A DNA stretch of 64,000 nucleotides from Chromobacterium subtsugae (GTDB lineage: Bacteria > Pseudomonadota > Gammaproteobacteria > Burkholderiales > Chromobacteriaceae). Under the pieces are notes generated by a model. The model saw nothing but the letters and a program-made list of their open reading frames with translations, was not told the DNA's origin and searched no databases. Positions 1-64,000 of this stretch are shown piece by piece. Each line of letters begins with the position of its first letter. The stretch's first letter is position 1. A program made the position numbers and the translations under genes. The stretch lies in the NCBI RefSeq assembly GCF_001676875.1, contig NZ_JYKA01000002.1:310001-374000 (forward strand), in the 5' to 3' direction.

Positions 1-1
1 T

Positions 2-1723
2 TTTCTGCCCGCCGTGGACGCGCTGGCTGCGGACATCGACCTGGACTTCCTGTGGGAATGCAGCCAGGACGACGAGTTCTCCTACCAGGACCTGGCCGCC
101 GACTATTTCGGCCACGCGCCGTCGGCCGTCGAGGCCGCCGCGCTGATCTGCCGGCTGCACGGCGCGCCGATGTACTTCTACAAAAAAGGCAAAGGCCGCT
201 ACAAGAAGGCGCCGCAGGACGCGCTGCAAGCCGCGCTGGCCGGCGTCGAGCGCAAGAAGCGCGAACAGGAGCAGATCGACGGCTGGGTCCGCGAGCTGAA
301 AACCGGCGCCCTGCCGGAAGCCATCCGCTCGCAGCTGATGACTCTGCTGTGGCGCCCCGACAAGAACACGCTGGAATACAAGGCCTTCGACCAGGCCAGC
401 CGCGAAACCGGCCTGCCGCCGCTGCGCCTGGCCGACAAGGTAGGCGGCATTCCCTCGGTGCCTGATTACCTGATGGCCGGCTTCCAGATGGAGTACTTCC
501 CCAAGGGCGTCGGCTTCGGCAAGTACGCGCCGCCGGCCGCGCTGCCGGAGCTGCCGCTGGCCTCGGCCCAGGCCTTCTCCATCGACGACGCCAACACCAC
601 CGAAATCGACGACGCCTTGTCGGTCGAGGAGCTGCCCAACGGCAACAAGCGCGTCGGCATCCACATCGCCGCGCCGACGCTGGGCGTGCCGGTGGATTCC
701 GACATCGAAAAGATGGTGCTGTCGCGCCTGTCCACCGCCTATTTCCCCGGCGACAAGATCACCATGCTGCCGGACGACGTGGTGCAGGCCTTCACCTTGC
801 AGGAAGGCCGCGCCTGCCCGGCGTTCTCGCTGTACGCCGAGGTGACGCCGGAGTTCGAGCCGGTGGCGTTCGAGAACCGCATCGAGCTGGTGCCGATCGC
901 CGCCAACCTGCGCCACGCCGAACTGGAACAGGTGTTCAATGAGCAGACGCTGGCCAACGATCCGGGCGTAGACTATCCGTTCAAACGCGAACTGGTGTGG
1001 CTGTGGCAGTTCGCCGAAGCGCTGGAAAAGCGCCGCGGCAAATACGACCCGACCCGCCCAGTGCAGCACGACTACAACATCGACGTGGTCGACGGCAAAG
1101 TGTCCATCACCATCCGCAAGCGCGGCGCGCCGATGGACAAGCTGGTCTCCGAACTGATGATCCTGGCCAACAGCGAATGGGGCCGCATGCTGGCCGAAGC
1201 CGACATCCCGGCGATGTACCGCGCGCAAAGCATGGGCAAGGTGCGGATGACCACCCGCCCCGAGCCGCACATGGGCCTGGGCGTGGCCCAGTACGCGTGG
1301 AGCACCTCGCCGCTGCGCCGCGCCAGCGACTTCATCAACCAGCGCCAGCTCTCGGCGATGATACGCGGCGAAAAGCCCTTGTTCGCCCAGGGCGACGCGA
1401 TGCTGTTCGCCATTCTGCGCGACTTCGACGCCACCTACGGCGCCTACCTGTCGTTCCAGGACAAGATGGAACACTACTGGTGCCTGAAGTATCTGCTGCA
1501 GGAAAACATCACCGAGCCGACCGCTTCCGTGATCAAGGAAGACCTGGTGCGCATCGACGGCCTGCCGCTGCGCCTGCGCATCCCGGGCCTGCCGGAACTG
1601 GCCCGCGGCGACCGCGTGCAGCTGTCGGTGGTGAAGGTGGACCTGCTGACCCAGGAAGTGGAGCTGCGCTACACCGGCCGCCTCGACCACGTCGAAGAGG
1701 CCGGCGAGGACGAAGAAAGCTGA
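2..1723 (+). CDS. RNase II-family 3'-5' exoribonuclease, 5'-truncated by window edge
   Basis: The frame is open to the window edge, so the N-terminus lies outside; the GTG at 14 is probably internal. The visible ~570 residues hold an RNB catalytic domain. Its signature SIDDANTTEIDDAL begins near residue 188 counted from position 14 and supplies the clustered aspartates that bind Mg2+ in RNase II/R enzymes. The last ~55 residues look like a small beta-barrel, possibly S1-like. Family role: processive 3'-5' degradation of RNA in the cytoplasm. The protein is not clearly RnR or Rnb; many betaproteobacteria carry this shorter RNB form. A strong terminator follows at 1755. The family call is firm, the exact subfamily is not. 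Confidence 0.9.
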   Translation, partial: FLPAVDALAADIDLDFLWECSQDDEFSYQDLAADYFGHAPSAVEAAALICRLHGAPMYFYKKGKGRYKKAPQDALQAALAGVERKKREQEQIDGWVRELKTGALPEAIRSQLMTLLWRPDKNTLEYKAFDQASRETGLPPLRLADKVGGIPSVPDYLMAGFQMEYFPKGVGFGKYAPPAALPELPLASAQAFSIDDANTTEIDDALSVEELPNGNKRVGIHIAAPTLGVPVDSDIEKMVLSRLSTAYFPGDKITMLPDDVVQAFTLQEGRACPAFSLYAEVTPEFEPVAFENRIELVPIAANLRHAELEQVFNEQTLANDPGVDYPFKRELVWLWQFAEALEKRRGKYDPTRPVQHDYNIDVVDGKVSITIRKRGAPMDKLVSELMILANSEWGRMLAEADIPAMYRAQSMGKVRMTTRPEPHMGLGVAQYAWSTSPLRRASDFINQRQLSAMIRGEKPLFAQGDAMLFAILRDFDATYGAYLSFQDKMEHYWCLKYLLQENITEPTASVIKEDLVRIDGLPLRLRIPGLPELARGDRVQLSVVKVDLLTQEVELRYTGRLDHVEEAGEDEES

Positions 1724-1754
1724 GCCCGTCCCCTATCTGACTCCAAGCCGCCGC

Positions 1755-1778
1755 GCCGCCGGGCCCGGCGGCTTTTTC
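1755..1778 (+). terminator. Rho-independent terminator after the RNase II gene
   Basis: GCCGCCGGG pairs with CCCGGCGGC (1755-1772), followed directly by five T. It lies 32 bases after the stop codon of the exoribonuclease gene. Confidence 0.85.
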
Positions 1779-1804
1779 GCGCTCAAACCAGGAAGGACGC
1801 CGCC

Positions 1805-2533
1805 ATGTCCTTGTCGCCGTGGCCTGCGTCCATCGCGCGCTGGAAGCGCCGCAGGCCCGCCGCCGCGCAGTCCAGCTCCATCATGGCGCTGGAAAACTTC
1901 GCCCAGGTGGTGGCAGAGGCCCGCGCCGGCACGCCGCTAAAGCCGCGCCGTGGTAGCCACGCCGCTGCCGCTGCCGCTGTACCACGTGTTCGCGCTGGCC
2001 ATCAATTGCCTGTTGGTCAACCGGCTGGGCGGCCAATGCCTGCTGGACGACGCCGGCCGGCCGATGGCCGACGGCGAGGCCGGCGAAGTCTGCGTGCGCG
2101 GCCCGCAGATCATGGCCGGCTACTGGCAGCGGCCGGAAGACAGCGCCAAGGCCTTCCATCCCGACGGCTTCTTCGCCACCGGCGACATCGGCGTGCGCAC
2201 CGCCGACGCCGCAAGAAGGACATGGTGCTGGTATCGGGCTTCAATGTTTACCCCAACGAAGTGGAGGACGTGGTGGAGGACGTGGTGGCGCGGCATCCGG
2301 GCGTGCGCGAGGTAGCCTGCGTCGGCGTGCCCGACACGCGCAGCGGCGAGGCGGTGAAGATCGTGGTGGTGCGCCAGGACCCGGCGCTGACGGTGGACGA
2401 GCGGCTGCGCCATTGCCGCGACGCCCTTACCGGCTACAAGGTGCCGCGCCATGTCGAATTCCGCGACGAGCTGCCCAAGTCCAACGTCGGCAAGATCTTG
2501 CGGCGCGAACTGCGCGGCGGCCAGGGCGCCTGA
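1805..2533 (+). pseudogene. fadD: Degraded long-chain acyl-CoA ligase (fadD) remnant
   Basis: Fragments of a FadD-type AMP-binding enzyme lie in more than one frame. From about 1950 one frame reads [15 protein letters not shown] and then jumps to the late core ([20 protein letters not shown], then FFATGDIGV), so roughly 150 central residues are missing. Around 2215 the frame shifts, and the C-terminal domain continues with [20 protein letters not shown] and ends in [14 protein letters not shown], the catalytic-lysine A10 motif. The first ~200 residues of a normal ~560-residue ligase are absent. A 12-bp tandem duplication repeats VEDV. No product could form an active adenylate-forming enzyme. 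An intact fadD probably exists elsewhere. Confidence 0.85.
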
Positions 2534-2554
2534 AGCGCGCCCGGGCAGGCCGGA

Positions 2555-3376
2555 TCAGAACATGTCGTCGACCTGGGTGCAGGCCTGCTGCAGCGGCTCC
2601 ATCGCCGCCTCCACCCGCTCCCGGCCCAGCCCCAGCCGCTCCAGCACCCGCTCCGGCAGGCTGACCAGCATGTCGGCCACGCCCATCTCATTGCGGAAGC
2701 CCGCCACCAGGAAGGTGGACAGCCCGATCAGCAGCGCGTACGGCGACGCGTCTTCGTTCAGCAGGTCGTGCTGGTTGTAGATCGCCTCCTGGATCGCGTC
2801 CGGGAAATTCCAGCGCCGCGCCAGCTCCGCGCCCAGCTCGGTCAGATCCATGCCCAGCAGCATGCGTTCGGTGCTGATGCGCTCGGCGCCGCCGGCGACG
2901 ATCTTGTCTATCTGCTGCGCCTGCTCCGGCACCGCCACGTACAGCACCAGTTCGCCGATATTGGCCAACAGGCCGCAGGTATAGCCAAGCTGCGCGTCCA
3001 GGCCCGCCAGCTTGGCCAGCAGCTTGGCGGTGTTGGCCATCGCGAAGCAGCGCGTCCAGAACGCCTTCATGTCGAAGCCGTGGATGCCCAGCGTGGCGCC
3101 GGTGACGCCGGAGGCGATCACCAGCACCCTGAGGTTGTCGAAGCCCAGCAGCACCACCGCGTCGTCCAGCGAACCCACCTTGCGGCTGCTGCCGAAGCGC
3201 GCGCTGTTGGCCAGCCGCAAAACCCGCGCCGTCAGCACCTGATCGTGGCCGACCTTGTCGGTGATTTCGTCGATCTTGACGTCATTGCGATGGAAACTGG
3301 CCACCAGCTCCTGCACCACCTTGGGCACCATAGGCAGCTTGCCCGACGCCTTCTCGAAGATCTCGGCCACTTGCAT
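2555..3376 (-). CDS. HDOD domain protein
   Basis: This 273-residue cytoplasmic protein is almost entirely an HDOD domain (residues ~10-210), a catalytically weak relative of HD phosphohydrolases found in bacterial signalling. Visible family features are the opening KLPMVPKVVQELVASFHRND, the LANSARFGSSRKVGSLDDAV segment and the GLLANIGELVL helix. HDOD proteins are linked to c-di-GMP, motility and stress signalling, but no specific partner can be read here. The start is the ATG at 3376 with GGGAGAG upstream; a GTG lies one codon earlier. It is divergent from the chemoreceptor gene, with ~220 bases between them. Confidence 0.85.
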   Translation of the reverse strand: MQVAEIFEKASGKLPMVPKVVQELVASFHRNDVKIDEITDKVGHDQVLTARVLRLANSARFGSSRKVGSLDDAVVLLGFDNLRVLVIASGVTGATLGIHGFDMKAFWTRCFAMANTAKLLAKLAGLDAQLGYTCGLLANIGELVLYVAVPEQAQQIDKIVAGGAERISTERMLLGMDLTELGAELARRWNFPDAIQEAIYNQHDLLNEDASPYALLIGLSTFLVAGFRNEMGVADMLVSLPERVLERLGLGRERVEAAMEPLQQACTQVDDMF

Positions 3377-3599
3377 CACTCGCTCTCCCGTCCGGGTATA
3401 GGTGGTTTGAGCTTAGGCAATACCATGGCGAATGGAAGGGGAAACGCCGCCGGCTGGCCATCGGTACCGTCGCGCGGCCGCCGGCGATGGCAAGAATGAG
3501 TTTCCCTATTTGCCGCGCGGCAACTATTTTTCAGCATATGGGGCGCGCCGCGGCTCGGCCCCATCGCCGCGCGGCCTGGCCGCCTCATAGGAGAAACCG

Positions 3600-5228
3600 A
3601 TGCTGCACCAACTCTCCGTCAAGCAGAAGCTGCTGGCCGGCTACGGCCTGATGATTCTGATCCTGGCAGCCATCGTGCTGACAGCCATCCTCAAGCTGAA
3701 CGCCATCCAGGCCAAGGAAGTGGAAATCACCGAAAACCGCTATCCGAAGGCGGCGCTGTGCAACAAGATCGTGCTGGCCACCATGGGCGTGGCGCGCGCG
3801 GTGCGCGACGCCATCATCGCCCAGAGCCCGCAGGAAATCGAAGCCAATATCAGCAAGGCGGAGGAGTTGCGCGCGCAGAACACCGCCAGCCTGGAACAAC
3901 TGGACAAGACCCTGGTGTCCGCCAAGGGCCGCGAAGTCTTCACCCGGGTGCAGCAGGCCCGCGGCGCGCTGTCCGCGCTGTACGCGCCGCTGTATGCGCT
4001 GATCCGCGCCAACAAGGACGCGGAGTCGGTCGCCTTTTTGAAGCAGCGCTTCGTGCCGGCCAACGCGGCCTTCGCCCAGACGCTGGACGAGCTGACCGCC
4101 TACCAGAACGACAAGGTGCAGCAGGCGCTGGACGACAGCAAGGCCGCCTATAACCAGGCCGTCACCATCATGCTGATCTCCGCCGCCATCGCGCTGGCCA
4201 TCGCGGTGACGGTGGCGCTGTTCGTCGCCAATCTGGTGACCACCCCGCTGCGCAAATCGGCGCAACTGGTGCGCAACATCCAGCAGGGCGACCTGTCCGG
4301 CGCCGACGAGTCGCTGCCCGATTCCCGCGACGAGGCGGTGGAAATCGCCCGCATCATCCAGCACATGCGCCAGGGCCTGCGCGAAGTGGTGTCCAGCATC
4401 CAGGACAACGCCAACCAGGTGTCCGACTCGGCCCATGAGCTGGCCAGCATGGCGCAGCAGGTGGCCGGCGGCGCCCAGCGCCAGTCCGAGGCCACCGCCG
4501 AGGCGGCGGCCACCATCGAACAGCTGACCGTCAGCATCAACCATGTCGCCGACAACTCAGACCAGGCCTCGCGCCAGGCGCGGGAGGCCGGCGACCTGGC
4601 CGGGCGCGGCGGCCACGCGGTGCAGGCCTCGGTGGGCAAGATCCAGTCGGTCAGCAGCGCGGTGGCCGCCACCTCAGAGGAAATGCGCACGCTGACCGGC
4701 GAGGTGCAGCGCATCGGCAATATCGTCACCGTGATCCGCGACGTGGCCGACCAGACCAATCTATTGGCGCTGAACGCCGCCATCGAGGCCGCCCGCGCCG
4801 GCGAGATGGGCCGCGGCTTCGCGGTAGTGGCGGACGAGGTGAGAAAACTGGCCGAACGCACCGCCAGCTCGGCGCAGGAAATCACCCAGATGATCACCGC
4901 CATCCAGCAGGGCGTGGAGAAAGTGGTGGGCAGCATGGAGCAGAGCCTGGCCAGCGTCGACGCGGTCTCCGGCAGCGCGCGCGAGGCCAGCGACTCGATG
5001 GAGGAGATCGCCGGCAGCACCCATTCCATCGTCGGCACCATAGGCAACATCACCAGCGCGCTGGGCGAGCAGCGCACCGCCAGCCTCAGCCTGGCGCAGA
5101 GCATGGAGCAGGTATCGCAGATGGCCGAGGCCAACAGCGCCACCGTGGAGGAGCTGGCCACCACCTCCAGCGAGCTGAACGCGCTGTCGCACAATCTGCA
5201 GAACGTGACCGCGCGCTTCCGGCTGTAG
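3600..5228 (+). CDS. Methyl-accepting chemotaxis protein
   Basis: This is a 542-residue inner-membrane chemoreceptor. TM1 is at ~11-30, a periplasmic four-helix-bundle type ligand domain at ~31-187 and TM2 at ~188-210. A HAMP linker follows (~212-265), then the coiled-coil signalling hairpin, whose conserved tip contains [20 protein letters not shown] and [16 protein letters not shown]. The length matches the 36-heptad class (Tsr-like). There is no C-terminal CheR/CheB tethering pentapeptide. RBS AGGAG lies 8 bases before the ATG. The ligand is unknown. Its divergent neighbour is an HDOD protein; no che genes are in the window, so it presumably joins a chemotaxis array encoded elsewhere. Confidence 0.95.
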
Positions 5229-5311
5229 CGGGCCTGTCCTTGCGGCGCGGCGGTCGCCCGGCCGTCATGCCGCCGTGGCACACTGGCGGCTCCATCTCAC
5301 GGAGCCCCACC

Positions 5312-6052
5312 ATGAAAACTACGCTGCGTAACGCCGCAGTCCTGCTGGCCGGCCTGGCGCTGTGCGGCGCCGCCGCCGCCAAGACCCTGCGTTTTTCCGG
5401 TTACGACTGGGAAGTGCGCAATCAGGGCAGCAGCGGCCCCGGCCCCAATGTCTGGGACGACGACAACGCCTGGCTAGACGCCCAGGGCCGGCTGCACCTG
5501 AAAATCGCCAAGCGCGGCGGCCAATGGACCGCCGCCGAACTCTACCTGCCGCAGCGGCTGGGCTTCGGCCGCTACCAGTTCAAGCTGATCGGCCGGCCCG
5601 ACCAGTTCGACCCCAACATCGTGCTGGGCCTGTTCAACTACCCGACGCCCGATGTCGGCCCCGATGGCAGCAACGAGATCGACATCGAATTCTCGCGCTG
5701 GGGCAGCTCAAGCAACCCGATGGGCAACTACACCGTCTATCCGGCCCAGGCCGGCCTGCAGTCGACCTCGTACAGCTTCGATTTCGCCCTCAACGGCGGC
5801 TACAGCACCCACCGCTTCGACTGGAACGCCGGCCAGGTCTATTACCAGTCGCTGCACGGCTTCCAGGACAGCGACCAGTACCCGATCGCCAGCTGGCGCT
5901 TCGCCCCGACCGACGCCGCCCGGCGCGTGCCGCAGCAACCGCTGCCGGTGCACATCAATCTGTGGCTGTTCCAGGGCAAGCCGCCGGCGGACGGCAAGGA
6001 GGTGGAAGTGGTGATCCAGGAGTTCAAGTTCGTCCCGGCGGCGGCGCGCTAG
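5312..6052 (+). CDS. Secreted glycoside hydrolase family 16 protein
   Basis: This is a 246-residue exported protein. A signal peptide (MKTTLRNAAVLLAGLALCG) probably ends in the AAAAK region near residue 22, and a single GH16 beta-jellyroll domain follows. The motif NEIDIEFSRW carries the family nucleophile and acid/base glutamates (E-x-D-x-E). GH16 enzymes cut beta-1,3/1,4-glucans and related polysaccharides; the substrate cannot be fixed from this sequence. The ATG at 5312 with CGGAG upstream is preferred over an upstream in-frame ATG at 5240 because it begins the signal peptide. It stands alone between a chemoreceptor and a convergent methyltransferase. Confidence 0.88.
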   Translation: MKTTLRNAAVLLAGLALCGAAAAKTLRFSGYDWEVRNQGSSGPGPNVWDDDNAWLDAQGRLHLKIAKRGGQWTAAELYLPQRLGFGRYQFKLIGRPDQFDPNIVLGLFNYPTPDVGPDGSNEIDIEFSRWGSSSNPMGNYTVYPAQAGLQSTSYSFDFALNGGYSTHRFDWNAGQVYYQSLHGFQDSDQYPIASWRFAPTDAARRVPQQPLPVHINLWLFQGKPPADGKEVEVVIQEFKFVPAAAR

Positions 6053-6066
6053 GAAGAAAACCGAAC

Positions 6067-6086
6067 GGCGGGACGAACGCCCCGCC
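6067..6086. terminator. Hairpin between convergent genes
   Basis: GGCGGG (6067-6072) pairs with CCCGCC (6081-6086) around an 8-base loop. On the minus strand it is followed shortly by a T-rich stretch, so it could end the methyltransferase transcript; the T run is not immediately adjacent. Confidence 0.45.
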
Positions 6087-6100
6087 GCATTGCGCCGTCA

Positions 6101-6922
6101 TCAGTAGGCGAAGCGCTCGCGCAGGTCCATCAGGTTCAATTCGTCCAGGATGGCCAGTTGGCGCTCGCGGGCGCTGCTCTTGCCCTTGCCGGTCTTCTTG
6201 GCGATGATCAGCTCGTTCTTCATCGAGTGCTCCCAGCCGACCAGCTCGGTCACCGTCAACTGGTAGCCGCGCGCCTCCAGCTGCAGGCAGCGCAGAACAT
6301 TGGTCAGCTGGCTGCCGAATTCGCGGGTATGGATCGGGTGGCGCCACAGCTCGGACAGCGGCGTCTTGCCGAAGGTCTCGTTCTTCTTCTGCCGCAGCGT
6401 CGCCGCCACCTCGGCCTGGCAGCAGGGCACCAGCACGATGTACTTGGCGTCCTTGGCCAGCGCGAAGCGGATGGCGTCGTCGGTGGCGGTGTTGCAGGCA
6501 TGCAACGCGGTGATGATGTCCACCTGCGCCGGCAACGCGGCGGAGGTGATCGACTGCTCGACGCTGAGGTTGAGGAAGCTCATGCCGGCGAAGCCCAGCC
6601 GCCTGGCCAATTCATCCGACTTGTCCACCAGCTCCTGGCGGGTTTCCACGCCGTAGACATGGGCGCCCGGCTTGTCCTTCAGGAACAGGTCGTACAGGAT
6701 GAAGCCGAGGTAGGACTTGCCGGCGCCGTGGTCGGCCAGCGTCATCGCGCCCTTGCTGGCCAGCACGTCGGCCATCAACGGTTCGATGAACTGGTACAGG
6801 TGGTAAACCTGCTTCAGCTTGCGGCGGGTGTCCTGGTTGATCTTGCCGTCGCGGGTGAGGATGTGCAGCTCTTTGAGCAATTCCAGCGACTGCTGCGGTT
6901 TGATTTCGGGAATCAGGCTCAT
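6101..6922 (-). CDS. SAM-dependent methyltransferase, METTL25/RRNAD-like
   Basis: This is a 273-residue cytoplasmic protein with a class I methyltransferase fold. Motif I is ADHGAGKSYLGF (~residues 67-78), followed by an acidic motif II (YGVETRQELV) and a conserved TALHACNTATD...VLVPCCQAE block. The PCC element resembles the METTL25/RRNAD1 group of putative RNA methyltransferases. The substrate is unknown. The start at 6922 is chosen because GCAGGAGG sits 6-7 bases upstream; a further in-frame ATG at 6943 lacks this. The gene is monocistronic and convergent with the GH16 gene; a large non-coding interval lies upstream. Confidence 0.75.
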   Translation of the reverse strand: MSLIPEIKPQQSLELLKELHILTRDGKINQDTRRKLKQVYHLYQFIEPLMADVLASKGAMTLADHGAGKSYLGFILYDLFLKDKPGAHVYGVETRQELVDKSDELARRLGFAGMSFLNLSVEQSITSAALPAQVDIITALHACNTATDDAIRFALAKDAKYIVLVPCCQAEVAATLRQKKNETFGKTPLSELWRHPIHTREFGSQLTNVLRCLQLEARGYQLTVTELVGWEHSMKNELIIAKKTGKGKSSARERQLAILDELNLMDLRERFAY

Positions 6923-7062
6923 GGCGGCCTCCTGCAATTTCAATGCCGCGATTGTAGCAGAGCGCTCATCCCGCGCCCGAGCCGGAGTCTGCCCGCAATC
7001 TTCATCGTCTTGAATCCGCTGCGCGGATAATGATTTTCATAGCCGGGGCTGCCCGGCGAGCA

Positions 7063-7246
7063 GAGAGGGGATATTTGCTTGGCCAAATATCCCCTCCACC
7101 CCTAAAGGCCACCCTGCAAGCCTGGCCTTCGGCTACCCGCCGGGTCGGGTCAGGCCCGAGGCGCGGCTGAACTCGCCCCGCGCTAACGTCGCGGGGCTCA
7201 AACAAGCAGCCGCTTAAAACCTCGGGCCTGCCACCCAGCGGCAGGC
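7063..7246. repeat. Inverted-repeat-rich non-coding segment
   Basis: In the ~400-base gene-free interval 6923-7326 five separate inverted repeats are packed into 184 bases. They are a perfect 13-bp stem (7063-7075 with 7082-7094), AAGGCCA/TGGCCTT (7103-7109 with 7121-7127), an 11-bp pair CAGGCCCGAGG/CCTCGGGCCTG (7151-7161 with 7220-7230) enclosing GCCCCGCG/CGCGGGGC (7175-7182 with 7190-7197), and GCCTGCC/GGCAGGC (7226-7232 with 7240-7246). The last pair overlaps one arm of the enclosing pair, so two alternative folds are possible. No convincing ORF is present. It could be an interspersed repeat or a structured RNA; copy number cannot be judged here. Confidence 0.55.
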
Positions 7247-7326
7247 TTGAAGGGATTCCGGGCGCATCGCATACATGTTGCGCGTCGTCTCTCGCAAGTT
7301 CGATACGAAAGATCGCGAACCACCTC

Positions 7327-7998
7327 TCAGGGCTTCTTCACCACTTCCTGCTCGACCACCAGATCCAGAATCCAGCGGATGGAAGGAGCGTCGGCCGGCG
7401 GATTGTCCACCTTCACTTCCTTGATCCGCAGCCGGTAGGCGACGCCGGGCTCGGGCTGGAAGCCTTCGATCTCGCCGTAATGCAGCTCCCACGGCTTGGA
7501 CTTGTCGTCGCGCACCTGCAGGCATTGCATAGGCGCGACGCCGACGCAGGCCTTGCGCTGCGGCGCGACATAGATGAACTTGATCTCGCCCTGCGGCTGG
7601 CGTTCGAAGATCAACGCGTCCTTGCCGTCGGACAACTTCAGCCGTCCGCCGTCCAGGCTGGCCGTCATGCCGGCCTCCAGCTGGCGCGACAGCTTGGCGT
7701 CGCGCTGCATCGCCTCGGGCGGGCACATCATCAGCGTCGAGGCCAGCCGTTCGGCGCGCAGCTTGCCGTCTTCCAGCGCGGCCGGACCGAACATGCCGTT
7801 GCAGCCGGCCTTGGCGAACAGCCGCTGCTGGTCGATGCGCAGCAAGATGGCCTGCTCGCCGCCATTGGTCTGCTTCCATTCGCCCTGCAGCTCGGCCAGG
7901 GAAGGGGGCGCGGCGGAAACGGCGGGCGCGCTCGGCGCGGCGCAAGCGCTCAGCAGGGTCGCGCTCAGGGCCAATAGGGACAAGCGTTGCAGCATCAT
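7327..7998 (-). CDS. META/DUF4377 lipoprotein
   Basis: This 223-residue predicted lipoprotein has lipobox LLSACAAP, with the acylated cysteine near residue 19. Two domains follow: a META (HslJ-like) domain at ~35-135 with the typical AGCNGMFG segment, and a DUF4377 domain at ~140-220 (IYVAPQRKACVG, then WELHYGEIEGFQPEPGVAYRLR). HslJ-type META domains are linked to envelope or heat stress tolerance; the function here is unknown. Paired ATG codons (7998, 7995) follow a CAGGAAA ribosome site. It lies 49 bases downstream of a paralogue with the same two-domain architecture, suggesting an ancient tandem duplication and cotranscription. Confidence 0.8.
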   Translation of the reverse strand: MMLQRLSLLALSATLLSACAAPSAPAVSAAPPSLAELQGEWKQTNGGEQAILLRIDQQRLFAKAGCNGMFGPAALEDGKLRAERLASTLMMCPPEAMQRDAKLSRQLEAGMTASLDGGRLKLSDGKDALIFERQPQGEIKFIYVAPQRKACVGVAPMQCLQVRDDKSKPWELHYGEIEGFQPEPGVAYRLRIKEVKVDNPPADAPSIRWILDLVVEQEVVKKP

Positions 7999-8047
7999 GA
8001 TTTCCTGATAAATAAGCTATGACGCGCCGCGGCCGCGGTGGTTCCGT

Positions 8048-8713
8048 TCAGTCGGCCAGCGGCGTCACGGTTTCGCGGTATACCACTTTCAGCAATTGCA
8101 GCGCCGGCTGGCCGTCAACGGACGGCACGCCTTGCAGCTTCAGGTAATAGCGGCTGCCGGCCTCCGGCACGAAGCCGGCGATGGAGCCGGCGTAGCTGCG
8201 CCAGGGCTGGTCCTCGCTGCTGCGCACCCGCAGACAGGCGGCGGCGCCCGCGCCGCAGGGCTGGCTGGCGACATACCAGTACTGCTCGCCGGCCACCGGC
8301 CGCAGCGCGGCGACGGCCGGCACCGGCGGCTCCGCCGCGACGGCGGCGGTCTGGCGGACGAAGCGGTAGCCGGTCTTGCCCGCCAGCAGGGTCAGGTGCT
8401 TGCCGTCCTCGGCCGGCAGCAGGCGGAACGGCGCCGACAGCAATTTCAGCAGCGCCTGTTCGCGGCGCATCACCTCCGGCGCGCACAGTTTGCGCGTGGC
8501 CGCCACCTGATGTTTGCCGTCGTCGTCTATGCCCAGCGTGAAGCGGTTGCAGCCGGCGAAGCCGCTGATGCGGCTGTCGGCGATGCTCAGCGTCGGCAGC
8601 GGCGCTGCCTGCGCCGGCGCCTCCAGCAGCCATTCGGTGTTCTGCAGCTTCGGTTCGGCCTGGGTCGGCAGCATCATGCTGCCGCTGATCAGAATGGAGC
8701 TGAGGATGGGCAT
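8048..8713 (-). CDS. META/DUF4377 periplasmic protein
   Basis: This 221-residue paralogue of the next gene downstream has a short signal-like N-terminus (MPILSSILISGSMMLPTQAE) without a lipobox, so it is probably periplasmic rather than lipidated. The META part has FAGCNRFTLG and a later LCAPEVMRREQALLKLL. The DUF4377 part contains YVASQPCGAGAAACLRVRSS and IAGFVPEAGSRYYLKLQGV. Two cysteines in each copy flank the same loop (ACVGVAPMQC versus CGAGAAAC), suggesting a conserved disulphide. RBS AAGGAA precedes the ATG. The pair probably forms one operon; its physiological role is not known. Confidence 0.75.
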   Translation of the reverse strand: MPILSSILISGSMMLPTQAEPKLQNTEWLLEAPAQAAPLPTLSIADSRISGFAGCNRFTLGIDDDGKHQVAATRKLCAPEVMRREQALLKLLSAPFRLLPAEDGKHLTLLAGKTGYRFVRQTAAVAAEPPVPAVAALRPVAGEQYWYVASQPCGAGAAACLRVRSSEDQPWRSYAGSIAGFVPEAGSRYYLKLQGVPSVDGQPALQLLKVVYRETVTPLAD

Positions 8714-8761
8714 GCGCGTTCCTTTGTCTGGTCGGGACGGGGCAGGCGGCGGATGGCGAAC

Positions 8762-8780
8762 CGCCCGCCGGCGGCGGGCG
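8762..8780. other. GC-rich stem-loop between pntB and the META genes
   Basis: CGCCCGCC (8762-8769) pairs with GGCGGGCG (8773-8780) over a 3-base loop, 20 bases beyond the pntB stop. No T run follows, so it may be an mRNA 3'-end stabiliser or a weak terminator. Confidence 0.4.
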
Positions 8781-8799
8781 ATTCGACAGCGGCGGCGGG

Positions 8800-10173
8800 T
8801 CAGTGCGCTGCGTTTTTCAGCAGATCCTCCACCACTTTTTTGGCATCGCCGAACACCATCATGGTTTTATCCATGTAAAACAGCTCGTTGTCCAGTCCGG
8901 CATATCCCGCGCTCATCGAGCGCTTGACCACGATCACGTTGCGCGCCTTGTGCGCCTCCAGGATGGGCATGCCGTAGATCGGGCTTTGCTTGTCCTTTTG
9001 CGCCGCCGGGTTGACCACATCATTGGCGCCTATCACCAGCACCACATCGGTGGTGGAGAAGTCGGCGTTGATCTCCTCCATCTCCAGCACCTGCTCGTAC
9101 GGCACCTCGGCCTCGGCCAGCAGCACGTTCATATGCCCCGGCATCCGGCCCGCCACCGGGTGGATCGCGTAGCGGACATTGACGCCCTGCTCGTGCAGCA
9201 ATTCGGCGAACTCCTGCAGCGCGTGCTGCGCGCGCGACACCGCCAGGCCGTAGCCGGGCACGATCACCACCTGGTCGGCGTTGCCCATCAGGAAGGCGGC
9301 GTCCTCGGCGCTGCCGGCCTTGTAGGCCTTGGCCGCCGCGTCGCCCGCCGCCGGCCCGGCGGCGGCCTCGCTGCCGAAACCGCCCAACAGCACGCTGACG
9401 ATGGAGCGGTTCATCGCCTTGCACATGATGTAGGACAGGATGGCGCCGGACGAGCCGACGCAGGCGCCGGCGATGATCAGCACCGGATTGTCCAGCGTGA
9501 AGCCGATGCCGGCCGCCGCCCAGCCGGAATAGCTGTTCAGCATCGACACCACCACCGGCATGTCGGCGCCGCCGATCGGGATGATCAGCGTCACGCCCAG
9601 CGCCAGCGCCACCGCCACCATGGCGAGGAAGGCCGCCTGGCTGTCGGTGGCGAAGTAGGCGAGGCCGAAGCCGACCATCGCCAGCGCCAGCAACAGATTG
9701 AGCGGATGCTGGCCAGCGAAGTGTATGGCCTTGGCGCCGAAGCGGCCGGACAGCTTGCCGTAGGCGATCACCGAGGCGGTGAAGGTGATCGCGCCGATGA
9801 AGGCGCCGATGAACAGCTCCACCTTCTGCACCGGCGTGTGCTCGACGCCGCCGTGGAAAATGGCGGCCACCGCGATCAGCACCGCCGACAGACCCACCAG
9901 CGAGTGCATCGCCGCCACCAGTTCCGGCATGCCGGTCATTTCCACCGTGCGCGCCTTCCAGGCGCCGATGGCCGCGCCGGCGGCGATGGCGCCGGCGATC
10001 AACGCCAGCACCGGCTTGTCGATGATCAGCAGCGTGGTCAGCACGGCGACGGCCATGCCGACGATGCCGTACAGATTGCCGCGCCGCGCCGAGGCCGGGC
10101 TGGACAGCCCTTTCAGCGCCAGGATGAACAGCACGGCGGAAACCAGGTAAAGAACCGCGGAAATGTTCTGCAT
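8800..10173 (-). CDS. pntB: NAD(P) transhydrogenase subunit beta
   Basis: This is the 457-residue inner-membrane beta subunit of the proton-translocating transhydrogenase, which reduces NADP+ with NADH using the proton gradient. The first ~270 residues form a multi-helix membrane domain (dII). The C-terminal dIII NADP(H)-binding domain contains VIVPGYGLAVSRAQHAL and STTDVVLVIGANDVVNPAA. The length equals the family norm. It is the last of three genes, four bases after pntAB. The operon supplies NADPH, which suits an organism with secondary metabolism and stress responses; no regulator is adjacent. Confidence 0.97.
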   Translation of the reverse strand: MQNISAVLYLVSAVLFILALKGLSSPASARRGNLYGIVGMAVAVLTTLLIIDKPVLALIAGAIAAGAAIGAWKARTVEMTGMPELVAAMHSLVGLSAVLIAVAAIFHGGVEHTPVQKVELFIGAFIGAITFTASVIAYGKLSGRFGAKAIHFAGQHPLNLLLALAMVGFGLAYFATDSQAAFLAMVAVALALGVTLIIPIGGADMPVVVSMLNSYSGWAAAGIGFTLDNPVLIIAGACVGSSGAILSYIMCKAMNRSIVSVLLGGFGSEAAAGPAAGDAAAKAYKAGSAEDAAFLMGNADQVVIVPGYGLAVSRAQHALQEFAELLHEQGVNVRYAIHPVAGRMPGHMNVLLAEAEVPYEQVLEMEEINADFSTTDVVLVIGANDVVNPAAQKDKQSPIYGMPILEAHKARNVIVVKRSMSAGYAGLDNELFYMDKTMMVFGDAKKVVEDLLKNAAH

Positions 10174-10177
10174 CGGA

Positions 10178-10477
10178 TTATCCCCTGTTCTTTTTCTTGA
10201 ACATGTCCAGCATGCGCTGGGTCACCAGGAAGCCGCCGAAGATGTTGATGCTGGCGAGGAAGATGGCGACGGCGCCCAGCACCGAGGTGACGGTGATCTG
10301 CTGGCCGCCCACGTCCACCACCTGCAGCATGGCGCCGACGACGATGATGCCGGAGATGGCGTTGGTCACCGCCATCAGCGGCGTGTGCAGCGCCGGAGTG
10401 ACGTTCCACACCACGTGGTAGCCGACGAAAACCGCCAGCGCGAAGATGGTGAAGCTGGTGATGAAGGGATCAACCAT
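10178..10477 (-). CDS. pntAB: NAD(P) transhydrogenase subunit alpha, part 2
   Basis: This 99-residue membrane protein corresponds to the transmembrane C-terminal part of the alpha subunit, which is a separate gene in split-alpha organisms. Three to four helices are visible ([51 protein letters not shown]), and it ends in [10 protein letters not shown]. Its start overlaps the end of pntAA by eight bases and its stop is four bases from pntB, so translation is probably coupled through the operon. It assembles with the other two subunits in the inner membrane. Confidence 0.95.
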
Positions 10478-11639
10478 GATGATGCGGCTCCTGTCGTGCC
10501 GGCGCCGGAGCGGCCGGGGTCGGCGCGGCGCCGAAGCGCTGTTCGCCCTGGTGGGTGAGCAAGGTGGCGGCGATGAGGTCGTCGGCCAGGTCGATCCGCA
10601 GCCCCTCGGCGCCCAACAGCAGGCAGAGGAAGGCGAGGAGGTTGCGCGCGTACAGGCTGGAGGCGTCGGCCGCCAGCAGCGCGGGCAGATTGGCCAGACC
10701 CACCAGGTGCACGCCGTTGTCGGTCTGCCAGGCGTCGCCGGCGCGGGTCAGCTCGCAGTTGCCGCCGGCTTCCGCCGCCAGGTCGACGATCACCGAACCC
10801 GGCCGCATCGCCGCCACCGCGGCGGCATCCAGCAGCCGCGGCGCCGGCTTGCCCGGAATCAGCGCGGTGGTGATGACGATGTCGGCCGCGGCGGCGCGCT
10901 TGGCCAGCAGCGCGTTCTGCCGCGCCAGGAATTCGGCGGTCATCTCGCGGGCGTAGACGCCGCCGCTGGCCGCCTTCTCCTCGTCCGTCATCGGCACCTC
11001 GACGAATTTGGCGCCCAGCGACTCCACTTGCTCGCGGGTGGCCGGACGCACGTCGTAGGCCTCCACCACCGCGCCCAGCCGCTTGGCGGTGGCGATGGCC
11101 TGCAGGCCGGCGACGCCGACGCCCAACACCAGCAGCCGCGCCGGCTTCACCGTGCCAGCTGCGGTCATCAGCATCGGCATGAAGCGCGGGTAGTATTCCG
11201 CCGCCAGCAGCACCGCCTTGTAGCCTGCGATATTGTTCTGGCTGGACAGCACGTCCATGCTCTGCGCGCGGGTGGTGCGCGGCAGCAGCTCCAGCGCGAA
11301 GGCGGAAATGCCCCGCGCCGCCAGCTCCGGCAGCAGGGGGTTGCCGTATGGCGCCAGCATGCCGATCAGCGCCGCGCCGGGTTTCAGCGCCTCCAGATCG
11401 GCGGCTGCCGGCATGCGCACCGTCAGCGCGATGTCGGCCTGGGCCAGCAGCGCCTGGCGCTGGTCGGACAGCTTGGCGCCGGCTTCGGCGTAGGCGGCGT
11501 CGGGGATGGCGGCCGGGATGCCGGCGCCGCGCTCCACCGTGACGGCATGGCCGGCGCCGACCAGCTTCTTCACCGTGTCAGGCGTCGCCGCCACGCGGCG
11601 TTCACCGGCCAGCCGTTCGGCTGGGATGACGATATGCAT
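10470..11639 (-). CDS. pntAA: NAD(P) transhydrogenase subunit alpha, part 1
   Basis: This 389-residue peripheral subunit carries the NAD(H)-binding domain dI. It starts [20 protein letters not shown], the alanine dehydrogenase/PNT N-terminal signature. The Rossmann loop [11 protein letters not shown] lies near residue 170, and the conserved [16 protein letters not shown] follows. The C-terminus is short and ends in a His-rich tail instead of the membrane segment of the E. coli type, confirming a split alpha subunit. CCAGGAGA lies ~8 bases before the ATG. It is the first gene of the pnt operon; the promoter must lie in the ~390-base interval beyond 11640. Confidence 0.96.
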
Positions 11640-12030
11640 CTGCGTGTCTCCTGGTATGGAATTGTGAAATCAGTAGCTTGAAACCGCCGCGCGGCGCAAT
11701 TTAGAACGGCCGTTTGAAAATGATTAGAAGCATGCTGCGCCGCGTTATGCAAGGCATATATTGACTACCGTATATCGTCGGACACGGCAGCCTCAACTGG
11801 GCGATCGGACATGGCCATGCCAAAGTCATCAAGCCTTGCCGTCATTGCAGCAGCTCGATATGCCATGCCGATGACAAGGCGCGGCAGCGGCGGCAAGGTG
11901 TGGAAAATCCCACAAAATAAGAACAATCTGATATTGCGGCGCAATAATCGACACTAGCGAAAAGCGCGCCGCGCTGTAAAGACGGGAAAGCCGCGAAAAT
12001 GGCAACGCCTTGCGCCAGATCAGACGCCGC
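11640..12030. other. Gene-free interval upstream of pntAA
   Basis: This ~390-base interval has no convincing ORF. It is more AT-rich than its surroundings and must contain the minus-strand pnt promoter. A perfect 10-bp palindrome AACGGCCGTT sits at 11705-11714. On the minus strand, TTGCAT and TCTAAT hexamers 18 bases apart between ~11720 and 11755 are a weak sigma-70 candidate. Nothing else is recognisable, and the 3' end of the solute-binding gene closes the interval. Confidence 0.4.
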
Positions 12031-12801
12031 TCACGGCCCCAGGCCGCTGCCGCGGTAGAGGTCGAGCCGGAAGCGCTCCAGCGTGCCGTCGGCGCGCAGC
12101 TTGGCCAGGCCGGCGTTGAAGCGGCCCATCAGCTGCTCGTTGCGGGCGGAGCGCAGCATCAGCAGGTGGCCGTACTGAGTGCTGAACGGCCGCGGCTCGG
12201 TGGTGACCAGGTCGTGCGCGCCGCGCGGAAAGGTGTCGGACGCCAGCAGCTGCCAACCGGTGAATTCGTCTATTGGAAACAGCTCGATGCGGCCGGCCAG
12301 CAGCTTGAGCAGATTGGTCTTGTCATCGTCCGCTTCCTCCACCTCGATGGCGCCCTGCTTCGCCAATTGACGGAACTCGGCGGTGTAGGAATAGCCGCGG
12401 GTGGCGCCGAAGCGCAGGCCGTGCAGGTCCTGCAGCCGCGCCCACGCCGGCACCGCTAGGTCCTTGCGGTGGAACAACAGTTCGCGGTGCTCCGACAACG
12501 GCGCGCTGTAGAGAAACTCCCTGGCCTTGCCCGGATCGTCGAACCAGAAAGAGCTGGCCTCGACGCTGCCGTTGCGCAGCGCCTCCAGCGCCCGCGCCCA
12601 CGGCAGGTACTGGAAGCGCACCGCCACGCCCTCGCGGGCGAAGGCTTCGCGCACCACCCGGTTGACGAAGCCCTGGCCCGGCAGCCGCGCCCCGCTCCAC
12701 GGCGCGTATTCGCCGGTGGAAACCAGCAGTTCGGCCGCGCCGGCCCAGCCGGCCCACAGGCCCAGCAACAGCGCGCGCGCGCAGGCCAGCATCGATTTCA
12801 T
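12031..12801 (-). CDS. Periplasmic solute-binding protein (family 3), orphan
   Basis: This 256-residue exported protein has a signal peptide ending near GWAGAAE (residue ~22). The remainder is a bacterial family 3 solute-binding fold: EYAPWSGARLPGQGFVNRVV at the N-lobe, AREGVAVRFQYLPWARALEAL, and the hinge-proximal LHGLRFGATRGYSYTAEF. Such proteins deliver amino acids or small polar ligands to ABC permeases, or act as sensors. No permease or ATPase gene is near, so it may serve a distant transporter or a signalling role. It is divergent from a LytS-type histidine kinase gene 125 bases away. Confidence 0.8.
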   Translation of the reverse strand: MKSMLACARALLLGLWAGWAGAAELLVSTGEYAPWSGARLPGQGFVNRVVREAFAREGVAVRFQYLPWARALEALRNGSVEASSFWFDDPGKAREFLYSAPLSEHRELLFHRKDLAVPAWARLQDLHGLRFGATRGYSYTAEFRQLAKQGAIEVEEADDDKTNLLKLLAGRIELFPIDEFTGWQLLASDTFPRGAHDLVTTEPRPFSTQYGHLLMLRSARNEQLMGRFNAGLAKLRADGTLERFRLDLYRGSGLGP

Positions 12802-12926
12802 CGCTCCGCCCCTCCCCGCATCTTCCGCTTCCGTTATACACCGCGCCGGCGCTTTTCTCCGGCGGCGGATGCCGCGCCGCCGGCCGCTTGCTATGATCGC
12901 AGCATCGCCCCTTCCCGTGTCCCGCC

Positions 12927-13916
12927 ATGCCCAGCCCTATTCCGACGCCGCTGCCGGACTTCCGCAATCTAGGCGTGATGCTGCGCATCCTGCTGCTGCC
13001 GCTGGCGCTGTTATTCATCTACGGCCTGCTGGCGCCGCCGACGGCGGAGCCGCTATGGCGCTGGCTGCAGCTAGCGCTGCTGCTGCTGCCCGGCAGCCTG
13101 CTTTCGCTGGCGCTGCTGGCGCTGGCCAGCCCCTGGCTGGCCCGCCGGCGGCTGGGCCCGAGCTGGGCCACCGCGCTGACCGGCGCCGGCTTCGCGCTCT
13201 GCCAATGGCGGCTGCAGCCGGAAGCGCCTTTCGCCTGGCGGACGCCGGCGCTGGCGATGCTGGCGATGGCGCTGCTGCTGCACTATCTGTCGCTGCGCCA
13301 GCGCGCGCTGTCGCCGGCGCTGGCCGAAGCCCGGCTGGCCGCGCTGCAGGCGCGCATCCGACCGCACTTCCTGTTCAACAGCCTGAACGCCGCCATCGCG
13401 CTGATCCGCTCTCAGCCGCAGCAGGCCGAGACGGTGCTGGAAAACCTGGCCGAGCTGTTCCGCGCCCAGTTGGCCGACCCCGACCGCGCCTCCACGCTGG
13501 CGCGCGAGATCGAGCTGGCCGGCATGTATCTGGCGATAGAAAGCGAGCGGCTGGGGCCGCGGCTGAAGATCAGCTGGCGGGTGGAGGCGCCGCTGGACGC
13601 CGCGATGCCGCCGCTGATCCTGCAGCCGCTGGCGGAAAACGCGGTCTACCACGGCGCCGAGCAATCGGGCGGCGAGGTGGAGATCGTCATCGGCGCGCGC
13701 CTCTACGGCGGCCAGCTGGAGCTGACGCTGGACAATCCGGCGCCGGCCTCGCCGCGGCCAGGCGGCAACCGGATGGCGCTGAGCAATCTGCGCGAGCGGC
13801 TGGCGCTGTTCTTCGACGCCGAGGCCTCGCTGACCGGCGAGCTGCGCGGCGACCGCTACCTGACGCGGATCCGCCTGCCCTACCGCCGCGCCGGCAAGCC
13901 GGAGCGGAACGGCTAA
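12927..13916 (+). CDS. LytS/AlgZ-type sensor histidine kinase
   Basis: This 329-residue membrane kinase has a hydrophobic N-terminal half (~residues 15-125) with four to five predicted helices. A His_kinase domain follows with the phosphoacceptor motif RPHFLFNSLNA, and an HATPase region contains LQPLAENAVYHG and the G-box-like RMALSNLRERL. This matches the LytS/YehU/AlgZ family, whose partners are LytTR-type response regulators. Unusually, no response regulator follows; the next gene is a TMEM175-like channel. It may act on a regulator encoded elsewhere. The start is ATG 12927; another in-frame ATG lies 17 codons in. Family is sure, function unknown. Confidence 0.88.
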   Translation: MPSPIPTPLPDFRNLGVMLRILLLPLALLFIYGLLAPPTAEPLWRWLQLALLLLPGSLLSLALLALASPWLARRRLGPSWATALTGAGFALCQWRLQPEAPFAWRTPALAMLAMALLLHYLSLRQRALSPALAEARLAALQARIRPHFLFNSLNAAIALIRSQPQQAETVLENLAELFRAQLADPDRASTLAREIELAGMYLAIESERLGPRLKISWRVEAPLDAAMPPLILQPLAENAVYHGAEQSGGEVEIVIGARLYGGQLELTLDNPAPASPRPGGNRMALSNLRERLALFFDAEASLTGELRGDRYLTRIRLPYRRAGKPERNG

Positions 13917-13956
13917 GCTGCTTGCAAGGCGCGGCGCAAAACACGAGGAGCGAGGC

Positions 13957-14547
13957 ATGGAGAAAAACCGCCTGGAGGCGTTCAGCGACGGCGTGATCGC
14001 CATCATCATCACCATCATGGTGCTGGATCTGCATATTCCGCACGACACCACCTTCGCCGCGCTGCTGCAGCTGTGGCCGATCTTCCTGTGCTACCTGCTG
14101 AGCTTCGTCTATGTCGGCATCTACTGGAACAACCACCACCACTTCTACCACGCCACCCGCCGCATCGACGGCCGGGTGCTGTGGGCCAATCTGCACCTGC
14201 TGTTCTGGCTGTCGCTGATTCCCTTCGTCACCGGCTGGATGGGCGAAAACCATTTCCAGCCGCTGCCGGTGGCGCTGTACGGCGCGGTGCTGCTGATGTG
14301 CTCGATCGCCTGGTGGATCATGCAGCAGGCGCTGCTGTGCCTGCCCGGCAACCGCACCCGGCTGGCCGAGGCGCTGGGCGGCGACATCAAGGGCAAGATC
14401 TCGCCGGTCTGCTACCTGCTGGCGATCTGCCTGGCCTGGCGCCTGCCCTGGCTGTCCGGCCTGCTGTACCTGGCGGTGGCGCTGGCCTGGCTGATTCCCG
14501 ACCGGCGCATCGAATGCCTGCTGTACGGCGACGGCCAGCCGGACTGA
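13957..14547 (+). CDS. TMEM175 family (DUF1211) membrane protein
   Basis: This 196-residue protein has six predicted transmembrane helices and begins MEKNRLEAFSDGVIAI. It contains the (R/K)xxxFSDG motif that forms the pore-lining first helix of bacterial TMEM175 potassium channels. The family assembles as tetramers and conducts K+ without a canonical selectivity filter. Start support is good: GAGGAG 6-7 bases before the ATG. It follows the LytS-type kinase by 40 bases and may be cotranscribed with it. Ion channel activity is inferred from the family only. Confidence 0.85.
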   Translation: MEKNRLEAFSDGVIAIIITIMVLDLHIPHDTTFAALLQLWPIFLCYLLSFVYVGIYWNNHHHFYHATRRIDGRVLWANLHLLFWLSLIPFVTGWMGENHFQPLPVALYGAVLLMCSIAWWIMQQALLCLPGNRTRLAEALGGDIKGKISPVCYLLAICLAWRLPWLSGLLYLAVALAWLIPDRRIECLLYGDGQPD

Positions 14548-14611
14548 GGCGGCATGGCGGCGGCCGGCGGAATCGATTAAAATCGACGCATCAGCCACCA
14601 TGGAGGGTACG

Positions 14612-14791
14612 ATGTACCAGTCCGAATTCACCCAGTTCATCAATGGCTTCCTGGAGAAAAACCCGGAAGTGGACAGCCAGCGCCGCGAACTGCGCCTGAC
14701 CCTGTGGGACCGCCAGCCCAACCTGGAAGACCAGCGCCGCTGGAAAGAATCGCAAGTGCCGCAAAAGCCTTACGTCTACCAGCCGGAATAA
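14612..14791 (+). CDS. DUF3460 family protein
   Basis: This small 59-residue soluble protein is typical of betaproteobacteria: YQSEFTQFINGFLEKNPEVD, LTLWDRQP, and DQRRWKESQVPQKPYVYQPE at the C-terminus. Function is unknown. The ATG at 14612 is chosen because GGAGGG lies five bases upstream; the in-frame ATG at 14600 overlaps that ribosome site. A clear terminator follows at 14811, so the transcript ends here. Confidence 0.85.
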   Translation: MYQSEFTQFINGFLEKNPEVDSQRRELRLTLWDRQPNLEDQRRWKESQVPQKPYVYQPE

Positions 14792-14810
14792 TCCGCCGCC
14801 GCCCGTCTCC

Positions 14811-14836
14811 AAACGCCCCCAGCGGGCGTTTTGTCT
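14811..14836 (+). terminator. Rho-independent terminator after DUF3460 gene
   Basis: AAACGCCC (14811-14818) pairs with GGGCGTTT (14824-14831) over a 5-base loop, running into TTTTGTCTTT. It lies 20 bases after the stop codon. Confidence 0.85.
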
Positions 14837-14852
14837 TTCCGGAAGCCCAGTC

Positions 14853-15518
14853 ATGACCAGCCGCACCGTGGCGCTAGACCGCGCCCTGCACGATTACCTG
14901 TTCAACATCGGCGTAGCCGAGCACCCGGTGCAGCGCGAGCTGCGCGAATTCACCGCCGGCCACCGGCTGGCCAAGATGCAGATCGCGCCGGAGCAAGGCC
15001 AGTTCATGGGCTGGCTGGCGCGGCTGATCGGCGCGCGCCGCTACCTGGAAATCGGCGTGTTCACCGGCTACAGCGCGCTGACCGTGGCGCTGGCGATGCC
15101 GGAAGACGGCGAAGTGGTGGCCTGCGACGTCAGCGACACCTTCACCGCCATCGCCCGCGAATACTGGGCCAAGGCCGGCGTCGCCGGCCGCATCGACCTC
15201 AGGCTGCAGCCGGCGCTCAATACGCTGCAAACACTGCTGGACGACGGCCGGGCCGGCAGTTTCGACCTGGCCTTCATCGACGCCGACAAGCCGTCCTACC
15301 GCGACTACTACGAAGCCTGCCTGCAACTGGTGCGTCCCGGCGGCGTCATCGCCATCGACAATATCTTCCTGTCCGGCCGGGTGGTGGCGCCCAAGCCGGA
15401 AGACCCGCCCGGCGTCCACCTGGTGCACGCATTCAACGCCAGCCTGAAAGCCGACCCGCGCGTGCACATGTGCGTGCTGCCGGTGGGCGACGGCCTGACG
15501 CTGTGCACGCGGCGCTGA
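14853..15518 (+). CDS. SAM-dependent O-methyltransferase
   Basis: This 221-residue cytosolic enzyme of the caffeoyl-CoA/catechol O-methyltransferase-like family contains motif I LEIGVFTGYSALTVALAMP and FDLAFIDADKPSYRDYYE with the metal-binding aspartates (DAD). GGVIAIDNIFLSGRV and the later AFNASLKADPRV are also typical. Bacterial members methylate catechol-like or other hydroxylated small molecules in a Mg2+-dependent way; the substrate is not evident. CCGGAAG precedes the ATG. It occupies the position immediately before tolR where tolQ would be expected, but has no known Tol role. Confidence 0.9.
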   Translation: MTSRTVALDRALHDYLFNIGVAEHPVQRELREFTAGHRLAKMQIAPEQGQFMGWLARLIGARRYLEIGVFTGYSALTVALAMPEDGEVVACDVSDTFTAIAREYWAKAGVAGRIDLRLQPALNTLQTLLDDGRAGSFDLAFIDADKPSYRDYYEACLQLVRPGGVIAIDNIFLSGRVVAPKPEDPPGVHLVHAFNASLKADPRVHMCVLPVGDGLTLCTRR

Positions 15519-15571
15519 TTGCGGCGTTAGAACTTTCCAGAGCAGCAAACACTCTGAAACCTTTTGGCCTC

Positions 15572-15600
15572 AGCATCGTTGGAATTGACGATGCTATGAT
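15572..15600 (+). promoter_or_regulatory. Palindrome with -10-like hexamer upstream of tolR
   Basis: AGCATCGT (15572-15579) and ACGATGCT (15588-15595) form a perfect 8-bp inverted repeat over 8 bases. Its end overlaps TATGAT (15595-15600), a good sigma-70 -10 hexamer, 33 bases before the tolR start. No good -35 element is visible at the right distance, as expected for an activated promoter. This is inference from layout only. Confidence 0.4.
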
Positions 15601-15632
15601 GACCGTTTGACCGAGCCGAGCCAGAATCCGTC

Positions 15633-16046
15633 ATGCTAAACCGCCGTCCCCGCCGCCAGATGAACCAGATGAACGTCGTGCCCTATATCGACGTGATGCT
15701 GGTCTTGCTGGTGATTTTCATGGTCACCGCCCCGATGTTCACGCCCGGCGTGATCGACGTGCCCAGTGTTTCAGAGGCGCCAGCCATCGACGTGCGGCCG
15801 ATAGAAGTCACGGTGGACGCCACCGGCAAGATCGAGCTGGTGGACGGCGAGCAGAAGAGCCGCGTCGATTCGCTAGATGACCTGGCCAGCCAGCTGCAGG
15901 CGCTGGTGGGCGAGAACCCGCGCCCGGTGGCCATCTCCGCCGACGCCAACCTCAAATACGCCGAGGTGGTGCGGATAGCCGACCGCCTGCACCAGGCCGG
16001 CGTCAAGCGCGTGGCGTTGACCGTCAAGCAAACGCCGAAGCAATGA
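15633..16046 (+). CDS. tolR: Tol-Pal system inner-membrane protein TolR
   Basis: This 137-residue ExbD/TolR protein has a short cytoplasmic N-terminus and a single TM helix (~residues 21-41, VVPYIDVMLVLLVIFMVTAP) with the essential proton-channel aspartate. A periplasmic domain follows with the VTVDATGKIELVDG and PVAISADANLKYAEVV segments. TolR normally works with TolQ as the proton-driven stator that energises TolA during outer-membrane constriction. No tolQ is upstream; the preceding gene is an O-methyltransferase. Its stop overlaps the tolA start by four bases (ATGA), indicating coupled translation. Confidence 0.95.
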   Translation: MLNRRPRRQMNQMNVVPYIDVMLVLLVIFMVTAPMFTPGVIDVPSVSEAPAIDVRPIEVTVDATGKIELVDGEQKSRVDSLDDLASQLQALVGENPRPVAISADANLKYAEVVRIADRLHQAGVKRVALTVKQTPKQ

Positions 16047-16927
16047 GTTCGCAATCGCCCTCCTCCCTGCGCCCCTGGACCCTGATCGCCTCGGCGCTGT
16101 TCCACGCCATCGTGATCGGCCTGTTGCTGTGGGGCGGCCTGCAGACCACGCCGCCGCCCAGCCCGGCGCCGCTGGCGCTGGAGCTGTGGACCACCGCGCC
16201 GCCGCCGCCCGCAGCGACGCCGGTTCCGGTTGAGCCTACGCCTGCGCCGACACCCGCGCCGGTGGTCGCGGCGCCGCCGGCCGAGGTGAACCTGGGCCGG
16301 AAGGACGCGCCGAAGCCGAAGAAGGAAGAAAAGCCTAAACCCGCGGAAGAGCCCAAGCCGGAGGCGAAGAAGCACGTGGCCAAGCCGGAAGAGCCGAAAA
16401 AGCCCGAGCCCAAACCCAAGCCGGCGGAGCAGGCCAAGCCCAAGCCGGTCGAAGAGAAAAAGCCCGTCAAGGCCACCCCGCCGCCGCCGGCCAAGCACGG
16501 CCATAAACCGGACAAAACCTACAACAACGAGGCCGACGACCTGCTCGCCAGCCTGGACAGCACCCGCGTCAGCGGCAAGCCCAACGCCCGCAGCGACCAG
16601 GCCGGCAGCAAGCACGGCGTGGCCGGCGGCGCGGTCAACGGCTCCGGAGTCAACGCCGGCTGGATAGACATGGTCAAGGCCAAGGTCACCCCGCTGGTGC
16701 AGATTCCGCCCGGCATCCAGGGCAATCCGGCGGTGGTGCTGCGGATCACGCTGCTGCCCACCCTGGAAGTCAAAACCGTGCAGCTGGTGAAAAGCAGCGG
16801 CCAGGCGGCCTATGATGATGCAGTGCAAAGAGCGGTCTGGGAGGCGAAAACCTTCCCCAAACTGCCCGCCGGGGCCAACTTCAACGACGGCTACCGAACC
16901 TTTACCCTGACCTTCCGCCCGCACTGA
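16043..16927 (+). CDS. tolA: Tol-Pal system energy transducer TolA
   Basis: This 294-residue protein is anchored by one N-terminal TM helix (~12-32, LIASALFHAIVIGLLLWGG). A long Pro/Lys/Glu/Ala-rich periplasmic arm (~36-165, many KPKP and EEKP repeats) follows, then a C-terminal globular domain (~205-294) with GNPAVVLRITLLP and SGQAAYDDAVQRAVWEA. It spans the periplasm to contact TolB/Pal, driven by TolQR. The low-complexity arm is Pro-rich rather than the long Ala-rich helix of E. coli, making the protein shorter than E. coli's 421 residues. It overlaps tolR by four bases and precedes tolB by 32 bases. Confidence 0.95.
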   Translation: MSSQSPSSLRPWTLIASALFHAIVIGLLLWGGLQTTPPPSPAPLALELWTTAPPPPAATPVPVEPTPAPTPAPVVAAPPAEVNLGRKDAPKPKKEEKPKPAEEPKPEAKKHVAKPEEPKKPEPKPKPAEQAKPKPVEEKKPVKATPPPPAKHGHKPDKTYNNEADDLLASLDSTRVSGKPNARSDQAGSKHGVAGGAVNGSGVNAGWIDMVKAKVTPLVQIPPGIQGNPAVVLRITLLPTLEVKTVQLVKSSGQAAYDDAVQRAVWEAKTFPKLPAGANFNDGYRTFTLTFRPH

Positions 16928-16959
16928 GCGGGCGGCGCCACCCCTGTCACGAGGAAGAC

Positions 16960-18246
16960 ATGCCGAGTTTGCGAACTGTACTGAAGGGGATGCTGCTGCT
17001 GGCGATGCTGGCCGCCGGCAGCGCCCGCGCCGAGCTGAATATCGAAATCATCGGCGGCGGCAACAGCCGCCACGCCATCTCCATCGTGCCGTTCAAGGAC
17101 GAGGCGCCCACCCAGGGCAACCTCACCCCGGTGATAGGCAACGACCTGGCGCTGTCCGGCGCCTTCCGCCTGGTGGACCCGTCCGCCGTCGCCAACGTGC
17201 CGTTCGAGCCGGCCGACATCCGCTACCCGCTGTGGCAGGCCGCCGGCGCGCAATCCATCGCCATCGGCAAGGTGGAGCAGGCCGCTGGCGGCCAGCTGAA
17301 GATCAGCTTCCGCCTGATGGACGCGTCGCAGCGCAAGCAGCTGACCGGCGGCGAATTCACAGTGACGCCGGACCGCAGCCGCCAGGTGGCGCATGCGATC
17401 GCCGACATGATCTACGAGGCGATCACCGGCCAGAAGGGCTTCTTCAACACCCGCCTCGCCTACGTGCTGAAATCCGGCCGCAGCTACGCGCTGCAGATTT
17501 CCGACGTCGACGGCCAGCGCAGCCAGACCATCCTGCGCTCCAGCGAGCCCATCATCTCGCCCAGCTGGAGCCCGGACGGCCGCTACATCGCCTACGTTTC
17601 CTTCGCCAGCCAGAAACCGGTGGTGTGGGTGCAGGATCTGGCCACCGGCCAGCGCCGCGCGGTGGCCAACTTCAAGGGCAGCAACTCCGCCCCGGCCTGG
17701 AGCCCGGACGGCAGCAAGCTCGCGGTGGTGCTGACCACCAGCGGCAATTCGCAGGTCTACATCCTCAACGCCGCCGGCGGCAGCCCGCGCCGGCTGATGT
17801 ACAACGGCGGCATCGACACCGAGCCGGCGTTCAGCCCGGACGGCTCGATGGTGTATTTCGTCTCCGACCGCAGCGGCAACCCGCAAATTTATCGCGTGCC
17901 GGTAAACGGCGGCGACGCGCAGCGCGTTACCTGGGAAGGCAAGTACAACGTGTCTCCCAAGCTGTCGCCGGACGGCAAGACCCTGGTCTACATCCGTCGC
18001 GAAGCCGGAAATTTCCGCGTGATGTCGCAAGATCTCGCAACTAATGACACGCGTCTATTGTCAGATGGTAGTTACAGCGAACGCCCCAGCTTCGCGCCCA
18101 ATGGCCGCATGGTGCTGTACTCCAGCGATATCGGCGGCCGCAGCGTGCTGTACGCGGCCACCGCGGACGGCAGCAGCAAAGTGAAGCTGGCGGTGCTCAA
18201 TGGCGATGTGCAGGACCCGGCATGGGGTCCATTCAACAATCCTTGA
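16960..18246 (+). CDS. tolB: Tol-Pal system periplasmic protein TolB
   Basis: This is a 428-residue periplasmic protein. The signal peptide is KGMLLLAMLAAGSARA (cleavage near residue 24), followed by the alpha/beta N-terminal domain (~25-165). A six-bladed propeller is marked by repeated SWSPDGRYIAYVS, AWSPDGSKLAVV, AFSPDGSMVYF, KLSPDGKTLVY and SFAPNGRMVLY units. TolB docks on Pal and is displaced by TolA. Length is normal. RBS GAGGAAG precedes the ATG. It sits inside the tol operon, 11 bases before the pal start. Confidence 0.97.
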   Translation: MPSLRTVLKGMLLLAMLAAGSARAELNIEIIGGGNSRHAISIVPFKDEAPTQGNLTPVIGNDLALSGAFRLVDPSAVANVPFEPADIRYPLWQAAGAQSIAIGKVEQAAGGQLKISFRLMDASQRKQLTGGEFTVTPDRSRQVAHAIADMIYEAITGQKGFFNTRLAYVLKSGRSYALQISDVDGQRSQTILRSSEPIISPSWSPDGRYIAYVSFASQKPVVWVQDLATGQRRAVANFKGSNSAPAWSPDGSKLAVVLTTSGNSQVYILNAAGGSPRRLMYNGGIDTEPAFSPDGSMVYFVSDRSGNPQIYRVPVNGGDAQRVTWEGKYNVSPKLSPDGKTLVYIRREAGNFRVMSQDLATNDTRLLSDGSYSERPSFAPNGRMVLYSSDIGGRSVLYAATADGSSKVKLAVLNGDVQDPAWGPFNNP

Positions 18247-18257
18247 GGGAGCCAACA

Positions 18258-18779
18258 ATGAACTGGAAACAACTCGTCCTCGGCAGCGCGGTCGCCACCC
18301 TGCTCGCCGCCTGCGCCAGCACCAAGCCCGCTGAAGCCCCGGCAGCCCCGGCCGCCCAGGCGCCGGTCACCCAGGCGCCGGCAGACACCTCCGCCAGCAA
18401 CCAGGGCCAAGTGGCGATGGATCCGCTGAACGATCCGAACAGCCCGCTGGCCAAGCGCAGCGTCTACTTCGCCTTCGACTCCTCCACCGTCGACGGCGAA
18501 GGCAAGAACACCGTCGCCAACCACGCCGACTACCTGAAGGGCCACGACAAGAAAGTGATCATCCAGGGCAATACCGACGCCCGCGGCAGCCGCGAATACA
18601 ACCTGGCCCTGGGCCAGCGCCGCGCCGAAAGCGTCAAGCACGCGATGGAAGTGCTGGGCGTGAAGGAGAACCAGCTGGAAGCGGTCAGCTTCGGCAAGGA
18701 AAAGCCGAAGGCTACCGGCACGTCTGACGCCGACTACGCGGAAAACCGCCGCGCCGACATCGTCTACCAGGGCCAGTAA
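18258..18779 (+). CDS. pal: Peptidoglycan-associated lipoprotein Pal
   Basis: This 173-residue outer-membrane lipoprotein has the lipobox LLAACAS (acylated Cys ~16). An Ala/Pro-rich tether (~20-55) follows, then an OmpA-like domain (~65-173) with YFAFDSSTVD and IIQGNTDARGSREYNLALGQ, the conserved Asp and Arg that bind diaminopimelate. It links the outer membrane to peptidoglycan and TolB. The ATG at 18258 after GAGGGAG is preferred over an in-frame ATG at 18222 that lies inside tolB and would bury the signal peptide. A palindromic stem-loop follows before cpoB. Confidence 0.96.
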   Translation: MNWKQLVLGSAVATLLAACASTKPAEAPAAPAAQAPVTQAPADTSASNQGQVAMDPLNDPNSPLAKRSVYFAFDSSTVDGEGKNTVANHADYLKGHDKKVIIQGNTDARGSREYNLALGQRRAESVKHAMEVLGVKENQLEAVSFGKEKPKATGTSDADYAENRRADIVYQGQ

Positions 18780-18790
18780 GCGCCTGACGC

Positions 18791-18810
18791 GGACGGCCCG
18801 CGGGCCGTCC
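18791..18810 (+). other. Perfect palindromic stem-loop between pal and cpoB
   Basis: GGACGGCC and GGCCGTCC form an 8-bp stem over CGCG, 11 bases after the pal stop. No T run follows, so it may tune pal versus cpoB expression by partial termination or mRNA 3'-end protection rather than end transcription. Confidence 0.55.
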
Positions 18811-18889
18811 GCCGTCGTTTCCGCTGCCGGGTGCCAAGCGGCGGCCAAGCCGCTATGATATCCGGCAGTCTTCCTCCATCGGAAAGCCC

Positions 18890-19630
18890 ATGAACCGCAT
18901 CGCCATCAGTAGCGCCCTGCTGTTGACGCTGGCCGGCTGCGCCAGCAACAGCGACCTGGAAGCCACCCGCCGCCAGCTGGACCTGGTGAATCAACAGGCC
19001 ACCAACCGCATCGCCGCGGTGGAGACCAAGCTGTCCAACGACAAGTTGCTGGAAATGGTCAGCCAGGTGGACAGCCTGAAGGCCGAAGTCGCCAAGCTGC
19101 GCGGCGACATCGAAGTGCTGAACTACAATCTGCAAACCACGCAGAAGCGCCAGAACGACCTCTACAACGACCTGGACGGCCGCCTGTCCCATCTGGAGGG
19201 CGCCGGCAAGCAGGACGCCTCGCAACCGGCCGCCGCCCGGCAAGCCGCCGCCGGCGACAGCCAGGCCAGCCCCGACTACGACAAGGCGCTGAACCTGCTG
19301 CGCGCGCGCGACTTCCCCAACGCCATCAACGCGCTGGGCCTCTACATCCAGCAGAATCCGCAGGCGCCGCAAGCGGTCGAGGCCAGCTACTGGCTGGGCG
19401 TCGCCCATACCGCGCTGCGCCAGTACGACGCCGCCATCGACATCCACCGCCGCTTCGTCGAGCAAAACCCCGGCCACCATTTCGCGCCGGACGCGCTGCG
19501 CAATATCGGCAACTGCCAGCGCGAGCTGGGCCAGGTGGACCAGGCGAAAAACACTTTCCGCCGCCTGATCAAGCTGTACCCGAAGAGCGACGCCGCGCAA
19601 AAGGCCAAGCAACAGCTGGCCCGCATGTAA
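18890..19630 (+). CDS. cpoB: Cell division coordinator CpoB (YbgF)
   Basis: This 246-residue envelope protein has an N-terminal segment ending LLLTLAGCASNSD, a plausible lipobox, whereas E. coli CpoB is a soluble periplasmic protein. A coiled coil (~22-100) and a C-terminal TPR domain (~125-246; NAINALGLYIQQNPQAPQAV, SYWLGVAHTALRQYDAAI, IKLYPKSDAAQKAKQQL) follow the YbgF pattern. Family role: it coordinates PBP1B-driven peptidoglycan synthesis with Tol-driven outer-membrane constriction. It is the last gene of the tol cluster and is followed by a bidirectional terminator. Confidence 0.92.
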   Translation: MNRIAISSALLLTLAGCASNSDLEATRRQLDLVNQQATNRIAAVETKLSNDKLLEMVSQVDSLKAEVAKLRGDIEVLNYNLQTTQKRQNDLYNDLDGRLSHLEGAGKQDASQPAAARQAAAGDSQASPDYDKALNLLRARDFPNAINALGLYIQQNPQAPQAVEASYWLGVAHTALRQYDAAIDIHRRFVEQNPGHHFAPDALRNIGNCQRELGQVDQAKNTFRRLIKLYPKSDAAQKAKQQLARM

Positions 19631-19653
19631 GCCGCAGGCGTTCGCCGCATGAG

Positions 19654-19691
19654 AAACGGGCAGAGGCCTCGCGGCCGCTGCCCGTTTTCGC
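19654..19691. terminator. Bidirectional terminator between cpoB and rng
   Basis: AAACGGGCAG (19654-19663) pairs with CTGCCCGTTT (19678-19687), flanked by A residues on one side and T on the other, between the convergent ends of cpoB and rng. Confidence 0.8.
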
Positions 19692-19726
19692 GTCGCCGCG
19701 GCGCGCCAAGCGCGCCCGGCGCTAGC

Positions 19727-21223
19727 TCACAACAACACCACGTCGAACTGCTCCTGGGTGTAGCTGGACTCCACCGACAGCGACACCGGCTTGCCGATGA
19801 AGTCCACCAGCATCGCCAAGCTTTGCGATTCCTCGTCCAGGAACATGTCGATCACCGACTGCGCCGCCAGGATGCGGTAGCCCTTGGCGTCGTACTGCCG
19901 CGCCTCGCGCACGATCTCGCGCTGCACCTCGTAGCACACCGTCTGCGCGGTCTTGATCTCGCCGCGGCCCTGGCAGGTCGGGCAAGGCTCGCACAGCACG
20001 TGGGCCAGGCTCTCGCGGGTGCGCTTGCGGGTGATTTCCACCAGCCCCAGGCTGGTGAAGCCGTTCAGCGTCACCCGGGTGCGGTCGCGCGCCATCGCCT
20101 TGGCCAGCTCGGCCAATACCGCCGCCTGGTGCTCGTCGTTGTCCATGTCGATGAAGTCGACGATGACGATGCCGCCCAGATTGCGTAGCCGCAGCTGGCG
20201 GGCGATCACCTGGGTGGCTTCGAGATTGGTCTTGAAGATGGTTTCGTCGAAGTTGCGGTTGCCGACGAAGCCGCCGGTGTTGACGTCTATCGTCGTCATC
20301 GCCTCGGTCTGGTCGACGATCAGATAGCCGCCGAACTTCAGGTTGACGCGGCGCGCCAGCGCCTTGTCGATTTCGGCCTCGATGCCGTGCATCTCGAACA
20401 GCGGCCGCTCGCCGGCGTAGCGTTCGATCTTGTCGACGGCGATCTGCACGTACTGCTCGGCGAACTCCACCATGCGGCCGTAGTTCTCGTTGGAGTCCAC
20501 CAGCACCTTGTCGGTGTAGCCGCTGACCATGTCGCGCAGCACCCGCACCGCCAGCGGCAGATCGTCGTACAGCAGGCTTTGCGCCGGCAGCGTCTGCGAC
20601 TTCAGGCGGATGTCGGTCCACAGCTTGGACAGATATTCCACATCGGCCGCCAGCTCGTCGTCGCGGGCGGTCTCGGCGCTGGTGCGGATGATGTAGCCCC
20701 GGGGGCTGCCGTCCGGCAGCAGCTTTTCCAGCCGCGCCTTCAGGCTGTGGCGCTCGGCGTCGCTTTCTATCTTCTGCGACACGCCGATGTGCTCTTCCTG
20801 CGGCAGGTGCACCAGGAAGCGGCCGGCCAGCGAAATCTGCGTCGATAGCCGCGCGCCCTTGGTGCCGATCGGGTCCTTGATCACCTGCACCAGCACGGTC
20901 TGGCCTTCGAACAGCATCTTCTCGATGCGCTGCGGCTCGGTCGGGTGCTGGCGCTGTTCCAGCACGTCGGCGATATGCAGGAAGGCGGCGCGCTCCAGGC
21001 CGATCTCGATGAAGGCGCTTTGCATGCCGGGCAGCACGCGCTTCACCTGGCCCAGGTAGATGTTGCCGACGATGCCGCGGCTGGCGGCGCGTTCGACATG
21101 CAGCTCCTGGACGATGCCTTCTTCCAGCACCGCGACGCGGGTTTCCTGCGGCGTGATGTTGACCAGGATCTGTTCTTGCGGCCGCGGCAGGTCGCGCGGC
21201 AAGGCTATCGATTGATGCAGCAT
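19727..21223 (-). CDS. rng: Ribonuclease G
   Basis: This 498-residue cytoplasmic endoribonuclease of the RNase E/G family processes the 5' end of 16S rRNA and decays some mRNAs. The N-terminal S1-containing region has ILVNITPQETRVAVLE and GNIYLGQVKRVLPGMQSAFI. The catalytic DNase I-like domain has the metal ligands in DVNTGGFVGNRNF and IVIVDFIDMDN. The tetramer zinc link appears as CPTCQGRG. The start at 21223 is chosen because GGAGGGGG lies seven bases upstream; an open stretch extends further but overlaps maf. It follows maf by 16 bases. Confidence 0.95.
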   Translation of the reverse strand: MLHQSIALPRDLPRPQEQILVNITPQETRVAVLEEGIVQELHVERAASRGIVGNIYLGQVKRVLPGMQSAFIEIGLERAAFLHIADVLEQRQHPTEPQRIEKMLFEGQTVLVQVIKDPIGTKGARLSTQISLAGRFLVHLPQEEHIGVSQKIESDAERHSLKARLEKLLPDGSPRGYIIRTSAETARDDELAADVEYLSKLWTDIRLKSQTLPAQSLLYDDLPLAVRVLRDMVSGYTDKVLVDSNENYGRMVEFAEQYVQIAVDKIERYAGERPLFEMHGIEAEIDKALARRVNLKFGGYLIVDQTEAMTTIDVNTGGFVGNRNFDETIFKTNLEATQVIARQLRLRNLGGIVIVDFIDMDNDEHQAAVLAELAKAMARDRTRVTLNGFTSLGLVEITRKRTRESLAHVLCEPCPTCQGRGEIKTAQTVCYEVQREIVREARQYDAKGYRILAAQSVIDMFLDEESQSLAMLVDFIGKPVSLSVESSYTQEQFDVVLL

Positions 21224-21239
21224 GTGGTCCCCCTCCGGC

Positions 21240-21836
21240 TTATGGCAGCTCGAAGCCGAATTCGGCCAGCAGCAGCGCGGTTTCATGGACCGGCAGGCCC
21301 ATCACGCCGGTGTAGCTGCCTTCGATATGCTCGACGAACACCCCGGCCTTGCCCTGGATGCCGTAGGCGCCGGCCTTGTCGAACGGCTCGCCGCTGGCGA
21401 GGTAGCGTTCGATCTCGGCGTCGGACAGCGGCTTGAAGAACACATCGGTGACCGAAGTCTTGACGAGCAGCCTGGCGCCGCGCATCACGGCGACGCTGGT
21501 GATGGCCTGGTGGCTGCGGCCGGAGAAGGCGCGCAGCATGCGGCGGGCGTCGTCGGCGTCTGCCGGCTTGCCGAAGATCTCGCCGTCCTGCGTCACCGTG
21601 GTGTCGGCGGCCAACAGCGGGCGTTCGGGCAGGCCGCAGGAAGAAACCACTTTCCAGCCGGCTTCGGCTTTTTCTCGCGCCAACCGCTCGGTGTAGGCGA
21701 CGGCGTCCTCGCCCGGCAGCACCGATTCGTCGATGTCGGCGTGAATGCGTTCCAGATGCAGGCCCAGCTGTTCCAGTATCTCGCGGCGGCGCGGGCTGCC
21801 GGAGGCCAGGTATATTCGGGTGTCATTGGTGCTCAT
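21240..21836 (-). CDS. maf: Maf family nucleoside triphosphate pyrophosphatase
   Basis: This 198-residue cytoplasmic house-cleaning enzyme carries the Maf signatures YLASGSPRRREIL at the N-terminus, the catalytic ADTTV (LLAADTTVTQDGEIFGKP) and YGIQGKAGVFVEHIEGSYTGV. Members hydrolyse dTTP/UTP or modified pyrimidine nucleotides and were first described as septum inhibitors. The start MSTNDTRIYLAS at 21836 fits the family N-terminus, though its ribosome site is weak. It is transcribed with rng 16 bases downstream, a common arrangement. Confidence 0.93.
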   Translation of the reverse strand: MSTNDTRIYLASGSPRRREILEQLGLHLERIHADIDESVLPGEDAVAYTERLAREKAEAGWKVVSSCGLPERPLLAADTTVTQDGEIFGKPADADDARRMLRAFSGRSHQAITSVAVMRGARLLVKTSVTDVFFKPLSDAEIERYLASGEPFDKAGAYGIQGKAGVFVEHIEGSYTGVMGLPVHETALLLAEFGFELP

Positions 21837-22118
21837 GTCTGGCTGCTCGTTTGTTCTTTGGCTGTCGCCTAGGTTACCAGAGCGGCCATCCGGCAACCAT
21901 CACTAGTGCGGCGCGGCCGTCGCCGCCGATGGAAAAGCGCTGCGGAAACAGCCGCTTGCGGCGCGTAATAAATAGTGAACGATTGTAAGCGCCCGGCAAG
22001 CCTCGCCCAGCGATTAAATGACAAAGGAAACAATGCATTAACCAAATATTCAAATGGCAAATTAGGGTTTGGCGATGGCATTTGTTATGATGAGCGCCTT
22101 TTCCGCCGCAGGCCCGCC

Positions 22119-23273
22119 ATGTCGCCCACCAGTCTCGCCGTCCGCCAGGCCAACCCGGCCACCGCCGCCGCCATCCTGCTGATCCTGTTCAATCCGCTGG
22201 GCATAGACTTGTACCTGCCGGCGCTGCCGGCGATGCGGCAGTTCTTCCAGGCCGACGCGGCGGCCAGCATCAGCGTGTTCGTGTTCAGCCTGGGGCTGGG
22301 GCAATTGCTGTTCGGCCCGCTGGCCGACCGCGTCGGCCGCCGCCCGGTGGCGCTGGGCGGCCTGCTGGTCTACGCCGCCAGCGCGCTGCTGGCCAGCCGC
22401 TGCGATTCGCTGCCACTGTTCCTGTCCCTGCGGCTGCTGCAGGGACTGGGCGCCAGCGCCAGCACGGTCAGCGCCTTCACCATCATCCGCGACTGCTTCT
22501 CCGGCAACGCCGCCGGCCAGCGCTACAGCCTGCTCAACGGCGCGCTCAACATCGTGCCGGCGCTGGCGCCGGCCTGCGGCGGCTGGCTGAGCGTCGCCTA
22601 TGGCTGGCAAGCCTGCTTCGTGTTCCTGGCGGCGGCGGCGCTGCTGGCCTTCGCCGCGCTGTACTGGCTGATGCCGGAAACCCGGCCGGAGCGGACCGAC
22701 AAACCGGCCGGCCCCGGCTTCGCCGCGGTGCTGCGCCATCCGGCGATGCTGCGCAACGGCGCCTGCGGCAGCACCGCGCTGGGCCTGATCATCAGCTACG
22801 TCACGCTGGCGCCCGGCGTGCTGATCGGCCGCGAGGGGCTGTCCAGCCAAACCTTCGGCCTGTTGTTCGGCGCCAACGCGCTGCTGATCATGGCGGCCAG
22901 CTTCATCGGCCTGGCGCTGATCGGCCGCTTCGGCCAGCGCGCGGTGCTGCGAAGCGGCCTGGTGGTGATGCTGGCGGCCGGCGCGCTGCTGCTGATTCTG
23001 GCCGGCCATGCCGGCGCCTGGCACTACATGCTGCCGGTGGCGGTGCTGAGCGTGGGCTTCGCCTGCACGCTGGGGCCGGCCGCCGGCATGGCGATGGCGC
23101 CGTTCGGCGAAGCCGCCGGCCGCGCCGCCGCCATCCTGGGCTGCGTGCAGATGCTGTTCGCCGCGGTGCTGTCGGCCACGCTGGCCGCGCTGCCGGTGGC
23201 GGGCGAGACGGCGCTGGGCGGCGCGGTGGTCGCGCTGTCGCTGCTATGCCTGTTCCTGCAGCGCAAGGCCTGA
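22119..23273 (+). CDS. Bcr/CflA family MFS multidrug efflux transporter
   Basis: This 384-residue inner-membrane protein has twelve predicted helices. Motif A (FGPLADRVGRRPVALGG) falls between TM2 and TM3, and the Bcr/CflA-type opening LFNPLGIDLYLPALPAM precedes it. The 14-TM and sugar-porter families are excluded by length and motif. Substrates of the family include bicyclomycin, chloramphenicol and other drugs; this one cannot be assigned. An in-frame extension reaches 21975, but the ATG at 22119 fits the conserved N-terminus. The upstream ~150 bases are AT-rich and probably hold the promoter, although no clean hexamers are visible. Confidence 0.9.
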   Translation: MSPTSLAVRQANPATAAAILLILFNPLGIDLYLPALPAMRQFFQADAAASISVFVFSLGLGQLLFGPLADRVGRRPVALGGLLVYAASALLASRCDSLPLFLSLRLLQGLGASASTVSAFTIIRDCFSGNAAGQRYSLLNGALNIVPALAPACGGWLSVAYGWQACFVFLAAAALLAFAALYWLMPETRPERTDKPAGPGFAAVLRHPAMLRNGACGSTALGLIISYVTLAPGVLIGREGLSSQTFGLLFGANALLIMAASFIGLALIGRFGQRAVLRSGLVVMLAAGALLLILAGHAGAWHYMLPVAVLSVGFACTLGPAAGMAMAPFGEAAGRAAAILGCVQMLFAAVLSATLAALPVAGETALGGAVVALSLLCLFLQRKA

Positions 23274-23351
23274 CGCCAACTGCCTGAATCGCATGGGACA
23301 TTTGCGGGTGCAAGGTTTACAATCCCCGCTGTTCCAAGATTTGGCAGATTC

Positions 23352-24140
23352 ATGAGCAAGCACATTCCACGCAAGCGTTTCGGGCAGAACTTCCTGCAGG
23401 ACGCCGGCGTCATCGCCAGCATCGTCCATGCGGTCAACCCGCAGCCGGACGACATCGTCGTCGAAATCGGCCCCGGCCTCGGCGCCATCACCAAGCCGCT
23501 GCTGTCCAGCCTCAAGCATCTGCACGTGGTGGAGATAGACCGCGACATCATCGAGCGGCTGCGCGCCGAGCACCCGGCCGACAAGCTGACCATCCACGCC
23601 GGCGACGCGCTGGCCTTCGATTTCGGCTCGGTCAGCGCGGCGCCGCTGAAGATCGTCGGCAACCTGCCGTACAACATCTCCACGCCGCTGCTGTTCCACC
23701 TGGCCACTTACGGCAACCGGGTGCTGGACATGCACTTCATGCTGCAGAAGGAAGTGATCGAGCGGATGGTGGCCGAGCCCTCCACCGCCGATTACGGCCG
23801 GCTGTCGGTGATGCTGCAATACCGCTTCTACATGGAAAACATCCTGTTCGTGCCGCCGGAAGCGTTCTGGCCGCCGCCGAAGGTGGACTCCGCCGTGGTG
23901 CGGATGATCCCGGCGCCGGGCCGCTGCGGCGTGGCGCGCGACGAGGCGCTGCTGGAAAAACTGGTGATCCAGGCCTTCGCCCAGCGCCGCAAGACGCTGC
24001 GCAACAACCTCAAGGGCCTGGCCGACGTCGCCGACCTGGAAGCGCTGGCCATCGATCCGGGCCTCAGGCCGGAGAACCTGGCGGTGGAAGACTACGTCCG
24101 CCTGGCCAACCATCTGTCCGACAAGGGCGTCAAGGCCTGA
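23352..24140 (+). CDS. ksgA: 16S rRNA dimethyladenosine transferase
   Basis: This 262-residue cytoplasmic enzyme (RsmA) dimethylates two adjacent adenines in helix 45 of 16S rRNA during late 30S assembly. It contains [10 protein letters not shown] at the N-terminus, motif [13 protein letters not shown], the acidic loop VVEIDRDI and the catalytic motif IV NLPYN. The C-terminal helical domain has [15 protein letters not shown]. Length is standard. It stands alone rather than in the common pdxA-ksgA-apaG arrangement and is followed by a terminator-like hairpin before the glt genes. Confidence 0.97.
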
Positions 24141-24193
24141 CGCCGACCAAAAATAACAGCATACTGTCGGACAATCACTACAAAGAAGATCAA

Positions 24194-24223
24194 GGCGCCG
24201 CTGTCTACGGCGGCGCCGCTTTT
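24194..24223 (+). terminator. Probable terminator after ksgA
   Basis: GGCGCCG (24194-24200) pairs with CGGCGCC (24211-24217) over a 10-base loop, followed by GCTTTT. It lies 54 bases after the ksgA stop and 31 before gltI. Confidence 0.65.
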
Positions 24224-24254
24224 CCCGCAAAGAGAGTCATAAGGAGAAACACTC

Positions 24255-25163
24255 ATGCGCATTCGCACCTCCGTCATCGCCGGATGTACCATCGCCGCCC
24301 TGGCAGCGCTGGCGGCGCAAACCGCCTCCGCCGCCGAACTGACCGGCACCCTGAAGAAGATCAAGGACTCCGGCGTGATCGTGCTGGGCAACCGCGATTC
24401 CTCCATCCCGTTCTCCTACTACGACAACAACCAGAAGCCGATCGGCTATTCGGTGGACCTGGCCAACAAGGTAGTGGACGAGGTGAAGAAAGAGCTGAAA
24501 ATGCCGAACCTGCAGGTGCGCTACAACCTGGTCACCTCGCAGACCCGCATCCCGCTGGTGCAGAACGGCACCGTGGACCTGGAGTGCGGCTCCACCACCA
24601 ATAACGCCGAGCGCGGCCGCCAGGTGGCGTTCTCGGTCGGCATCTTCGAGATCGGCACCCGCCTGTTGACCGCCAAGACTTCCGGCATCAAGGACTTCCC
24701 CGATCTGAAGGGCAAGAACGTGGTCACCACCGCCGGCACCACGTCGGAGCGCCTGATCAAGGCGATGAACGCCAGCAAGAACATGGGCATGAACGTGATT
24801 TCGGCCAAGGACCACGGCGAATCGTTCCTGATGCTGGAGTCCGGCCGCGCCGTCGCCTTCATGATGGACGACGCGCTGCTGTACGGCGAAATGGCCAAGG
24901 CCAAGAATCCGGCCAACTGGACGGTGACCGGCAAATCGCAATCGTATGAGATCTACGGCTGCATGCTGCGCAAGGACGACCCGGCCTTCAAGAAGGTGGT
25001 GGACACCGCGCTGGCCAACACCTTCAAGTCCGGCGAAGTCAACAAGATCTACGCCAAGTGGTTCACCAGCCCGGTGCCGCCCAAGGGCCTGAACCTCAAC
25101 TTCCCGATGTCCGACGAGCTGAAGGCGCTGCTGGCCAAGCCGACGGACAAGCCCGCCGAATAA
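24255..25163 (+). CDS. gltI: Glutamate/aspartate ABC transporter substrate-binding protein
   Basis: This 302-residue periplasmic protein has a signal peptide (to ~QTASAAE, residue 27) followed by a family 3 binding fold. Hallmarks of the GltI group are LGNRDSSIPFSYYDNNQKPI, DLECGSTTNNAERGRQVAFS and VTTAGTTSERLIKAMN. It captures acidic amino acids for the GltJKL permease encoded next. AAGGAG lies eight bases before the ATG. The remaining three genes follow on the same strand after a 156-base gap, so stoichiometrically higher expression of this gene is plausible. Confidence 0.93.
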   Translation: MRIRTSVIAGCTIAALAALAAQTASAAELTGTLKKIKDSGVIVLGNRDSSIPFSYYDNNQKPIGYSVDLANKVVDEVKKELKMPNLQVRYNLVTSQTRIPLVQNGTVDLECGSTTNNAERGRQVAFSVGIFEIGTRLLTAKTSGIKDFPDLKGKNVVTTAGTTSERLIKAMNASKNMGMNVISAKDHGESFLMLESGRAVAFMMDDALLYGEMAKAKNPANWTVTGKSQSYEIYGCMLRKDDPAFKKVVDTALANTFKSGEVNKIYAKWFTSPVPPKGLNLNFPMSDELKALLAKPTDKPAE

Positions 25164-25319
25164 GCCGCAATCCGGCCGCCCGGCGGCCGGTTCGGCTTGA
25201 AATAGCGACTGCAGCCGCCCGTTCGCCGCGGGCGGCGGTTTCACCCTGCCCGGCGCCAGCCGGCGGGGGGCATGGATAGCCGCGCCCCGCATCCTGCGGC
25301 GCGGCTGGGGAGTGGCATC

Positions 25320-26060
25320 ATGAATTACCACTGGGATTGGGGCGTGTTCTTCAAGCCGACCGGCGTCGGCAGCGAGATCTACCTCAACTGGTTCGTCAGC
25401 GGCCTGGGCTGGACGCTGGCGGTGGGGCTGACCGGCTGGGTCATCGCCCTGTTGGTGGGCGTGGCCGCGGGCGTGGCCCGCACCCTGCCCAATCGCTGGG
25501 TGGCGGGCCTCGCCACCGCCTATGTCGACCTGTTCCGCAACGTGCCCTTGCTGGTGCAGCTGTTCGTCTGGTACTTCCTGGTGCCGGACCTGCTGCCGCA
25601 AGCCGCGCAAACCTGGTTCAAGCAGGACCTGTCGCCGACCACCTCGCAGTTCCTGTCGGTGGTGGTGTGCCTGGGCCTGTTCACCGCCGCGCGGGTGGCG
25701 GAGCAGGTGCGCACCGGCATCGAGGCGCTGCCCATCGGCCAGCGCAACGCGGCGATGGCGATGGGCTTCGGCCTGGGCCAGACTTACCGCCACGTGCTGC
25801 TGCCGCAGGCGATGCGCATCATCATCCCGCCGTTGACCAGCGAATTTTTGAACATCATCAAGAACTCGTCGGTGGCGTCGCTGATCGGCCTGGCCGAGCT
25901 GTTGGCGCAGACCAAGCAGACCGCCGAATTCTCGGCCAATCTGTTCGAGGCCTTCACGCTGGCCACGGTGATTTATTTCGTCATCAATATGGCGCTGATG
26001 CTGTCGATGAACGCGCTGGAGAAGAAACTGCGCGTGCCCGGCACGATGGGAGGCAAATGA
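25320..26060 (+). CDS. gltJ: Glutamate/aspartate ABC transporter permease GltJ
   Basis: This 246-residue inner-membrane permease of the polar amino acid (HisM-type) family has about five TM helices and the cytoplasmic EAA loop (RTGIEALPIGQRNAAMAMG, ~140-158), which contacts the ATPase. The N-terminal segment NYHWDWGVFFKPTG is typical of GltJ. The ATG at 25320, preceded by GGGGAG, is preferred over one at 25272. Its stop overlaps the gltK start (ATGA). Confidence 0.93.
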   Translation: MNYHWDWGVFFKPTGVGSEIYLNWFVSGLGWTLAVGLTGWVIALLVGVAAGVARTLPNRWVAGLATAYVDLFRNVPLLVQLFVWYFLVPDLLPQAAQTWFKQDLSPTTSQFLSVVVCLGLFTAARVAEQVRTGIEALPIGQRNAAMAMGFGLGQTYRHVLLPQAMRIIIPPLTSEFLNIIKNSSVASLIGLAELLAQTKQTAEFSANLFEAFTLATVIYFVINMALMLSMNALEKKLRVPGTMGGK

Positions 26061-26725
26061 TGGATTTCAGCCAAATCCTCCCGGCGCTGCCGGGCCTGTC
26101 GCAGGGCATGGCGGTGACTTTGAAGCTGCTGGTCGGCGGCGTGGCCGGCGGCGTGCTGCTCGGCATCCTGCTGGCGCTCGCGCGCCTGTCCGGCAACAAG
26201 CTGCTGGCCGGCTTCGCCACCGCCTATGTCTACTATTTCCGCTCCATTCCGCTGCTGCTGGTGATCTCGTGGTTCTACCTGGCGGTGCCGCTGTTGATCA
26301 ACTGGCTGACCGGCAGCCTGGAGCCGGTGGGCGCGTTCACCTCCTGCCTCACCGCCTTCGTGATGTTCGAGGCGGCGTTCTTCGCCGAGATCGTCCGCGC
26401 CGGCATCCAGTCCATCCCCAAGGGCCAGGCCGCCGCCGCCTACGCGCTGGGCATGCGCTACCACCAGGTGATGGCGCTGGTGGTGCTGCCGCAGGCGCTG
26501 CGCAAGATGATGCCGCTGCTGCTGCAGCAGTCCATCATCCTGTTCCAGGACACGTCTCTGGTATACGCTGTCGGCCTGATGGACTTTCTCAACACCGCCC
26601 GCTCCAAGGGCGACATCGTCGGCCTGCCGCACGAATTCCTGATATTCGCCGGCCTGGTCTACTTCGTGATCAGCTTCGGCGCTTCCCGGCTGGTGAAGCG
26701 CCTGCAACAAGGATTGGCTGTATGA
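26057..26725 (+). CDS. gltK: Glutamate/aspartate ABC transporter permease GltK
   Basis: This 222-residue inner-membrane permease, partner of GltJ, has the EAA loop RAGIQSIPKGQAAAAYALG (~115-133) and the later LLQQSIILFQDTSLVYAVGL. Two adjacent in-frame ATGs (26057, 26060) overlap the gltJ stop; either gives nearly the same protein. Its stop overlaps the gltL start by four bases, so the three membrane/ATPase subunits are translationally coupled. Confidence 0.93.
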   Translation: MMDFSQILPALPGLSQGMAVTLKLLVGGVAGGVLLGILLALARLSGNKLLAGFATAYVYYFRSIPLLLVISWFYLAVPLLINWLTGSLEPVGAFTSCLTAFVMFEAAFFAEIVRAGIQSIPKGQAAAAYALGMRYHQVMALVVLPQALRKMMPLLLQQSIILFQDTSLVYAVGLMDFLNTARSKGDIVGLPHEFLIFAGLVYFVISFGASRLVKRLQQGLAV

Positions 26726-27465
26726 GCGCAATGATTTCACTGAACCAGGTCAGCAAATGGTACGGCAGCTTCCAGGTGCTGACCGACTGCACCACCCAGG
26801 TATCCAAGGGCGAAGTGGTGGTGGTGTGCGGCCCGTCCGGCTCCGGCAAATCCACCCTGATCAAGTGCGTGAACGCGCTGGAGCCGTTCCAGCAGGGCGA
26901 GATCGTCGTCGACGGCATTTCGGTCGGCGATCCGAAAACCGACCTGCCCAAGCTGCGTAGCCGCGTCGGCATGGTGTTCCAGCACTTCGAGCTGTTTCCG
27001 CACCTGTCCATCACCGAAAACCTGGCCATCGCCCAGGTCAAGGTGCTGGGCCGCGGCCGCGAGGAGGCGATGTCCAAGGGCCTGAAGCTGCTGGACCGCG
27101 TCGGCCTGAAGGCGCACGCCGGCAAGCACCCCGGCCAGCTGTCCGGCGGCCAGCAGCAGCGGGTGGCCATCGCCCGCGCGCTGGCGATGGACCCGATCGC
27201 GATGCTGTTCGACGAGCCGACCAGCGCGCTGGACCCGGAGATGATCAACGAAGTGCTGGACGTGATGACCGAGCTGGCCCAGGAAGGCATGACCATGATG
27301 TGCGTGACCCACGAGATGGGCTTCGCCCGCCGCGTGGCCGACCGCGTGATCTTCATGGACCAGGGCCGCATCGTCGAGGACTGCAAAAAGGACGAATTCT
27401 TCGGCGACCTGGACGCGCGCAGCGAGCGCGCGCGCCAGTTCCTGTCCAAGATCCTGCAGCACTGA
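26722..27465 (+). CDS. gltL: Glutamate/aspartate ABC transporter ATP-binding protein GltL
   Basis: This 247-residue ABC ATPase has Walker A GPSGSGKST (~38-46), the Q-loop MVFQHFELFPHLS, signature LSGGQQQRVAIARAL, Walker B MLFDEPTSALDPE and switch VTHEMGF. It powers import through GltJK. It overlaps gltK by ATGA and is closed by a terminator at 27488. The four-gene unit resembles the E. coli gltIJKL operon. Confidence 0.95.
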   Translation: MSAMISLNQVSKWYGSFQVLTDCTTQVSKGEVVVVCGPSGSGKSTLIKCVNALEPFQQGEIVVDGISVGDPKTDLPKLRSRVGMVFQHFELFPHLSITENLAIAQVKVLGRGREEAMSKGLKLLDRVGLKAHAGKHPGQLSGGQQQRVAIARALAMDPIAMLFDEPTSALDPEMINEVLDVMTELAQEGMTMMCVTHEMGFARRVADRVIFMDQGRIVEDCKKDEFFGDLDARSERARQFLSKILQH

Positions 27466-27487
27466 GCGGCCCCGCTCCCGCCCGGAC

Positions 27488-27515
27488 ACAGCCCGCGCCA
27501 CGGCGCGGGCTGTTT
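27488..27515 (+). terminator. Terminator after gltL
   Basis: ACAGCCCGCGC (27488-27498) pairs with GCGCGGGCTGT (27503-27513) over four bases, followed by a short TTT. The stem is very strong, the T tract short. Confidence 0.75.
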
Positions 27516-27604
27516 CGCGTCCGCCCGCCGGCCGCGTCGTTTTTGCAACAGCGCCGAAGCCAAGCCGCGACAAACATGTTGCCCTGTCCGATTAGCAGTT
27601 AGGA

Positions 27605-28414
27605 TTGCTGAAAACATTTCCAAGCAAAGCCGCCGTGAAGACACTGCTTGCCCTGTTGCTGTCCTGCCTGGGACTGCTGGCCCAGCCGGCGCTCGCCTCC
27701 GACAACGGACCGCGCCCGCTGGTGCTGGCCTACAACGCCTTCGCGCCGTGGAAAAACTACGACGGCCAGGGCCAGCCCTCCGGCCCTTACACCGAAATCG
27801 TCCGCGAGCTGGCGCGCCGCCTGCGGCTGCCGCTGCGCTTCCTCAACTGCCCGCTGCCGCGCTGCCTGGCCGCCATGCAGCAGGGCCGGGCCGACCTGAT
27901 GATAGGCGTGCAGCACAGCCCGCAGCGCGCCCGCTACCTGGACTACCTGGAGCCGCCCTTCGCCAGCGGCAACCGGCTGGCGCTGTACCAGCGCGGCAAC
28001 GATCCGCGCGTGATCCGCCGCTACCAGGACCTGCTGCCGCTGACGGTGGGCGTGGTGGAGGGCGTGCAATACCAGGAAGCTTTCGACCAGGACGGGCGCC
28101 TGCGCCGCGACACCGCGCTGACGATGGAGTCCAGCTTCCGCAAGCTGGCCGCCGGCCGCATCGACGTGCTGATCGGCAACGAGCAGCAGACCGGCCTGCT
28201 GGCGGCCAGCCACGAATTCGCCGGCCGGGTGCGGCGCGCCGGCCTGACGCTGGACGACCTGCGCCCGCACCGGCTGGCGCTGGCGCAAAACTCGCCGTTC
28301 CACGCCGAAAAGGCCCGCGTCTCGCAGGCGCTGCAGGCGATGCTGGACGACGGCAGCGTCGCCCGCATCCTGGCCGGGCTGCCATTGCGGCCGGCCGCCG
28401 CCGCCCCGCGCTGA
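27605..28414 (+). CDS. Periplasmic solute-binding protein (family 3), orphan
   Basis: This exported protein of ~259-269 residues has a hydrophobic signal segment ([22 protein letters not shown]) followed by a family 3 binding fold. N-lobe [20 protein letters not shown] and the regions [19 protein letters not shown] and [16 protein letters not shown] are visible. The start is uncertain because no ATG is available: TTG at 27605 and GTG at 27635 are the options, and neither has a well-spaced ribosome site. No permease genes follow; argH is next. It may be a sensor or a stray transporter component. Confidence 0.72.
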
Positions 28415-28500
28415 GGGCGCCGGCGAAAACCAAGCTGGCCCTGAGCGGTTGCGGCTGGCATAGTAGGGTCTTTGCACTATCACCAGTGGGACGCAACGCC

Positions 28501-29880
<1,380 letters not shown>

Positions 29881-29911
29881 AACAGCCCGTCCCGGCCCAG
29901 GCCCAGTGACC

Positions 29912-29937
29912 AGGCCCTCCGAAACGGAGGGCCTTTT
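29912..29937 (+). terminator. Terminator after argH
   Basis: AGGCCCTCCG (29912-29921), an AAA loop, and CGGAGGGCCT (29925-29934) run into TTTT. A classic intrinsic terminator. Confidence 0.9.
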
Positions 29938-30017
29938 GCATTTTTGTTTAAAATAAGGCGAAAATTATAAACATTCAATACTAGGCGCATATTGGCGCCG
30001 CCCGCCCTGGAGACCCG

Positions 30018-31571
30018 ATGAACCCCCTGCACCCGCGCCGCCAACACCGGCTGTCCCACCAGCTGCTGGCCCTGCTGGTCTGCCTGACTCCCTTGCTGAC
30101 CGCCGCGCCGGCGCTGGTATGGCAAGAACAGCAGGACCTGCGCCAGACGGCGCAGCAGCAAACCCGGCACGGCGTGGCCATGGTGGACGACATCCTGGAC
30201 GAGGCCGCCCGCGCCACCCGCGCGATCCTGCCGCTGGCCGGCGGCGCATGCGCCGACGCCGAATACGCGCTGCGGCGGCAAACCGCCGCCTCCCCCTTCG
30301 TGCGCAGCCTGTCGTTGGCGCGCGGCGACCTGATGTACTGCACCTCGGTGTCCGGCCAGGTCGCCATCGCGATGCCGCAGCGCGACTTCACCGACAAGCG
30401 GCTGAACCTGACCCACGGCAACAAGATCACGCCCGGCGTGCCGCTGCTGTACTACCGGCTGCAAGGCGCGGGCGGCGACGCGATGGCCACGGTGGACGGC
30501 CGCTACCTGCAACTGGCGCTGCAAGACGCCAGCGACAGCAATCCGGTGTTCATGCAGATAGGCGACGAATGGATAGGGCCGCGCCTCGCCGGCGACGGCC
30601 AGGCGCCGCTGGCCTGGAGATTCCGCGCCACCGCGCATTCGTCGGTTTACCCCTACTCGGTGGTGACAGGCTACGACATGCCGCCCTGGCACAGCTTGCT
30701 GTGGGACGACCACGCCGCGCTGACCGTGACGCTGGCCTTGCTGGGCCTGCTCGCCGGCGCCACGCTGTACTGGCTGTTGGGCCGGCCGGCCTCGCCCACC
30801 GACGAGCTCAAGCGCGCGCTGGCCAATGATGAATTCGAAGGCTTTCTGCAGCCGGTGGTGAAGCCCGGCGCGCCGGGCTGGCAGGGCGCGGAAGTGCTGA
30901 TGCGCTGGCGCCATCCCCGCGAGGGGCTGATCCGGCCCGACCTGTTCATTCCCCGCGCCGAGGAAAGCGGCATGATCGTGCCGATGACGCGGCGGATGAT
31001 GAAGCAGGTGGCGCGCCGGCTGCGGCAACAGCCGTTGCCGGCCGGTTTCCATCTGGGCTTCAATATCAGCCGCGCCCACCTGCATGACCCCCACTTCTAC
31101 GCCGATTGCCAAGAGCTGCAGCAATTGCTGGCTGGCAGCCAGGCGGCGCTGACGCTGGAGCTGACCGAGCGCGAAATCGTCGAAATCACGCCTGAAGTGG
31201 CGGAACTGTTCCAGAAGCTGCACGATCTGGGCGTCAAGATCGCGCTGGACGACTTCGGCACCGGCCATTCCAGCCTGGTGTATCTGCAGCAACTGGCGGT
31301 GGACGGGCTGAAGATAGACCAGGGCTTCGTCGCCGGCATCGGCAGCGACGGCCTGTCCGCCCACATCGTCGACAGCGTGGCCGAGCTGGCGGCCAAGTTG
31401 GGCCTGGAAACGGTGGCCGAAGGCGTGGAAACCCAGGCGCAATTCGACTACCTGAGCCAGCTGGGCGTGGGCTGGCTGCAAGGCTATCACATCGCCAGGC
31501 CGATGCCGCTGGAGGAGTTCATCCAGCGCCTGCGCGCCGGCGACACCTGGCAACAAGGTACGAGCAATTGA
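30018..31571 (+). CDS. CSS-motif membrane c-di-GMP phosphodiesterase (EAL)
   Basis: This 517-residue inner-membrane protein has TM1 at ~17-35, a periplasmic sensor region (~36-235) with a CSS-like site (YCTSVSG, here C-T-S), TM2 at ~236-256 and a cytoplasmic EAL domain (~268-505). The signature appears as EVLMRW instead of EAL, a common variant. Metal and catalytic elements are intact: FNISRAHLH, LELTEREIVE, ALDDFGTGHSSL, KIDQGFV and AEGVETQAQ. CSS-motif phosphodiesterases respond to periplasmic redox state through the cysteines; it should lower c-di-GMP. It is monocistronic, after the argH terminator. Confidence 0.93.
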   Translation: MNPLHPRRQHRLSHQLLALLVCLTPLLTAAPALVWQEQQDLRQTAQQQTRHGVAMVDDILDEAARATRAILPLAGGACADAEYALRRQTAASPFVRSLSLARGDLMYCTSVSGQVAIAMPQRDFTDKRLNLTHGNKITPGVPLLYYRLQGAGGDAMATVDGRYLQLALQDASDSNPVFMQIGDEWIGPRLAGDGQAPLAWRFRATAHSSVYPYSVVTGYDMPPWHSLLWDDHAALTVTLALLGLLAGATLYWLLGRPASPTDELKRALANDEFEGFLQPVVKPGAPGWQGAEVLMRWRHPREGLIRPDLFIPRAEESGMIVPMTRRMMKQVARRLRQQPLPAGFHLGFNISRAHLHDPHFYADCQELQQLLAGSQAALTLELTEREIVEITPEVAELFQKLHDLGVKIALDDFGTGHSSLVYLQQLAVDGLKIDQGFVAGIGSDGLSAHIVDSVAELAAKLGLETVAEGVETQAQFDYLSQLGVGWLQGYHIARPMPLEEFIQRLRAGDTWQQGTSN

Positions 31572-31633
31572 CTTTTTTATGACGAAAGTCTAGCTTGCCG
31601 ACTCTTGACCACACGCCACCCACCGAGCAGAAC

Positions 31634-32329
31634 ATGCACGCAAAAACCATAGGCATCGCCGGCGTCACCGTGCCCGGCGCCGTAGACTGCCTGTCCAAGA
31701 TGCACCGGCTGTGCGCCGGCCGCTTCGCCGCCCACCATCACCCGCGCTTCGCGCTGGACCAGCCGGATTTCGGCGTGGTGCACCAGGCGCAGGACGACGA
31801 CCGCTGGGATAAGGTCGCCGACTCCATCGTCGGCTCGCTCGAACGCCTGGCCGGCGCCGGCGCCGCACTGGCGGTGATTCCCGCCAACACCGTGCACCTG
31901 GTGGTGGAAGACATCCGCGCGCGCTCGCCGATTCCGCTGATCAGCATGCTGGACGTGGTGGCCGACGCCTGCGCCGCCCGCGGCCTGAAGCGGGTGGCCA
32001 TCCTCGGCACCCGCTGGACCATGGCCCGGCATCTGTACCAGGCGCCGCTGGCCGCGCGCGGCATCGAGGAAGTGATTCCCGACGAGGCGCAGCAGGCGGT
32101 GATCCAGCGCGCCATTTTCGAAGAGCTGGTGCCCAGCGGCCGCGCCAGCGAGGCCACGCTGGCCGCGCTGCTGCAGGTAGTGGCGGCGATGAAGGCGCAG
32201 GGCTGCGACGGCGTGGCTCTGGCCTGCACCGAGCTGCCGCTGGCGCTGAACGACGCCAATTGCGGCGTGCCGGCGATAGACACCACGCTGGCGCTGGCCG
32301 AGGCCGCGATCGCCCGGGCCTGCGCCTGA
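31634..32329 (+). CDS. Aspartate/glutamate racemase family protein
   Basis: This 231-residue cytosolic protein has the Asp/Glu racemase fold. The second catalytic cysteine is intact (ALACTELPL, C198), but the first catalytic position reads PANTVH: A84 stands where aspartate racemases have Cys and E. coli YgeA has Thr. The fold is otherwise complete (TIGIAGVTVPG, VAILGTRWTM). It may catalyse a one-base reaction on an unidentified substrate or lack racemase activity. The ATG at 31634 is chosen over the TTG at 31595. It converges with the AraC-family gene, with only one base between the stop codons. Confidence 0.82.
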   Translation: MHAKTIGIAGVTVPGAVDCLSKMHRLCAGRFAAHHHPRFALDQPDFGVVHQAQDDDRWDKVADSIVGSLERLAGAGAALAVIPANTVHLVVEDIRARSPIPLISMLDVVADACAARGLKRVAILGTRWTMARHLYQAPLAARGIEEVIPDEAQQAVIQRAIFEELVPSGRASEATLAALLQVVAAMKAQGCDGVALACTELPLALNDANCGVPAIDTTLALAEAAIARACA

Positions 32330-32330
32330 G

Positions 32331-33242
32331 TCAGCCCGTCCGGCTGGCGCGGCGGTATTCGCCCGGCGGCACGCCGCAAACGCGCTTGAACGCGCGCTGG
32401 AAGGCGCCGTCGCTGTCGTAGCCGACCCGCTGCGCCACCTCGGCCAGCGGCAGCCGGCTTTGCCGCAGCAGGGTTTGCGCGCGGTAGACGCGCCAGCCGG
32501 TCAGGTAATTGAGCGGCGTGTCGCCGACCAGTTGGCGGAAATGGCGGGCGAAGGCCGAGCGCGACAGGCCGGCCAGCCCGGCCAGCTGCGCCACGGTCCA
32601 CGGCGCGGCGATATCGCGGTGCAGCGCCTGCAGCGCCGGCGCCAGGTGGCGGTCGCCCAGCGCCGCCAGCCAGCCGCCGCCCTGGCCGCCCAGGCAGAAG
32701 ATCCGCAGCGCCTGGATCAGCAACACATCCACCAGCTTTTGCACCGCCAGCCGCGCGCCCAGCGCCTGGCCGGCGTTCTCGCGCGCGATCAGCTGCAGCG
32801 TCGCCTGCAGCAGGCGGGCGTGCTCGTCGTCCAGATGCAGATGCAGCACCGGCGGCAACAGGTCCATCAGCGGCGCGCCGCCGGCGGCGTCGAACAGGAA
32901 GCGGCCGGAGACGATGGCGGTTTCCTCGCCGCCGCCGCCGAAACGGATCACCCCTTCGGTGCGGCCGGCGAAGATCGTCTCGCACGGCACCGCCGGCCGT
33001 CCCGGCTGGTCCATCAGCGTGAAAGGGCTGCCGCCGCTGACGATGAAGCAGTCGCCGGCGGCCAGCGCCAGCGGCTCGGCCAGGCCGGCGCCGGACAGCC
33101 AGCAGCGGCCATGGCTGACGATGCCGAAACGGGCCGACGCGTGCGGGCTGAACGCGATCCCCCATGGCGCGCCCGCCTCCAGCTGCGCGTACAGCGCGCT
33201 CTCCACCTGCATCGCGGTGAAAATGTCTTCCAGCAAGTCCAT
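32331..33242 (-). CDS. AraC-family transcriptional regulator
   Basis: This 303-residue DNA-binding protein has an N-terminal cupin-type AraC_binding domain (~10-190; HGRCWLSGAG, LALAAGDCFIVSGGSPF) and a C-terminal double HTH (~205-300). The HTH contains WTVAQLAGLAGLSRSAFARH and the second-helix signature VGYDSDGAFQRAFKRVCGVP. The start at 33242 follows TCAGGA; the upstream open frame lacks a ribosome site. It is divergent from the oxidoreductase gene at 33356, 113 bases away, which it probably regulates, as is common for AraC-oxidoreductase pairs. The inducer is unknown. Confidence 0.88.
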   Translation of the reverse strand: MDLLEDIFTAMQVESALYAQLEAGAPWGIAFSPHASARFGIVSHGRCWLSGAGLAEPLALAAGDCFIVSGGSPFTLMDQPGRPAVPCETIFAGRTEGVIRFGGGGEETAIVSGRFLFDAAGGAPLMDLLPPVLHLHLDDEHARLLQATLQLIARENAGQALGARLAVQKLVDVLLIQALRIFCLGGQGGGWLAALGDRHLAPALQALHRDIAAPWTVAQLAGLAGLSRSAFARHFRQLVGDTPLNYLTGWRVYRAQTLLRQSRLPLAEVAQRVGYDSDGAFQRAFKRVCGVPPGEYRRASRTG

Positions 33243-33355
33243 GCGCTTTTCCTGAAGTCTGGACGAATGGTGAATAGAACGGCGTTTCAAAGCATTCATC
33301 ATATCAAGCCGGCGCGGCAAGATGGCGGCATTCCCACCGCATCAGGACTTTCCCC

Positions 33356-34366
33356 ATGCAAAGCTACCGTTTCTCCCGCTTCGGCCATCTCGACCACCTG
33401 CAACGCCGCGACGACGCCATGCCGCGCCCCGGCCGCGGCGAAGTCCTGCTGCGGGTGCGCGCCAGCGCGCTCAACTACCGCGATCTGGCCCTGCTCAACG
33501 GCCGCTATCCGATGAGCCATCAAGACGGCCTGATCCCGCTGTCCGACGCCGCCGGCGAAGTCGTCGAGCTGGGCGAGGACTGCCGCCGCTTCGCGGTCGG
33601 CGACCGGGTTTGCAACACCTTTTTCCCGGAATGGTTCGGCGGCCCGTTTCCGCCGCCGCAGGCCGCGCGCCAGTACGGCAGCAACCTGGACGGCTGGCTG
33701 TGCCAGTACAAGGCGGTGAGCGAGGAGGCGCTGGTGCGCGCGCCGGATCACCTGGACTGGGCCGAGGCGGCGACGCTACCCTGCGCCGCGCTCACCGCCT
33801 GGACCGCGCTGACCGGGCCGCAGCCGGTCAAGGCCGGCGACACGGTGCTGACCCAGGGCAGCGGCGGCGTGTCGCTGTTCGCGATCCAGCTGGCCAAGCT
33901 GCTGGGCGCCCGCGTGATCGCCACCACTTCCAGCGCCGACAAGGCGCAGCGGCTGCGGGAGCTTGGCGCCGACGAGGTGATAGATTACCGCGCCAGCCCG
34001 GACTGGGGCGCGGCGGCGCGCGAGCTGAGCGGCGGCCGCGGCGTGGACCGGGTGGTGGAAGTCGGCGGCCAAGGCACGCTGGAGCAGTCGCTGCAGGCGA
34101 CGGCCATCGGCGGCGAGATCGCGGTGATAGGCTTTCTGGACGAAGGCGCGGCCCCGCTCGACTTCATGCGCTTCTTCCTGAGCGGCGCCACCTTGCGCCG
34201 CATCGCCGTCGGCCACCGCGAAGGATTCGAAGCGATGTTGCGCGCGATAGAGCAGCATCGGCTGCGTCCGGCGCTGGACCGCGTGTTCGCCTTCGACGAC
34301 GCCCGCGCGGCCTGGGAGCATTTCGCCAGCCGCCGCAACCTGGGCAAGGTGGTGATCGCGCACTGA
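33356..34366 (+). CDS. MDR-superfamily NAD(P)-dependent alcohol dehydrogenase
   Basis: This 336-residue cytosolic medium-chain dehydrogenase/reductase has a GroES-like N-terminal domain (~25-130; ASALNYRDLALLNGRYP). The Rossmann domain carries TQGSGGVSLFAIQLAKLLGA (~165-184), and GADEVIDYRASPDW is a typical MDR strand. Zinc-ligand cysteines of classic alcohol dehydrogenases are not in place, so it is more like the quinone-reductase/zinc-independent branch. The substrate is unknown. It is divergently paired with the AraC regulator and probably controlled by it. Confidence 0.88.
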   Translation: MQSYRFSRFGHLDHLQRRDDAMPRPGRGEVLLRVRASALNYRDLALLNGRYPMSHQDGLIPLSDAAGEVVELGEDCRRFAVGDRVCNTFFPEWFGGPFPPPQAARQYGSNLDGWLCQYKAVSEEALVRAPDHLDWAEAATLPCAALTAWTALTGPQPVKAGDTVLTQGSGGVSLFAIQLAKLLGARVIATTSSADKAQRLRELGADEVIDYRASPDWGAAARELSGGRGVDRVVEVGGQGTLEQSLQATAIGGEIAVIGFLDEGAAPLDFMRFFLSGATLRRIAVGHREGFEAMLRAIEQHRLRPALDRVFAFDDARAAWEHFASRRNLGKVVIAH

Positions 34367-34454
34367 GCCGGCGCGGCGGAATTTGCAGCCGGCATTTGCT
34401 ATCCGGGGGGCAAATATGTTACTAAAGTAACGTGATTTTCGATTCCGAATAGTT

Positions 34455-35222
34455 ATGAGCCGCTCTCCACGTCACGACAAGATCCTGCAACTGGTCCGCG
34501 AAAACGGCTTCATGCCGATCGAAGAGCTGGCCCGTCTGCTCGACGTCACGCCGCAAACCATCCGCCGCGACATCAACCAGCTGTGCGAGGCCAACCTGCT
34601 GCGCCGCTACCACGGCGGCGCCGCGCTGGGCAACAGCGTGGAGAATGAGGACTACTTTGCGCGCAAGGGAAAATTCCAGAGCGAAAAGGCCCATATCGCC
34701 GACATGATCGCACGCAGCATCCCCGACCACGCCTCGCTGTTCATGAGCATAGGCACCACCATCGAAGCGGTGGCGCAGGCGCTGACCGCGACGCACAAGG
34801 GGCTGCGCGTGATCACCAACAACATCCACGTCGCCTCGATCATGTCCACCAACCCGGACTTCACCGCGATGATCACCTCCGGCACCGTGCGCGCGTCGGA
34901 TGGCGGCATCACCGGCGTGGCGACGCTGGACTTCATCAACCAGTTCAAGGTCGACTACGCGATCATCGGCGTGTCCGGCATCGAATCCGATGGCTCGCTG
35001 CTGGACTTCGACTACCGCGAAGTGCGGGTGGCGCAGGCGATGATGAACAACGCCCGCCACCGCTACCTGGCCGCCGACCACAGCAAGTTCGGCCGCAACG
35101 CGCTGGTGCGCATGGGCCACATCAGCGAATTCCACACCGTGTTCACCGACGCGATGCCGCCGGAGCCGGTGAGCAAGCTGCTGGAGGAGCACAGCGTGCG
35201 GCTGGTGCTGTCCGAAGCCTGA
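34455..35222 (+). CDS. DeoR/GlpR-family transcriptional regulator
   Basis: This 255-residue regulator has a winged HTH at ~6-60 (IEELARLLDVTPQTIRRDIN, LLRRYHGGAA) and a sugar-phosphate-isomerase-like effector domain (~75-250; GTTIEAVAQAL, VITNNIHVASIMS, VGVSGIES-type segment IIGVSGIESDGSLLDFDYRE). It strongly resembles GlpR, repressor of glycerol-3-phosphate metabolism. No glp genes are adjacent, so the symbol is withheld. The 88-base upstream gap is AT-rich. A bidirectional terminator closes the gene. Confidence 0.9.
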   Translation: MSRSPRHDKILQLVRENGFMPIEELARLLDVTPQTIRRDINQLCEANLLRRYHGGAALGNSVENEDYFARKGKFQSEKAHIADMIARSIPDHASLFMSIGTTIEAVAQALTATHKGLRVITNNIHVASIMSTNPDFTAMITSGTVRASDGGITGVATLDFINQFKVDYAIIGVSGIESDGSLLDFDYREVRVAQAMMNNARHRYLAADHSKFGRNALVRMGHISEFHTVFTDAMPPEPVSKLLEEHSVRLVLSEA

Positions 35223-35243
35223 TCGCGCGGCTGTCCCGATAAA

Positions 35244-35280
35244 AAACGCCGTCCGCTCCTCGTCGAGCGGACGGCGTTTC
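35244..35280. terminator. Bidirectional terminator
   Basis: A perfect 15-bp stem (35244-35258 with 35265-35279, loop CTCGTC) is flanked by A6 and T residues. It serves the convergent DeoR-family and BPSS1780-type genes. Confidence 0.9.
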
Positions 35281-35300
35281 GCTTGGCGCAAAGCGCCGCG

Positions 35301-36047
35301 CTATCGCGCCGCGTCCTCTTGGCCGAAAATGTCCTTCCAGCTGGTATAGGCGGTGACGTAGACCACCGGGAACCACAGCAGCAGGCCCAGGCCCAGCGGC
35401 ACCAAAGCCAGCAGGCCCAGCAAGGACAAGGCCAGGCCGGCCACCAGCAATGCCGCCCAGTTGCTCAGGCCGGCCGAGAAACTGCTGCGGATGGCCTGCC
35501 ACGGCGCGACGCCGCCCAGCGCCACCAGCGCCGGCGCGAACCAGTAGCACAGGCTGACGATGAACATCACCACCGTCATCAGGCCGACCAGCGCCAGCAC
35601 CACCCCGAACAGCGCATCGCTATGCGCCTGCAGCTGCAGATGGCCGCCCAGCAGCCCGCTGGTCACGCCGCTGGCCGCGCCCACCGCCACCAAGGCCAAC
35701 ATCGCCGCCAGCATCAGCGCGAAGAACAGCGCGCCCACCTGCAGCAACGGGCCGGGCATCAGGCGGAAGCCGGCGAACAGGTCGGCCAGCTCCAGTTCCT
35801 CGCCGCGTTCCGACTTGCGCGCGGCCATCACGAAGCCGCCGGCGAACACCGGGCCGATGATGGCGCCGACGAGGCCGCCGATCATCGGCACCGCGTTGAT
35901 GGCGAAATGGATCAGCAGGTAGACCAGGGTCAGCAGCACCCAGGTCAGCGGTTGTTCCCGCACGATGTGGAACGCCTCCACGCACCAGCGCCAGCCGCGG
36001 CCGGCGCCCACCTTGCGGGGAAGTGGCGGGATGTCGAATGACTGCAT
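35301..36047 (-). CDS. BPSS1780 family membrane protein
   Basis: This 248-residue integral inner-membrane protein has about six helices (for example LTWVLLTLVYLLIHFAINAV, LFFALMLAAMLALVAVGAAS, VVMFIVSLCYWFAPALVALG). The conserved VPMIGGLVGAIIGPVFAGGF and APWQAIRSSFSAGLSNW segments are typical of a betaproteobacterial family of unknown function. It is transcribed away from tkt, 244 bases apart, and shares a terminator with the DeoR-family gene. No operon partner. Confidence 0.78.
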   Translation of the reverse strand: MQSFDIPPLPRKVGAGRGWRWCVEAFHIVREQPLTWVLLTLVYLLIHFAINAVPMIGGLVGAIIGPVFAGGFVMAARKSERGEELELADLFAGFRLMPGPLLQVGALFFALMLAAMLALVAVGAASGVTSGLLGGHLQLQAHSDALFGVVLALVGLMTVVMFIVSLCYWFAPALVALGGVAPWQAIRSSFSAGLSNWAALLVAGLALSLLGLLALVPLGLGLLLWFPVVYVTAYTSWKDIFGQEDAAR

Positions 36048-36162
36048 ACTCGGTCTCCATGGCGGCGCGCTCGGCGCCGTGTTTTGGGGAAAATACAGCT
36101 AGACCATGCCATCCGGCCATGGTTCTGCTTGATTCTACTCAATTTGCGCGCGCGGCGGCCGG

Positions 36163-36192
36163 TTGCCTGAAAGTGCCGAAATCGGCGATAAT
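36163..36192 (+). promoter_or_regulatory. Probable sigma-70 promoter of tkt
   Basis: TTGCCT (36163-36168) and GATAAT (36187-36192) are 18 bases apart, ~100 bases before the tkt start, giving a ~90-base leader. Typical layout but not unique. Confidence 0.5.
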
Positions 36193-36291
36193 CCGGCGGT
36201 TTTGCGGCGGTGGACCCCAGTCTCCAGCAGCATGGTGGCGCAGGGACGAGCCGTCGTACCGGTTTCCCAATAGTCTTGAGGTTTTACCGAA

Positions 36292-38280
36292 ATGGTTACC
36301 CGCACCGAGCTTGCCAACGCCATCCGCTTCCTCTCCATGGACGCCGTGGAAAAAGCCAAATCCGGCCACCCCGGCGCCCCGATGGGCATGGCGGACATCG
36401 CCGAAGTCCTGTGGCGCGATCACCTGAAGCACAACCCGGCCAACCCGTCCTGGGCCGACCGCGACCGCTTCGTACTCTCCAACGGCCACGGCTCGATGCT
36501 GATCTACAGCCTGCTGCACCTGACCGGCTACGATCTCTCCATCGACGACCTCAAGAATTTCCGCCAGCTGCACAGCAAGACCCCGGGCCACCCGGAATAC
36601 GGCTACGCGCCGGGCGTGGAAACCACCACCGGCCCGCTGGGCCAGGGCATCACCAACGCCGTCGGCTTCGCGCTGGCGGAAAAAATGCTGGCCGCCCAGT
36701 TCAACCGCGACGGCCATCAAATCGTCGACCACCACACCTACGCCTTCCTCGGCGACGGCTGCCTGATGGAAGGCATCAGCCACGAGGCGTGCTCGCTGGC
36801 CGGCACCTGGGGCCTGAACAAGCTGATCGCCTTCTGGGACGACAACGGCATCTCCATCGACGGCCATGTCGAAGGCTGGTTCAGCGACGACACCCCGGCC
36901 CGCTTCGAAGCCTACGGCTGGCAAGTGATCCGCAACGTCAACGGCCATGATCCGGTGGAAGTGGCCACCGCCATCGCCACCGCCAAGAAGAGCGCCGGCA
37001 AGCCGACGCTGATCTGCTGCAAAACCACCATCGGCTTCGGCGCGCCCACCAAGCAGGGCAGCCACGACTGCCATGGCGCGCCGCTGGGCGCCGCCGAAAT
37101 CGCCGCCGCGCGCGAAGGCCTGAAGTGGCCGCACGCGCCGTTCGAAATTCCGGCCGAGATCTACGCCGAATGGAACGCCCGCGACCAGGGCGCGGCCGCC
37201 GAAGCCCAATGGAACCAGCGCTTCGACGCCTACCGCGCCGCCCACCCGCAGCTGGCCGCCGAGTTCGAGCGCCGCATGGCGGGCGAGCTGCCGGCCGGCT
37301 GGCACGAGACGCTGAACGCCGCGCTGGCCAAGATCAGCGACGCCGCCCAGACCGTGGCCACCCGCAAGGCCAGCCAGATCGCGCTGGAAGCGCTGTCGCC
37401 GTCCCTGCCGGAATTCGTCGGCGGCTCCGCCGACCTGACCGGCTCCAACCTGACCAATTGGTCCGGCAGCAAGTGGATAGACGGCGAAGGCAACGGCAAT
37501 TACATCAGCTACGGCGTGCGCGAGTTCGGCATGGCCGCCATCATCAACGGCATGACGCTGCACGGCGGCCTGCGCCCGTACGGCGGCACCTTCCTGATGT
37601 TCAGCGAATACGCCCGCAACGCGCTGCGCATGGCGTCGCTGATGAAGATCAATCCGATCTTCGTGTTCACCCACGATTCGATCGGCCTGGGCGAAGACGG
37701 TCCCACCCACCAGCCGGTGGAGCAAGTGGCCACCCTGCGCTACATCCCCAACCACCACACCTGGCGTCCGTGCGACACCAGCGAAACCGCGGTGGCCTGG
37801 GCGCATGCGATCGAACAGAAAACCACGCCCAGCAGCCTGATCCTCAGCCGCCAGAACCTGCCCTTCGTCGCCCGCGACGAGCGCCAGCTGGCCGACATCC
37901 GCAAGGGCGGCTACGTGCTGCGCGACGCCGCAGGCGCCCGCGCCGTGCTGATCGCCACCGGCTCCGAAGTGGAGCTGGCGCTGAAGGCGCAGGAAGCGCT
38001 GGCGGCCGAAGGCGTCGCGGTGCGCGTGGTGTCGATGCCTTGCACCAACGTGTTCGACGCCCAGGACAAGGCCTGGCAGCACAGCGTGCTGCCGGCGGGC
38101 CTGCCGCGCGTGGCCATCGAAGCCGGCCACCCGGACTTCTGGCACAAATACGTCGGCCTGGACGGCGCGGTGGTCGGCATGGCCACCTTCGGCGAATCCG
38201 CGCCGGCCGGCCAGCTGTTCAAGGAATTCGGCTTCACCGTGGAAAACGTGGTCGCCAAGACCCGCTCCGTGATACGCTAA
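36292..38280 (+). CDS. tkt: Transketolase
   Basis: This 662-residue cytosolic thiamine-diphosphate enzyme of the pentose phosphate pathway transfers two-carbon units between sugar phosphates. It contains the family N-terminus [20 protein letters not shown], the TPP/Mg site [10 protein letters not shown] and the catalytic glutamate in GVREFGMAA (~residue 409). The PTHQPVEQ substrate loop and a C-terminal Rossmann-like domain are present. Length is standard. It heads the carbon block with gap, pgk and fba, but its own terminator separates it from gap. Confidence 0.98.
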
Positions 38281-38290
38281 GCCAGCAATC

Positions 38291-38322
38291 AGGCCATCGC
38301 GGCGACGCGATGGCCTTTTTTT
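38291..38322 (+). terminator. Terminator after tkt
   Basis: AGGCCATCGC (38291-38300) pairs with GCGATGGCCT (38307-38316), followed by seven T. A canonical intrinsic terminator 10 bases past the stop. Confidence 0.92.
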
Positions 38323-38376
38323 CGCCACACCATGTAGTCGCCGCACTACAAAAGTTTTACCGGGAGACCCTGTAGC

Positions 38377-39387
38377 ATGACCATCCGCCTCGCCATCAAC
38401 GGTTACGGTCGCATTGGCCGCCAGGTTTTGCGCGCCATCTATGAAAACAAGTTGCACGACGATTTCACGGTAGTGGCGGTCAACGCCTCCGGCGACCTTG
38501 GCATCAACGCGCACCTGACCCAGTTCGACACCGTGCATGGCCGCTTTCCCGGCAGCGTGGAGCAGGATGAGCGCCACCTGATCCTCAACGGCGACAAGAT
38601 TCCGTTCTTCAGCACCCGCAACCCGGCCGAGCTGCCGTGGAAGGAACTGGACGTGGACCTGGTGCTGGAGTGCACCGGCGCCTTCACCAGCAAGGAAAAG
38701 TGCCAGGCCCACATCGACGCCGGCGCCAAGAAGGTGCTGATCTCGGCCCCGGGCGGCGACGATGTCGACGCCACCATCGTCTACGGCGTCAACCACGACA
38801 CGCTGAAGCCGGAAATGACCGTGGTGTCCAACGCCAGCTGCACCACCAACTGCCTGGCGCCGGTGGCCAAGGCGCTGAACGACGCGATCGGCATCAAGAA
38901 GGGCCTGATGACCACCATCCACGCCTTCACCAACGACCAGGTGCTGACCGACGTCAAGCACAAGGACCTGCGCCGCGCCCGCTCCGCCACCGACAACATG
39001 ATCCCCACCAAGACCGGCGCCGCCAAGGCCGTCGGCCTGGTGCTGCCGGAACTGAAAGGCCGGCTGGACGGCTTCTCGGTGCGGGTGCCCACCATCAACG
39101 TTTCGCTGGTGGACCTCACCTTCACCGCCAGCCGCGACACCAGCAAGGACGAGGTCAACGACATCCTCAAGGCCGCGTCCGAAGGCGGCATGCAGGGCAT
39201 CCTGGGCTACAACACGCTGCCGCTGGTTTCCGGCGACTTCAACCACACCGACGAAGCCTCCACCTTCGACTCCACGCTGACCAAGGTCACCGGCGGCAAT
39301 ATGGTGAAGGTGCTGGCCTGGTACGACAACGAGTGGGGTTTCAGCTGCCAGATGCTGCGCACCGCGCGCGCGATGTTCCGCTGCTGA
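38377..39387 (+). CDS. gap: Type I glyceraldehyde-3-phosphate dehydrogenase, GapB-like
   Basis: This 336-residue cytosolic tetrameric enzyme has the catalytic cysteine in [12 protein letters not shown] (C155). The coenzyme region reads [11 protein letters not shown]: the aspartate that NAD-specific GapA enzymes use to bind the adenosine ribose is replaced by Ala37. The catalytic-loop region [19 protein letters not shown] also resembles B. subtilis GapB rather than GapA (YTGDQMILDGPHRKG). It may therefore prefer NADP and serve gluconeogenesis or NADPH supply; this is inference. RBS CGGGAGA. It is followed by a zinc-ribbon protein and pgk. Confidence 0.95.
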
Positions 39388-39580
39388 GTCCGGAATCAGG
39401 CGCGCATGGCGACGGGGCGAGCGGCTGTTATGCCATTCGCCCTGTTGTTTTGTTACATAAAGCGCGCATGAAATTTGATTGGTGTTAAAGTTGCGCCGTC
39501 GTTTCGGCATACACTTGCCAACAGGGCCCGCCATCCCGCGCCAGGCGGCCGGCCCCCCGGACACTGAGATGGAGAACGCG

Positions 39581-40666
39581 ATGCAGCAAGGGCAGGCCTT
39601 GTCCCGGCCGGAAAAAATGGTTCGCCTGGCCTCGTGGCTGGTGGCGCTGGTATTCGCCGCGCTGCTGGCCGGCCTCGGCGAACTGGTGATCCGCGACCTG
39701 TTCTACCTGCCGGCAGGCGGGCCGCCGCAACAGGAAGCTTTCCGACAGCGCATCGGGCTGGACCCGCTGAAACGGCAGCAGGAACAGCTGCAGCGGCAAA
39801 CCGAAGCGCAGCGCGCCGAACAAGAGAAGCTCGCCGCCACCCGCGGCCAGCTGGAGCGCAGCTACCAGACCCAGCGCCAGGGACTGGACAACTGGCTGGC
39901 CAGCCGCGCCGCCACCGCCGATGCCGGCCAGAGCGGCGAGGTGGTGCGACGCGCGCGCGCGCTGGACGCGCTGCAGGCGCAGATCCTGCAATGGCAGCAG
40001 AAAGAAGACCAGGCCAGCTCCGGCCTGCTGGCGCTGGCGCAACGGCAACAGACGCTGCAAGCCCAGGTCGACCGGTTGGAGCAACAAGCCGGCGAGCAAT
40101 ACCAGCAGGCCAGCGACCGCTTCGAGTTGAAAGTGTTCGCGCTGCGGCTGGTGGTGATCCTGCCGCTGCTGCTCTTGGGCGTGTGGCTGTTCCTGCGCTA
40201 CCGCGCCCACCGCTACTGGTTCTTCGTCTACGGCTTCGGCCTGTTCGCCCTGTTCGCCTTCTTCGTCGAGCTGCTGCCCTATCTGCCCAGCTTCGGCGGC
40301 TATGTGCGCTTCCTGGTCGGCATCGCGCTCACCGTGTTCGCCGGCATGCGCATGATCCAGGCCTTCCAGCGCTACGCCGAGAAAAAACGCGCGGAGCTGC
40401 AGCAAAGCCAGGGCCAGCGCGCCGGCCGCATCGCCTACGCCAAGGCGCTGCTGTCCTATCAGAAGCGCAGCTGCCCGTCGTGCGACCATCAATACAATAT
40501 CGCCGGCGACGACGCCGACTACTGCATCCATTGCGGCCTGCAGCTGTTCCGCGTCTGCGCCTGCGGCGCGCGCAATTTCGCCTTTTTCCCGTTCTGCAAG
40601 AAATGCGGCGGCGCCGTGACCCGGCCCGCCGCCTTGCCCGATCATCCCGCATCCAAACCCGAGTGA
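39581..40666 (+). CDS. Membrane protein with coiled coil and double zinc ribbon
   Basis: This 361-residue protein is not a recognised named family. TM1 is at ~15-37. A long Gln/Arg/Glu-rich coiled coil (~48-180) follows, then a cluster of hydrophobic helices (~183-265). The cytosolic tail carries two zinc-ribbon-like sites, CPSC...CIHC and CACG...CKKC (~residues 304-345). The ATG at 39581 has GGAG eight bases upstream; an in-frame ATG at 39569 is less supported. It ends eight bases before the pgk start, so it is probably cotranscribed with pgk between gap and pgk. Function unknown: possibly a membrane scaffold or a regulator of the adjacent enzymes. Confidence 0.7.
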
Positions 40667-40674
40667 GTGAAACG

Positions 40675-41850
40675 ATGAAATTCAACAAACTCTCCGAACA
40701 GAACCTTGCCGGCAAGCGCGTGCTGATCCGCGTCGACATGAACGTGCCGCTGAAAAACGGCGTGATCGGCGACGACACCCGCATCCGCGCCAGCCTGCCG
40801 TCGATCGAGCTGTGCCTGCAAGCCGGCGCCGGCGTGATGCTGATGACCCACCTGGGCCGTCCGACCGAAGGCGAGCCGAAGCCGGAAGACAGCCTGGCGC
40901 CGGTGGTGGAGCGCCTGTCCAGCCTGCTGGGCAAGCCGGTGCGGCTGGTAGCCGACTGGCAGGCCGGCGTGCCGCTCGCCGCCGGCGAGGTGGTGATGCT
41001 GGAAAACATCCGCCTGAACAAAGGCGAAAAGAAGAACAGCGCCGAGCTGGGCCGCGCCTACGCCGCGCTGTGCGACGTGTTCGTCAACGACGCCTTCGGC
41101 ACCGCCCACCGCGCCGAGGCCTCCACCCACGCGGTGGCGCAGTTCGCCCCGCTCGCCTGCGCCGGCGTGCTGCTGTCGGCCGAGCTGGACGCGCTGTCCA
41201 AGGCGCTGCTGGCGCCGGCCCGCCCGCTGGTGGCCATCGTCGCCGGCTCCAAGGTGTCGACCAAGCTGACCATCCTGGAGGCGCTGGCCGACAAGGTGGA
41301 CCAGCTGATCGTCGGCGGCGGCATCGCCAACACCTTCCTGCTGGCCGAAGGCAAGGCCATCGGCAAATCGCTGGCCGAGGCCGACCTGGTCGAAGACGCC
41401 AAGCGCGTCATCGCCAAGATCCGCGCCCGCGGCGGCGACGTGCCGCTGCCCACCGACGTGGTCTGCGCGACCGAATTCGCCGAAACCGCCGCCGCGGCCA
41501 CCAAGAACGTGGCCGAGGTGAGCGCCGACGACATGATTCTGGACATCGGGCCGGATTCCGCCAAAGAGCTGGCCGGCATCATCGCCCAGGCCGGCACCGT
41601 CGTGTGGAACGGCCCGGTCGGCGTGTTCGAGTTCGACCAGTTCGGCAACGGCACCAAGACGCTGGCCCAGGCCATCGCCCAATCCAAGGCGTTCTCTATC
41701 GCCGGCGGCGGCGACACGCTGGCGGCCATCGCCAAGTACGGCATCACCGGCGACATCGGCTACATCTCCACCGGCGGCGGCGCCTTCCTGGAATTCCTGG
41801 AAGGCAAGCAGCTGCCGGCGGTGGCCATCCTGGCCGAGCGCGCGCAGTAA
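40675..41850 (+). CDS. pgk: Phosphoglycerate kinase
   Basis: This 391-residue monomeric two-domain cytosolic enzyme makes ATP from 1,3-bisphosphoglycerate. Substrate-binding [11 protein letters not shown] and [17 protein letters not shown], hinge-flanking [17 protein letters not shown], and the nucleotide-loop [15 protein letters not shown] are all present. The start ATG 40675 gives [16 protein letters not shown], the family N-terminus. It belongs to the carbon block downstream of gap. Confidence 0.98.
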
Positions 41851-41956
41851 GGAAAACTACCCATGCCGCGGCCGGCCTGCGCGCCGGCCCAGGATGGGCG
41901 ATAATCGCAAGGTCGGAATCCTACCGGCGGATGCCCGCGACAACCGAGGAGAAATG

Positions 41957-42586
41957 ATGCCGCTGCACACCTGGCTGATGTTCATCACCACCATGTTTTT
42001 CGTGTCCGCCACGCCCGGCCCCAACATGCTGCTGGCGATGACCCACGGCATCCATTACGGCGTGCGCCGCACGCTGATGACCTGCTTCGGCCTGATGAGC
42101 GCGCTGGGCCTGCTGATGCTGGCCTCGGTGGCCGGGCTGGGCGCGGTGCTGGCCACCTCGGAAGTGCTGTTCTCCGCCATCAAGTACGCCGGCGCGGTAT
42201 ACCTGGTGTATCTGGGCGTGAAAACCTGGCGCAGCCCGCCGCAACCGGTGGCCGAACTGCGCGAGGACGCCGCCGGCCAGCACGGCCCCTGGGCGCTGTA
42301 CCGCCGCGGCTTCCTGGTGGCGATGAGCAACCCCAAGGCGCTGATCTTCTTCGCCGCGCTGTTCCCGCAATTCATGGACACCCACCAGCCCCAGGGGCCG
42401 CAGCTGGCCATCCTGGCGCTGTCGTTCTTCGTGATCGAGTCGAGCTGGCAACTGACCTACGCCAGCAGCGGCGCCAAGCTGGCGGGCTGGATGAACAGCG
42501 CGCGCCGGCTGAAGCTGGTCAACCGCTTCAGCGGCGGCGCCTTCGTCGGCGCCGGCGTGCTGCTGACCAGCCTGTCGCGTCAATAG
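41957..42586 (+). CDS. LysE/RhtB family amino acid exporter
   Basis: This 209-residue inner-membrane protein has six predicted helices. The LysE/RhtB signature is at the N-terminus ([22 protein letters not shown]), followed by [19 protein letters not shown] and [21 protein letters not shown]. Family members export amino acids such as homoserine, threonine or lysine; the substrate here is unknown. ATG 41957 has the better ribosome-site spacing; an adjacent ATG at 41954 is possible. It sits between pgk and fba where pyk is found in many relatives. Confidence 0.9.
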
Positions 42587-42669
42587 TTTCGGCGGCCGGC
42601 GATACGCCAGCCGCTTCATTTTTTTGCAAACAAGCTTCGCCGCCGGCGAAGCCCATGAGGGAGAATTTC

Positions 42670-43734
42670 ATGGCACTCGTTTCTATGCGTCAGCTGCTGG
42701 ACCACGCTGCCGAGTACAGCTACGGCCTGCCGGCCTTCAACGTCAACAACCTGGAGCAAATGCGCGCCATCATGGAAGCCGCCGACAAGGTCGACGCGCC
42801 GGTGATCGTGCAGGCTTCGGCCGGCGCCCGCAAATACGCCGGCGCGCCCTTCCTGCGCCACATGATTCTGGCGGCGGTGGAAGAATTCCCGCACATCCCG
42901 GTGGTGATGCACCAGGACCACGGCACCAGCCCCGACGTCTGCCAGCGCTCGATCCAGCTGGGCTTCTCGTCGGTGATGATGGACGGCTCGCTGAAATCCG
43001 ATGGCAAGACCCCGGCCGACTACGGCTACAACGTCGACGTCACCCGCACCGTGGTCAACTTCGCCCACGCCTGCGGCGTGTCGGTGGAAGGCGAGATCGG
43101 CTGCCTGGGCAGCCTGGAAACCGGCATGGCCGGCGAGGAAGACGGCGTCGGCGCTGAAGGCGTGCTCGACCACAGCCAGCTGTTGACCGACCCGGAAGAA
43201 GCCGCCCGCTTCGTCAAGGACACCGGCGTGGACGCGCTGGCCATCGCCATCGGCACCAGCCACGGCGCCTACAAGTTCACCAAGAAGCCCACCGGCGACG
43301 TGCTGCGCATAGACCGCATCAAGGAAATCCACGCCCGCATCCCCAACACCCACCTGGTGATGCACGGCTCGTCCAGCGTGCCGCAGGAGTGGCTGCAAAT
43401 CATCAACGAATTCGGCGGCGACCTGGGCGAAACCTACGGCGTGCCGGTGGAAGAAATCGTCGAAGGCATCAAGCACGGCGTGCGCAAGGTCAATATCGAC
43501 ACCGACCTGCGCCTGGCCTCCACCGGCGCCATCCGCCGCTTCCTGGCGCAAAACCCGAAGGAATTCGACCCGCGCAAATACCTGAAGGTGTCCACCGACG
43601 CGATGCGCGACATCTGCATCGCCCGCTACGAAGCCTTCGGCGCCTGCGGCCAGGCCAGCAAGATCAAGGCCATCAATCTGGACACCATGGCCAATCTCTA
43701 CCTGAAAGGCCAGCTCGCGCAGATCGTGCGCTGA
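42670..43734 (+). CDS. fba: Class II fructose-bisphosphate aldolase, Calvin type
   Basis: This 354-residue Zn-dependent cytosolic enzyme reversibly condenses dihydroxyacetone phosphate and glyceraldehyde-3-phosphate. Zinc ligands lie in [10 protein letters not shown] and in the histidines of GTSHGAYKF and [29 protein letters not shown] and the phosphate-binding [13 protein letters not shown] are intact. Length and sequence match the Calvin-cycle subtype. GAGGGA precedes the ATG at 42670, which is preferred over one at 42655. It is the last gene of the carbon block. Confidence 0.97.
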
Positions 43735-43786
43735 GCCCGCCCGGCGATGAATGCCGCCGCGGTTTGTAGGGCTATTGTAAAAAGCC

Positions 43787-43815
43787 TTGCGGCGCGCGGC
43801 GCTTGCTGCAATAAT
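43787..43815 (+). promoter_or_regulatory. Sigma-70 promoter of a short transcript
   Basis: TTGCGG (43787-43792) and AATAAT (43810-43815) are separated by exactly 17 bases in the fba 3' flank. It predicts initiation near 43822, ~120 bases before a canonical terminator. Confidence 0.6.
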
Positions 43816-43821
43816 TCATTT

Positions 43822-43940
43822 GTCATTTCAGGAAAGGGTTTCGCATGACATCTTTGCTCGCCCCGCCGCGCTCAAGCCAGCCGCCGCGGCAAGCGAAAGC
43901 CATGCTTTCTGCCCGACCCGCCGTCCAGGCGGGTTTTTTT
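43822..43940 (+). ncRNA. Candidate small RNA or leader-peptide transcript
   Basis: A unit of ~119 bases runs from the predicted start near 43822 to an intrinsic terminator. Internal hairpins include AAAGC-CAT-GCTTT (43896-43908). It also holds AGGAAAGG followed by an ATG at 43845 that opens a 44-codon frame (MTSLLAPPRSSQPPRQAKAM..., stop at 43977-43979) running through the terminator, so a leader-peptide/attenuator arrangement is an alternative. The peptide has no obvious regulatory codon run apart from prolines. The next gene starts at 44010. No match to a known RNA family is recognised. Confidence 0.5.
43916..43940 (+). terminator. Intrinsic terminator of the short transcript
   Basis: ACCCGCC (43916-43922) pairs with GGCGGGT (43928-43934) over GTCCA, followed by seven T. 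Very typical. Confidence 0.9.
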
Positions 43941-44009
43941 ATGCCCGCCCGCCAGCCGCCATCGGCGCGGCTATGCTGAATGGAGTGACATTCCCGAGGG
44001 AGAGCGGCG

Positions 44010-44885
44010 ATGTGGCGGTGGCTGCTGTTGCTTTGCCTGGCGCCGGCCGTCCTCGCGGCCGAGCCGATGCGCGTGGTGTACCCGGTCGGCGACAGCGCCG
44101 ACGCGTTCCGTTACGACGATATCCGCGAACTGCTGCGCGCCGCGCTGGACAAAACCGCCGACGCCTACGGCCCCTACACGCTGCAGCCCAGCGGCTGGCC
44201 GATGGACGAAGAGCGCTCGCTGGAAGAGCTGCGCCGCGGCCACGCCGTCAACGTCGCCTGGAGCTCCACCTCGGAAGCACGCGAGCTGAGCCTGCTGCCG
44301 GTGCGGGTGGACCTGCGCAAGGGGCTGCTCGGCTACCGCATCGCGCTGATAGACGGCAAGCGCCAGCCGGAATTCGACCAGGTGCATAGCCGCGCCGACC
44401 TCGGCCGCTTCCTGATCGGCCAGGGCAAGGGCTGGGGCGACATCAAGGTCTACCAGGCCGCCGCCTTGCGGGTCAGCACCGGCCGCTACGACATGCTGTT
44501 CGGCATGCTAAGCCAGCGCCGCTTCGACCTGCTGCCGCGCAGCGTGCTGGAGGTGTTCGACGAATACCGGCATTTCCACGGCAAATACCCGAATCTGGAG
44601 GTCGAGCAGCGCCTGCTGTTCTATTACCCGTGGCCCTACTACTTTTCCTGCAACCGCGACGATCCCGCGCTGACGGAACGCCTGCGGCTGGGACTTGCGC
44701 GGATGCGCGCCGACGGCAGCTTCGACGCCATCTTCTGGAAATACCACCGCGACGCGCTGCGCCAGGCGCGGATGAGCGAACGCCGGCTGATCCCGTTCGC
44801 CAATCCGCTGCTGCCGGACAGCGCGCCGCTGAACGACAAGTCGATGTGGTACGACCCCCTGCGCGACCGGCCGCCCAAACCCTAG
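44010..44885 (+). CDS. Periplasmic solute-binding-like protein, orphan
   Basis: This 291-residue exported protein has the signal peptide MWRWLLLLCLAPAVLAAE. The remainder resembles a family 3 solute-binding fold: RVVYPVGDSADAFRYDDIRELL, the VNVAWSSTSEARELSLLPVRVDLRKGLLGYRI N-lobe strand pattern, and AALRVSTGRYDMLFGMLSQRRFDLLPR. It has many aromatic residues (FYYPWPYYFS) and lacks transporter genes nearby. Similar proteins are often annotated as ABC amino acid binding proteins but may be sensors. RBS GAGGGAGAG. It lies after the short-transcript terminator and before moaD. Confidence 0.7.
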   Translation: MWRWLLLLCLAPAVLAAEPMRVVYPVGDSADAFRYDDIRELLRAALDKTADAYGPYTLQPSGWPMDEERSLEELRRGHAVNVAWSSTSEARELSLLPVRVDLRKGLLGYRIALIDGKRQPEFDQVHSRADLGRFLIGQGKGWGDIKVYQAAALRVSTGRYDMLFGMLSQRRFDLLPRSVLEVFDEYRHFHGKYPNLEVEQRLLFYYPWPYYFSCNRDDPALTERLRLGLARMRADGSFDAIFWKYHRDALRQARMSERRLIPFANPLLPDSAPLNDKSMWYDPLRDRPPKP

Positions 44886-44978
44886 GCCAGCGCCGGCATT
44901 GGCTGGCCGGCCCCGATTGCTTACACTAGCCCCATCGAGGCGCGGCCGCTGCCGGCCGCCTACAGGAAAGATCGCACG

Positions 44979-45230
44979 ATGCAATTGAACATGCTGTATT
45001 TCGCCCGGCTGCGCGACACGCTGGGGCTGGATTCGGAAACACTGGACAGCGAGGCCGCCACCGTGGCCGAGCTGCTGGCCGAGCTGCGCCAACGCGGCGG
45101 CGAGTGGGCGCGCGCGCTGGCGGCCGGGCAAACCTTCCGGGTGGCGGTCAACCAGGACATGGCGAGCGGCGACACCCCGCTGGCCGACGGCGACGAAGTG
45201 GCGGTATTTCCGCCGGTGACCGGAGGCTGA
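44979..45230 (+). CDS. moaD: Molybdopterin synthase sulfur carrier subunit
   Basis: This 83-residue ubiquitin-fold protein has the essential C-terminal Gly-Gly (FPPVTGG), which is thiocarboxylated to carry sulfur into molybdopterin. MLYFARLRDTLGLDSETL and VAVNQDMA...LADGDEVAVFPP are typical. It ends one base before moaE, forming the two-subunit molybdopterin synthase operon. moaC is not adjacent. Confidence 0.94.
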   Translation: MQLNMLYFARLRDTLGLDSETLDSEAATVAELLAELRQRGGEWARALAAGQTFRVAVNQDMASGDTPLADGDEVAVFPPVTGG

Positions 45231-45231
45231 C

Positions 45232-45714
45232 ATGACGATCAACCACATCCGGGTGCAGGCCGAGGCCTTCGACGTCGGCGCCGAGGTGCGGCGCTGGTCG
45301 GCCAACCCGGCCTGCGGCGCGGTGGTCAGCTTCACCGGCCTGGTCCGCGACTACGGCGACCGCCAGGACGTGGTGGCGCTGGAACTGGAGCATTACCCGG
45401 GCATGACGGAAAAGGCGCTGGCCGACATCGTCTGCGCGGCGCGCAAGCGCTGGTCGCTGAAGGGCGTGACGCTGATCCACCGCGTCGGCCGCCTGGCGCT
45501 GGGCGACCCCATCGTGCTGGTGGTGGCGGCCAGCAGCCACCGCAGCGACGCCTTCGAAGCCGCCTCCTTCCTGATGGACTATCTAAAGCAGCAGGCGCCG
45601 TTCTGGAAATGCGAGATCCTCGCCGACGGCAGCCGGCATTGGGTGGAGGCGCGCGACAGCGACGCCGAAGCCGCGACGCGCTGGGATGCCGGCGCGGCGG
45701 ACGCGTCCGCCTGA
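45232..45714 (+). CDS. moaE: Molybdopterin synthase catalytic subunit
   Basis: This 160-residue cytosolic subunit, with MoaD, converts precursor Z to molybdopterin. It contains AGAVVSFTG-type strand CGAVVSFTGLVRDYGD, the conserved LELEHYPGMTEKAL, and active-site LKQQAPFWKCEILADGSRHWVEA with the catalytic lysines. It starts one base after the moaD stop, so translation is coupled. Convergent with the thpR gene 16 bases away. Confidence 0.95.
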   Translation: MTINHIRVQAEAFDVGAEVRRWSANPACGAVVSFTGLVRDYGDRQDVVALELEHYPGMTEKALADIVCAARKRWSLKGVTLIHRVGRLALGDPIVLVVAASSHRSDAFEAASFLMDYLKQQAPFWKCEILADGSRHWVEARDSDAEAATRWDAGAADASA

Positions 45715-45730
45715 CCGAGACCTGCGCCGG

Positions 45731-46252
45731 CTAGCGAGCCGCGCCGCCGCGCCAACCGTCCAGGCGCTGGTAGCGCGCGCCGTCGGCACTCAGGCTGGAC
45801 GCGATCAGCGCCAGCTCGCGCAGCGCCAGCCGCAACGGCGGCACAGTCTGCGGCGGCAATGGCTGTCGCAGCTTGCGCAGCAGCGTCAGATGCGGCCGGA
45901 ACGGCTGCGCGTCCAGCCGCAGCCCCTGCGCGCGCAAATCCCGCCTGAGCGCCATCACCCAAGCCTGCAGCGCCGCGTCGGCCGCCGCGGGCGCGCACCA
46001 GCCTATTCCGCCTTCCCAGCTGCCCAGGCAATCCAGCGTCAGGCTGGCCGGCAGGTCCGCCGCCGCCCGCTCGGCGCAATCGGCGGCACGCTGCAGGGCC
46101 AGCGGGCCAAGCTCGCCCAGGAACGCCAGGGTCAGATGCAGCTGCGGCAAGGGCAGGCAACGGCCGCCAGCCTCGCGCTGCATCGCCCGCTGCCACTGCG
46201 CCAGCCGCGGCAGACAGCCGGGCGGCGGCAGACAGGCCAGGAAGACGCGCAT
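45731..46252 (-). CDS. thpR: RNA 2',3'-cyclic phosphodiesterase (ThpR/LigT)
   Basis: This 173-residue protein of the 2H phosphoesterase family has two HxT motifs, LPQLHLTLAFLG (~40-51) and FRPHLTLLRKL (~120-130), that form the symmetric active site. Family members hydrolyse RNA 2',3'-cyclic phosphates and can ligate tRNA halves in vitro; the biological role is unclear. The start ATG at 46252 follows the upstream response-regulator stop by eight bases, suggesting cotranscription with the pilT-pilU-regulator string. The open frame continues upstream but overlaps that gene. Confidence 0.88.
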   Translation of the reverse strand: MRVFLACLPPPGCLPRLAQWQRAMQREAGGRCLPLPQLHLTLAFLGELGPLALQRAADCAERAAADLPASLTLDCLGSWEGGIGWCAPAAADAALQAWVMALRRDLRAQGLRLDAQPFRPHLTLLRKLRQPLPPQTVPPLRLALRELALIASSLSADGARYQRLDGWRGGAAR

Positions 46253-46260
46253 GGGCCATT

Positions 46261-47874
46261 TCAGGCGCGCGGGCGCAGCAGCGCCTGCCGCCGCCTGACG
46301 AAGCCTCGCACCCTTTCGTTGTCCTGCGGCAGCCATTGCAGCAGCTGGCGCAGATCCTGCAGCGGGTCGGCGTAGTCCTGCGCGGCCTGCTGGCGGTTTT
46401 CGCAGATGCGCAGCAGCATCGCGCAGCCATACATGCCCAGCCGCTGGTTGAGGGTGGCCATCGCGTCGCGGCGCAGCATGTCGGCGGCAGCCTCCAACTG
46501 CCCCTGGTTGGCCAGTTCCAGCGCCGCCTGGCTCTTGCCCTGCAGCTCGTCGTAGGCGGTCCTGATCGCCGCCAGGCAGGCCGGATGCTGGCGCGCGGCC
46601 TCCTGCAGGCTGCCCAGCTCGTGGCGGCCGTCGGCGAAGCGCAAGGCGATCACGCGCGCCCATTCCGGCGCCTGCGCGGCGGCCTGGCCGGCCGGCAGCC
46701 GCGCCGTCGCCGCCAAAAAGCGCAGCGCGCCGTCGAAAGTGGTTTCCGCCGCCCGCAGCCATTCCGCGCCCTCCTCCAGCTGGCCCAGCGCCTGCTCCGG
46801 CCGCTGCTGCGCCAGCGCCGCCATCGCCCGGCACACCGCCAGCATCAATTGGCCGCCGGGCTGCTTGCCCAATTGGGTCGAGATGTCGTTCTGCAGCCGG
46901 TCCAGCTGTTGGGTCTGCCCGCTTTCGCTGCGCGCCTGCATCAGGTCGACCAGCACTTCCGGGCCGAAGAAGGCGTTGTTGCGGCCGATGTCCACCGCGC
47001 GCTGCAGCTGGTCGGCCGCCCGCGCCGCCTCGCCGCTGCGCAGCAGCGCCTTGCCGTAGTTGTGCAGCCGGGTGAAGTTGCGCGGCGAGATGCCCACCGC
47101 CTTTTCCAACACCGCGGCCGCTTCCTGGTAAGCGCCGTCGTCCACCATGTTCTGCGCCAGCAGGTCGTAGGCGTCGGTGTAGCGCGGCGCGATGGCGATC
47201 ACCTCGTCGAGCAGGACATTGGAGCGGGAGCTGTCGCCCTGTTCGGCCAGGATGCGCGCCACCCCCATCTTGGCCCAGGGAATCTCCTCCTGCGCCAGCA
47301 GCCCCTGGTAAACCTGCAGCGCCGGCTCGTACAGGCCTTCGCTCACCAGCAGCTCGGCGCGCAGCCGCAGCGCGTCCAGCCGGCTTTGCCGGCTGTCGGC
47401 CTGCTGCGCCAATTCCTGCAGCGTCTGGATCGCCTGCTCGGTCTTGCCCTTCTCCAGCAGCCGGTGAGCCGGCGCGAGGTAAGCCTTGCGCTGCAGCGCC
47501 AGCTCCAGCCGGTCCAACAGCTGCTGCGAGCTGAACGGCTTGAGGAAGTAGTCGTCCGGCGCGGTCTCGGCGGCGGTCACCACCTGGGTGTAATTGCGCT
47601 CGCCGGTGATCATCACCCACAGCGTCGACAGCGGCAGCGTGCCGCTTTTGCGCATCAGTTCCAGCAACTCCTGGCCGTTCATGCCGCTGCCCAGATTGTA
47701 GTCGCACAGCACGATGTCGAAGCGCTTGGCGCGCAGGCGGTTGCTGGCCTCGCCGGCGTGGCTGGCGGTTTCGGACTGGGTGACGCCGGCCATGGCCAGG
47801 ATGGCGCGGATGCCCTGGGCCATGGTCAGCGCGTCGTCGACGATCAATACCGTGGTGTTCGCCTTGAAAGCCAT
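46261..47874 (-). CDS. Response regulator with TPR-type helical repeats (copy 1)
   Basis: This 537-residue cytoplasmic protein has a CheY-like receiver at ~1-125: acidic pocket VDD, phosphoacceptor D58 in VLCDYNLG, Thr in MITGE and Lys in LKPF. The remaining ~400 residues are TPR-like helical repeats (RLDALRLRAELLVSEGLYEP, YTDAYDLLAQNMVDDGAYQE, NFTRLHNYGKALLRSGEAAR) and end WLPQDNERVRGFVRRRQA. There is no DNA-binding or enzymatic output domain. Its upstream neighbour is a paralogue of exactly the same length. Following pilT-pilU suggests a role in type IV pilus or twitching signalling; that is inference. Confidence 0.8.
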   Translation of the reverse strand: MAFKANTTVLIVDDALTMAQGIRAILAMAGVTQSETASHAGEASNRLRAKRFDIVLCDYNLGSGMNGQELLELMRKSGTLPLSTLWVMITGERNYTQVVTAAETAPDDYFLKPFSSQQLLDRLELALQRKAYLAPAHRLLEKGKTEQAIQTLQELAQQADSRQSRLDALRLRAELLVSEGLYEPALQVYQGLLAQEEIPWAKMGVARILAEQGDSSRSNVLLDEVIAIAPRYTDAYDLLAQNMVDDGAYQEAAAVLEKAVGISPRNFTRLHNYGKALLRSGEAARAADQLQRAVDIGRNNAFFGPEVLVDLMQARSESGQTQQLDRLQNDISTQLGKQPGGQLMLAVCRAMAALAQQRPEQALGQLEEGAEWLRAAETTFDGALRFLAATARLPAGQAAAQAPEWARVIALRFADGRHELGSLQEAARQHPACLAAIRTAYDELQGKSQAALELANQGQLEAAADMLRRDAMATLNQRLGMYGCAMLLRICENRQQAAQDYADPLQDLRQLLQWLPQDNERVRGFVRRRQALLRPRA

Positions 47875-47985
47875 GGACAGCCTCGCGGGTGCCGGCGGCC
47901 GGCGGCCGCGGCGGGGTGGATGGCGGACCGGGCGGACCCGGCGTCGATTGCTACCAGTCTAGCCTGCCGCGCCGCGGCGGCGCGC

Positions 47986-49599
47986 TCATTCGCATTCCGG
48001 GTCCAGCGCATGGTGGCGGCGGATGAAGCCGCGCACCCGCTCGTTGTCCTGCGGCAGCCAGTGCATCAGCTGCAGCACCTGGCGGTCTTCCTCCGGGTAC
48101 GGCTTGCCGGCCTTGCTGCGGCTTTCGCAGGTGCGCAGCAGCAGCGCGCAGGCGTTCATGCTGATGCGCTCGTTCAGCGTCTTCTGCGACAGCAGGTAGA
48201 GCATGGCGGCGGCCTCTTCCAGCTTGCCGGTGCTGGCCAGCTCCACCGCCTTGTTACTTTCGGTCTGCAGCGTGTCGTAGGCGGTTTCGATGGCGCCGTG
48301 GCAGGCCTCGTGCTTATGCGCGATCTCCAGCAGCGTGCCCAGCTCGTGGCGGCCGTCGGCGAAGCGCAGCGCGATGCTGTGCGCCCACTGCGGCGGCAGC
48401 TCGCTGTTGACTTCCGCCGGCAGCCGCACCGCGGCGGCGAGGAAGCGCTGGGCGCTGGGGAAGTCGGTTTCGCGGGCGCGCAGGTCTTCCGCCACCGATT
48501 GCAACTGGGCCAGCGCGTCGCTGGGGCGCTTCTGCGCCAGCGCGGTCAGCGCCCGGCACACCGCCATCGTCAGCTGGCCGCCGGGCAACTCGTCCATGCG
48601 GCTGGAGATTTCCGCCTGCAGCCGGTCCAGTTGCTGGGTCTGGCCGCTTTCGCTATAGGCCTGCAGCAGGTCCACCAGCACGTCGGGGCCGAAGAAATTG
48701 TTGTTGCGGCCGACTTCCACCGCCCGCTGCAGGTAGTCGGCGGCCTTGGTCGGGTCGCCGCAGCGCAAGAGCGCGGTGCCGCAGCTCTTCAGCCGGTTGA
48801 AGTTGCGCGGCGAGATCGCCACCGCCTTCTCCAGCACCACCGCGGCGGTCTGGTACTGGCCGTCGTCGATCAGGTTTTGCGCCAGCAGGTCGTAGGCGTC
48901 GGTATAGCGCGGCGCTTCGGCGATGATCTCGCGCAGCAGCGCGTTGGATTCCTGGCTTTCGCCCTGCTCGGCGACGATGCGCGCCACCCCCATCTTGGCC
49001 CAGGGGATCACCCGCTGGGTCAGCAGCTCCTGGTAGATGGACAGCGCCTCGCCCTGGCGGCCTTCGTTGACCAGCAATTCGGCGGCCAGGCGCTGCGCGT
49101 CCAGCCGGTACTGCGGGTTGGAGGTTTCGCGCGCCAGTTGCTGCAGCACCTGGATCGCTTGCTCCACTTTGCCGGCGGACAATAGCTTGTGCGCCGGCGC
49201 GAGGAAGGCCTTGCGCTGGCCGGCCAGGTTCATCCGGTCCAGCAGCAGCTGCGAGGCGAACGGTTTGAGGATGTAGTCGTCCGGCGCCATCTCGGCGGCG
49301 GCCACCACTCTTTCGTAGTGGCGTTCGCCGGTGATCATGATCCAGATGGTGGCCAAGGGCAGGTTGCCGCCCTTGCGCATGGCTTCCAGCAATTCCTGGC
49401 CATCCATGCCTTCGCCCAGGTTGTAGTCGCACAGCACCACGTCGTAAGGCTTGCCGCGCAGGCGGTTGCGCGCCTCGCTGGCGTTGCTGACGGCTTCCGA
49501 GCGGGTGATGCCGGCCATGGACAGCATGGTGCGCAGACCCTGGCGCACAGTGTGGGAGTCTTCGATGATCAATACGGTGGTAGAGGCGTCAAAATGCAT
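47986..49599 (-). CDS. Response regulator with TPR-type helical repeats (copy 2)
   Basis: This 537-residue paralogue is collinear with the downstream copy. The receiver domain has IIEDS, phosphoacceptor D58 in VLCDYNLGEGMDGQELLEAM, MITGERHYE and LKPFASQ. The TPR-like region shares YTDAYDLLAQNLIDDGQYQT, ISPRNFNRLKS and a matching C-terminus WLPQDNERVRGFIRRHHA. The two copies are clearly homologous throughout but well diverged, so the duplication is old and both appear maintained. It starts 23 bases after the pilU stop, implying cotranscription with the twitching ATPases. The partner kinase is unknown. Confidence 0.82.
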   Translation of the reverse strand: MHFDASTTVLIIEDSHTVRQGLRTMLSMAGITRSEAVSNASEARNRLRGKPYDVVLCDYNLGEGMDGQELLEAMRKGGNLPLATIWIMITGERHYERVVAAAEMAPDDYILKPFASQLLLDRMNLAGQRKAFLAPAHKLLSAGKVEQAIQVLQQLARETSNPQYRLDAQRLAAELLVNEGRQGEALSIYQELLTQRVIPWAKMGVARIVAEQGESQESNALLREIIAEAPRYTDAYDLLAQNLIDDGQYQTAAVVLEKAVAISPRNFNRLKSCGTALLRCGDPTKAADYLQRAVEVGRNNNFFGPDVLVDLLQAYSESGQTQQLDRLQAEISSRMDELPGGQLTMAVCRALTALAQKRPSDALAQLQSVAEDLRARETDFPSAQRFLAAAVRLPAEVNSELPPQWAHSIALRFADGRHELGTLLEIAHKHEACHGAIETAYDTLQTESNKAVELASTGKLEEAAAMLYLLSQKTLNERISMNACALLLRTCESRSKAGKPYPEEDRQVLQLMHWLPQDNERVRGFIRRHHALDPECE

Positions 49600-49622
49600 G
49601 ATGGCTTATGGCGTGGCGCCGT

Positions 49623-50759
49623 TCAGACAATATCCAGGTGGTCGATGCCCTCCAGCGGGTCGCGGTTGCGGCCGCTTTCGCTGTAGAGCTTGATTCTCAG
49701 GCGCAGGTCGTTGATGGAGTCGGCATTGCGCAGCGCGTCCTCGTAGGTGATCAGCTCGGCCTCGAACAACTCGAACAGCGACTGGTCGAAAGTTTGCATG
49801 CCGGCCTCGCGCGAGCGCGCCATCACCTCCTTCAGGCCGGCGATCTCGCCCTTGAACACCATGTCCGACACCAGCGGGCTGTTGAGCAGGATCTCCACCG
49901 CCGCCACCCGGCCGCGGCCGGACTTGTGCGGCACCAGCCGCTGCGAAATGATGGAGCGCATGTTCAGCGACAGGTCCATCAGCACCTGCTGGTGGCGCTC
50001 TTCGGGGAAAAAATTGAGGATGCGGTCCAGCGCCTGGTTGGCGTTGTTGGCGTGCAGCGTGGCCAGGCACAGGTGGCCGGTTTCGGCGAACTGCAGGCCG
50101 TAGGCCATGGTTTCGCGGTCGCGTATCTCGCCCATCAGGATCACGTCCGGCGCCTGGCGCAGCGTGTTCTTCAGCGCGACTTCCCAGTTTTCGGTGTCGA
50201 CGCCGATCTCGCGCTGGGTGACGATGGACTTCTTGTGGGTATGCACGTATTCGATCGGGTCTTCGACCGTGATGATGTGATCCTGGTTGTGGGTGTTGCG
50301 CCAGTCCACCAGCGCCGCCAGCGAGGTGGACTTGCCGGAGCCGGTGCCGCCCACGAAGATCACCAGGCCGCGCTTGATCAGCGCGATGTCCTTCAGCACC
50401 TCGGGCAGGCTCAACTGGTCGAAGTTGGGGATGTCGGTGTTGATCTTGCGCAGCACCATGCCCACCATGCCCTGCTGGACGAAGGCGCTGACGCGGAAGC
50501 GGCCGATGCCGGGCGGGTTGATCGCGAAATTGGCTTCCTTCTTCGCCTCGAACTCCTCGGTCTGGCGGTCGTTCATGATGGCGCGCACCAGCTCCTTGCT
50601 CTGCTGCGCGGACAAGGGTTGCGGCGCCACCGGCGTGATCTTGCCGTCTATCTTCATCGCCGGCGGAAATTCGGCGGAAATGAAGATGTCCGAGGCGTTC
50701 TTGCCGATCGCGTGCTTCAGCAGATCATGGATGAATTTGGAGGCCTGGTCTTTTTCCAT
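49623..50759 (-). CDS. pilU: Type IV pilus retraction ATPase PilU
   Basis: This 378-residue hexameric cytoplasmic ATPase, accessory to PilT, drives pilus retraction. It has an N-terminal PAS-like domain (KNASDIFISAEFPPAMKIDG), Walker A GGTGSGKST, the Asp box TVEDPIEYVH, Walker B LMGEIRD and the His box ATLHANNANQA. The variant ALVDW and the long C-terminus after LFELFEAELITYEDAL distinguish PilU from PilT. It lies 96 bases downstream of pilT and 23 bases upstream of the first response-regulator/TPR gene. Confidence 0.95.
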   Translation of the reverse strand: MEKDQASKFIHDLLKHAIGKNASDIFISAEFPPAMKIDGKITPVAPQPLSAQQSKELVRAIMNDRQTEEFEAKKEANFAINPPGIGRFRVSAFVQQGMVGMVLRKINTDIPNFDQLSLPEVLKDIALIKRGLVIFVGGTGSGKSTSLAALVDWRNTHNQDHIITVEDPIEYVHTHKKSIVTQREIGVDTENWEVALKNTLRQAPDVILMGEIRDRETMAYGLQFAETGHLCLATLHANNANQALDRILNFFPEERHQQVLMDLSLNMRSIISQRLVPHKSGRGRVAAVEILLNSPLVSDMVFKGEIAGLKEVMARSREAGMQTFDQSLFELFEAELITYEDALRNADSINDLRLRIKLYSESGRNRDPLEGIDHLDIV

Positions 50760-50855
50760 GGCGGCTTACCCTGCGTGAAACTGCTTCCAGTCTAGCCCGC
50801 CGACGCCATGCGCAGCGGGAGATTGCGGCCGCGGCCTTCTGCCAAAAGCGCGGTT

Positions 50856-51893
50856 TCAGAACGAATCCTTGTTGCTGGCCTTGGCGCGCGCCTCGCCCGG
50901 CGACACCATATTGCGCCGCACCAGCTCCGCCAGGCACTGGTCCAGCGTCTGCATGCCGTGCTGCTGGCCGGTTTGTATCATCGAGTTGATCTGCGCGATC
51001 TTGTTTTCGCGGATCAGGTTGCGGATCGCCGGCGTGCCTATCATGATCTCGTGCGCCGCCACCCGCCCCTGGCCGTCCTTGGACTTCAGCAGCGTCTGGG
51101 CGATCACCGCCCGCACCGATTCCGACAGCATCGAGCGCACCATTTCCTTTTCGCCGGCCGGGAACACGTCGACGATGCGGTCTATGGTCTTGGCGGCGCT
51201 GCTGGTATGCAGCGTGCCGAACACCAGGTGGCCGGTTTCGGCCGCGGTCAGCGCCAGCCGTATCGTTTCCAGGTCGCGCAGCTCGCCGACCAGGATCACG
51301 TCGGGGTCCTCGCGCAGCGCGCTTTTCAGCGCGTTGGCGAAGCTCTGGGTCTGCAAGCCCAGCTCGCGCTGGTTGATCAGGCTTTTCTTGCTTTCGTGGA
51401 CAAACTCGATCGGGTCTTCCACGGTAAGAATGTGCGAGAAGTCGTTTTCGTTGACATAGTCTATCATCGCCGCCAGCGTGGTGGACTTGCCGGAGCCGGT
51501 CGGCCCGGTCACCAGCACCAGGCCGCGCGGATAGCCGGCGATCTCCTGGAAGATCTTCGGCGCCGCCAGCTGTTCCAGCGACAGCACCTTGCTGGGGATC
51601 ACCCGGAACACCGACGCCATGCCGCGGTTCTGCACGAAGGCGTTGACGCGGAAGCGGGCGATGCCGGGCAGCTCGAACGAGAAGTCGCACTCGTAGACGT
51701 CCTCGAAGATCTTGCGCTGGTAGTCGTTCATGATGTCGTACACCATGTCGTGCACGTCATGGTGGTCGAGCGGCGGCAGGTTGATGCGGCGGATGTCGCC
51801 GTTCACCCGTATCATCGGCGGCAGGCCGGCCGACAGGTGCAGGTCGGAGGCCTTGTTCTTGACGGTAAAAGCCAGGAGCTCGGAAATTTCCAT
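50856..51893 (-). CDS. pilT: Type IV pilus retraction ATPase PilT
   Basis: This 345-residue main retraction motor powers twitching motility and DNA uptake. MEISELLAFTVKNKASDLHL opens the protein. Walker A is GPTGSGKST (~133-141), the Asp box TVEDPIEFVHE, Walker B LVGELRD and the His box GTLHTSSAAKT. The AIRNLIRENK motif typical of PilT follows at ~268-277. GAGGAG six to seven bases before the ATG at 51893 fixes the start, though the frame stays open far upstream. It is divergent from yggS, the order seen in Pseudomonas (pilT-pilU opposite yggS-proC-yggT). Confidence 0.97.
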   Translation of the reverse strand: MEISELLAFTVKNKASDLHLSAGLPPMIRVNGDIRRINLPPLDHHDVHDMVYDIMNDYQRKIFEDVYECDFSFELPGIARFRVNAFVQNRGMASVFRVIPSKVLSLEQLAAPKIFQEIAGYPRGLVLVTGPTGSGKSTTLAAMIDYVNENDFSHILTVEDPIEFVHESKKSLINQRELGLQTQSFANALKSALREDPDVILVGELRDLETIRLALTAAETGHLVFGTLHTSSAAKTIDRIVDVFPAGEKEMVRSMLSESVRAVIAQTLLKSKDGQGRVAAHEIMIGTPAIRNLIRENKIAQINSMIQTGQQHGMQTLDQCLAELVRRNMVSPGEARAKASNKDSF

Positions 51894-52022
51894 ATAATTC
51901 TCCTCGATGACATCGCCGCCGCCGCCGATTCCCCGCTGGCATGGCCGGTCCTGCAATGCATTGTATGCGTTGGCCGGACAGCCGGATATCCCCCGTCGCG
52001 GAGGCTCACGGACAAAAACGAC

Positions 52023-52718
52023 ATGACAGACACCCTTTCCACCCGGCTGCGCCAGGTCGGCGCGCGGCTGGCCGACGCCTGCCGCCAGGCCGGACGCGCG
52101 CCGGACGCGGCCGCGCTGCTGGCGGTGAGCAAAACCTTCCCCGCCGCCGACCTGCGCGAAGCCTACGCCTGCGGCCAGCGCGCCTTCGGCGAAAACTACG
52201 TGCAGGAATTGCAACAGAAGTGCGAAGCCTTGGCCGACCTGGCGATAGAATGGCACTTCATCGGCCCGCTGCAGTCGAATAAAACCCGCATCGTCGCCGA
52301 ACTCGCGCATTGGGCGCACTCGATAGAGCGGCTGAAAACCGCCGAACGGCTGTCGGCGCAGCGGCCGGACTCTCTGCCGCCGCTGAACGTCTGCGTGCAG
52401 GTCAACGTGTCCGGCGAGGCCAGCAAGAGCGGCTGCGCGCCCGAAGAGGCGGCGGCGCTGGCGCGAGCGGTGGCGGCGCTGCCGCGCCTGCGCCTGCGCG
52501 GCCTGATGTGCATACCGGAGCCGACCGCCGACGCAGCCAGGCTGGCGGCGCAGTTCGCCGCCTTGCGCGCGCTGGCCGAAGGGCTGCGCGCCGAAGGCCT
52601 GCCGCTCGACACGCTGTCGATGGGCATGTCGGCCGACCTGGAGCTGGCGGTGGCCGAAGGCGCCACCCTGGTGCGGGTGGGCTCGGCCATCTTCGGCCGG
52701 CGCGGCCAGCCGCAATAA
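52023..52718 (+). CDS. yggS: YggS family pyridoxal phosphate homeostasis protein
   Basis: This 231-residue cytosolic alanine-racemase-fold single-domain protein binds PLP through the lysine of LLAVSKTFP (~residue 38). It contains FGENYVQEL, WHFIGPLQSNKTR and the C-terminal LSMGMSADLELAVAEGATLV. Family role: control of free PLP and amino-acid pools; no enzyme reaction is established. The start ATG 52023 is 130 bases from the divergent pilT. proC follows after 50 bases. Confidence 0.93.
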   Translation: MTDTLSTRLRQVGARLADACRQAGRAPDAAALLAVSKTFPAADLREAYACGQRAFGENYVQELQQKCEALADLAIEWHFIGPLQSNKTRIVAELAHWAHSIERLKTAERLSAQRPDSLPPLNVCVQVNVSGEASKSGCAPEEAAALARAVAALPRLRLRGLMCIPEPTADAARLAAQFAALRALAEGLRAEGLPLDTLSMGMSADLELAVAEGATLVRVGSAIFGRRGQPQ

Positions 52719-52768
52719 ACATCGGCTCCCGGCCGGGCCGGGAGCCGCAATCGCAAGGGGACAGCATC

Positions 52769-53572
52769 ATGCGCATCACATTCATCGGCGGCGGCAATAT
52801 GGCCGGCGCCATCATCGGCGGCCTGGCCCGCCAGGGCGGCCACCGCATCCACGTGGTGGAGCATCAGCAGGACAAAATAGACCGGCTGGCGGCCGACTTC
52901 GGCGCCAGCGGCGGCCAGACCTTGCCCGAGCGTTTCGACGCCGGCGACGTGGTGGTGCTGGCGGTGAAGCCGCAGCAGCTGCGCGAGCTGTGCCTGGCGC
53001 TGGCGCCCGCGCTTAACGGCGCGCTGGTGGTGTCGATCGCCGCCGGCATCCGCCTGGACGCGCTCTCGCGCTGGCTGGGCAGCGGCCGCATCGTGCGGGT
53101 GATGCCCAACACCCCGGCCATGGTCGGCAAGGGCGTGTCCGGCCTGTACGCCGACGCCGCCGTGCCCGCGGCCGACCGCGCCGCCGCCGAAACCATCATG
53201 CGCGCCGCCGGCCTCACCGTCTGGCTGGACGACGAAACCGGCATCGACGACATCACCTGCGTGTCCGGCAGCGGCCCGGCCTACGTGTTCTATTTCATAG
53301 AAAGCATGATAGAGGCCGGCGTGAAGGCCGGCTTCAGCGAGGCCCAGGCGCGCGAGCTGGCATTGGCGACCTTCGACGGCGCGGTGGAGCTGGCGCGGCA
53401 AAGCCCGCTGCCGGTAGCGACGCTCAGGCAGAACGTGATGTCCAAGGGCGGCACCACCGAGCGCGCCATCGCCCGCTTCGAAGCCGAGGGCGTCAAGGCG
53501 GCCATCGTCGCCGGCGCGATGGATTGCCGCGAGCGTTCAATCGAAATGGGCCAACAACTCAGCCAGGAGTAA
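52769..53572 (+). CDS. proC: Pyrroline-5-carboxylate reductase
   Basis: This 267-residue cytosolic enzyme catalyses the last step of proline synthesis using NAD(P)H. Rossmann motif FIGGGNMAGAIIGGL is at the N-terminus, with AVKPQQL and RVMPNTPAMVGKGVSGLY in the middle. The proline-site signature is SGSGPAYVFYFIESM...VMSKGGTTERAI. Length is standard. It lies between yggS and yggT in the usual order and is nine bases from yggT. Confidence 0.96.
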   Translation: MRITFIGGGNMAGAIIGGLARQGGHRIHVVEHQQDKIDRLAADFGASGGQTLPERFDAGDVVVLAVKPQQLRELCLALAPALNGALVVSIAAGIRLDALSRWLGSGRIVRVMPNTPAMVGKGVSGLYADAAVPAADRAAAETIMRAAGLTVWLDDETGIDDITCVSGSGPAYVFYFIESMIEAGVKAGFSEAQARELALATFDGAVELARQSPLPVATLRQNVMSKGGTTERAIARFEAEGVKAAIVAGAMDCRERSIEMGQQLSQE

Positions 53573-53581
53573 GCCGAAATC

Positions 53582-54166
53582 ATGTTTGTCGATACCCTGC
53601 AGTTCCTGATCAAGACCCTGTCCGGCCTGTTCGTGCTGGTGCTGCTGCTGCGTTTCTACCTGCAGGTGGCGCGCGCGCCGTTCAAGCATCCGCTGTGCCA
53701 GTTCGTGATGGCCGCCACCAACTTCCTGGTGCTGCCGACGCGCAAGCTGGTGCCCTCGGTGCGGAATTACGACACCGCCACCCTGCTGCTGGCCTGGCTG
53801 GTCTGCCTGCTGGCCAATATCCTGAGGCTGTTGCTGGGCTCGCTGCCCGAGGTGTTCGCTTTCCCGCAGGTGTGGGTTTCGCTGTTCCTGCTGTCGGTGC
53901 TGGAAGTGTTCAAGCAGTCGCTGACCCTGCTGATGGGCGCGGTGGTGGTGCAAGCGGTGCTCAGCTGGGTCAACCCCTACAATCCGATCGCGCCGGTGCT
54001 GGACAGCCTGACCCGGCCGTTCCTGCGTCCGTTCCGCCGCGCGGTGGTGGGCGGCGTCGACCTGTCGCCGCTGGTGCTGCTGCTGATCATCCAAGTCATC
54101 ATGATGCTGCCGGTGCAGGCGCTGGAAGCAGGCTTCTTGACCCAACTCAAGGTCGTACTCCAGTAA
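53582..54166 (+). CDS. yggT: YggT family membrane protein
   Basis: This 194-residue inner-membrane protein has two copies of the YggT repeat (~TM pairs at 1-95 and 100-190), each with the conserved pattern seen in LPTRKLVPSVRNYD and LTRPFLRPFRRAVV. The hydrophobic segments LFVLVLLLRFYLQVARAPF and LVLLLIIQVIMMLPVQALE are visible. Function is poorly known; homologues are linked to osmotic or K+ homeostasis and to plastid cytochrome assembly. AGGAG precedes the ATG. The DUF167 gene that often follows is absent; a cytochrome c gene comes next. Confidence 0.9.
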   Translation: MFVDTLQFLIKTLSGLFVLVLLLRFYLQVARAPFKHPLCQFVMAATNFLVLPTRKLVPSVRNYDTATLLLAWLVCLLANILRLLLGSLPEVFAFPQVWVSLFLLSVLEVFKQSLTLLMGAVVVQAVLSWVNPYNPIAPVLDSLTRPFLRPFRRAVVGGVDLSPLVLLLIIQVIMMLPVQALEAGFLTQLKVVLQ

Positions 54167-54244
54167 AGCGGGTTATTTGTCATACTTTTGGACAGCTGCC
54201 GGCCGTTTTGGCCGGCGGCCACGTGAAACGATAGGGAGAATCAC

Positions 54245-54550
54245 ATGAAAAAGACCCTGCTTGCCGCCCTGCTGCTGGGCCTGGCCGCCGCGCCGGCGAT
54301 GGCCAGCCTGCAACTGGCCCAGAAGTACAGCTGCACGGCCTGTCACGCGGTGGACAAGAAGATCGTCGGCCCGGCCTACAAGGACGTCGCCAAGAAATAC
54401 GCCGGCCAGAAAGGCGCCGAGGCGATGCTGATGGCCAAGGTGAAAAACGGCGGCTCCGGCGTATGGGGCCCGATCCCGATGACCCCGCACCCGAATATTC
54501 CCGACGCCGACCTGAAGGCGCTGGTCAAATGGGTGCTCAGCCAGAAATAA
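54245..54550 (+). CDS. Cytochrome c (class I, c551/c552-like)
   Basis: This 101-residue periplasmic electron carrier has a signal peptide ending APAMA (residue ~20). The single haem site is CTACH (~residues 32-36), and the axial methionine lies in IPMTPHPNIPDADL. The length (about 81 mature residues) fits the small c551/c552 group that feeds oxidases or denitrification enzymes. AGGGAGAA precedes the ATG. It is 78 bases after yggT and is followed by an intrinsic hairpin; no oxidase genes are near. Confidence 0.92.
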   Translation: MKKTLLAALLLGLAAAPAMASLQLAQKYSCTACHAVDKKIVGPAYKDVAKKYAGQKGAEAMLMAKVKNGGSGVWGPIPMTPHPNIPDADLKALVKWVLSQK

Positions 54551-54599
54551 ACACCGGCATTGTCTGTGTGCGGCAAGTCCGCAACCAGGCTTGCCTCAA

Positions 54600-54627
54600 T
54601 TCAAAGGCGGCAAAAGCCGCCTTTGAA
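54600..54627 (+). terminator. Hairpin terminator after cytochrome c gene
   Basis: TTCAAAGGCGGC (54600-54611) and GCCGCCTTTGAA (54616-54627) form a perfect 12-bp stem over AAAA. The T tract is within the arm. It is 50 bases after the stop. Confidence 0.75.
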
Positions 54628-54833
54628 CTTGTATGGGAATATCCGGTCGAAACCCGCACTCTGATTACGTTTCCCAAAATGGGCGAGCTTGTTATCGGTG
54701 CGAAACCGGGCTATACCGAATGTTAGCGGCAGTGGGTGATTATTTGGATTTCAAGCTCAAGACAGTTGCGCAAACATTGGCCCGCCGGTAATCTTCTCCG
54801 CCTGTTGCCAACTCTATGCTGGAAGCACCAAAC

Positions 54834-55244
54834 ATGGCTAAACTGACCGAACAGGATATCCTCAACTGGGAAGGCGATGATTACATGAACGCCGACCATC
54901 TTGAGTTCTTCAAGGACCGGTTGTTGCAAATGCAGCAGGAGTTGCTGGTAAACGCCAACGCCACTGCCAACCATTTGCAGGAACAGGAAGCGACACCCGA
55001 TCCCGCCGACCGGGCCACGCTGGAAGAAGAATACGCGCTGGAACTGCGCACCCGCGACCGCGAGCGCAAGCTGCTGCAGAAGATCCAGGCGTCCATCCGC
55101 CAGATCGACGACGGCTCCTACGGCTTCTGCGAGGACACCGGCGAACCCATCGGCCTGAAACGCCTGATGGCGCGCCCGACCGCCACGCTGTCGGTGGAGG
55201 CGCAAGAGCGCCGCGAACGCATGAAGCGCCAGTACGCGGACTGA
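54834..55244 (+). CDS. dksA: RNA polymerase-binding transcription factor DksA, one-cysteine type
   Basis: This 136-residue cytosolic factor inserts its coiled coil into the RNA polymerase secondary channel and works with ppGpp. The coiled-coil tip motif is present as DPADRA. The zinc finger is reduced: only C99 remains (YGFCEDTGEPIGLKRLMARP), and the other positions of the E. coli C4 site are Thr, Ser and Ala. It is therefore a zinc-independent form, seen also in other proteobacteria. ATG 54834 with GGAAG is chosen over one at 54816. The ~280-base upstream gap is unusually AT-rich and probably carries its promoter and leader. Confidence 0.93.
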   Translation: MAKLTEQDILNWEGDDYMNADHLEFFKDRLLQMQQELLVNANATANHLQEQEATPDPADRATLEEEYALELRTRDRERKLLQKIQASIRQIDDGSYGFCEDTGEPIGLKRLMARPTATLSVEAQERRERMKRQYAD

Positions 55245-55377
55245 TACCCCGCGCCTTCCCTAATCCAGCGCCACCGCCGCCAGGCCGTGGCGCTTTTTGC
55301 ATGCTGGGTTGTCTGGGGCCGACAAATGCGGTTATCTTGCTGCTATGCAGAAAACAAGTTAGCCAAGGGACACCAGC

Positions 55378-56442
55378 ATGCAACGCCAGACCGACGACGT
55401 CAGAATCCGCGAGATCAAGGAACTCCTCCCGCCTATCGCCCACCTGTATGAGCTGCCGATCAGCGAACAGGCTTCCGAGCTGATCTACAACACCCGCCGC
55501 GACATCTCGGCGCTGCTGCGCGGCGAGGACGACCGCCTGCTGGTGGTGATCGGCCCCTGTTCGATCCACGACACCGACGCCGCGATCGAATACGCGCAGA
55601 AGCTGGCGCCGCTGCGCGCCGCGCTGGCCGGCGAGCTAGTGGTGGTGATGCGGGTGTACTTCGAGAAACCGCGCACCACCGTCGGCTGGAAGGGTCTGAT
55701 CAACGATCCGCACCTGAATGAGTCGTACGACATCAACGCCGGCCTGCGCATCGCCCGCCGCCTGCTCTTGACGCTGAACAACCAGGGCATGCCGGCCGCC
55801 ACCGAATTCCTCGACATGATCACGCCGCAGTACTTCGCCGACCTGATCAGCTGGGGCGCCATCGGCGCGCGCACCACCGAAAGCCAGGTGCACCGCGAGC
55901 TGGCCTCCGGCCTGTCCTGCCCGGTGGGCTTCAAGAACGGCACCGACGGCAACCTGAAAATCGCGGTCGACGCCATCCGTTCGTCCAGCGTGCCGCACCA
56001 CTTCCTGTCGGTGACCAAGACCGGCCATTCCGCCATCGTCTCCACCGGCGGCAATCCGGACTGCCACGTGATCCTGCGCGGCGGCAAGGAACCCAACTAC
56101 TCGCCGGAGCACGTGCGCGCCGCCGCCGCCGAACTGACCGCGGTCGGCCTGCCGCACAAGCTGATGGTGGACTTCAGCCACGCCAACAGCCGCAAGGACT
56201 ACCGCCGCCAGATGGAAGTGAGCGCCGACGTGGCCGGCCAGATCGCCGGCGGCGACCGCAACATCTTCGGCGTGATGGTGGAAAGCCACCTGGTGGAAGG
56301 CCGCCAGGACCAGAAGCCCGGCTACGAGCTGACCTACGGCCAGAGCATCACCGACGGCTGCCTGGGCTGGAGCGACACCGAGAAGCTGCTGACCCAATTG
56401 GCCGAAGCGGTGAAGGCACGCCGCGCCGGCGCGGCCGAGTAA
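55378..56442 (+). CDS. aroG: 3-deoxy-7-phosphoheptulonate synthase, class I
   Basis: This 354-residue cytosolic enzyme condenses PEP and erythrose 4-phosphate in the first step of the shikimate pathway. LLVVIGPCSIHDTDAA, MRVYFEKPRTTVGWKGLIND, the metal-site PHKLMVDFSHANSRKD and GARTTESQVHRELASGLSCP are conserved. It belongs to the E. coli AroFGH type; which aromatic amino acid inhibits it cannot be decided, so aroG is used loosely. No adjacent aromatic genes. tkt in this window supplies erythrose 4-phosphate. Confidence 0.95.
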   Translation: MQRQTDDVRIREIKELLPPIAHLYELPISEQASELIYNTRRDISALLRGEDDRLLVVIGPCSIHDTDAAIEYAQKLAPLRAALAGELVVVMRVYFEKPRTTVGWKGLINDPHLNESYDINAGLRIARRLLLTLNNQGMPAATEFLDMITPQYFADLISWGAIGARTTESQVHRELASGLSCPVGFKNGTDGNLKIAVDAIRSSSVPHHFLSVTKTGHSAIVSTGGNPDCHVILRGGKEPNYSPEHVRAAAAELTAVGLPHKLMVDFSHANSRKDYRRQMEVSADVAGQIAGGDRNIFGVMVESHLVEGRQDQKPGYELTYGQSITDGCLGWSDTEKLLTQLAEAVKARRAGAAE

Positions 56443-56463
56443 GCCCAGCCCGCCGCAATGAAA

Positions 56464-56490
56464 ACGCCCCGCGCCAAGCGGGGCGTCCGC
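56464..56490. terminator. Bidirectional terminator between aroG and PHB depolymerase
   Basis: ACGCCCCGC (56464-56472) pairs with GCGGGGCGT (56478-56486). An A run on one side gives TTTT directly after the stem for minus-strand transcription; a T run appears four bases after the stem on plus. Confidence 0.8.
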
Positions 56491-56504
56491 TTTTCGGCGC
56501 CGCC

Positions 56505-57497
56505 TCAGCGCGCGGAAACCAGGCGGTCGGCCATCGCCTTCAACGCCTGCATCTGCAGGCCTTCCTTCCAGGCATAAGCCGGCCCGGTGTAGGCGAACCA
56601 GTCCCAGCAGCCCTGCGGATTCGCCGCCGAGGTGGTGGTTTGCGGATACAGCACCAGGATGCGGTTGCTGTCGGCCCACTCGTTGTAGCCGGCGTGAGCG
56701 TAGAAGTCGTCGCCCACCGCGCCGGCGTACTGCTTGCAGCCGTGCAGCGCGATATGGACCTTGCACGCCTCGCCTTGCTCGCAGGCCTTGGGCACGTAGA
56801 CGAAGCCCTCGTCGGCCAGGCTGCTGCCGACGGCGGCATACGGCCGCTGGTCGAAGCGGACCACCCGGCCGCCCAGCGCCTGCGCCTTGGGCTGCAGCGG
56901 CCCGTAGATGTGCCGCAGCAGCACGCCGGCCTGGTCGTAACCCTGTCCCTGCCAGCTGCAATGATTGATGTAGGGCGAGGCGGTGGTTCCGCAATCGTTG
57001 CCGTAGGTCGGCGTGATCTGCGCATGGCCGGCCGGCAGCCGGCGCTCGTACTGGATCTGCCTGTCCGGCACCCCGGCCAGGCGGAAGAAGGCGGCGGCAC
57101 TGTCGACCACCGGCGTCTTCACCGTGTTGTCCTGGCTGCCGCTGAACAGGTAGACCCGGCTCCTGGCCAGGTTGGGCAGCGGGTCGATATGGCCGCCGGC
57201 GGCGAAGATGCCCGCCGCGGCCAGCAACTGCGCCGCGCTGGGCGGCGGGCCGCTCATGCAGGCGGCGGTGCCGGCGAAACTGTCCAGCGCGCAATAGTAC
57301 GGACCGCCGGCCACCACGCCGACGCCCACCACCGACGCCGAATACGCCACCTGGTACTGCACCGCCATGAAGGCCCCCGACGACAAGCCGGACACCGAAG
57401 ACTGGCGGGCGTCGCCGTGGAAGGCCGGCAGCGGCTCCGCCGCCCAGGCCGGCAAGGCCAAGGCGGCCGCCAGCAGAATCACATGCCTGATGCTCAT
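56505..57497 (-). CDS. Secreted poly(3-hydroxybutyrate) depolymerase family esterase
   Basis: This 330-residue exported protein has a signal peptide MSIRHVILLAAALALPAWAAE. The lipase box is in VSGLSSGAFMAVQ (S39). The core includes VYLFSGSQDNTV and YGNDCGTTASPYI, and a late HGCKQYAGAVGDDFYAHAGY segment with LYPQTTTS...NPQGCWDWF is characteristic of the PHB depolymerase/esterase group. It should cleave short-chain polyhydroxyalkanoate or related esters outside the cytoplasm. GAGGAG before the ATG at 57497 fixes the start. A 15-bp palindrome lies upstream. Confidence 0.87.
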   Translation of the reverse strand: MSIRHVILLAAALALPAWAAEPLPAFHGDARQSSVSGLSSGAFMAVQYQVAYSASVVGVGVVAGGPYYCALDSFAGTAACMSGPPPSAAQLLAAAGIFAAGGHIDPLPNLARSRVYLFSGSQDNTVKTPVVDSAAAFFRLAGVPDRQIQYERRLPAGHAQITPTYGNDCGTTASPYINHCSWQGQGYDQAGVLLRHIYGPLQPKAQALGGRVVRFDQRPYAAVGSSLADEGFVYVPKACEQGEACKVHIALHGCKQYAGAVGDDFYAHAGYNEWADSNRILVLYPQTTTSAANPQGCWDWFAYTGPAYAWKEGLQMQALKAMADRLVSAR

Positions 57498-57577
57498 GAA
57501 CGCTCCTCGCAATGAAAGGCCGTCCCCGCCGGCGAGATGCCGGTAGCGGCCGGAAAATATGAACATGGCAAATAATG

Positions 57578-57592
57578 CATTGAAAATCAATG
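57578..57592. promoter_or_regulatory. Palindrome upstream of the PHB depolymerase gene
   Basis: CATTGA (57578-57583) and TCAATG (57587-57592) flank AAA in an AT-rich stretch 80 bases before the depolymerase start. A possible operator; no regulator is assigned. Confidence 0.35.
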
Positions 57593-57629
57593 ACAAATAT
57601 CAGTCATGCCGATTTCCGGCCCGCGCGCT

Positions 57630-58013
57630 TCACGCCTCCTCGGCCAGCACGTCCTTCAAGGCCAGCAGCGCATTGCTCACCGCCGGCCCGCCGGCGTAGA
57701 AAGTCAGCTGCAGCACGGTCTCCATGATCTGCCGCCGGCTGGCGCCGGCGCGCAGCGCAGCCTCGGCATGGGCCACCAGCTGCGTCTGCGCGAAGCCCTG
57801 GGTGGCGCAGGACGCCACCAGGATCAGCTCGCGGGTGGCCAGGTCCAGCCCCGGCCGGCTCAGGATGTGGCCTGTAGCCCAGGCGATGGCCATGTCGGCG
57901 AAGTCCGGACAAATGTCCTGGATCTGCGCCACCCGCGCGCCGCCGGTGTGGCCGCCATGCAGAAACGCCATCAGCTCCAGCCCTTTTTGGTATTGCGCGT
58001 CGTTGCGTATCAT
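57630..58013 (-). CDS. Carboxymuconolactone decarboxylase family protein
   Basis: This 127-residue all-helical cytosolic protein of the CMD fold contains LDLATRELILVASCATQGFAQ, AHAEAALRAGASRRQIMETV and LTFYAGGPAVSNALLALKDV, the typical pattern of small CMD proteins. The AhpD CxxC pair is absent, so it is not a classical peroxidase partner; a single Cys lies in SCATQ. AGGAGA lies seven bases before the ATG. It is divergent from a LysR regulator 110 bases away that probably controls it. Confidence 0.85.
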   Translation of the reverse strand: MIRNDAQYQKGLELMAFLHGGHTGGARVAQIQDICPDFADMAIAWATGHILSRPGLDLATRELILVASCATQGFAQTQLVAHAEAALRAGASRRQIMETVLQLTFYAGGPAVSNALLALKDVLAEEA

Positions 58014-58123
58014 CGAAATTCTCCTGTGCGTGCCGACGCAAATGCGTCCGTCATCAGTATCATTGCGATGAATGGATTGATAAACGCGTGAACGGTGCGA
58101 TCACTGCGCACCAGGAGTTCTCA

Positions 58124-58999
58124 ATGCTGGATCTTTGCAGCAGCATGGCGATATTCGTGCAGGCCGTGGACAAAGGCAGCTTCACCGCCGCCGCCGACGC
58201 CTGCGGCCTGTCGGCCACCATGGTGGGCAAACATGTCCGCGCGCTGGAAGCGCGCGTCGGCGCGCGCCTGCTCAACCGCACCACCCGCCAGCAATCGCTG
58301 ACCGAGGTCGGCCGCATCTACTACCAGCATTGCCGCCAGCTGCTGGCGGACATCGCCGTCGCCGACGGCTGCGCCGACGCCTTGCGCGCCGCGCCGCGCG
58401 GCCTGCTGAAAATCCACGCGCCGGTGACTTTCGGCAGCCTGCGCCTGGCGCCGGCGCTGGCCGTCTACCTGCGCCGCCACCCCGAGGTGGAAGTGGACCT
58501 GACATTGGCAGACCGGATGGTGGACCTGGTGGAGGAAGGCTACGAGGCGGCGGTGCGGATAGGCGAGCTGGCCGATTCCAGCCTGGTGGCCAGGCCGCTG
58601 CAGCCCTACCGGATGTGGCTATGCGCCGCGCCGGCCTACCTGGCCGAACGCGGCGCGCCCTCCGAGCCGGCGCAGCTGGCCGGGCACGATTGCCTGGGCT
58701 TCGCCTACTGGCGCCACAAGAATCGCTGGCGCTTCGGCTCCGGCGAAAACGTGGCGGTGCGCGGGCGCTTCACCGCCAACAACGGCCAGGCGCTGCGCAC
58801 CGCCGCCCTCGCCGGCCTGGGCATCGTGATGCAGCCGGAGGCGCTGCTGGCCGACGACGTCGCCGCCGGCCGGCTGCTGCGCCTGCTGCCCGACCATCCG
58901 CTGCCTAGCCGCCCCATGCATCTGCTCTACCCGGCCGACCGCCGGCCGACGCCCAAGCTGGCCAGCTTCATCGACTTCATGCTGGCCGCCTTCGCCTGA
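58124..58999 (+). CDS. LysR-family transcriptional regulator
   Basis: This 291-residue DNA-binding protein has an N-terminal winged HTH (~4-62; FVQAVDKGSFTAAADACGLS, LEARVGARLLNRTTR) and a LysR substrate-binding domain (~88-288; GLLKIHAPVTFGSLRLAPAL, VDLVEEGYEAAVRIGEL). The CrgA-like subgroup is suggested by that last motif. The ATG at 58124 with AGGAG upstream is preferred over a GTG at 58088. It is divergently paired with the carboxymuconolactone-decarboxylase-like gene, its likely target. It converges with the DNase II gene 13 bases away. Confidence 0.9.
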   Translation: MLDLCSSMAIFVQAVDKGSFTAAADACGLSATMVGKHVRALEARVGARLLNRTTRQQSLTEVGRIYYQHCRQLLADIAVADGCADALRAAPRGLLKIHAPVTFGSLRLAPALAVYLRRHPEVEVDLTLADRMVDLVEEGYEAAVRIGELADSSLVARPLQPYRMWLCAAPAYLAERGAPSEPAQLAGHDCLGFAYWRHKNRWRFGSGENVAVRGRFTANNGQALRTAALAGLGIVMQPEALLADDVAAGRLLRLLPDHPLPSRPMHLLYPADRRPTPKLASFIDFMLAAFA

Positions 59000-59012
59000 A
59001 CACCGGACCGCG

Positions 59013-60272
59013 TCAGCGCGCGGCGGCGGCGGTGCTGCCGCCGATCAGCTTGCCGATGGACTGCGCCAGCGCGGCGTTGGGCAGCGCGAAGAACAGGCCG
59101 CCGCGGCCGTTCTGGGCGCTGGCGCAATTGCCGGACAGCGCGCCTTCCTGGTTCATGTCGCCGAAAATCGCGTAGGCGGTGCCGCCGCTGGTGCTGACGC
59201 CGATCTTGGCGTGGTTGAAGTTCTTGCCCAGCCCGCCCTTCAGCGAGAAGGTCTGGCCGGCCCAGCTGCCGGAGGTGGCGATGGCCACCGGACCCGGCGC
59301 CGGCAGGCTGCTATCCCAGCAGGCTGGCGCGCCGGCCTTGGTGGTCGTCGGAATCGCGTAGCTCTTGCTGGCTTCCCACCAGGTGGCGGCGCGCAGCGAA
59401 ATGCCGCCCAGCTCGGCCGAAACCAGTTGCCACGGCGCCACTTGCAGCGCGGAAGGCTTGGCGATCAGGGTGACGCCGCTGGACAGCTTGCTCACCTGCG
59501 GCGTCACGCTGTCCGATTGCTGGCCCAGTTGGCTGACCGCCGCCTGGATATCGGCCGGGCCGCCGTTCTTGACGATCTGCGGATTGCCCGGATCGGTCAC
59601 CGCGCTGGCGTTGGCCAGGCCCTGCAGCACCGCCAACACGTCGGCATGGCTGAGTTTCAGCGAGAAGAAATGCTGGCTGACTTCGACATCGTTGTCCTGC
59701 ACGCAGCCCAGGGTGTTGCCGTCGCTGCTGCGCGGATATTGCGCGCTGCCGGAAGCCGGCCACGACGGCGTGCTCACCTGCATCACCACGCCGTTGCCCT
59801 GCGCGTCCCAGGCCAGCACGCCCTTGGAATGCCCCCACGGCGCGTTGCAGGCGTTGCCGGAGCAGGAGGGGATGGACGGGTCGTCGTAGAACTGGTCGTT
59901 CCACACCACGTAGTTCAAGGTGCCGTTGTAGATCTGGTTGAAGGTGGCGCCGACCGGATCGGCCGGCGTGTCGCCGATGCAGCCGCCGCCCTGGCTCAGG
60001 CTGGGCTGGCTGCTGCTGGCGTAGACGTATTGCTGGCTGTAGCTGCTGCCGCTGGTATAGCTTTGCGGGTTGCCGCCGAACTGGCAGCTGTTGACCTGGG
60101 CTGCGCCGCCGCAGCCGGGAAAGGAGGCGGCGTTGAATTTGAAGGCGAACCACCAGCTGACCGGGTGGCTGGCGTCCAGCAGCGGCGATGGGGCGGCGTG
60201 GGCGCTGCCCAGCGCGGCGAGGCTGAGCGCGGCGGCCAGGGCGGCGCGGCGTAAGGCGGTGGGAACAGTCAT
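59013..60272 (-). CDS. Secreted deoxyribonuclease II family protein
   Basis: This 419-residue exported protein has a signal peptide (~1-26, LAAALSLAALGSAHAAP). The fold follows DNase II: HPVSWWFAFKFN near the N-terminus, NYVVWNDQFYDDPS, the first catalytic motif GHSKGVLAWD (H148), and the second NHAKIGVS (H354), followed by FGDMNQEGALSGN. These align in order with animal lysosomal DNase II motifs (HTKGV, DHSKW, VGDMNR). The predicted activity is metal-independent acid endonuclease. Cysteines are numerous, fitting the periplasm or exterior. AAAGGAG precedes the ATG at 60272. Confidence 0.88.
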   Translation of the reverse strand: MTVPTALRRAALAAALSLAALGSAHAAPSPLLDASHPVSWWFAFKFNAASFPGCGGAAQVNSCQFGGNPQSYTSGSSYSQQYVYASSSQPSLSQGGGCIGDTPADPVGATFNQIYNGTLNYVVWNDQFYDDPSIPSCSGNACNAPWGHSKGVLAWDAQGNGVVMQVSTPSWPASGSAQYPRSSDGNTLGCVQDNDVEVSQHFFSLKLSHADVLAVLQGLANASAVTDPGNPQIVKNGGPADIQAAVSQLGQQSDSVTPQVSKLSSGVTLIAKPSALQVAPWQLVSAELGGISLRAATWWEASKSYAIPTTTKAGAPACWDSSLPAPGPVAIATSGSWAGQTFSLKGGLGKNFNHAKIGVSTSGGTAYAIFGDMNQEGALSGNCASAQNGRGGLFFALPNAALAQSIGKLIGGSTAAAAR

Positions 60273-60398
60273 GGCGTTTCTCCTTTGTAGGTATCGTAGG
60301 GCGGTCTGAAAATGTCGACCGCGCGCCATGCTGATTGAGTATTATTTCGAAAGCTTTAAGACGCGCCCCACCGCAACAGATGTTAACCAAGTGTCCAC

Positions 60399-60407
60399 TT
60401 ATCCACA
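60399..60407 (+). promoter_or_regulatory. Perfect DnaA box 1
   Basis: TTATCCACA matches the DnaA-box consensus exactly, within the ~390-base gene-free interval 60273-60664. Confidence 0.6.
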
Positions 60408-60427
60408 GCCATGCGTCGCCATCGCAA

Positions 60428-60436
60428 TTATCCACA
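60428..60436 (+). promoter_or_regulatory. Perfect DnaA box 2
   Basis: A second exact TTATCCACA in the same orientation, 29 bases downstream of the first. Neighbouring bases are moderately AT-rich; no AT-rich unwinding element or dnaA/dnaN genes are present. Confidence 0.6.
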
Positions 60437-60506
60437 AGCCGGCGCGCGGCGGGAAAACGGGTTAGAATGGACGGATGCGCGCACTCGACATCCTGATCGT
60501 CTCCAG

Positions 60507-60642
60507 ACCCCGCGTCACCCCATCGCGGGGTGAGAGGGAAACGCGCGCGCGCATTCCGGGAGCCTAGCTCCGTCCCTCTCAAGCCCCGCCGTCCGCGGCC
60601 GGGCTTGTCTTGTTGGCATCAAACGCCCAGCCGTCGGCTTTT
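60507..60642 (+). other. Structured leader upstream of the 60665 methyltransferase
   Basis: After a TAGAAT hexamer at 60463-60468, the ~200-base leader contains successive stems. They are ACCCCGCG/CGCGGGGT (60507-60514 with 60524-60531), AGAGGGA/TCCCTCT (~60533-60539 with ~60573-60579) enclosing GGAGC-CTA-GCTCC, AAGCCC/GGGCTT (60581-60586 with 60601-60606), and a short AGCC-GTC-GGCT with TTTT (60629-60642). It resembles a regulatory 5' leader, but I recognise no riboswitch family. Confidence 0.4.
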
Positions 60643-60664
60643 CCCGACATGGAGTTTTTTGACA

Positions 60665-61393
60665 ATGACGCAAAACATCTACGACACCCCCGAATTCTTC
60701 CACGGCTACAGCCAATTGAACCGCTCAGTGCACGGTTTGGCCGGCGCGCCGGAATGGCCCAGCCTGCGGGCGCTGCTGCCGGCATTGCAAGGCGCCGCGG
60801 TGGCCGATCTGGGCTGCGGCTACGGCTGGTTCTGCCGCTGGGCGCGCGAGGCCGGCGCCAGCGCCGCGCTGGGCCTGGACGTTTCGGAAAAGATGCTGGC
60901 CCAGGCCGCGGCGATGACCCGCGACGACGCCATCGAATACCGGCGCCAGAACCTGGAAACCTTGCAATTGCCGCCTGCCGCCTTCGATCTGGTCTACAGC
61001 TCGCTGACCTTGCACTACATCGCCGACCTGGCCGGCCTGCTGGCCGCCTGCCACCGGGCCCTGAAACCGGGCGGCCGCCTGGTGTTCTCGATCGAGCATC
61101 CGATCTTCATGGCCGCCCGGCAGCCGGCGTGGCTGCAGGATGCGCAAGGCGGGCGCTGCTGGCCGGTCAGCGGCTACCAGGACGAAGGGCCGCGCGTCAC
61201 TCACTGGCTGACCGACGGCGTGATCAAGCAGCACCGCACCCTCGGCACCTTGCTCAATCAGGTGATGGCCGCCGGCTTCGCGCTGCGCCACATCGAGGAC
61301 TGGGGCCCCAGCGCCGAGCAGGTGGCGGCGATGCCGGAGCTGGCCGAGGAAAGAGAGCGGCCGATGCTGCTGTTGGTGTCGGCGCAGCGCTAG
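60665..61393 (+). CDS. Class I SAM-dependent methyltransferase
   Basis: This 242-residue cytosolic enzyme has motif I ADLGCGYGWFCRWAREAGA, post-I LGLDVSEKMLAQA, motif II FDLVYSSLTLHYIADL and motif III ALKPGGRLVFSIEHP. The general methyltransferase 11 architecture covers many small-molecule and biotin/quinone enzymes; the substrate is not evident. The start at 60665 follows GGAG at some distance. A long, hairpin-rich leader with DnaA boxes lies upstream, and a bidirectional terminator closes the gene. Confidence 0.88.
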   Translation: MTQNIYDTPEFFHGYSQLNRSVHGLAGAPEWPSLRALLPALQGAAVADLGCGYGWFCRWAREAGASAALGLDVSEKMLAQAAAMTRDDAIEYRRQNLETLQLPPAAFDLVYSSLTLHYIADLAGLLAACHRALKPGGRLVFSIEHPIFMAARQPAWLQDAQGGRCWPVSGYQDEGPRVTHWLTDGVIKQHRTLGTLLNQVMAAGFALRHIEDWGPSAEQVAAMPELAEERERPMLLLVSAQR

Positions 61394-61412
61394 CCCGCCT
61401 CGTTTCCAGATA

Positions 61413-61440
61413 AAAAGCCCCCGCCGAGGCGGGGGCTTTT
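61413..61440. terminator. Bidirectional terminator between the methyltransferase and fadH
   Basis: GCCCCCGCC (61417-61425) pairs with GGCGGGGGC (61428-61436), with AAAA before and TTTT after the stem, between convergent genes. Confidence 0.9.
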
Positions 61441-61458
61441 GCTGCGCGGACTGGGCGA

Positions 61459-63498
<2,040 letters not shown>

Positions 63499-63566
63499 TT
63501 ATGTAGCGGCCCGGGCGCTGCGCGCCCAAGCCTTTGATTCGTCTGGCGATGTCAGCTCTGCCAGTC

Positions 63567-63595
63567 AAGATACTTACTGGTAAGTAAGTTGTCAA
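63567..63595 (-). promoter_or_regulatory. fadH promoter with embedded operator
   Basis: On the minus strand TTGACA (63590-63595) and TATCTT (63567-63572) are 17 bases apart, ~85 bases from the fadH start. The spacer holds TACTTAC-TG-GTAAGTA (63571-63586), a near-perfect 16-bp palindrome of the size TetR-family repressors bind. Repressor identity is not known. Confidence 0.7.
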
Positions 63596-63615
63596 CGCGG
63601 CCGCCGGCAAACCGC

Positions 63616-63646
63616 TTGGCATGTTGCGCGCGCAGGCTCTTATAAT
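63616..63646 (+). promoter_or_regulatory. Probable promoter of the carbonic-anhydrase-like gene
   Basis: A consensus TATAAT (63641-63646) has TTGGCA 19 bases upstream (63616-63621). A GGCAGC...GCTGCC hairpin (63654-63670) follows, before AAAGGAG and the ATG at 63691. Confidence 0.5.
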
Positions 63647-63690
63647 CGCGGCAGGCAGCTTGAAGCTGCCCTCACAAAGGAGAACAACAG

Positions 63691-64000
63691 ATGTGCCAAG
63701 AAACACACCACGCTCACACCGATTGCCTGACCCCGCTGCAACAGCGCCCGCTGGGCCGCCGCGGCTTCCTGCGCCTGGCCGCGCTGGGCGGCGGCGCCGC
63801 GCTGCTGGGCAGCTTTGTGCCGCGTACGGCCTGGGCGGCCGGCGGCACCGACGTGCTGCTATTGTCCTGCATGGACTACCGGTTGGTGGATGAAACCGCC
63901 GCCTTCATGGACAGCCTGGGCCTGCGCGACAATTACGACCACATCGTGCTGGCCGGCGCGGCGCTGGGCGCGGTCACCGACAAGTTCCCGGCCTGGAACG
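63691..64000 (+). CDS. Tat-exported beta-carbonic-anhydrase-like protein, 3'-truncated by window edge
   Basis: The first 103 residues are visible. A twin-arginine signal (RRGFLRLAALGGGAALLG, ~23-50) is followed by DVLLLSCMDYRLVDE, the beta-carbonic-anhydrase CxDxR zinc/aspartate/arginine motif (C60, D62, R64), and LRDNYDHIVLAGAALGAV. The zinc-ligand HxxC region lies beyond the window, so catalytic competence cannot be judged. AAAGGAG lies ten bases before the ATG. It is divergent from fadH. Confidence 0.8.
   Translation, partial: MCQETHHAHTDCLTPLQQRPLGRRGFLRLAALGGGAALLGSFVPRTAWAAGGTDVLLLSCMDYRLVDETAAFMDSLGLRDNYDHIVLAGAALGAVTDKFPAWN

Follow-up and report, generated by a model that had tools for sequence, protein, structure and literature searches.

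What two adjacent receiver-TPR proteins do directly behind the type IV pilus genes pilT and pilU is the question raised by this locus of Chromobacterium subtsugae, which was analysed as part of a 64,000-nucleotide stretch of DNA (the window). All four genes lie on the minus strand. pilT (50856..51893) encodes a PilT/PilU-type ATPase of 345 amino acids (Pfam T2SSE, 1.1e-50), and pilU (49623..50759) encodes a PilT/PilU-family ATPase of 378 amino acids that matches TIGR01420 above the cut-off (1.4e-135); the names PilT and PilU for these two frames are presumed from gene order. After a gap of 23 bases (49600..49622) follows RR1 (47986..49599), the first and slower-evolving copy, which is separated by 111 bases (47875..47985) from RR2 (46261..47874), the second and faster-evolving copy. 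The initial annotation had described an adjacent, same-strand pair of 537-residue receiver-TPR proteins 23 bases past pilU, and this description was borne out by the open reading frames and by Pfam: each gene is an intact frame of 537 amino acids, and the two products align without gaps over 532 residues with 64% identity. The scan placed no terminator-like site on the minus strand in either gap. Between 45600 and 52200, two terminator-like sites were found, both on the plus strand (4.8 expected), as well as one promoter-like site located within the RR1 start (0.3 expected); both counts carry little weight. The window neighbours include, besides pilU and pilT, thpR, moaE, yggS, proC, and others; a Pfam scan of ten neighbouring window proteins revealed neither a kinase nor an EAL protein, and 44010-44885 had no Pfam match at all. 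Homologues and substitution rates argue against chance open reading frames, since both the genes and their position recur in other genomes and dN/dS is below 0.5 (four genomes compared).

Both proteins contain a Response_reg domain at residues 9-123 (RR1, 49231..49575, Pfam 2.8e-19; RR2, 47506..47850, Pfam 8.5e-18), with the D58 codons at positions 49426-49428 and 47701-47703, respectively. Residues 136-531 form a TPR-type region (48007..49194 in RR1 and 46282..47469 in RR2), the best Pfam TPR stretches lying inside residues 136-300. For RR1, its assignment as a helical solenoid draws on Pfam TPR models, on predicted helices extending to residue 531, and on the TPR superhelices retrieved by Foldseek; for RR2, it draws on Pfam TPR_19 and the ungapped alignment to RR1. 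The AlphaFold2 model of RR1 (mean pLDDT, 89.8; pTM, 0.81) displays a CheY-like N-terminal domain (VIA Z 19.2, 127 residues, rmsd 2.2), after which helices span residues 116 to 531; its best Foldseek match is a TPR superhelix, with a low TM-score of 0.33 by query length. None of the best 60 of 101 matches in the PDB search was full length; each chain covered just one of the two parts, receiver or TPR. Residues D14, D58, and K112 are invariant in 12/12 RR1 and 12/12 RR2 sequences; in the same set, RR1 proteins have E at position 13, where RR2 proteins have D or E, and T90 is replaced by S in two RR2 proteins. Across the family, W200 and R269 are invariant. With an N-terminal receiver carrying the phosphoacceptor Asp and TPRs as the sole recognised output region, RR1 and RR2 are receiver-TPR response regulators, an architecture that we take to be the one named REC_TPR in CDD. 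Judged from sequence and, for RR1 alone, from a structure model, they are response regulators that lack a DNA-binding domain and in which a CheY-like switch is predicted to be joined to a TPR solenoid. The predicted RR1 fold and the conserved receiver residues thus support the earlier proposal of phosphorylation-controlled scaffolds.

The RR1-RR2 tandem is a duplication inside Chromobacterium, and RR2 is the faster-evolving copy. The stem branch in the tree measures 0.32 for RR2 versus 0.05 for RR1, and the dN/dS values from four genomes (0.09-0.26 for RR1 and 0.21-0.49 for RR2) indicate purifying selection. These branch lengths, together with a dN/dS above that of RR1 in 4/4 comparisons and the presence of RR1 alone in genome G011, are what would be expected if RR2 were a decaying duplicate and not a partner of RR1; however, RR2 is full length and retains D58 and K112 in 12/12 sequences, and its dN/dS remains below 0.5 in 4/4 comparisons, so that decay appears highly improbable. 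Seven of the 13 fixed differences between RR1 and RR2 fall in the receiver; a receiver-specific divergence of RR2 was nonetheless rejected, as 7/63 in the receiver versus 6/144 leans that way without reaching significance (Fisher p=0.07). The unequal evolution fits the distinct roles suggested in the initial annotation. As for a heteromeric pair, also raised there, an obligate one finds no general support, given the single copy in G011 and in each of the two Aquitalea genomes. Equal length, which had been read as a sign of pairing, was dropped as evidence for a heteromer: it is a family trait, since 78/80 named family members comprise 529-567 amino acids, the remaining two (200 and 487 amino acids) being truncated by contig ends.

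Linkage to pilU was followed among the nearest relatives, defined by a match at E<=1e-60. A receiver-TPR copy lies behind pilU in 13/13 Chromobacterium genomes with such a match and in 2/2 Aquitalea genomes; these account for all 15 linked genomes among 20, and in Vogesella the copy and pilU are on different contigs in 3/3. The spacing between match ends is ~28 bases in 4/4 named Chromobacterium loci and 66 and 195 bases in Aquitalea. Within the wider family, PilU is found near 6/80 named loci and is absent from 74/80, some of which have short flanks. Six of the 19 Chromobacterium genomes are without RR1 and RR2 and retain pilT and pilU, with one distant family member (29-32% identical), and the gene following pilU varies by genus (thpR, an EAL-domain gene, or a TetR-like gene, the last named by eye). 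On these sequence comparisons, the position behind pilU looks special to two genera, Chromobacterium and Aquitalea. The initial proposal that the pair tunes pili is therefore supported by gene order in these two genera only, with Vogesella, the 74 loci, and the six Chromobacterium genomes that have pilT and pilU but not the pair standing against it; homologues lying mostly at a distance from pil genes, which had been named as a refuting outcome, are the rule family-wide but not in the nearest genera. The 74 loci and these six genomes would also suit an ordinary cytosolic receiver-TPR regulator, unrelated to pili, that has stayed behind pilU since the Chromobacterium-Aquitalea ancestor through inherited gene order, as would the changing successor of pilU. 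Yet Chromobacterium and Aquitalea have different genes past the receiver-TPR gene and still share the pilU link, with the spacing given above, and we regard such passive retention as unlikely. PilC and PilD were each matched in 22/80 named loci, with fmdB-, DUF502-, and aspS-like genes between (by eye); this pilBCD link of Rhodocyclales was taken as inherited gene order and set aside as a functional tie.

The receiver-TPR family, of ~540 residues, is widespread and represents a protein type already known. At E<=1e-45, it was found in 45/369 genomes of the class, including that of C. subtsugae, and 40 of the 54 places outside this genome were retrieved. In 45/120 family loci, a gene for a small histidine kinase lies directly downstream; its product displays a kinase fold in the structure model, and the histidine is present in 43/43 sequences reaching that position. 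The phosphoacceptor is kept in 43/43 kinase-linked receivers examined, whereas it is gone in 50/73 receivers without a linked kinase, a count that omits 30 proteins, all with D58 (12 RR1, 12 RR2, two from Aquitalea, three from Vogesella, and G040), and that becomes 50/103 if these are added as kinase-less. Also omitted were the partial named loci L139 and L200 as well as L273, L275, and L276, the frames of which are too short; L273 and L276 have the kinase. Glu occupies the site in 48 rows, 46 of which belong to one large kinase-less clade, and many kinase-less receivers still have Asp. The frequent downstream kinase is new here, as is this contrast between kinase-linked and kinase-less receivers, as read from the alignments; that the contrast stems mainly from a single clade is a weak point of the pilus reading. 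No kinase was found downstream in any of the six named loci from Chromobacterium and Aquitalea. A search of the C. subtsugae genome with the small partner kinase matched the ATPase half alone, at two places (E 2e-5 and 1e-4), with no full-length match, and a paired kinase for RR1 and RR2 in this genome was consequently dropped. Because RR1 and RR2 keep the site without an adjoining kinase, an unlinked kinase probably drives both, and this retention suggests that the phosphoacceptor is still in use.

VieB, of the Vibrio cholerae VieSAB system, is the sole characterised protein of this architecture that was found. VieB is described as a 64-kDa monomer that binds and inhibits the kinase VieS, with the D62E variant being a weaker inhibitor, and as encoded together with this kinase and the EAL response regulator VieA (PMC4352251). 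VieB resembles RR1 and RR2 in its N-terminal receiver, its TPRs, the lack of a DNA-binding domain, and its size of ~64 kDa, its C-terminal half being unassigned (PMC4352251). The D62E primer given there translates to FDIFICEYNFGKG, which is near the RR1 site context YDVVLCDYNLGEG over the 13 VieB residues compared. By linkage the systems differ, as the VieB gene adjoins those of its sensor kinase and VieA, whereas RR1 and RR2 adjoin pilT-pilU (PMC4352251). That VieB acts on a kinase counts against the pilus reading. RR1 and RR2 might accordingly be kinase auxiliaries, with a sensor histidine kinase encoded at another locus as the partner that they bind and either inhibit or channel in its phosphotransfer, the spot behind pilU serving for transcription only; the many family members with linked small kinases agree with this, but the lack of a kinase among the ten scanned neighbours, the restriction of the best partner-kinase match to an ATPase half, and the conservation of the pilU position in two genera do not, and we rate it as possible though somewhat unlikely. 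Pairs of a receiver-TPR protein and a small kinase (e.g., L180, Sulfuricella) share family, length, and intact receiver with RR1 and RR2, which lack the directly downstream kinase gene of those pairs. The literature searched contained no study of such a pair or of an RR1-RR2 pair.

PilG and PilH are single-domain receivers, not known to carry TPRs, that belong to a chemotaxis-like system with a pilJ/chpA cluster. In Pseudomonas aeruginosa Pil-Chp, they are described as a pair of response regulators with antagonistic effects on type IV pili (PMC10519157). RR1 and RR2 fall outside this type, in that a TPR solenoid is attached to the receiver and the genome is without a PilJ-domain match. The PilJ domain had no match in the C. 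subtsugae genome, including the scanned neighbours, and the usual Pil-Chp input may therefore be missing; in the relatives the tally was 46/61, and the three proteins checked among the hits of the family (L290, L291, and L293) are NarX/NarQ-like. With respect to ChpA, 15 Hpt matches were obtained in the genome, with no open frame containing two, and the one candidate region inspected (C23:94000-112000) contained no Pil-Chp cluster, so that a ChpA may still be encoded elsewhere. Single-domain receiver frames are encoded in the genome, e.g., one of 136 amino acids at C45. The TPR protein SgmX of Myxococcus xanthus is described as controlling type IV pili via protein contacts, together with the GTPase MglA and by way of where PilB is placed; the description consulted makes no mention of a receiver such as RR1 and RR2 have (PMC7519303).

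Taken together, we favour, at a probability of roughly 0.45, the reading that RR1 and RR2 are phosphorylation-controlled TPR adaptors acting on the neighbouring type IV pilus machinery and tuning retraction. A histidine kinase encoded elsewhere would phosphorylate D58, which would alter the packing of the receiver on the solenoid and thereby open or close a protein-binding surface. We infer that the adaptor has either a pilus motor or a kinase as its client, most likely a component of the adjoining pilus machinery such as PilU, PilT, or their regulator; RR2, as a relaxed duplicate, might have a modifying or antagonistic role. A more far-reaching and rather unlikely version holds that, with no Pil-Chp receptor to be recognised in this lineage, the pilT-pilU operon captured a receiver-TPR protein that had no linked kinase but kept its phosphorylation site, and that duplication turned it into a two-protein switch, with a steady RR1 and a modifying RR2, acting directly on the retraction motors. 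The family would have split after kinase loss: once the kinase was no longer adjacent, the large clade would have frozen its receiver (Asp to Glu), and the Chromobacterium branch would have kept it for a distant kinase. If true, pili would here be controlled through a phospho-adaptor in which the roles of PilG/PilH and SgmX are combined.

Receiver-TPR regulators are common in the class, yet only one with a studied function was found. Through its link to pilU, the pair supplies a defined candidate client for testing pilus control, and the kinase-linked members that keep the site, set against the Glu clade, provide a natural experiment on the role of phosphorylation in receiver-TPR proteins.

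The four genes lie on the minus strand in the order pilT (50856-51893), pilU (49623-50759), RR1 (47986-49599), and RR2 (46261-47874), the latter two being open reading frames for proteins of 537 residues each. RR1 directly follows pilU at a spacing of 23 bases, and 111 bases separate RR1 from RR2. The two proteins are 64% identical over 532 residues aligned without gaps. Pfam assigns a receiver to residues 9 to 123, and the best stretches of the TPR models fall within residues 136 to 300; for the C-terminal part, no Pfam model exceeded the curated cut-off among the matches listed. A structure of RR1 was predicted from an input alignment of 55 sequences (mean pLDDT, 89.8). In this model, residues 1 to 131 resemble CheY (Z score, 19.2) and helices continue to residue 531. 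TPR superhelices occupy the top of the Foldseek list, with low TM-scores because long solenoids differ in bending. The initial annotation had read the sequence correctly as receiver plus TPR.

The host genome (4.8 Mb) was compared with 60 relatives, and a match to RR1 at an E value of ≤1e-60 was found in 20 of these 61 genomes: 13 of 19 Chromobacterium, both Aquitalea, all three Vogesella, and two from other families (G040 and G050). RR1 lies immediately after PilU in all 13 matching Chromobacterium and both Aquitalea genomes, whereas in Vogesella (three genomes) and G050 the receiver-TPR copy and pilU are on different contigs, and in G040 the copy is more than 1 Mb from both PilU matches. In C. 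amazonense (G003), RR1 is split over two contig ends (L117 and L118), probably by an assembly gap. The six Chromobacterium genomes lacking an RR1 match at this threshold retain pilT and pilU and, with all candidates scored, hold one distant receiver-TPR member each (29 to 32% identical). A third member in the host genome is likewise distant (30% identical to RR1) and has Ser in place of the second acidic residue; at L119:6092-10212, a locus on contig C67, its gene overlaps one for a LytTR response regulator, and a CHASE-GGDEF gene comes next after the receiver-TPR gene. A further signaling gene adjoins the retraction motors in three genera: an EAL-domain gene located 3′ of pilU on the opposite strand (L098:9084-10295, L100:8722-9948, and L102:6919-8133), its product also carrying HDOD in L098 and L102. 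In Aquitalea, the receiver-TPR gene sits between pilU and this EAL-domain gene.

In a family tree built by a quick method (supports are SH-aLRT), RR1 (91) and RR2 (100) form separate Chromobacterium groups and Aquitalea falls outside both (93 for RR1 and RR2 together), which argues that the duplication probably arose inside Chromobacterium. The stem branch is 0.32 for RR2 versus 0.05 for RR1, and among the 11 genomes carrying both, mean identity is 0.875 among RR1 and 0.750 among RR2 proteins. When the genes of the window were compared with those of four genomes, dN/dS was 0.09 to 0.26 for RR1, 0.21 to 0.49 for RR2, and 0.03 to 0.12 for PilT and PilU. One genome (G011) has RR1 without RR2. When six proteins from 27 genomes, some incompletely represented, were used for a tree, Aquitalea grouped with Chromobacterium (98) and the six genomes without the pair fell inside Chromobacterium. 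The simplest history would place the pilU-RR arrangement in the ancestor and require one or two losses along with a duplication.

The receiver-TPR family was found in 45 of 369 genomes class-wide (E ≤ 1e-45, three candidates scored per genome). From the scan of named genomes, the best 80 of at least 569 confirmed loci were retained; among these 80, 78 members comprise 529 to 567 residues and the remaining two are truncated at contig ends, PilU is nearby in six (four Chromobacterium, two Aquitalea), and the C. sphagni record matches RR1 at 96%, so that by similarity to the named records the host is a Chromobacterium near this species. Also among these best 80, AspS is nearby in 26 and PilC and PilD in 22 each, mainly in Rhodocyclales, where these genes (named by eye) lie approximately 3 kb upstream. 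By the same visual naming, Oxalobacteraceae copies adjoin methyltransferase-like and HDOD-like genes, and Thiobacillus copies come after an ABC-type gene.

Other lineages encode a candidate partner. Of 54 class-wide places outside the host genome, 40 were extracted, and 29 of these have, downstream on the same strand, a protein like that of L116:7193-7921; including the 80 named loci, it occurs at 45 of 120 (L180:11596-12324 among them). The proteins comprise 206 to 246 residues as extracted, mostly with the motif H-D/E-x-K-N, whose histidine is kept in all 43 spanning that position. HATPase_c was detected by Pfam in all three tested, and the model (mean pLDDT, 80.9) features a helical hairpin plus an ATPase domain, resembling DivL, CpxA, and HK853 across nearly its full length. 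Sequence and predicted fold thus identify a small soluble histidine kinase. A Pfam scan of the window proteins neighboring RR1 and RR2 revealed no kinase.

Among 116 receiver-TPR proteins, the phosphoacceptor Asp is present in all 43 kinase-linked receivers, whereas the 73 without a linked kinase have D (23), E (48), S (1), or A (1). The Ser (L278) and Ala (L277) proteins are distant family members with no such kinase adjoining. This count omits 30 Asp-bearing proteins (RR1, RR2, Aquitalea, Vogesella, and G040), with which Asp loss among the kinase-less becomes 50 of 103. Because 46 of the 48 Glu proteins belong to a single Rhodocyclales/Oxalobacteraceae clade, the data points lack independence, and the Fisher value of 3e-15 for kinase linkage versus site overstates the contrast. 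Position 14 is not acidic in any of the 48; in the Glu clade (named loci between L142 and L207), the second acidic residue is lost too. What can safely be said is that, in one large clade without the kinase, the receiver cannot function by the normal route. In Chromobacteriaceae, the copies retain the site and have no kinase adjoining. W200 and R269 are invariant in all 146 family proteins compared.

The TPR solenoid is a fold made for holding another protein. The proposal of a phosphorylation-controlled scaffold is well supported, as the receivers of RR1 and RR2 are, by sequence, fully equipped for phosphorylation at D58 and a TPR solenoid follows. Phosphorylation would likely change the packing of the receiver against the solenoid and, in turn, client binding. 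As a first guess, the client may be the pilus retraction motors, because the genes sit behind pilU; the second guess is a histidine kinase, by analogy with VieB of Vibrio cholerae (PMC4352251). Over the residues encoded by a primer from published work, VieB has a site context similar to that of RR1. The natural Asp-to-Glu change in the Glu clade is the same as in VieB D62E, reportedly engineered as a phosphorylation mimic (PMC4352251). As for upstream input, the PilJ domain had no match in the host genome, and three PilJ-domain proteins checked within its bacterial family are NarX/NarQ-like, which suggests that the Pseudomonas-type Pil-Chp input, judged by this domain, may be missing. The suggested role in twitching or pilus retraction is plausible: it draws on the pilU linkage in two genera, Chromobacterium and Aquitalea, while the Vogesella copies are not by pilU. 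The idea that the two proteins form a heteromer is tentative. The architecture of RR1 and RR2 was already known, and the pilU-linked pair is a new version of it.
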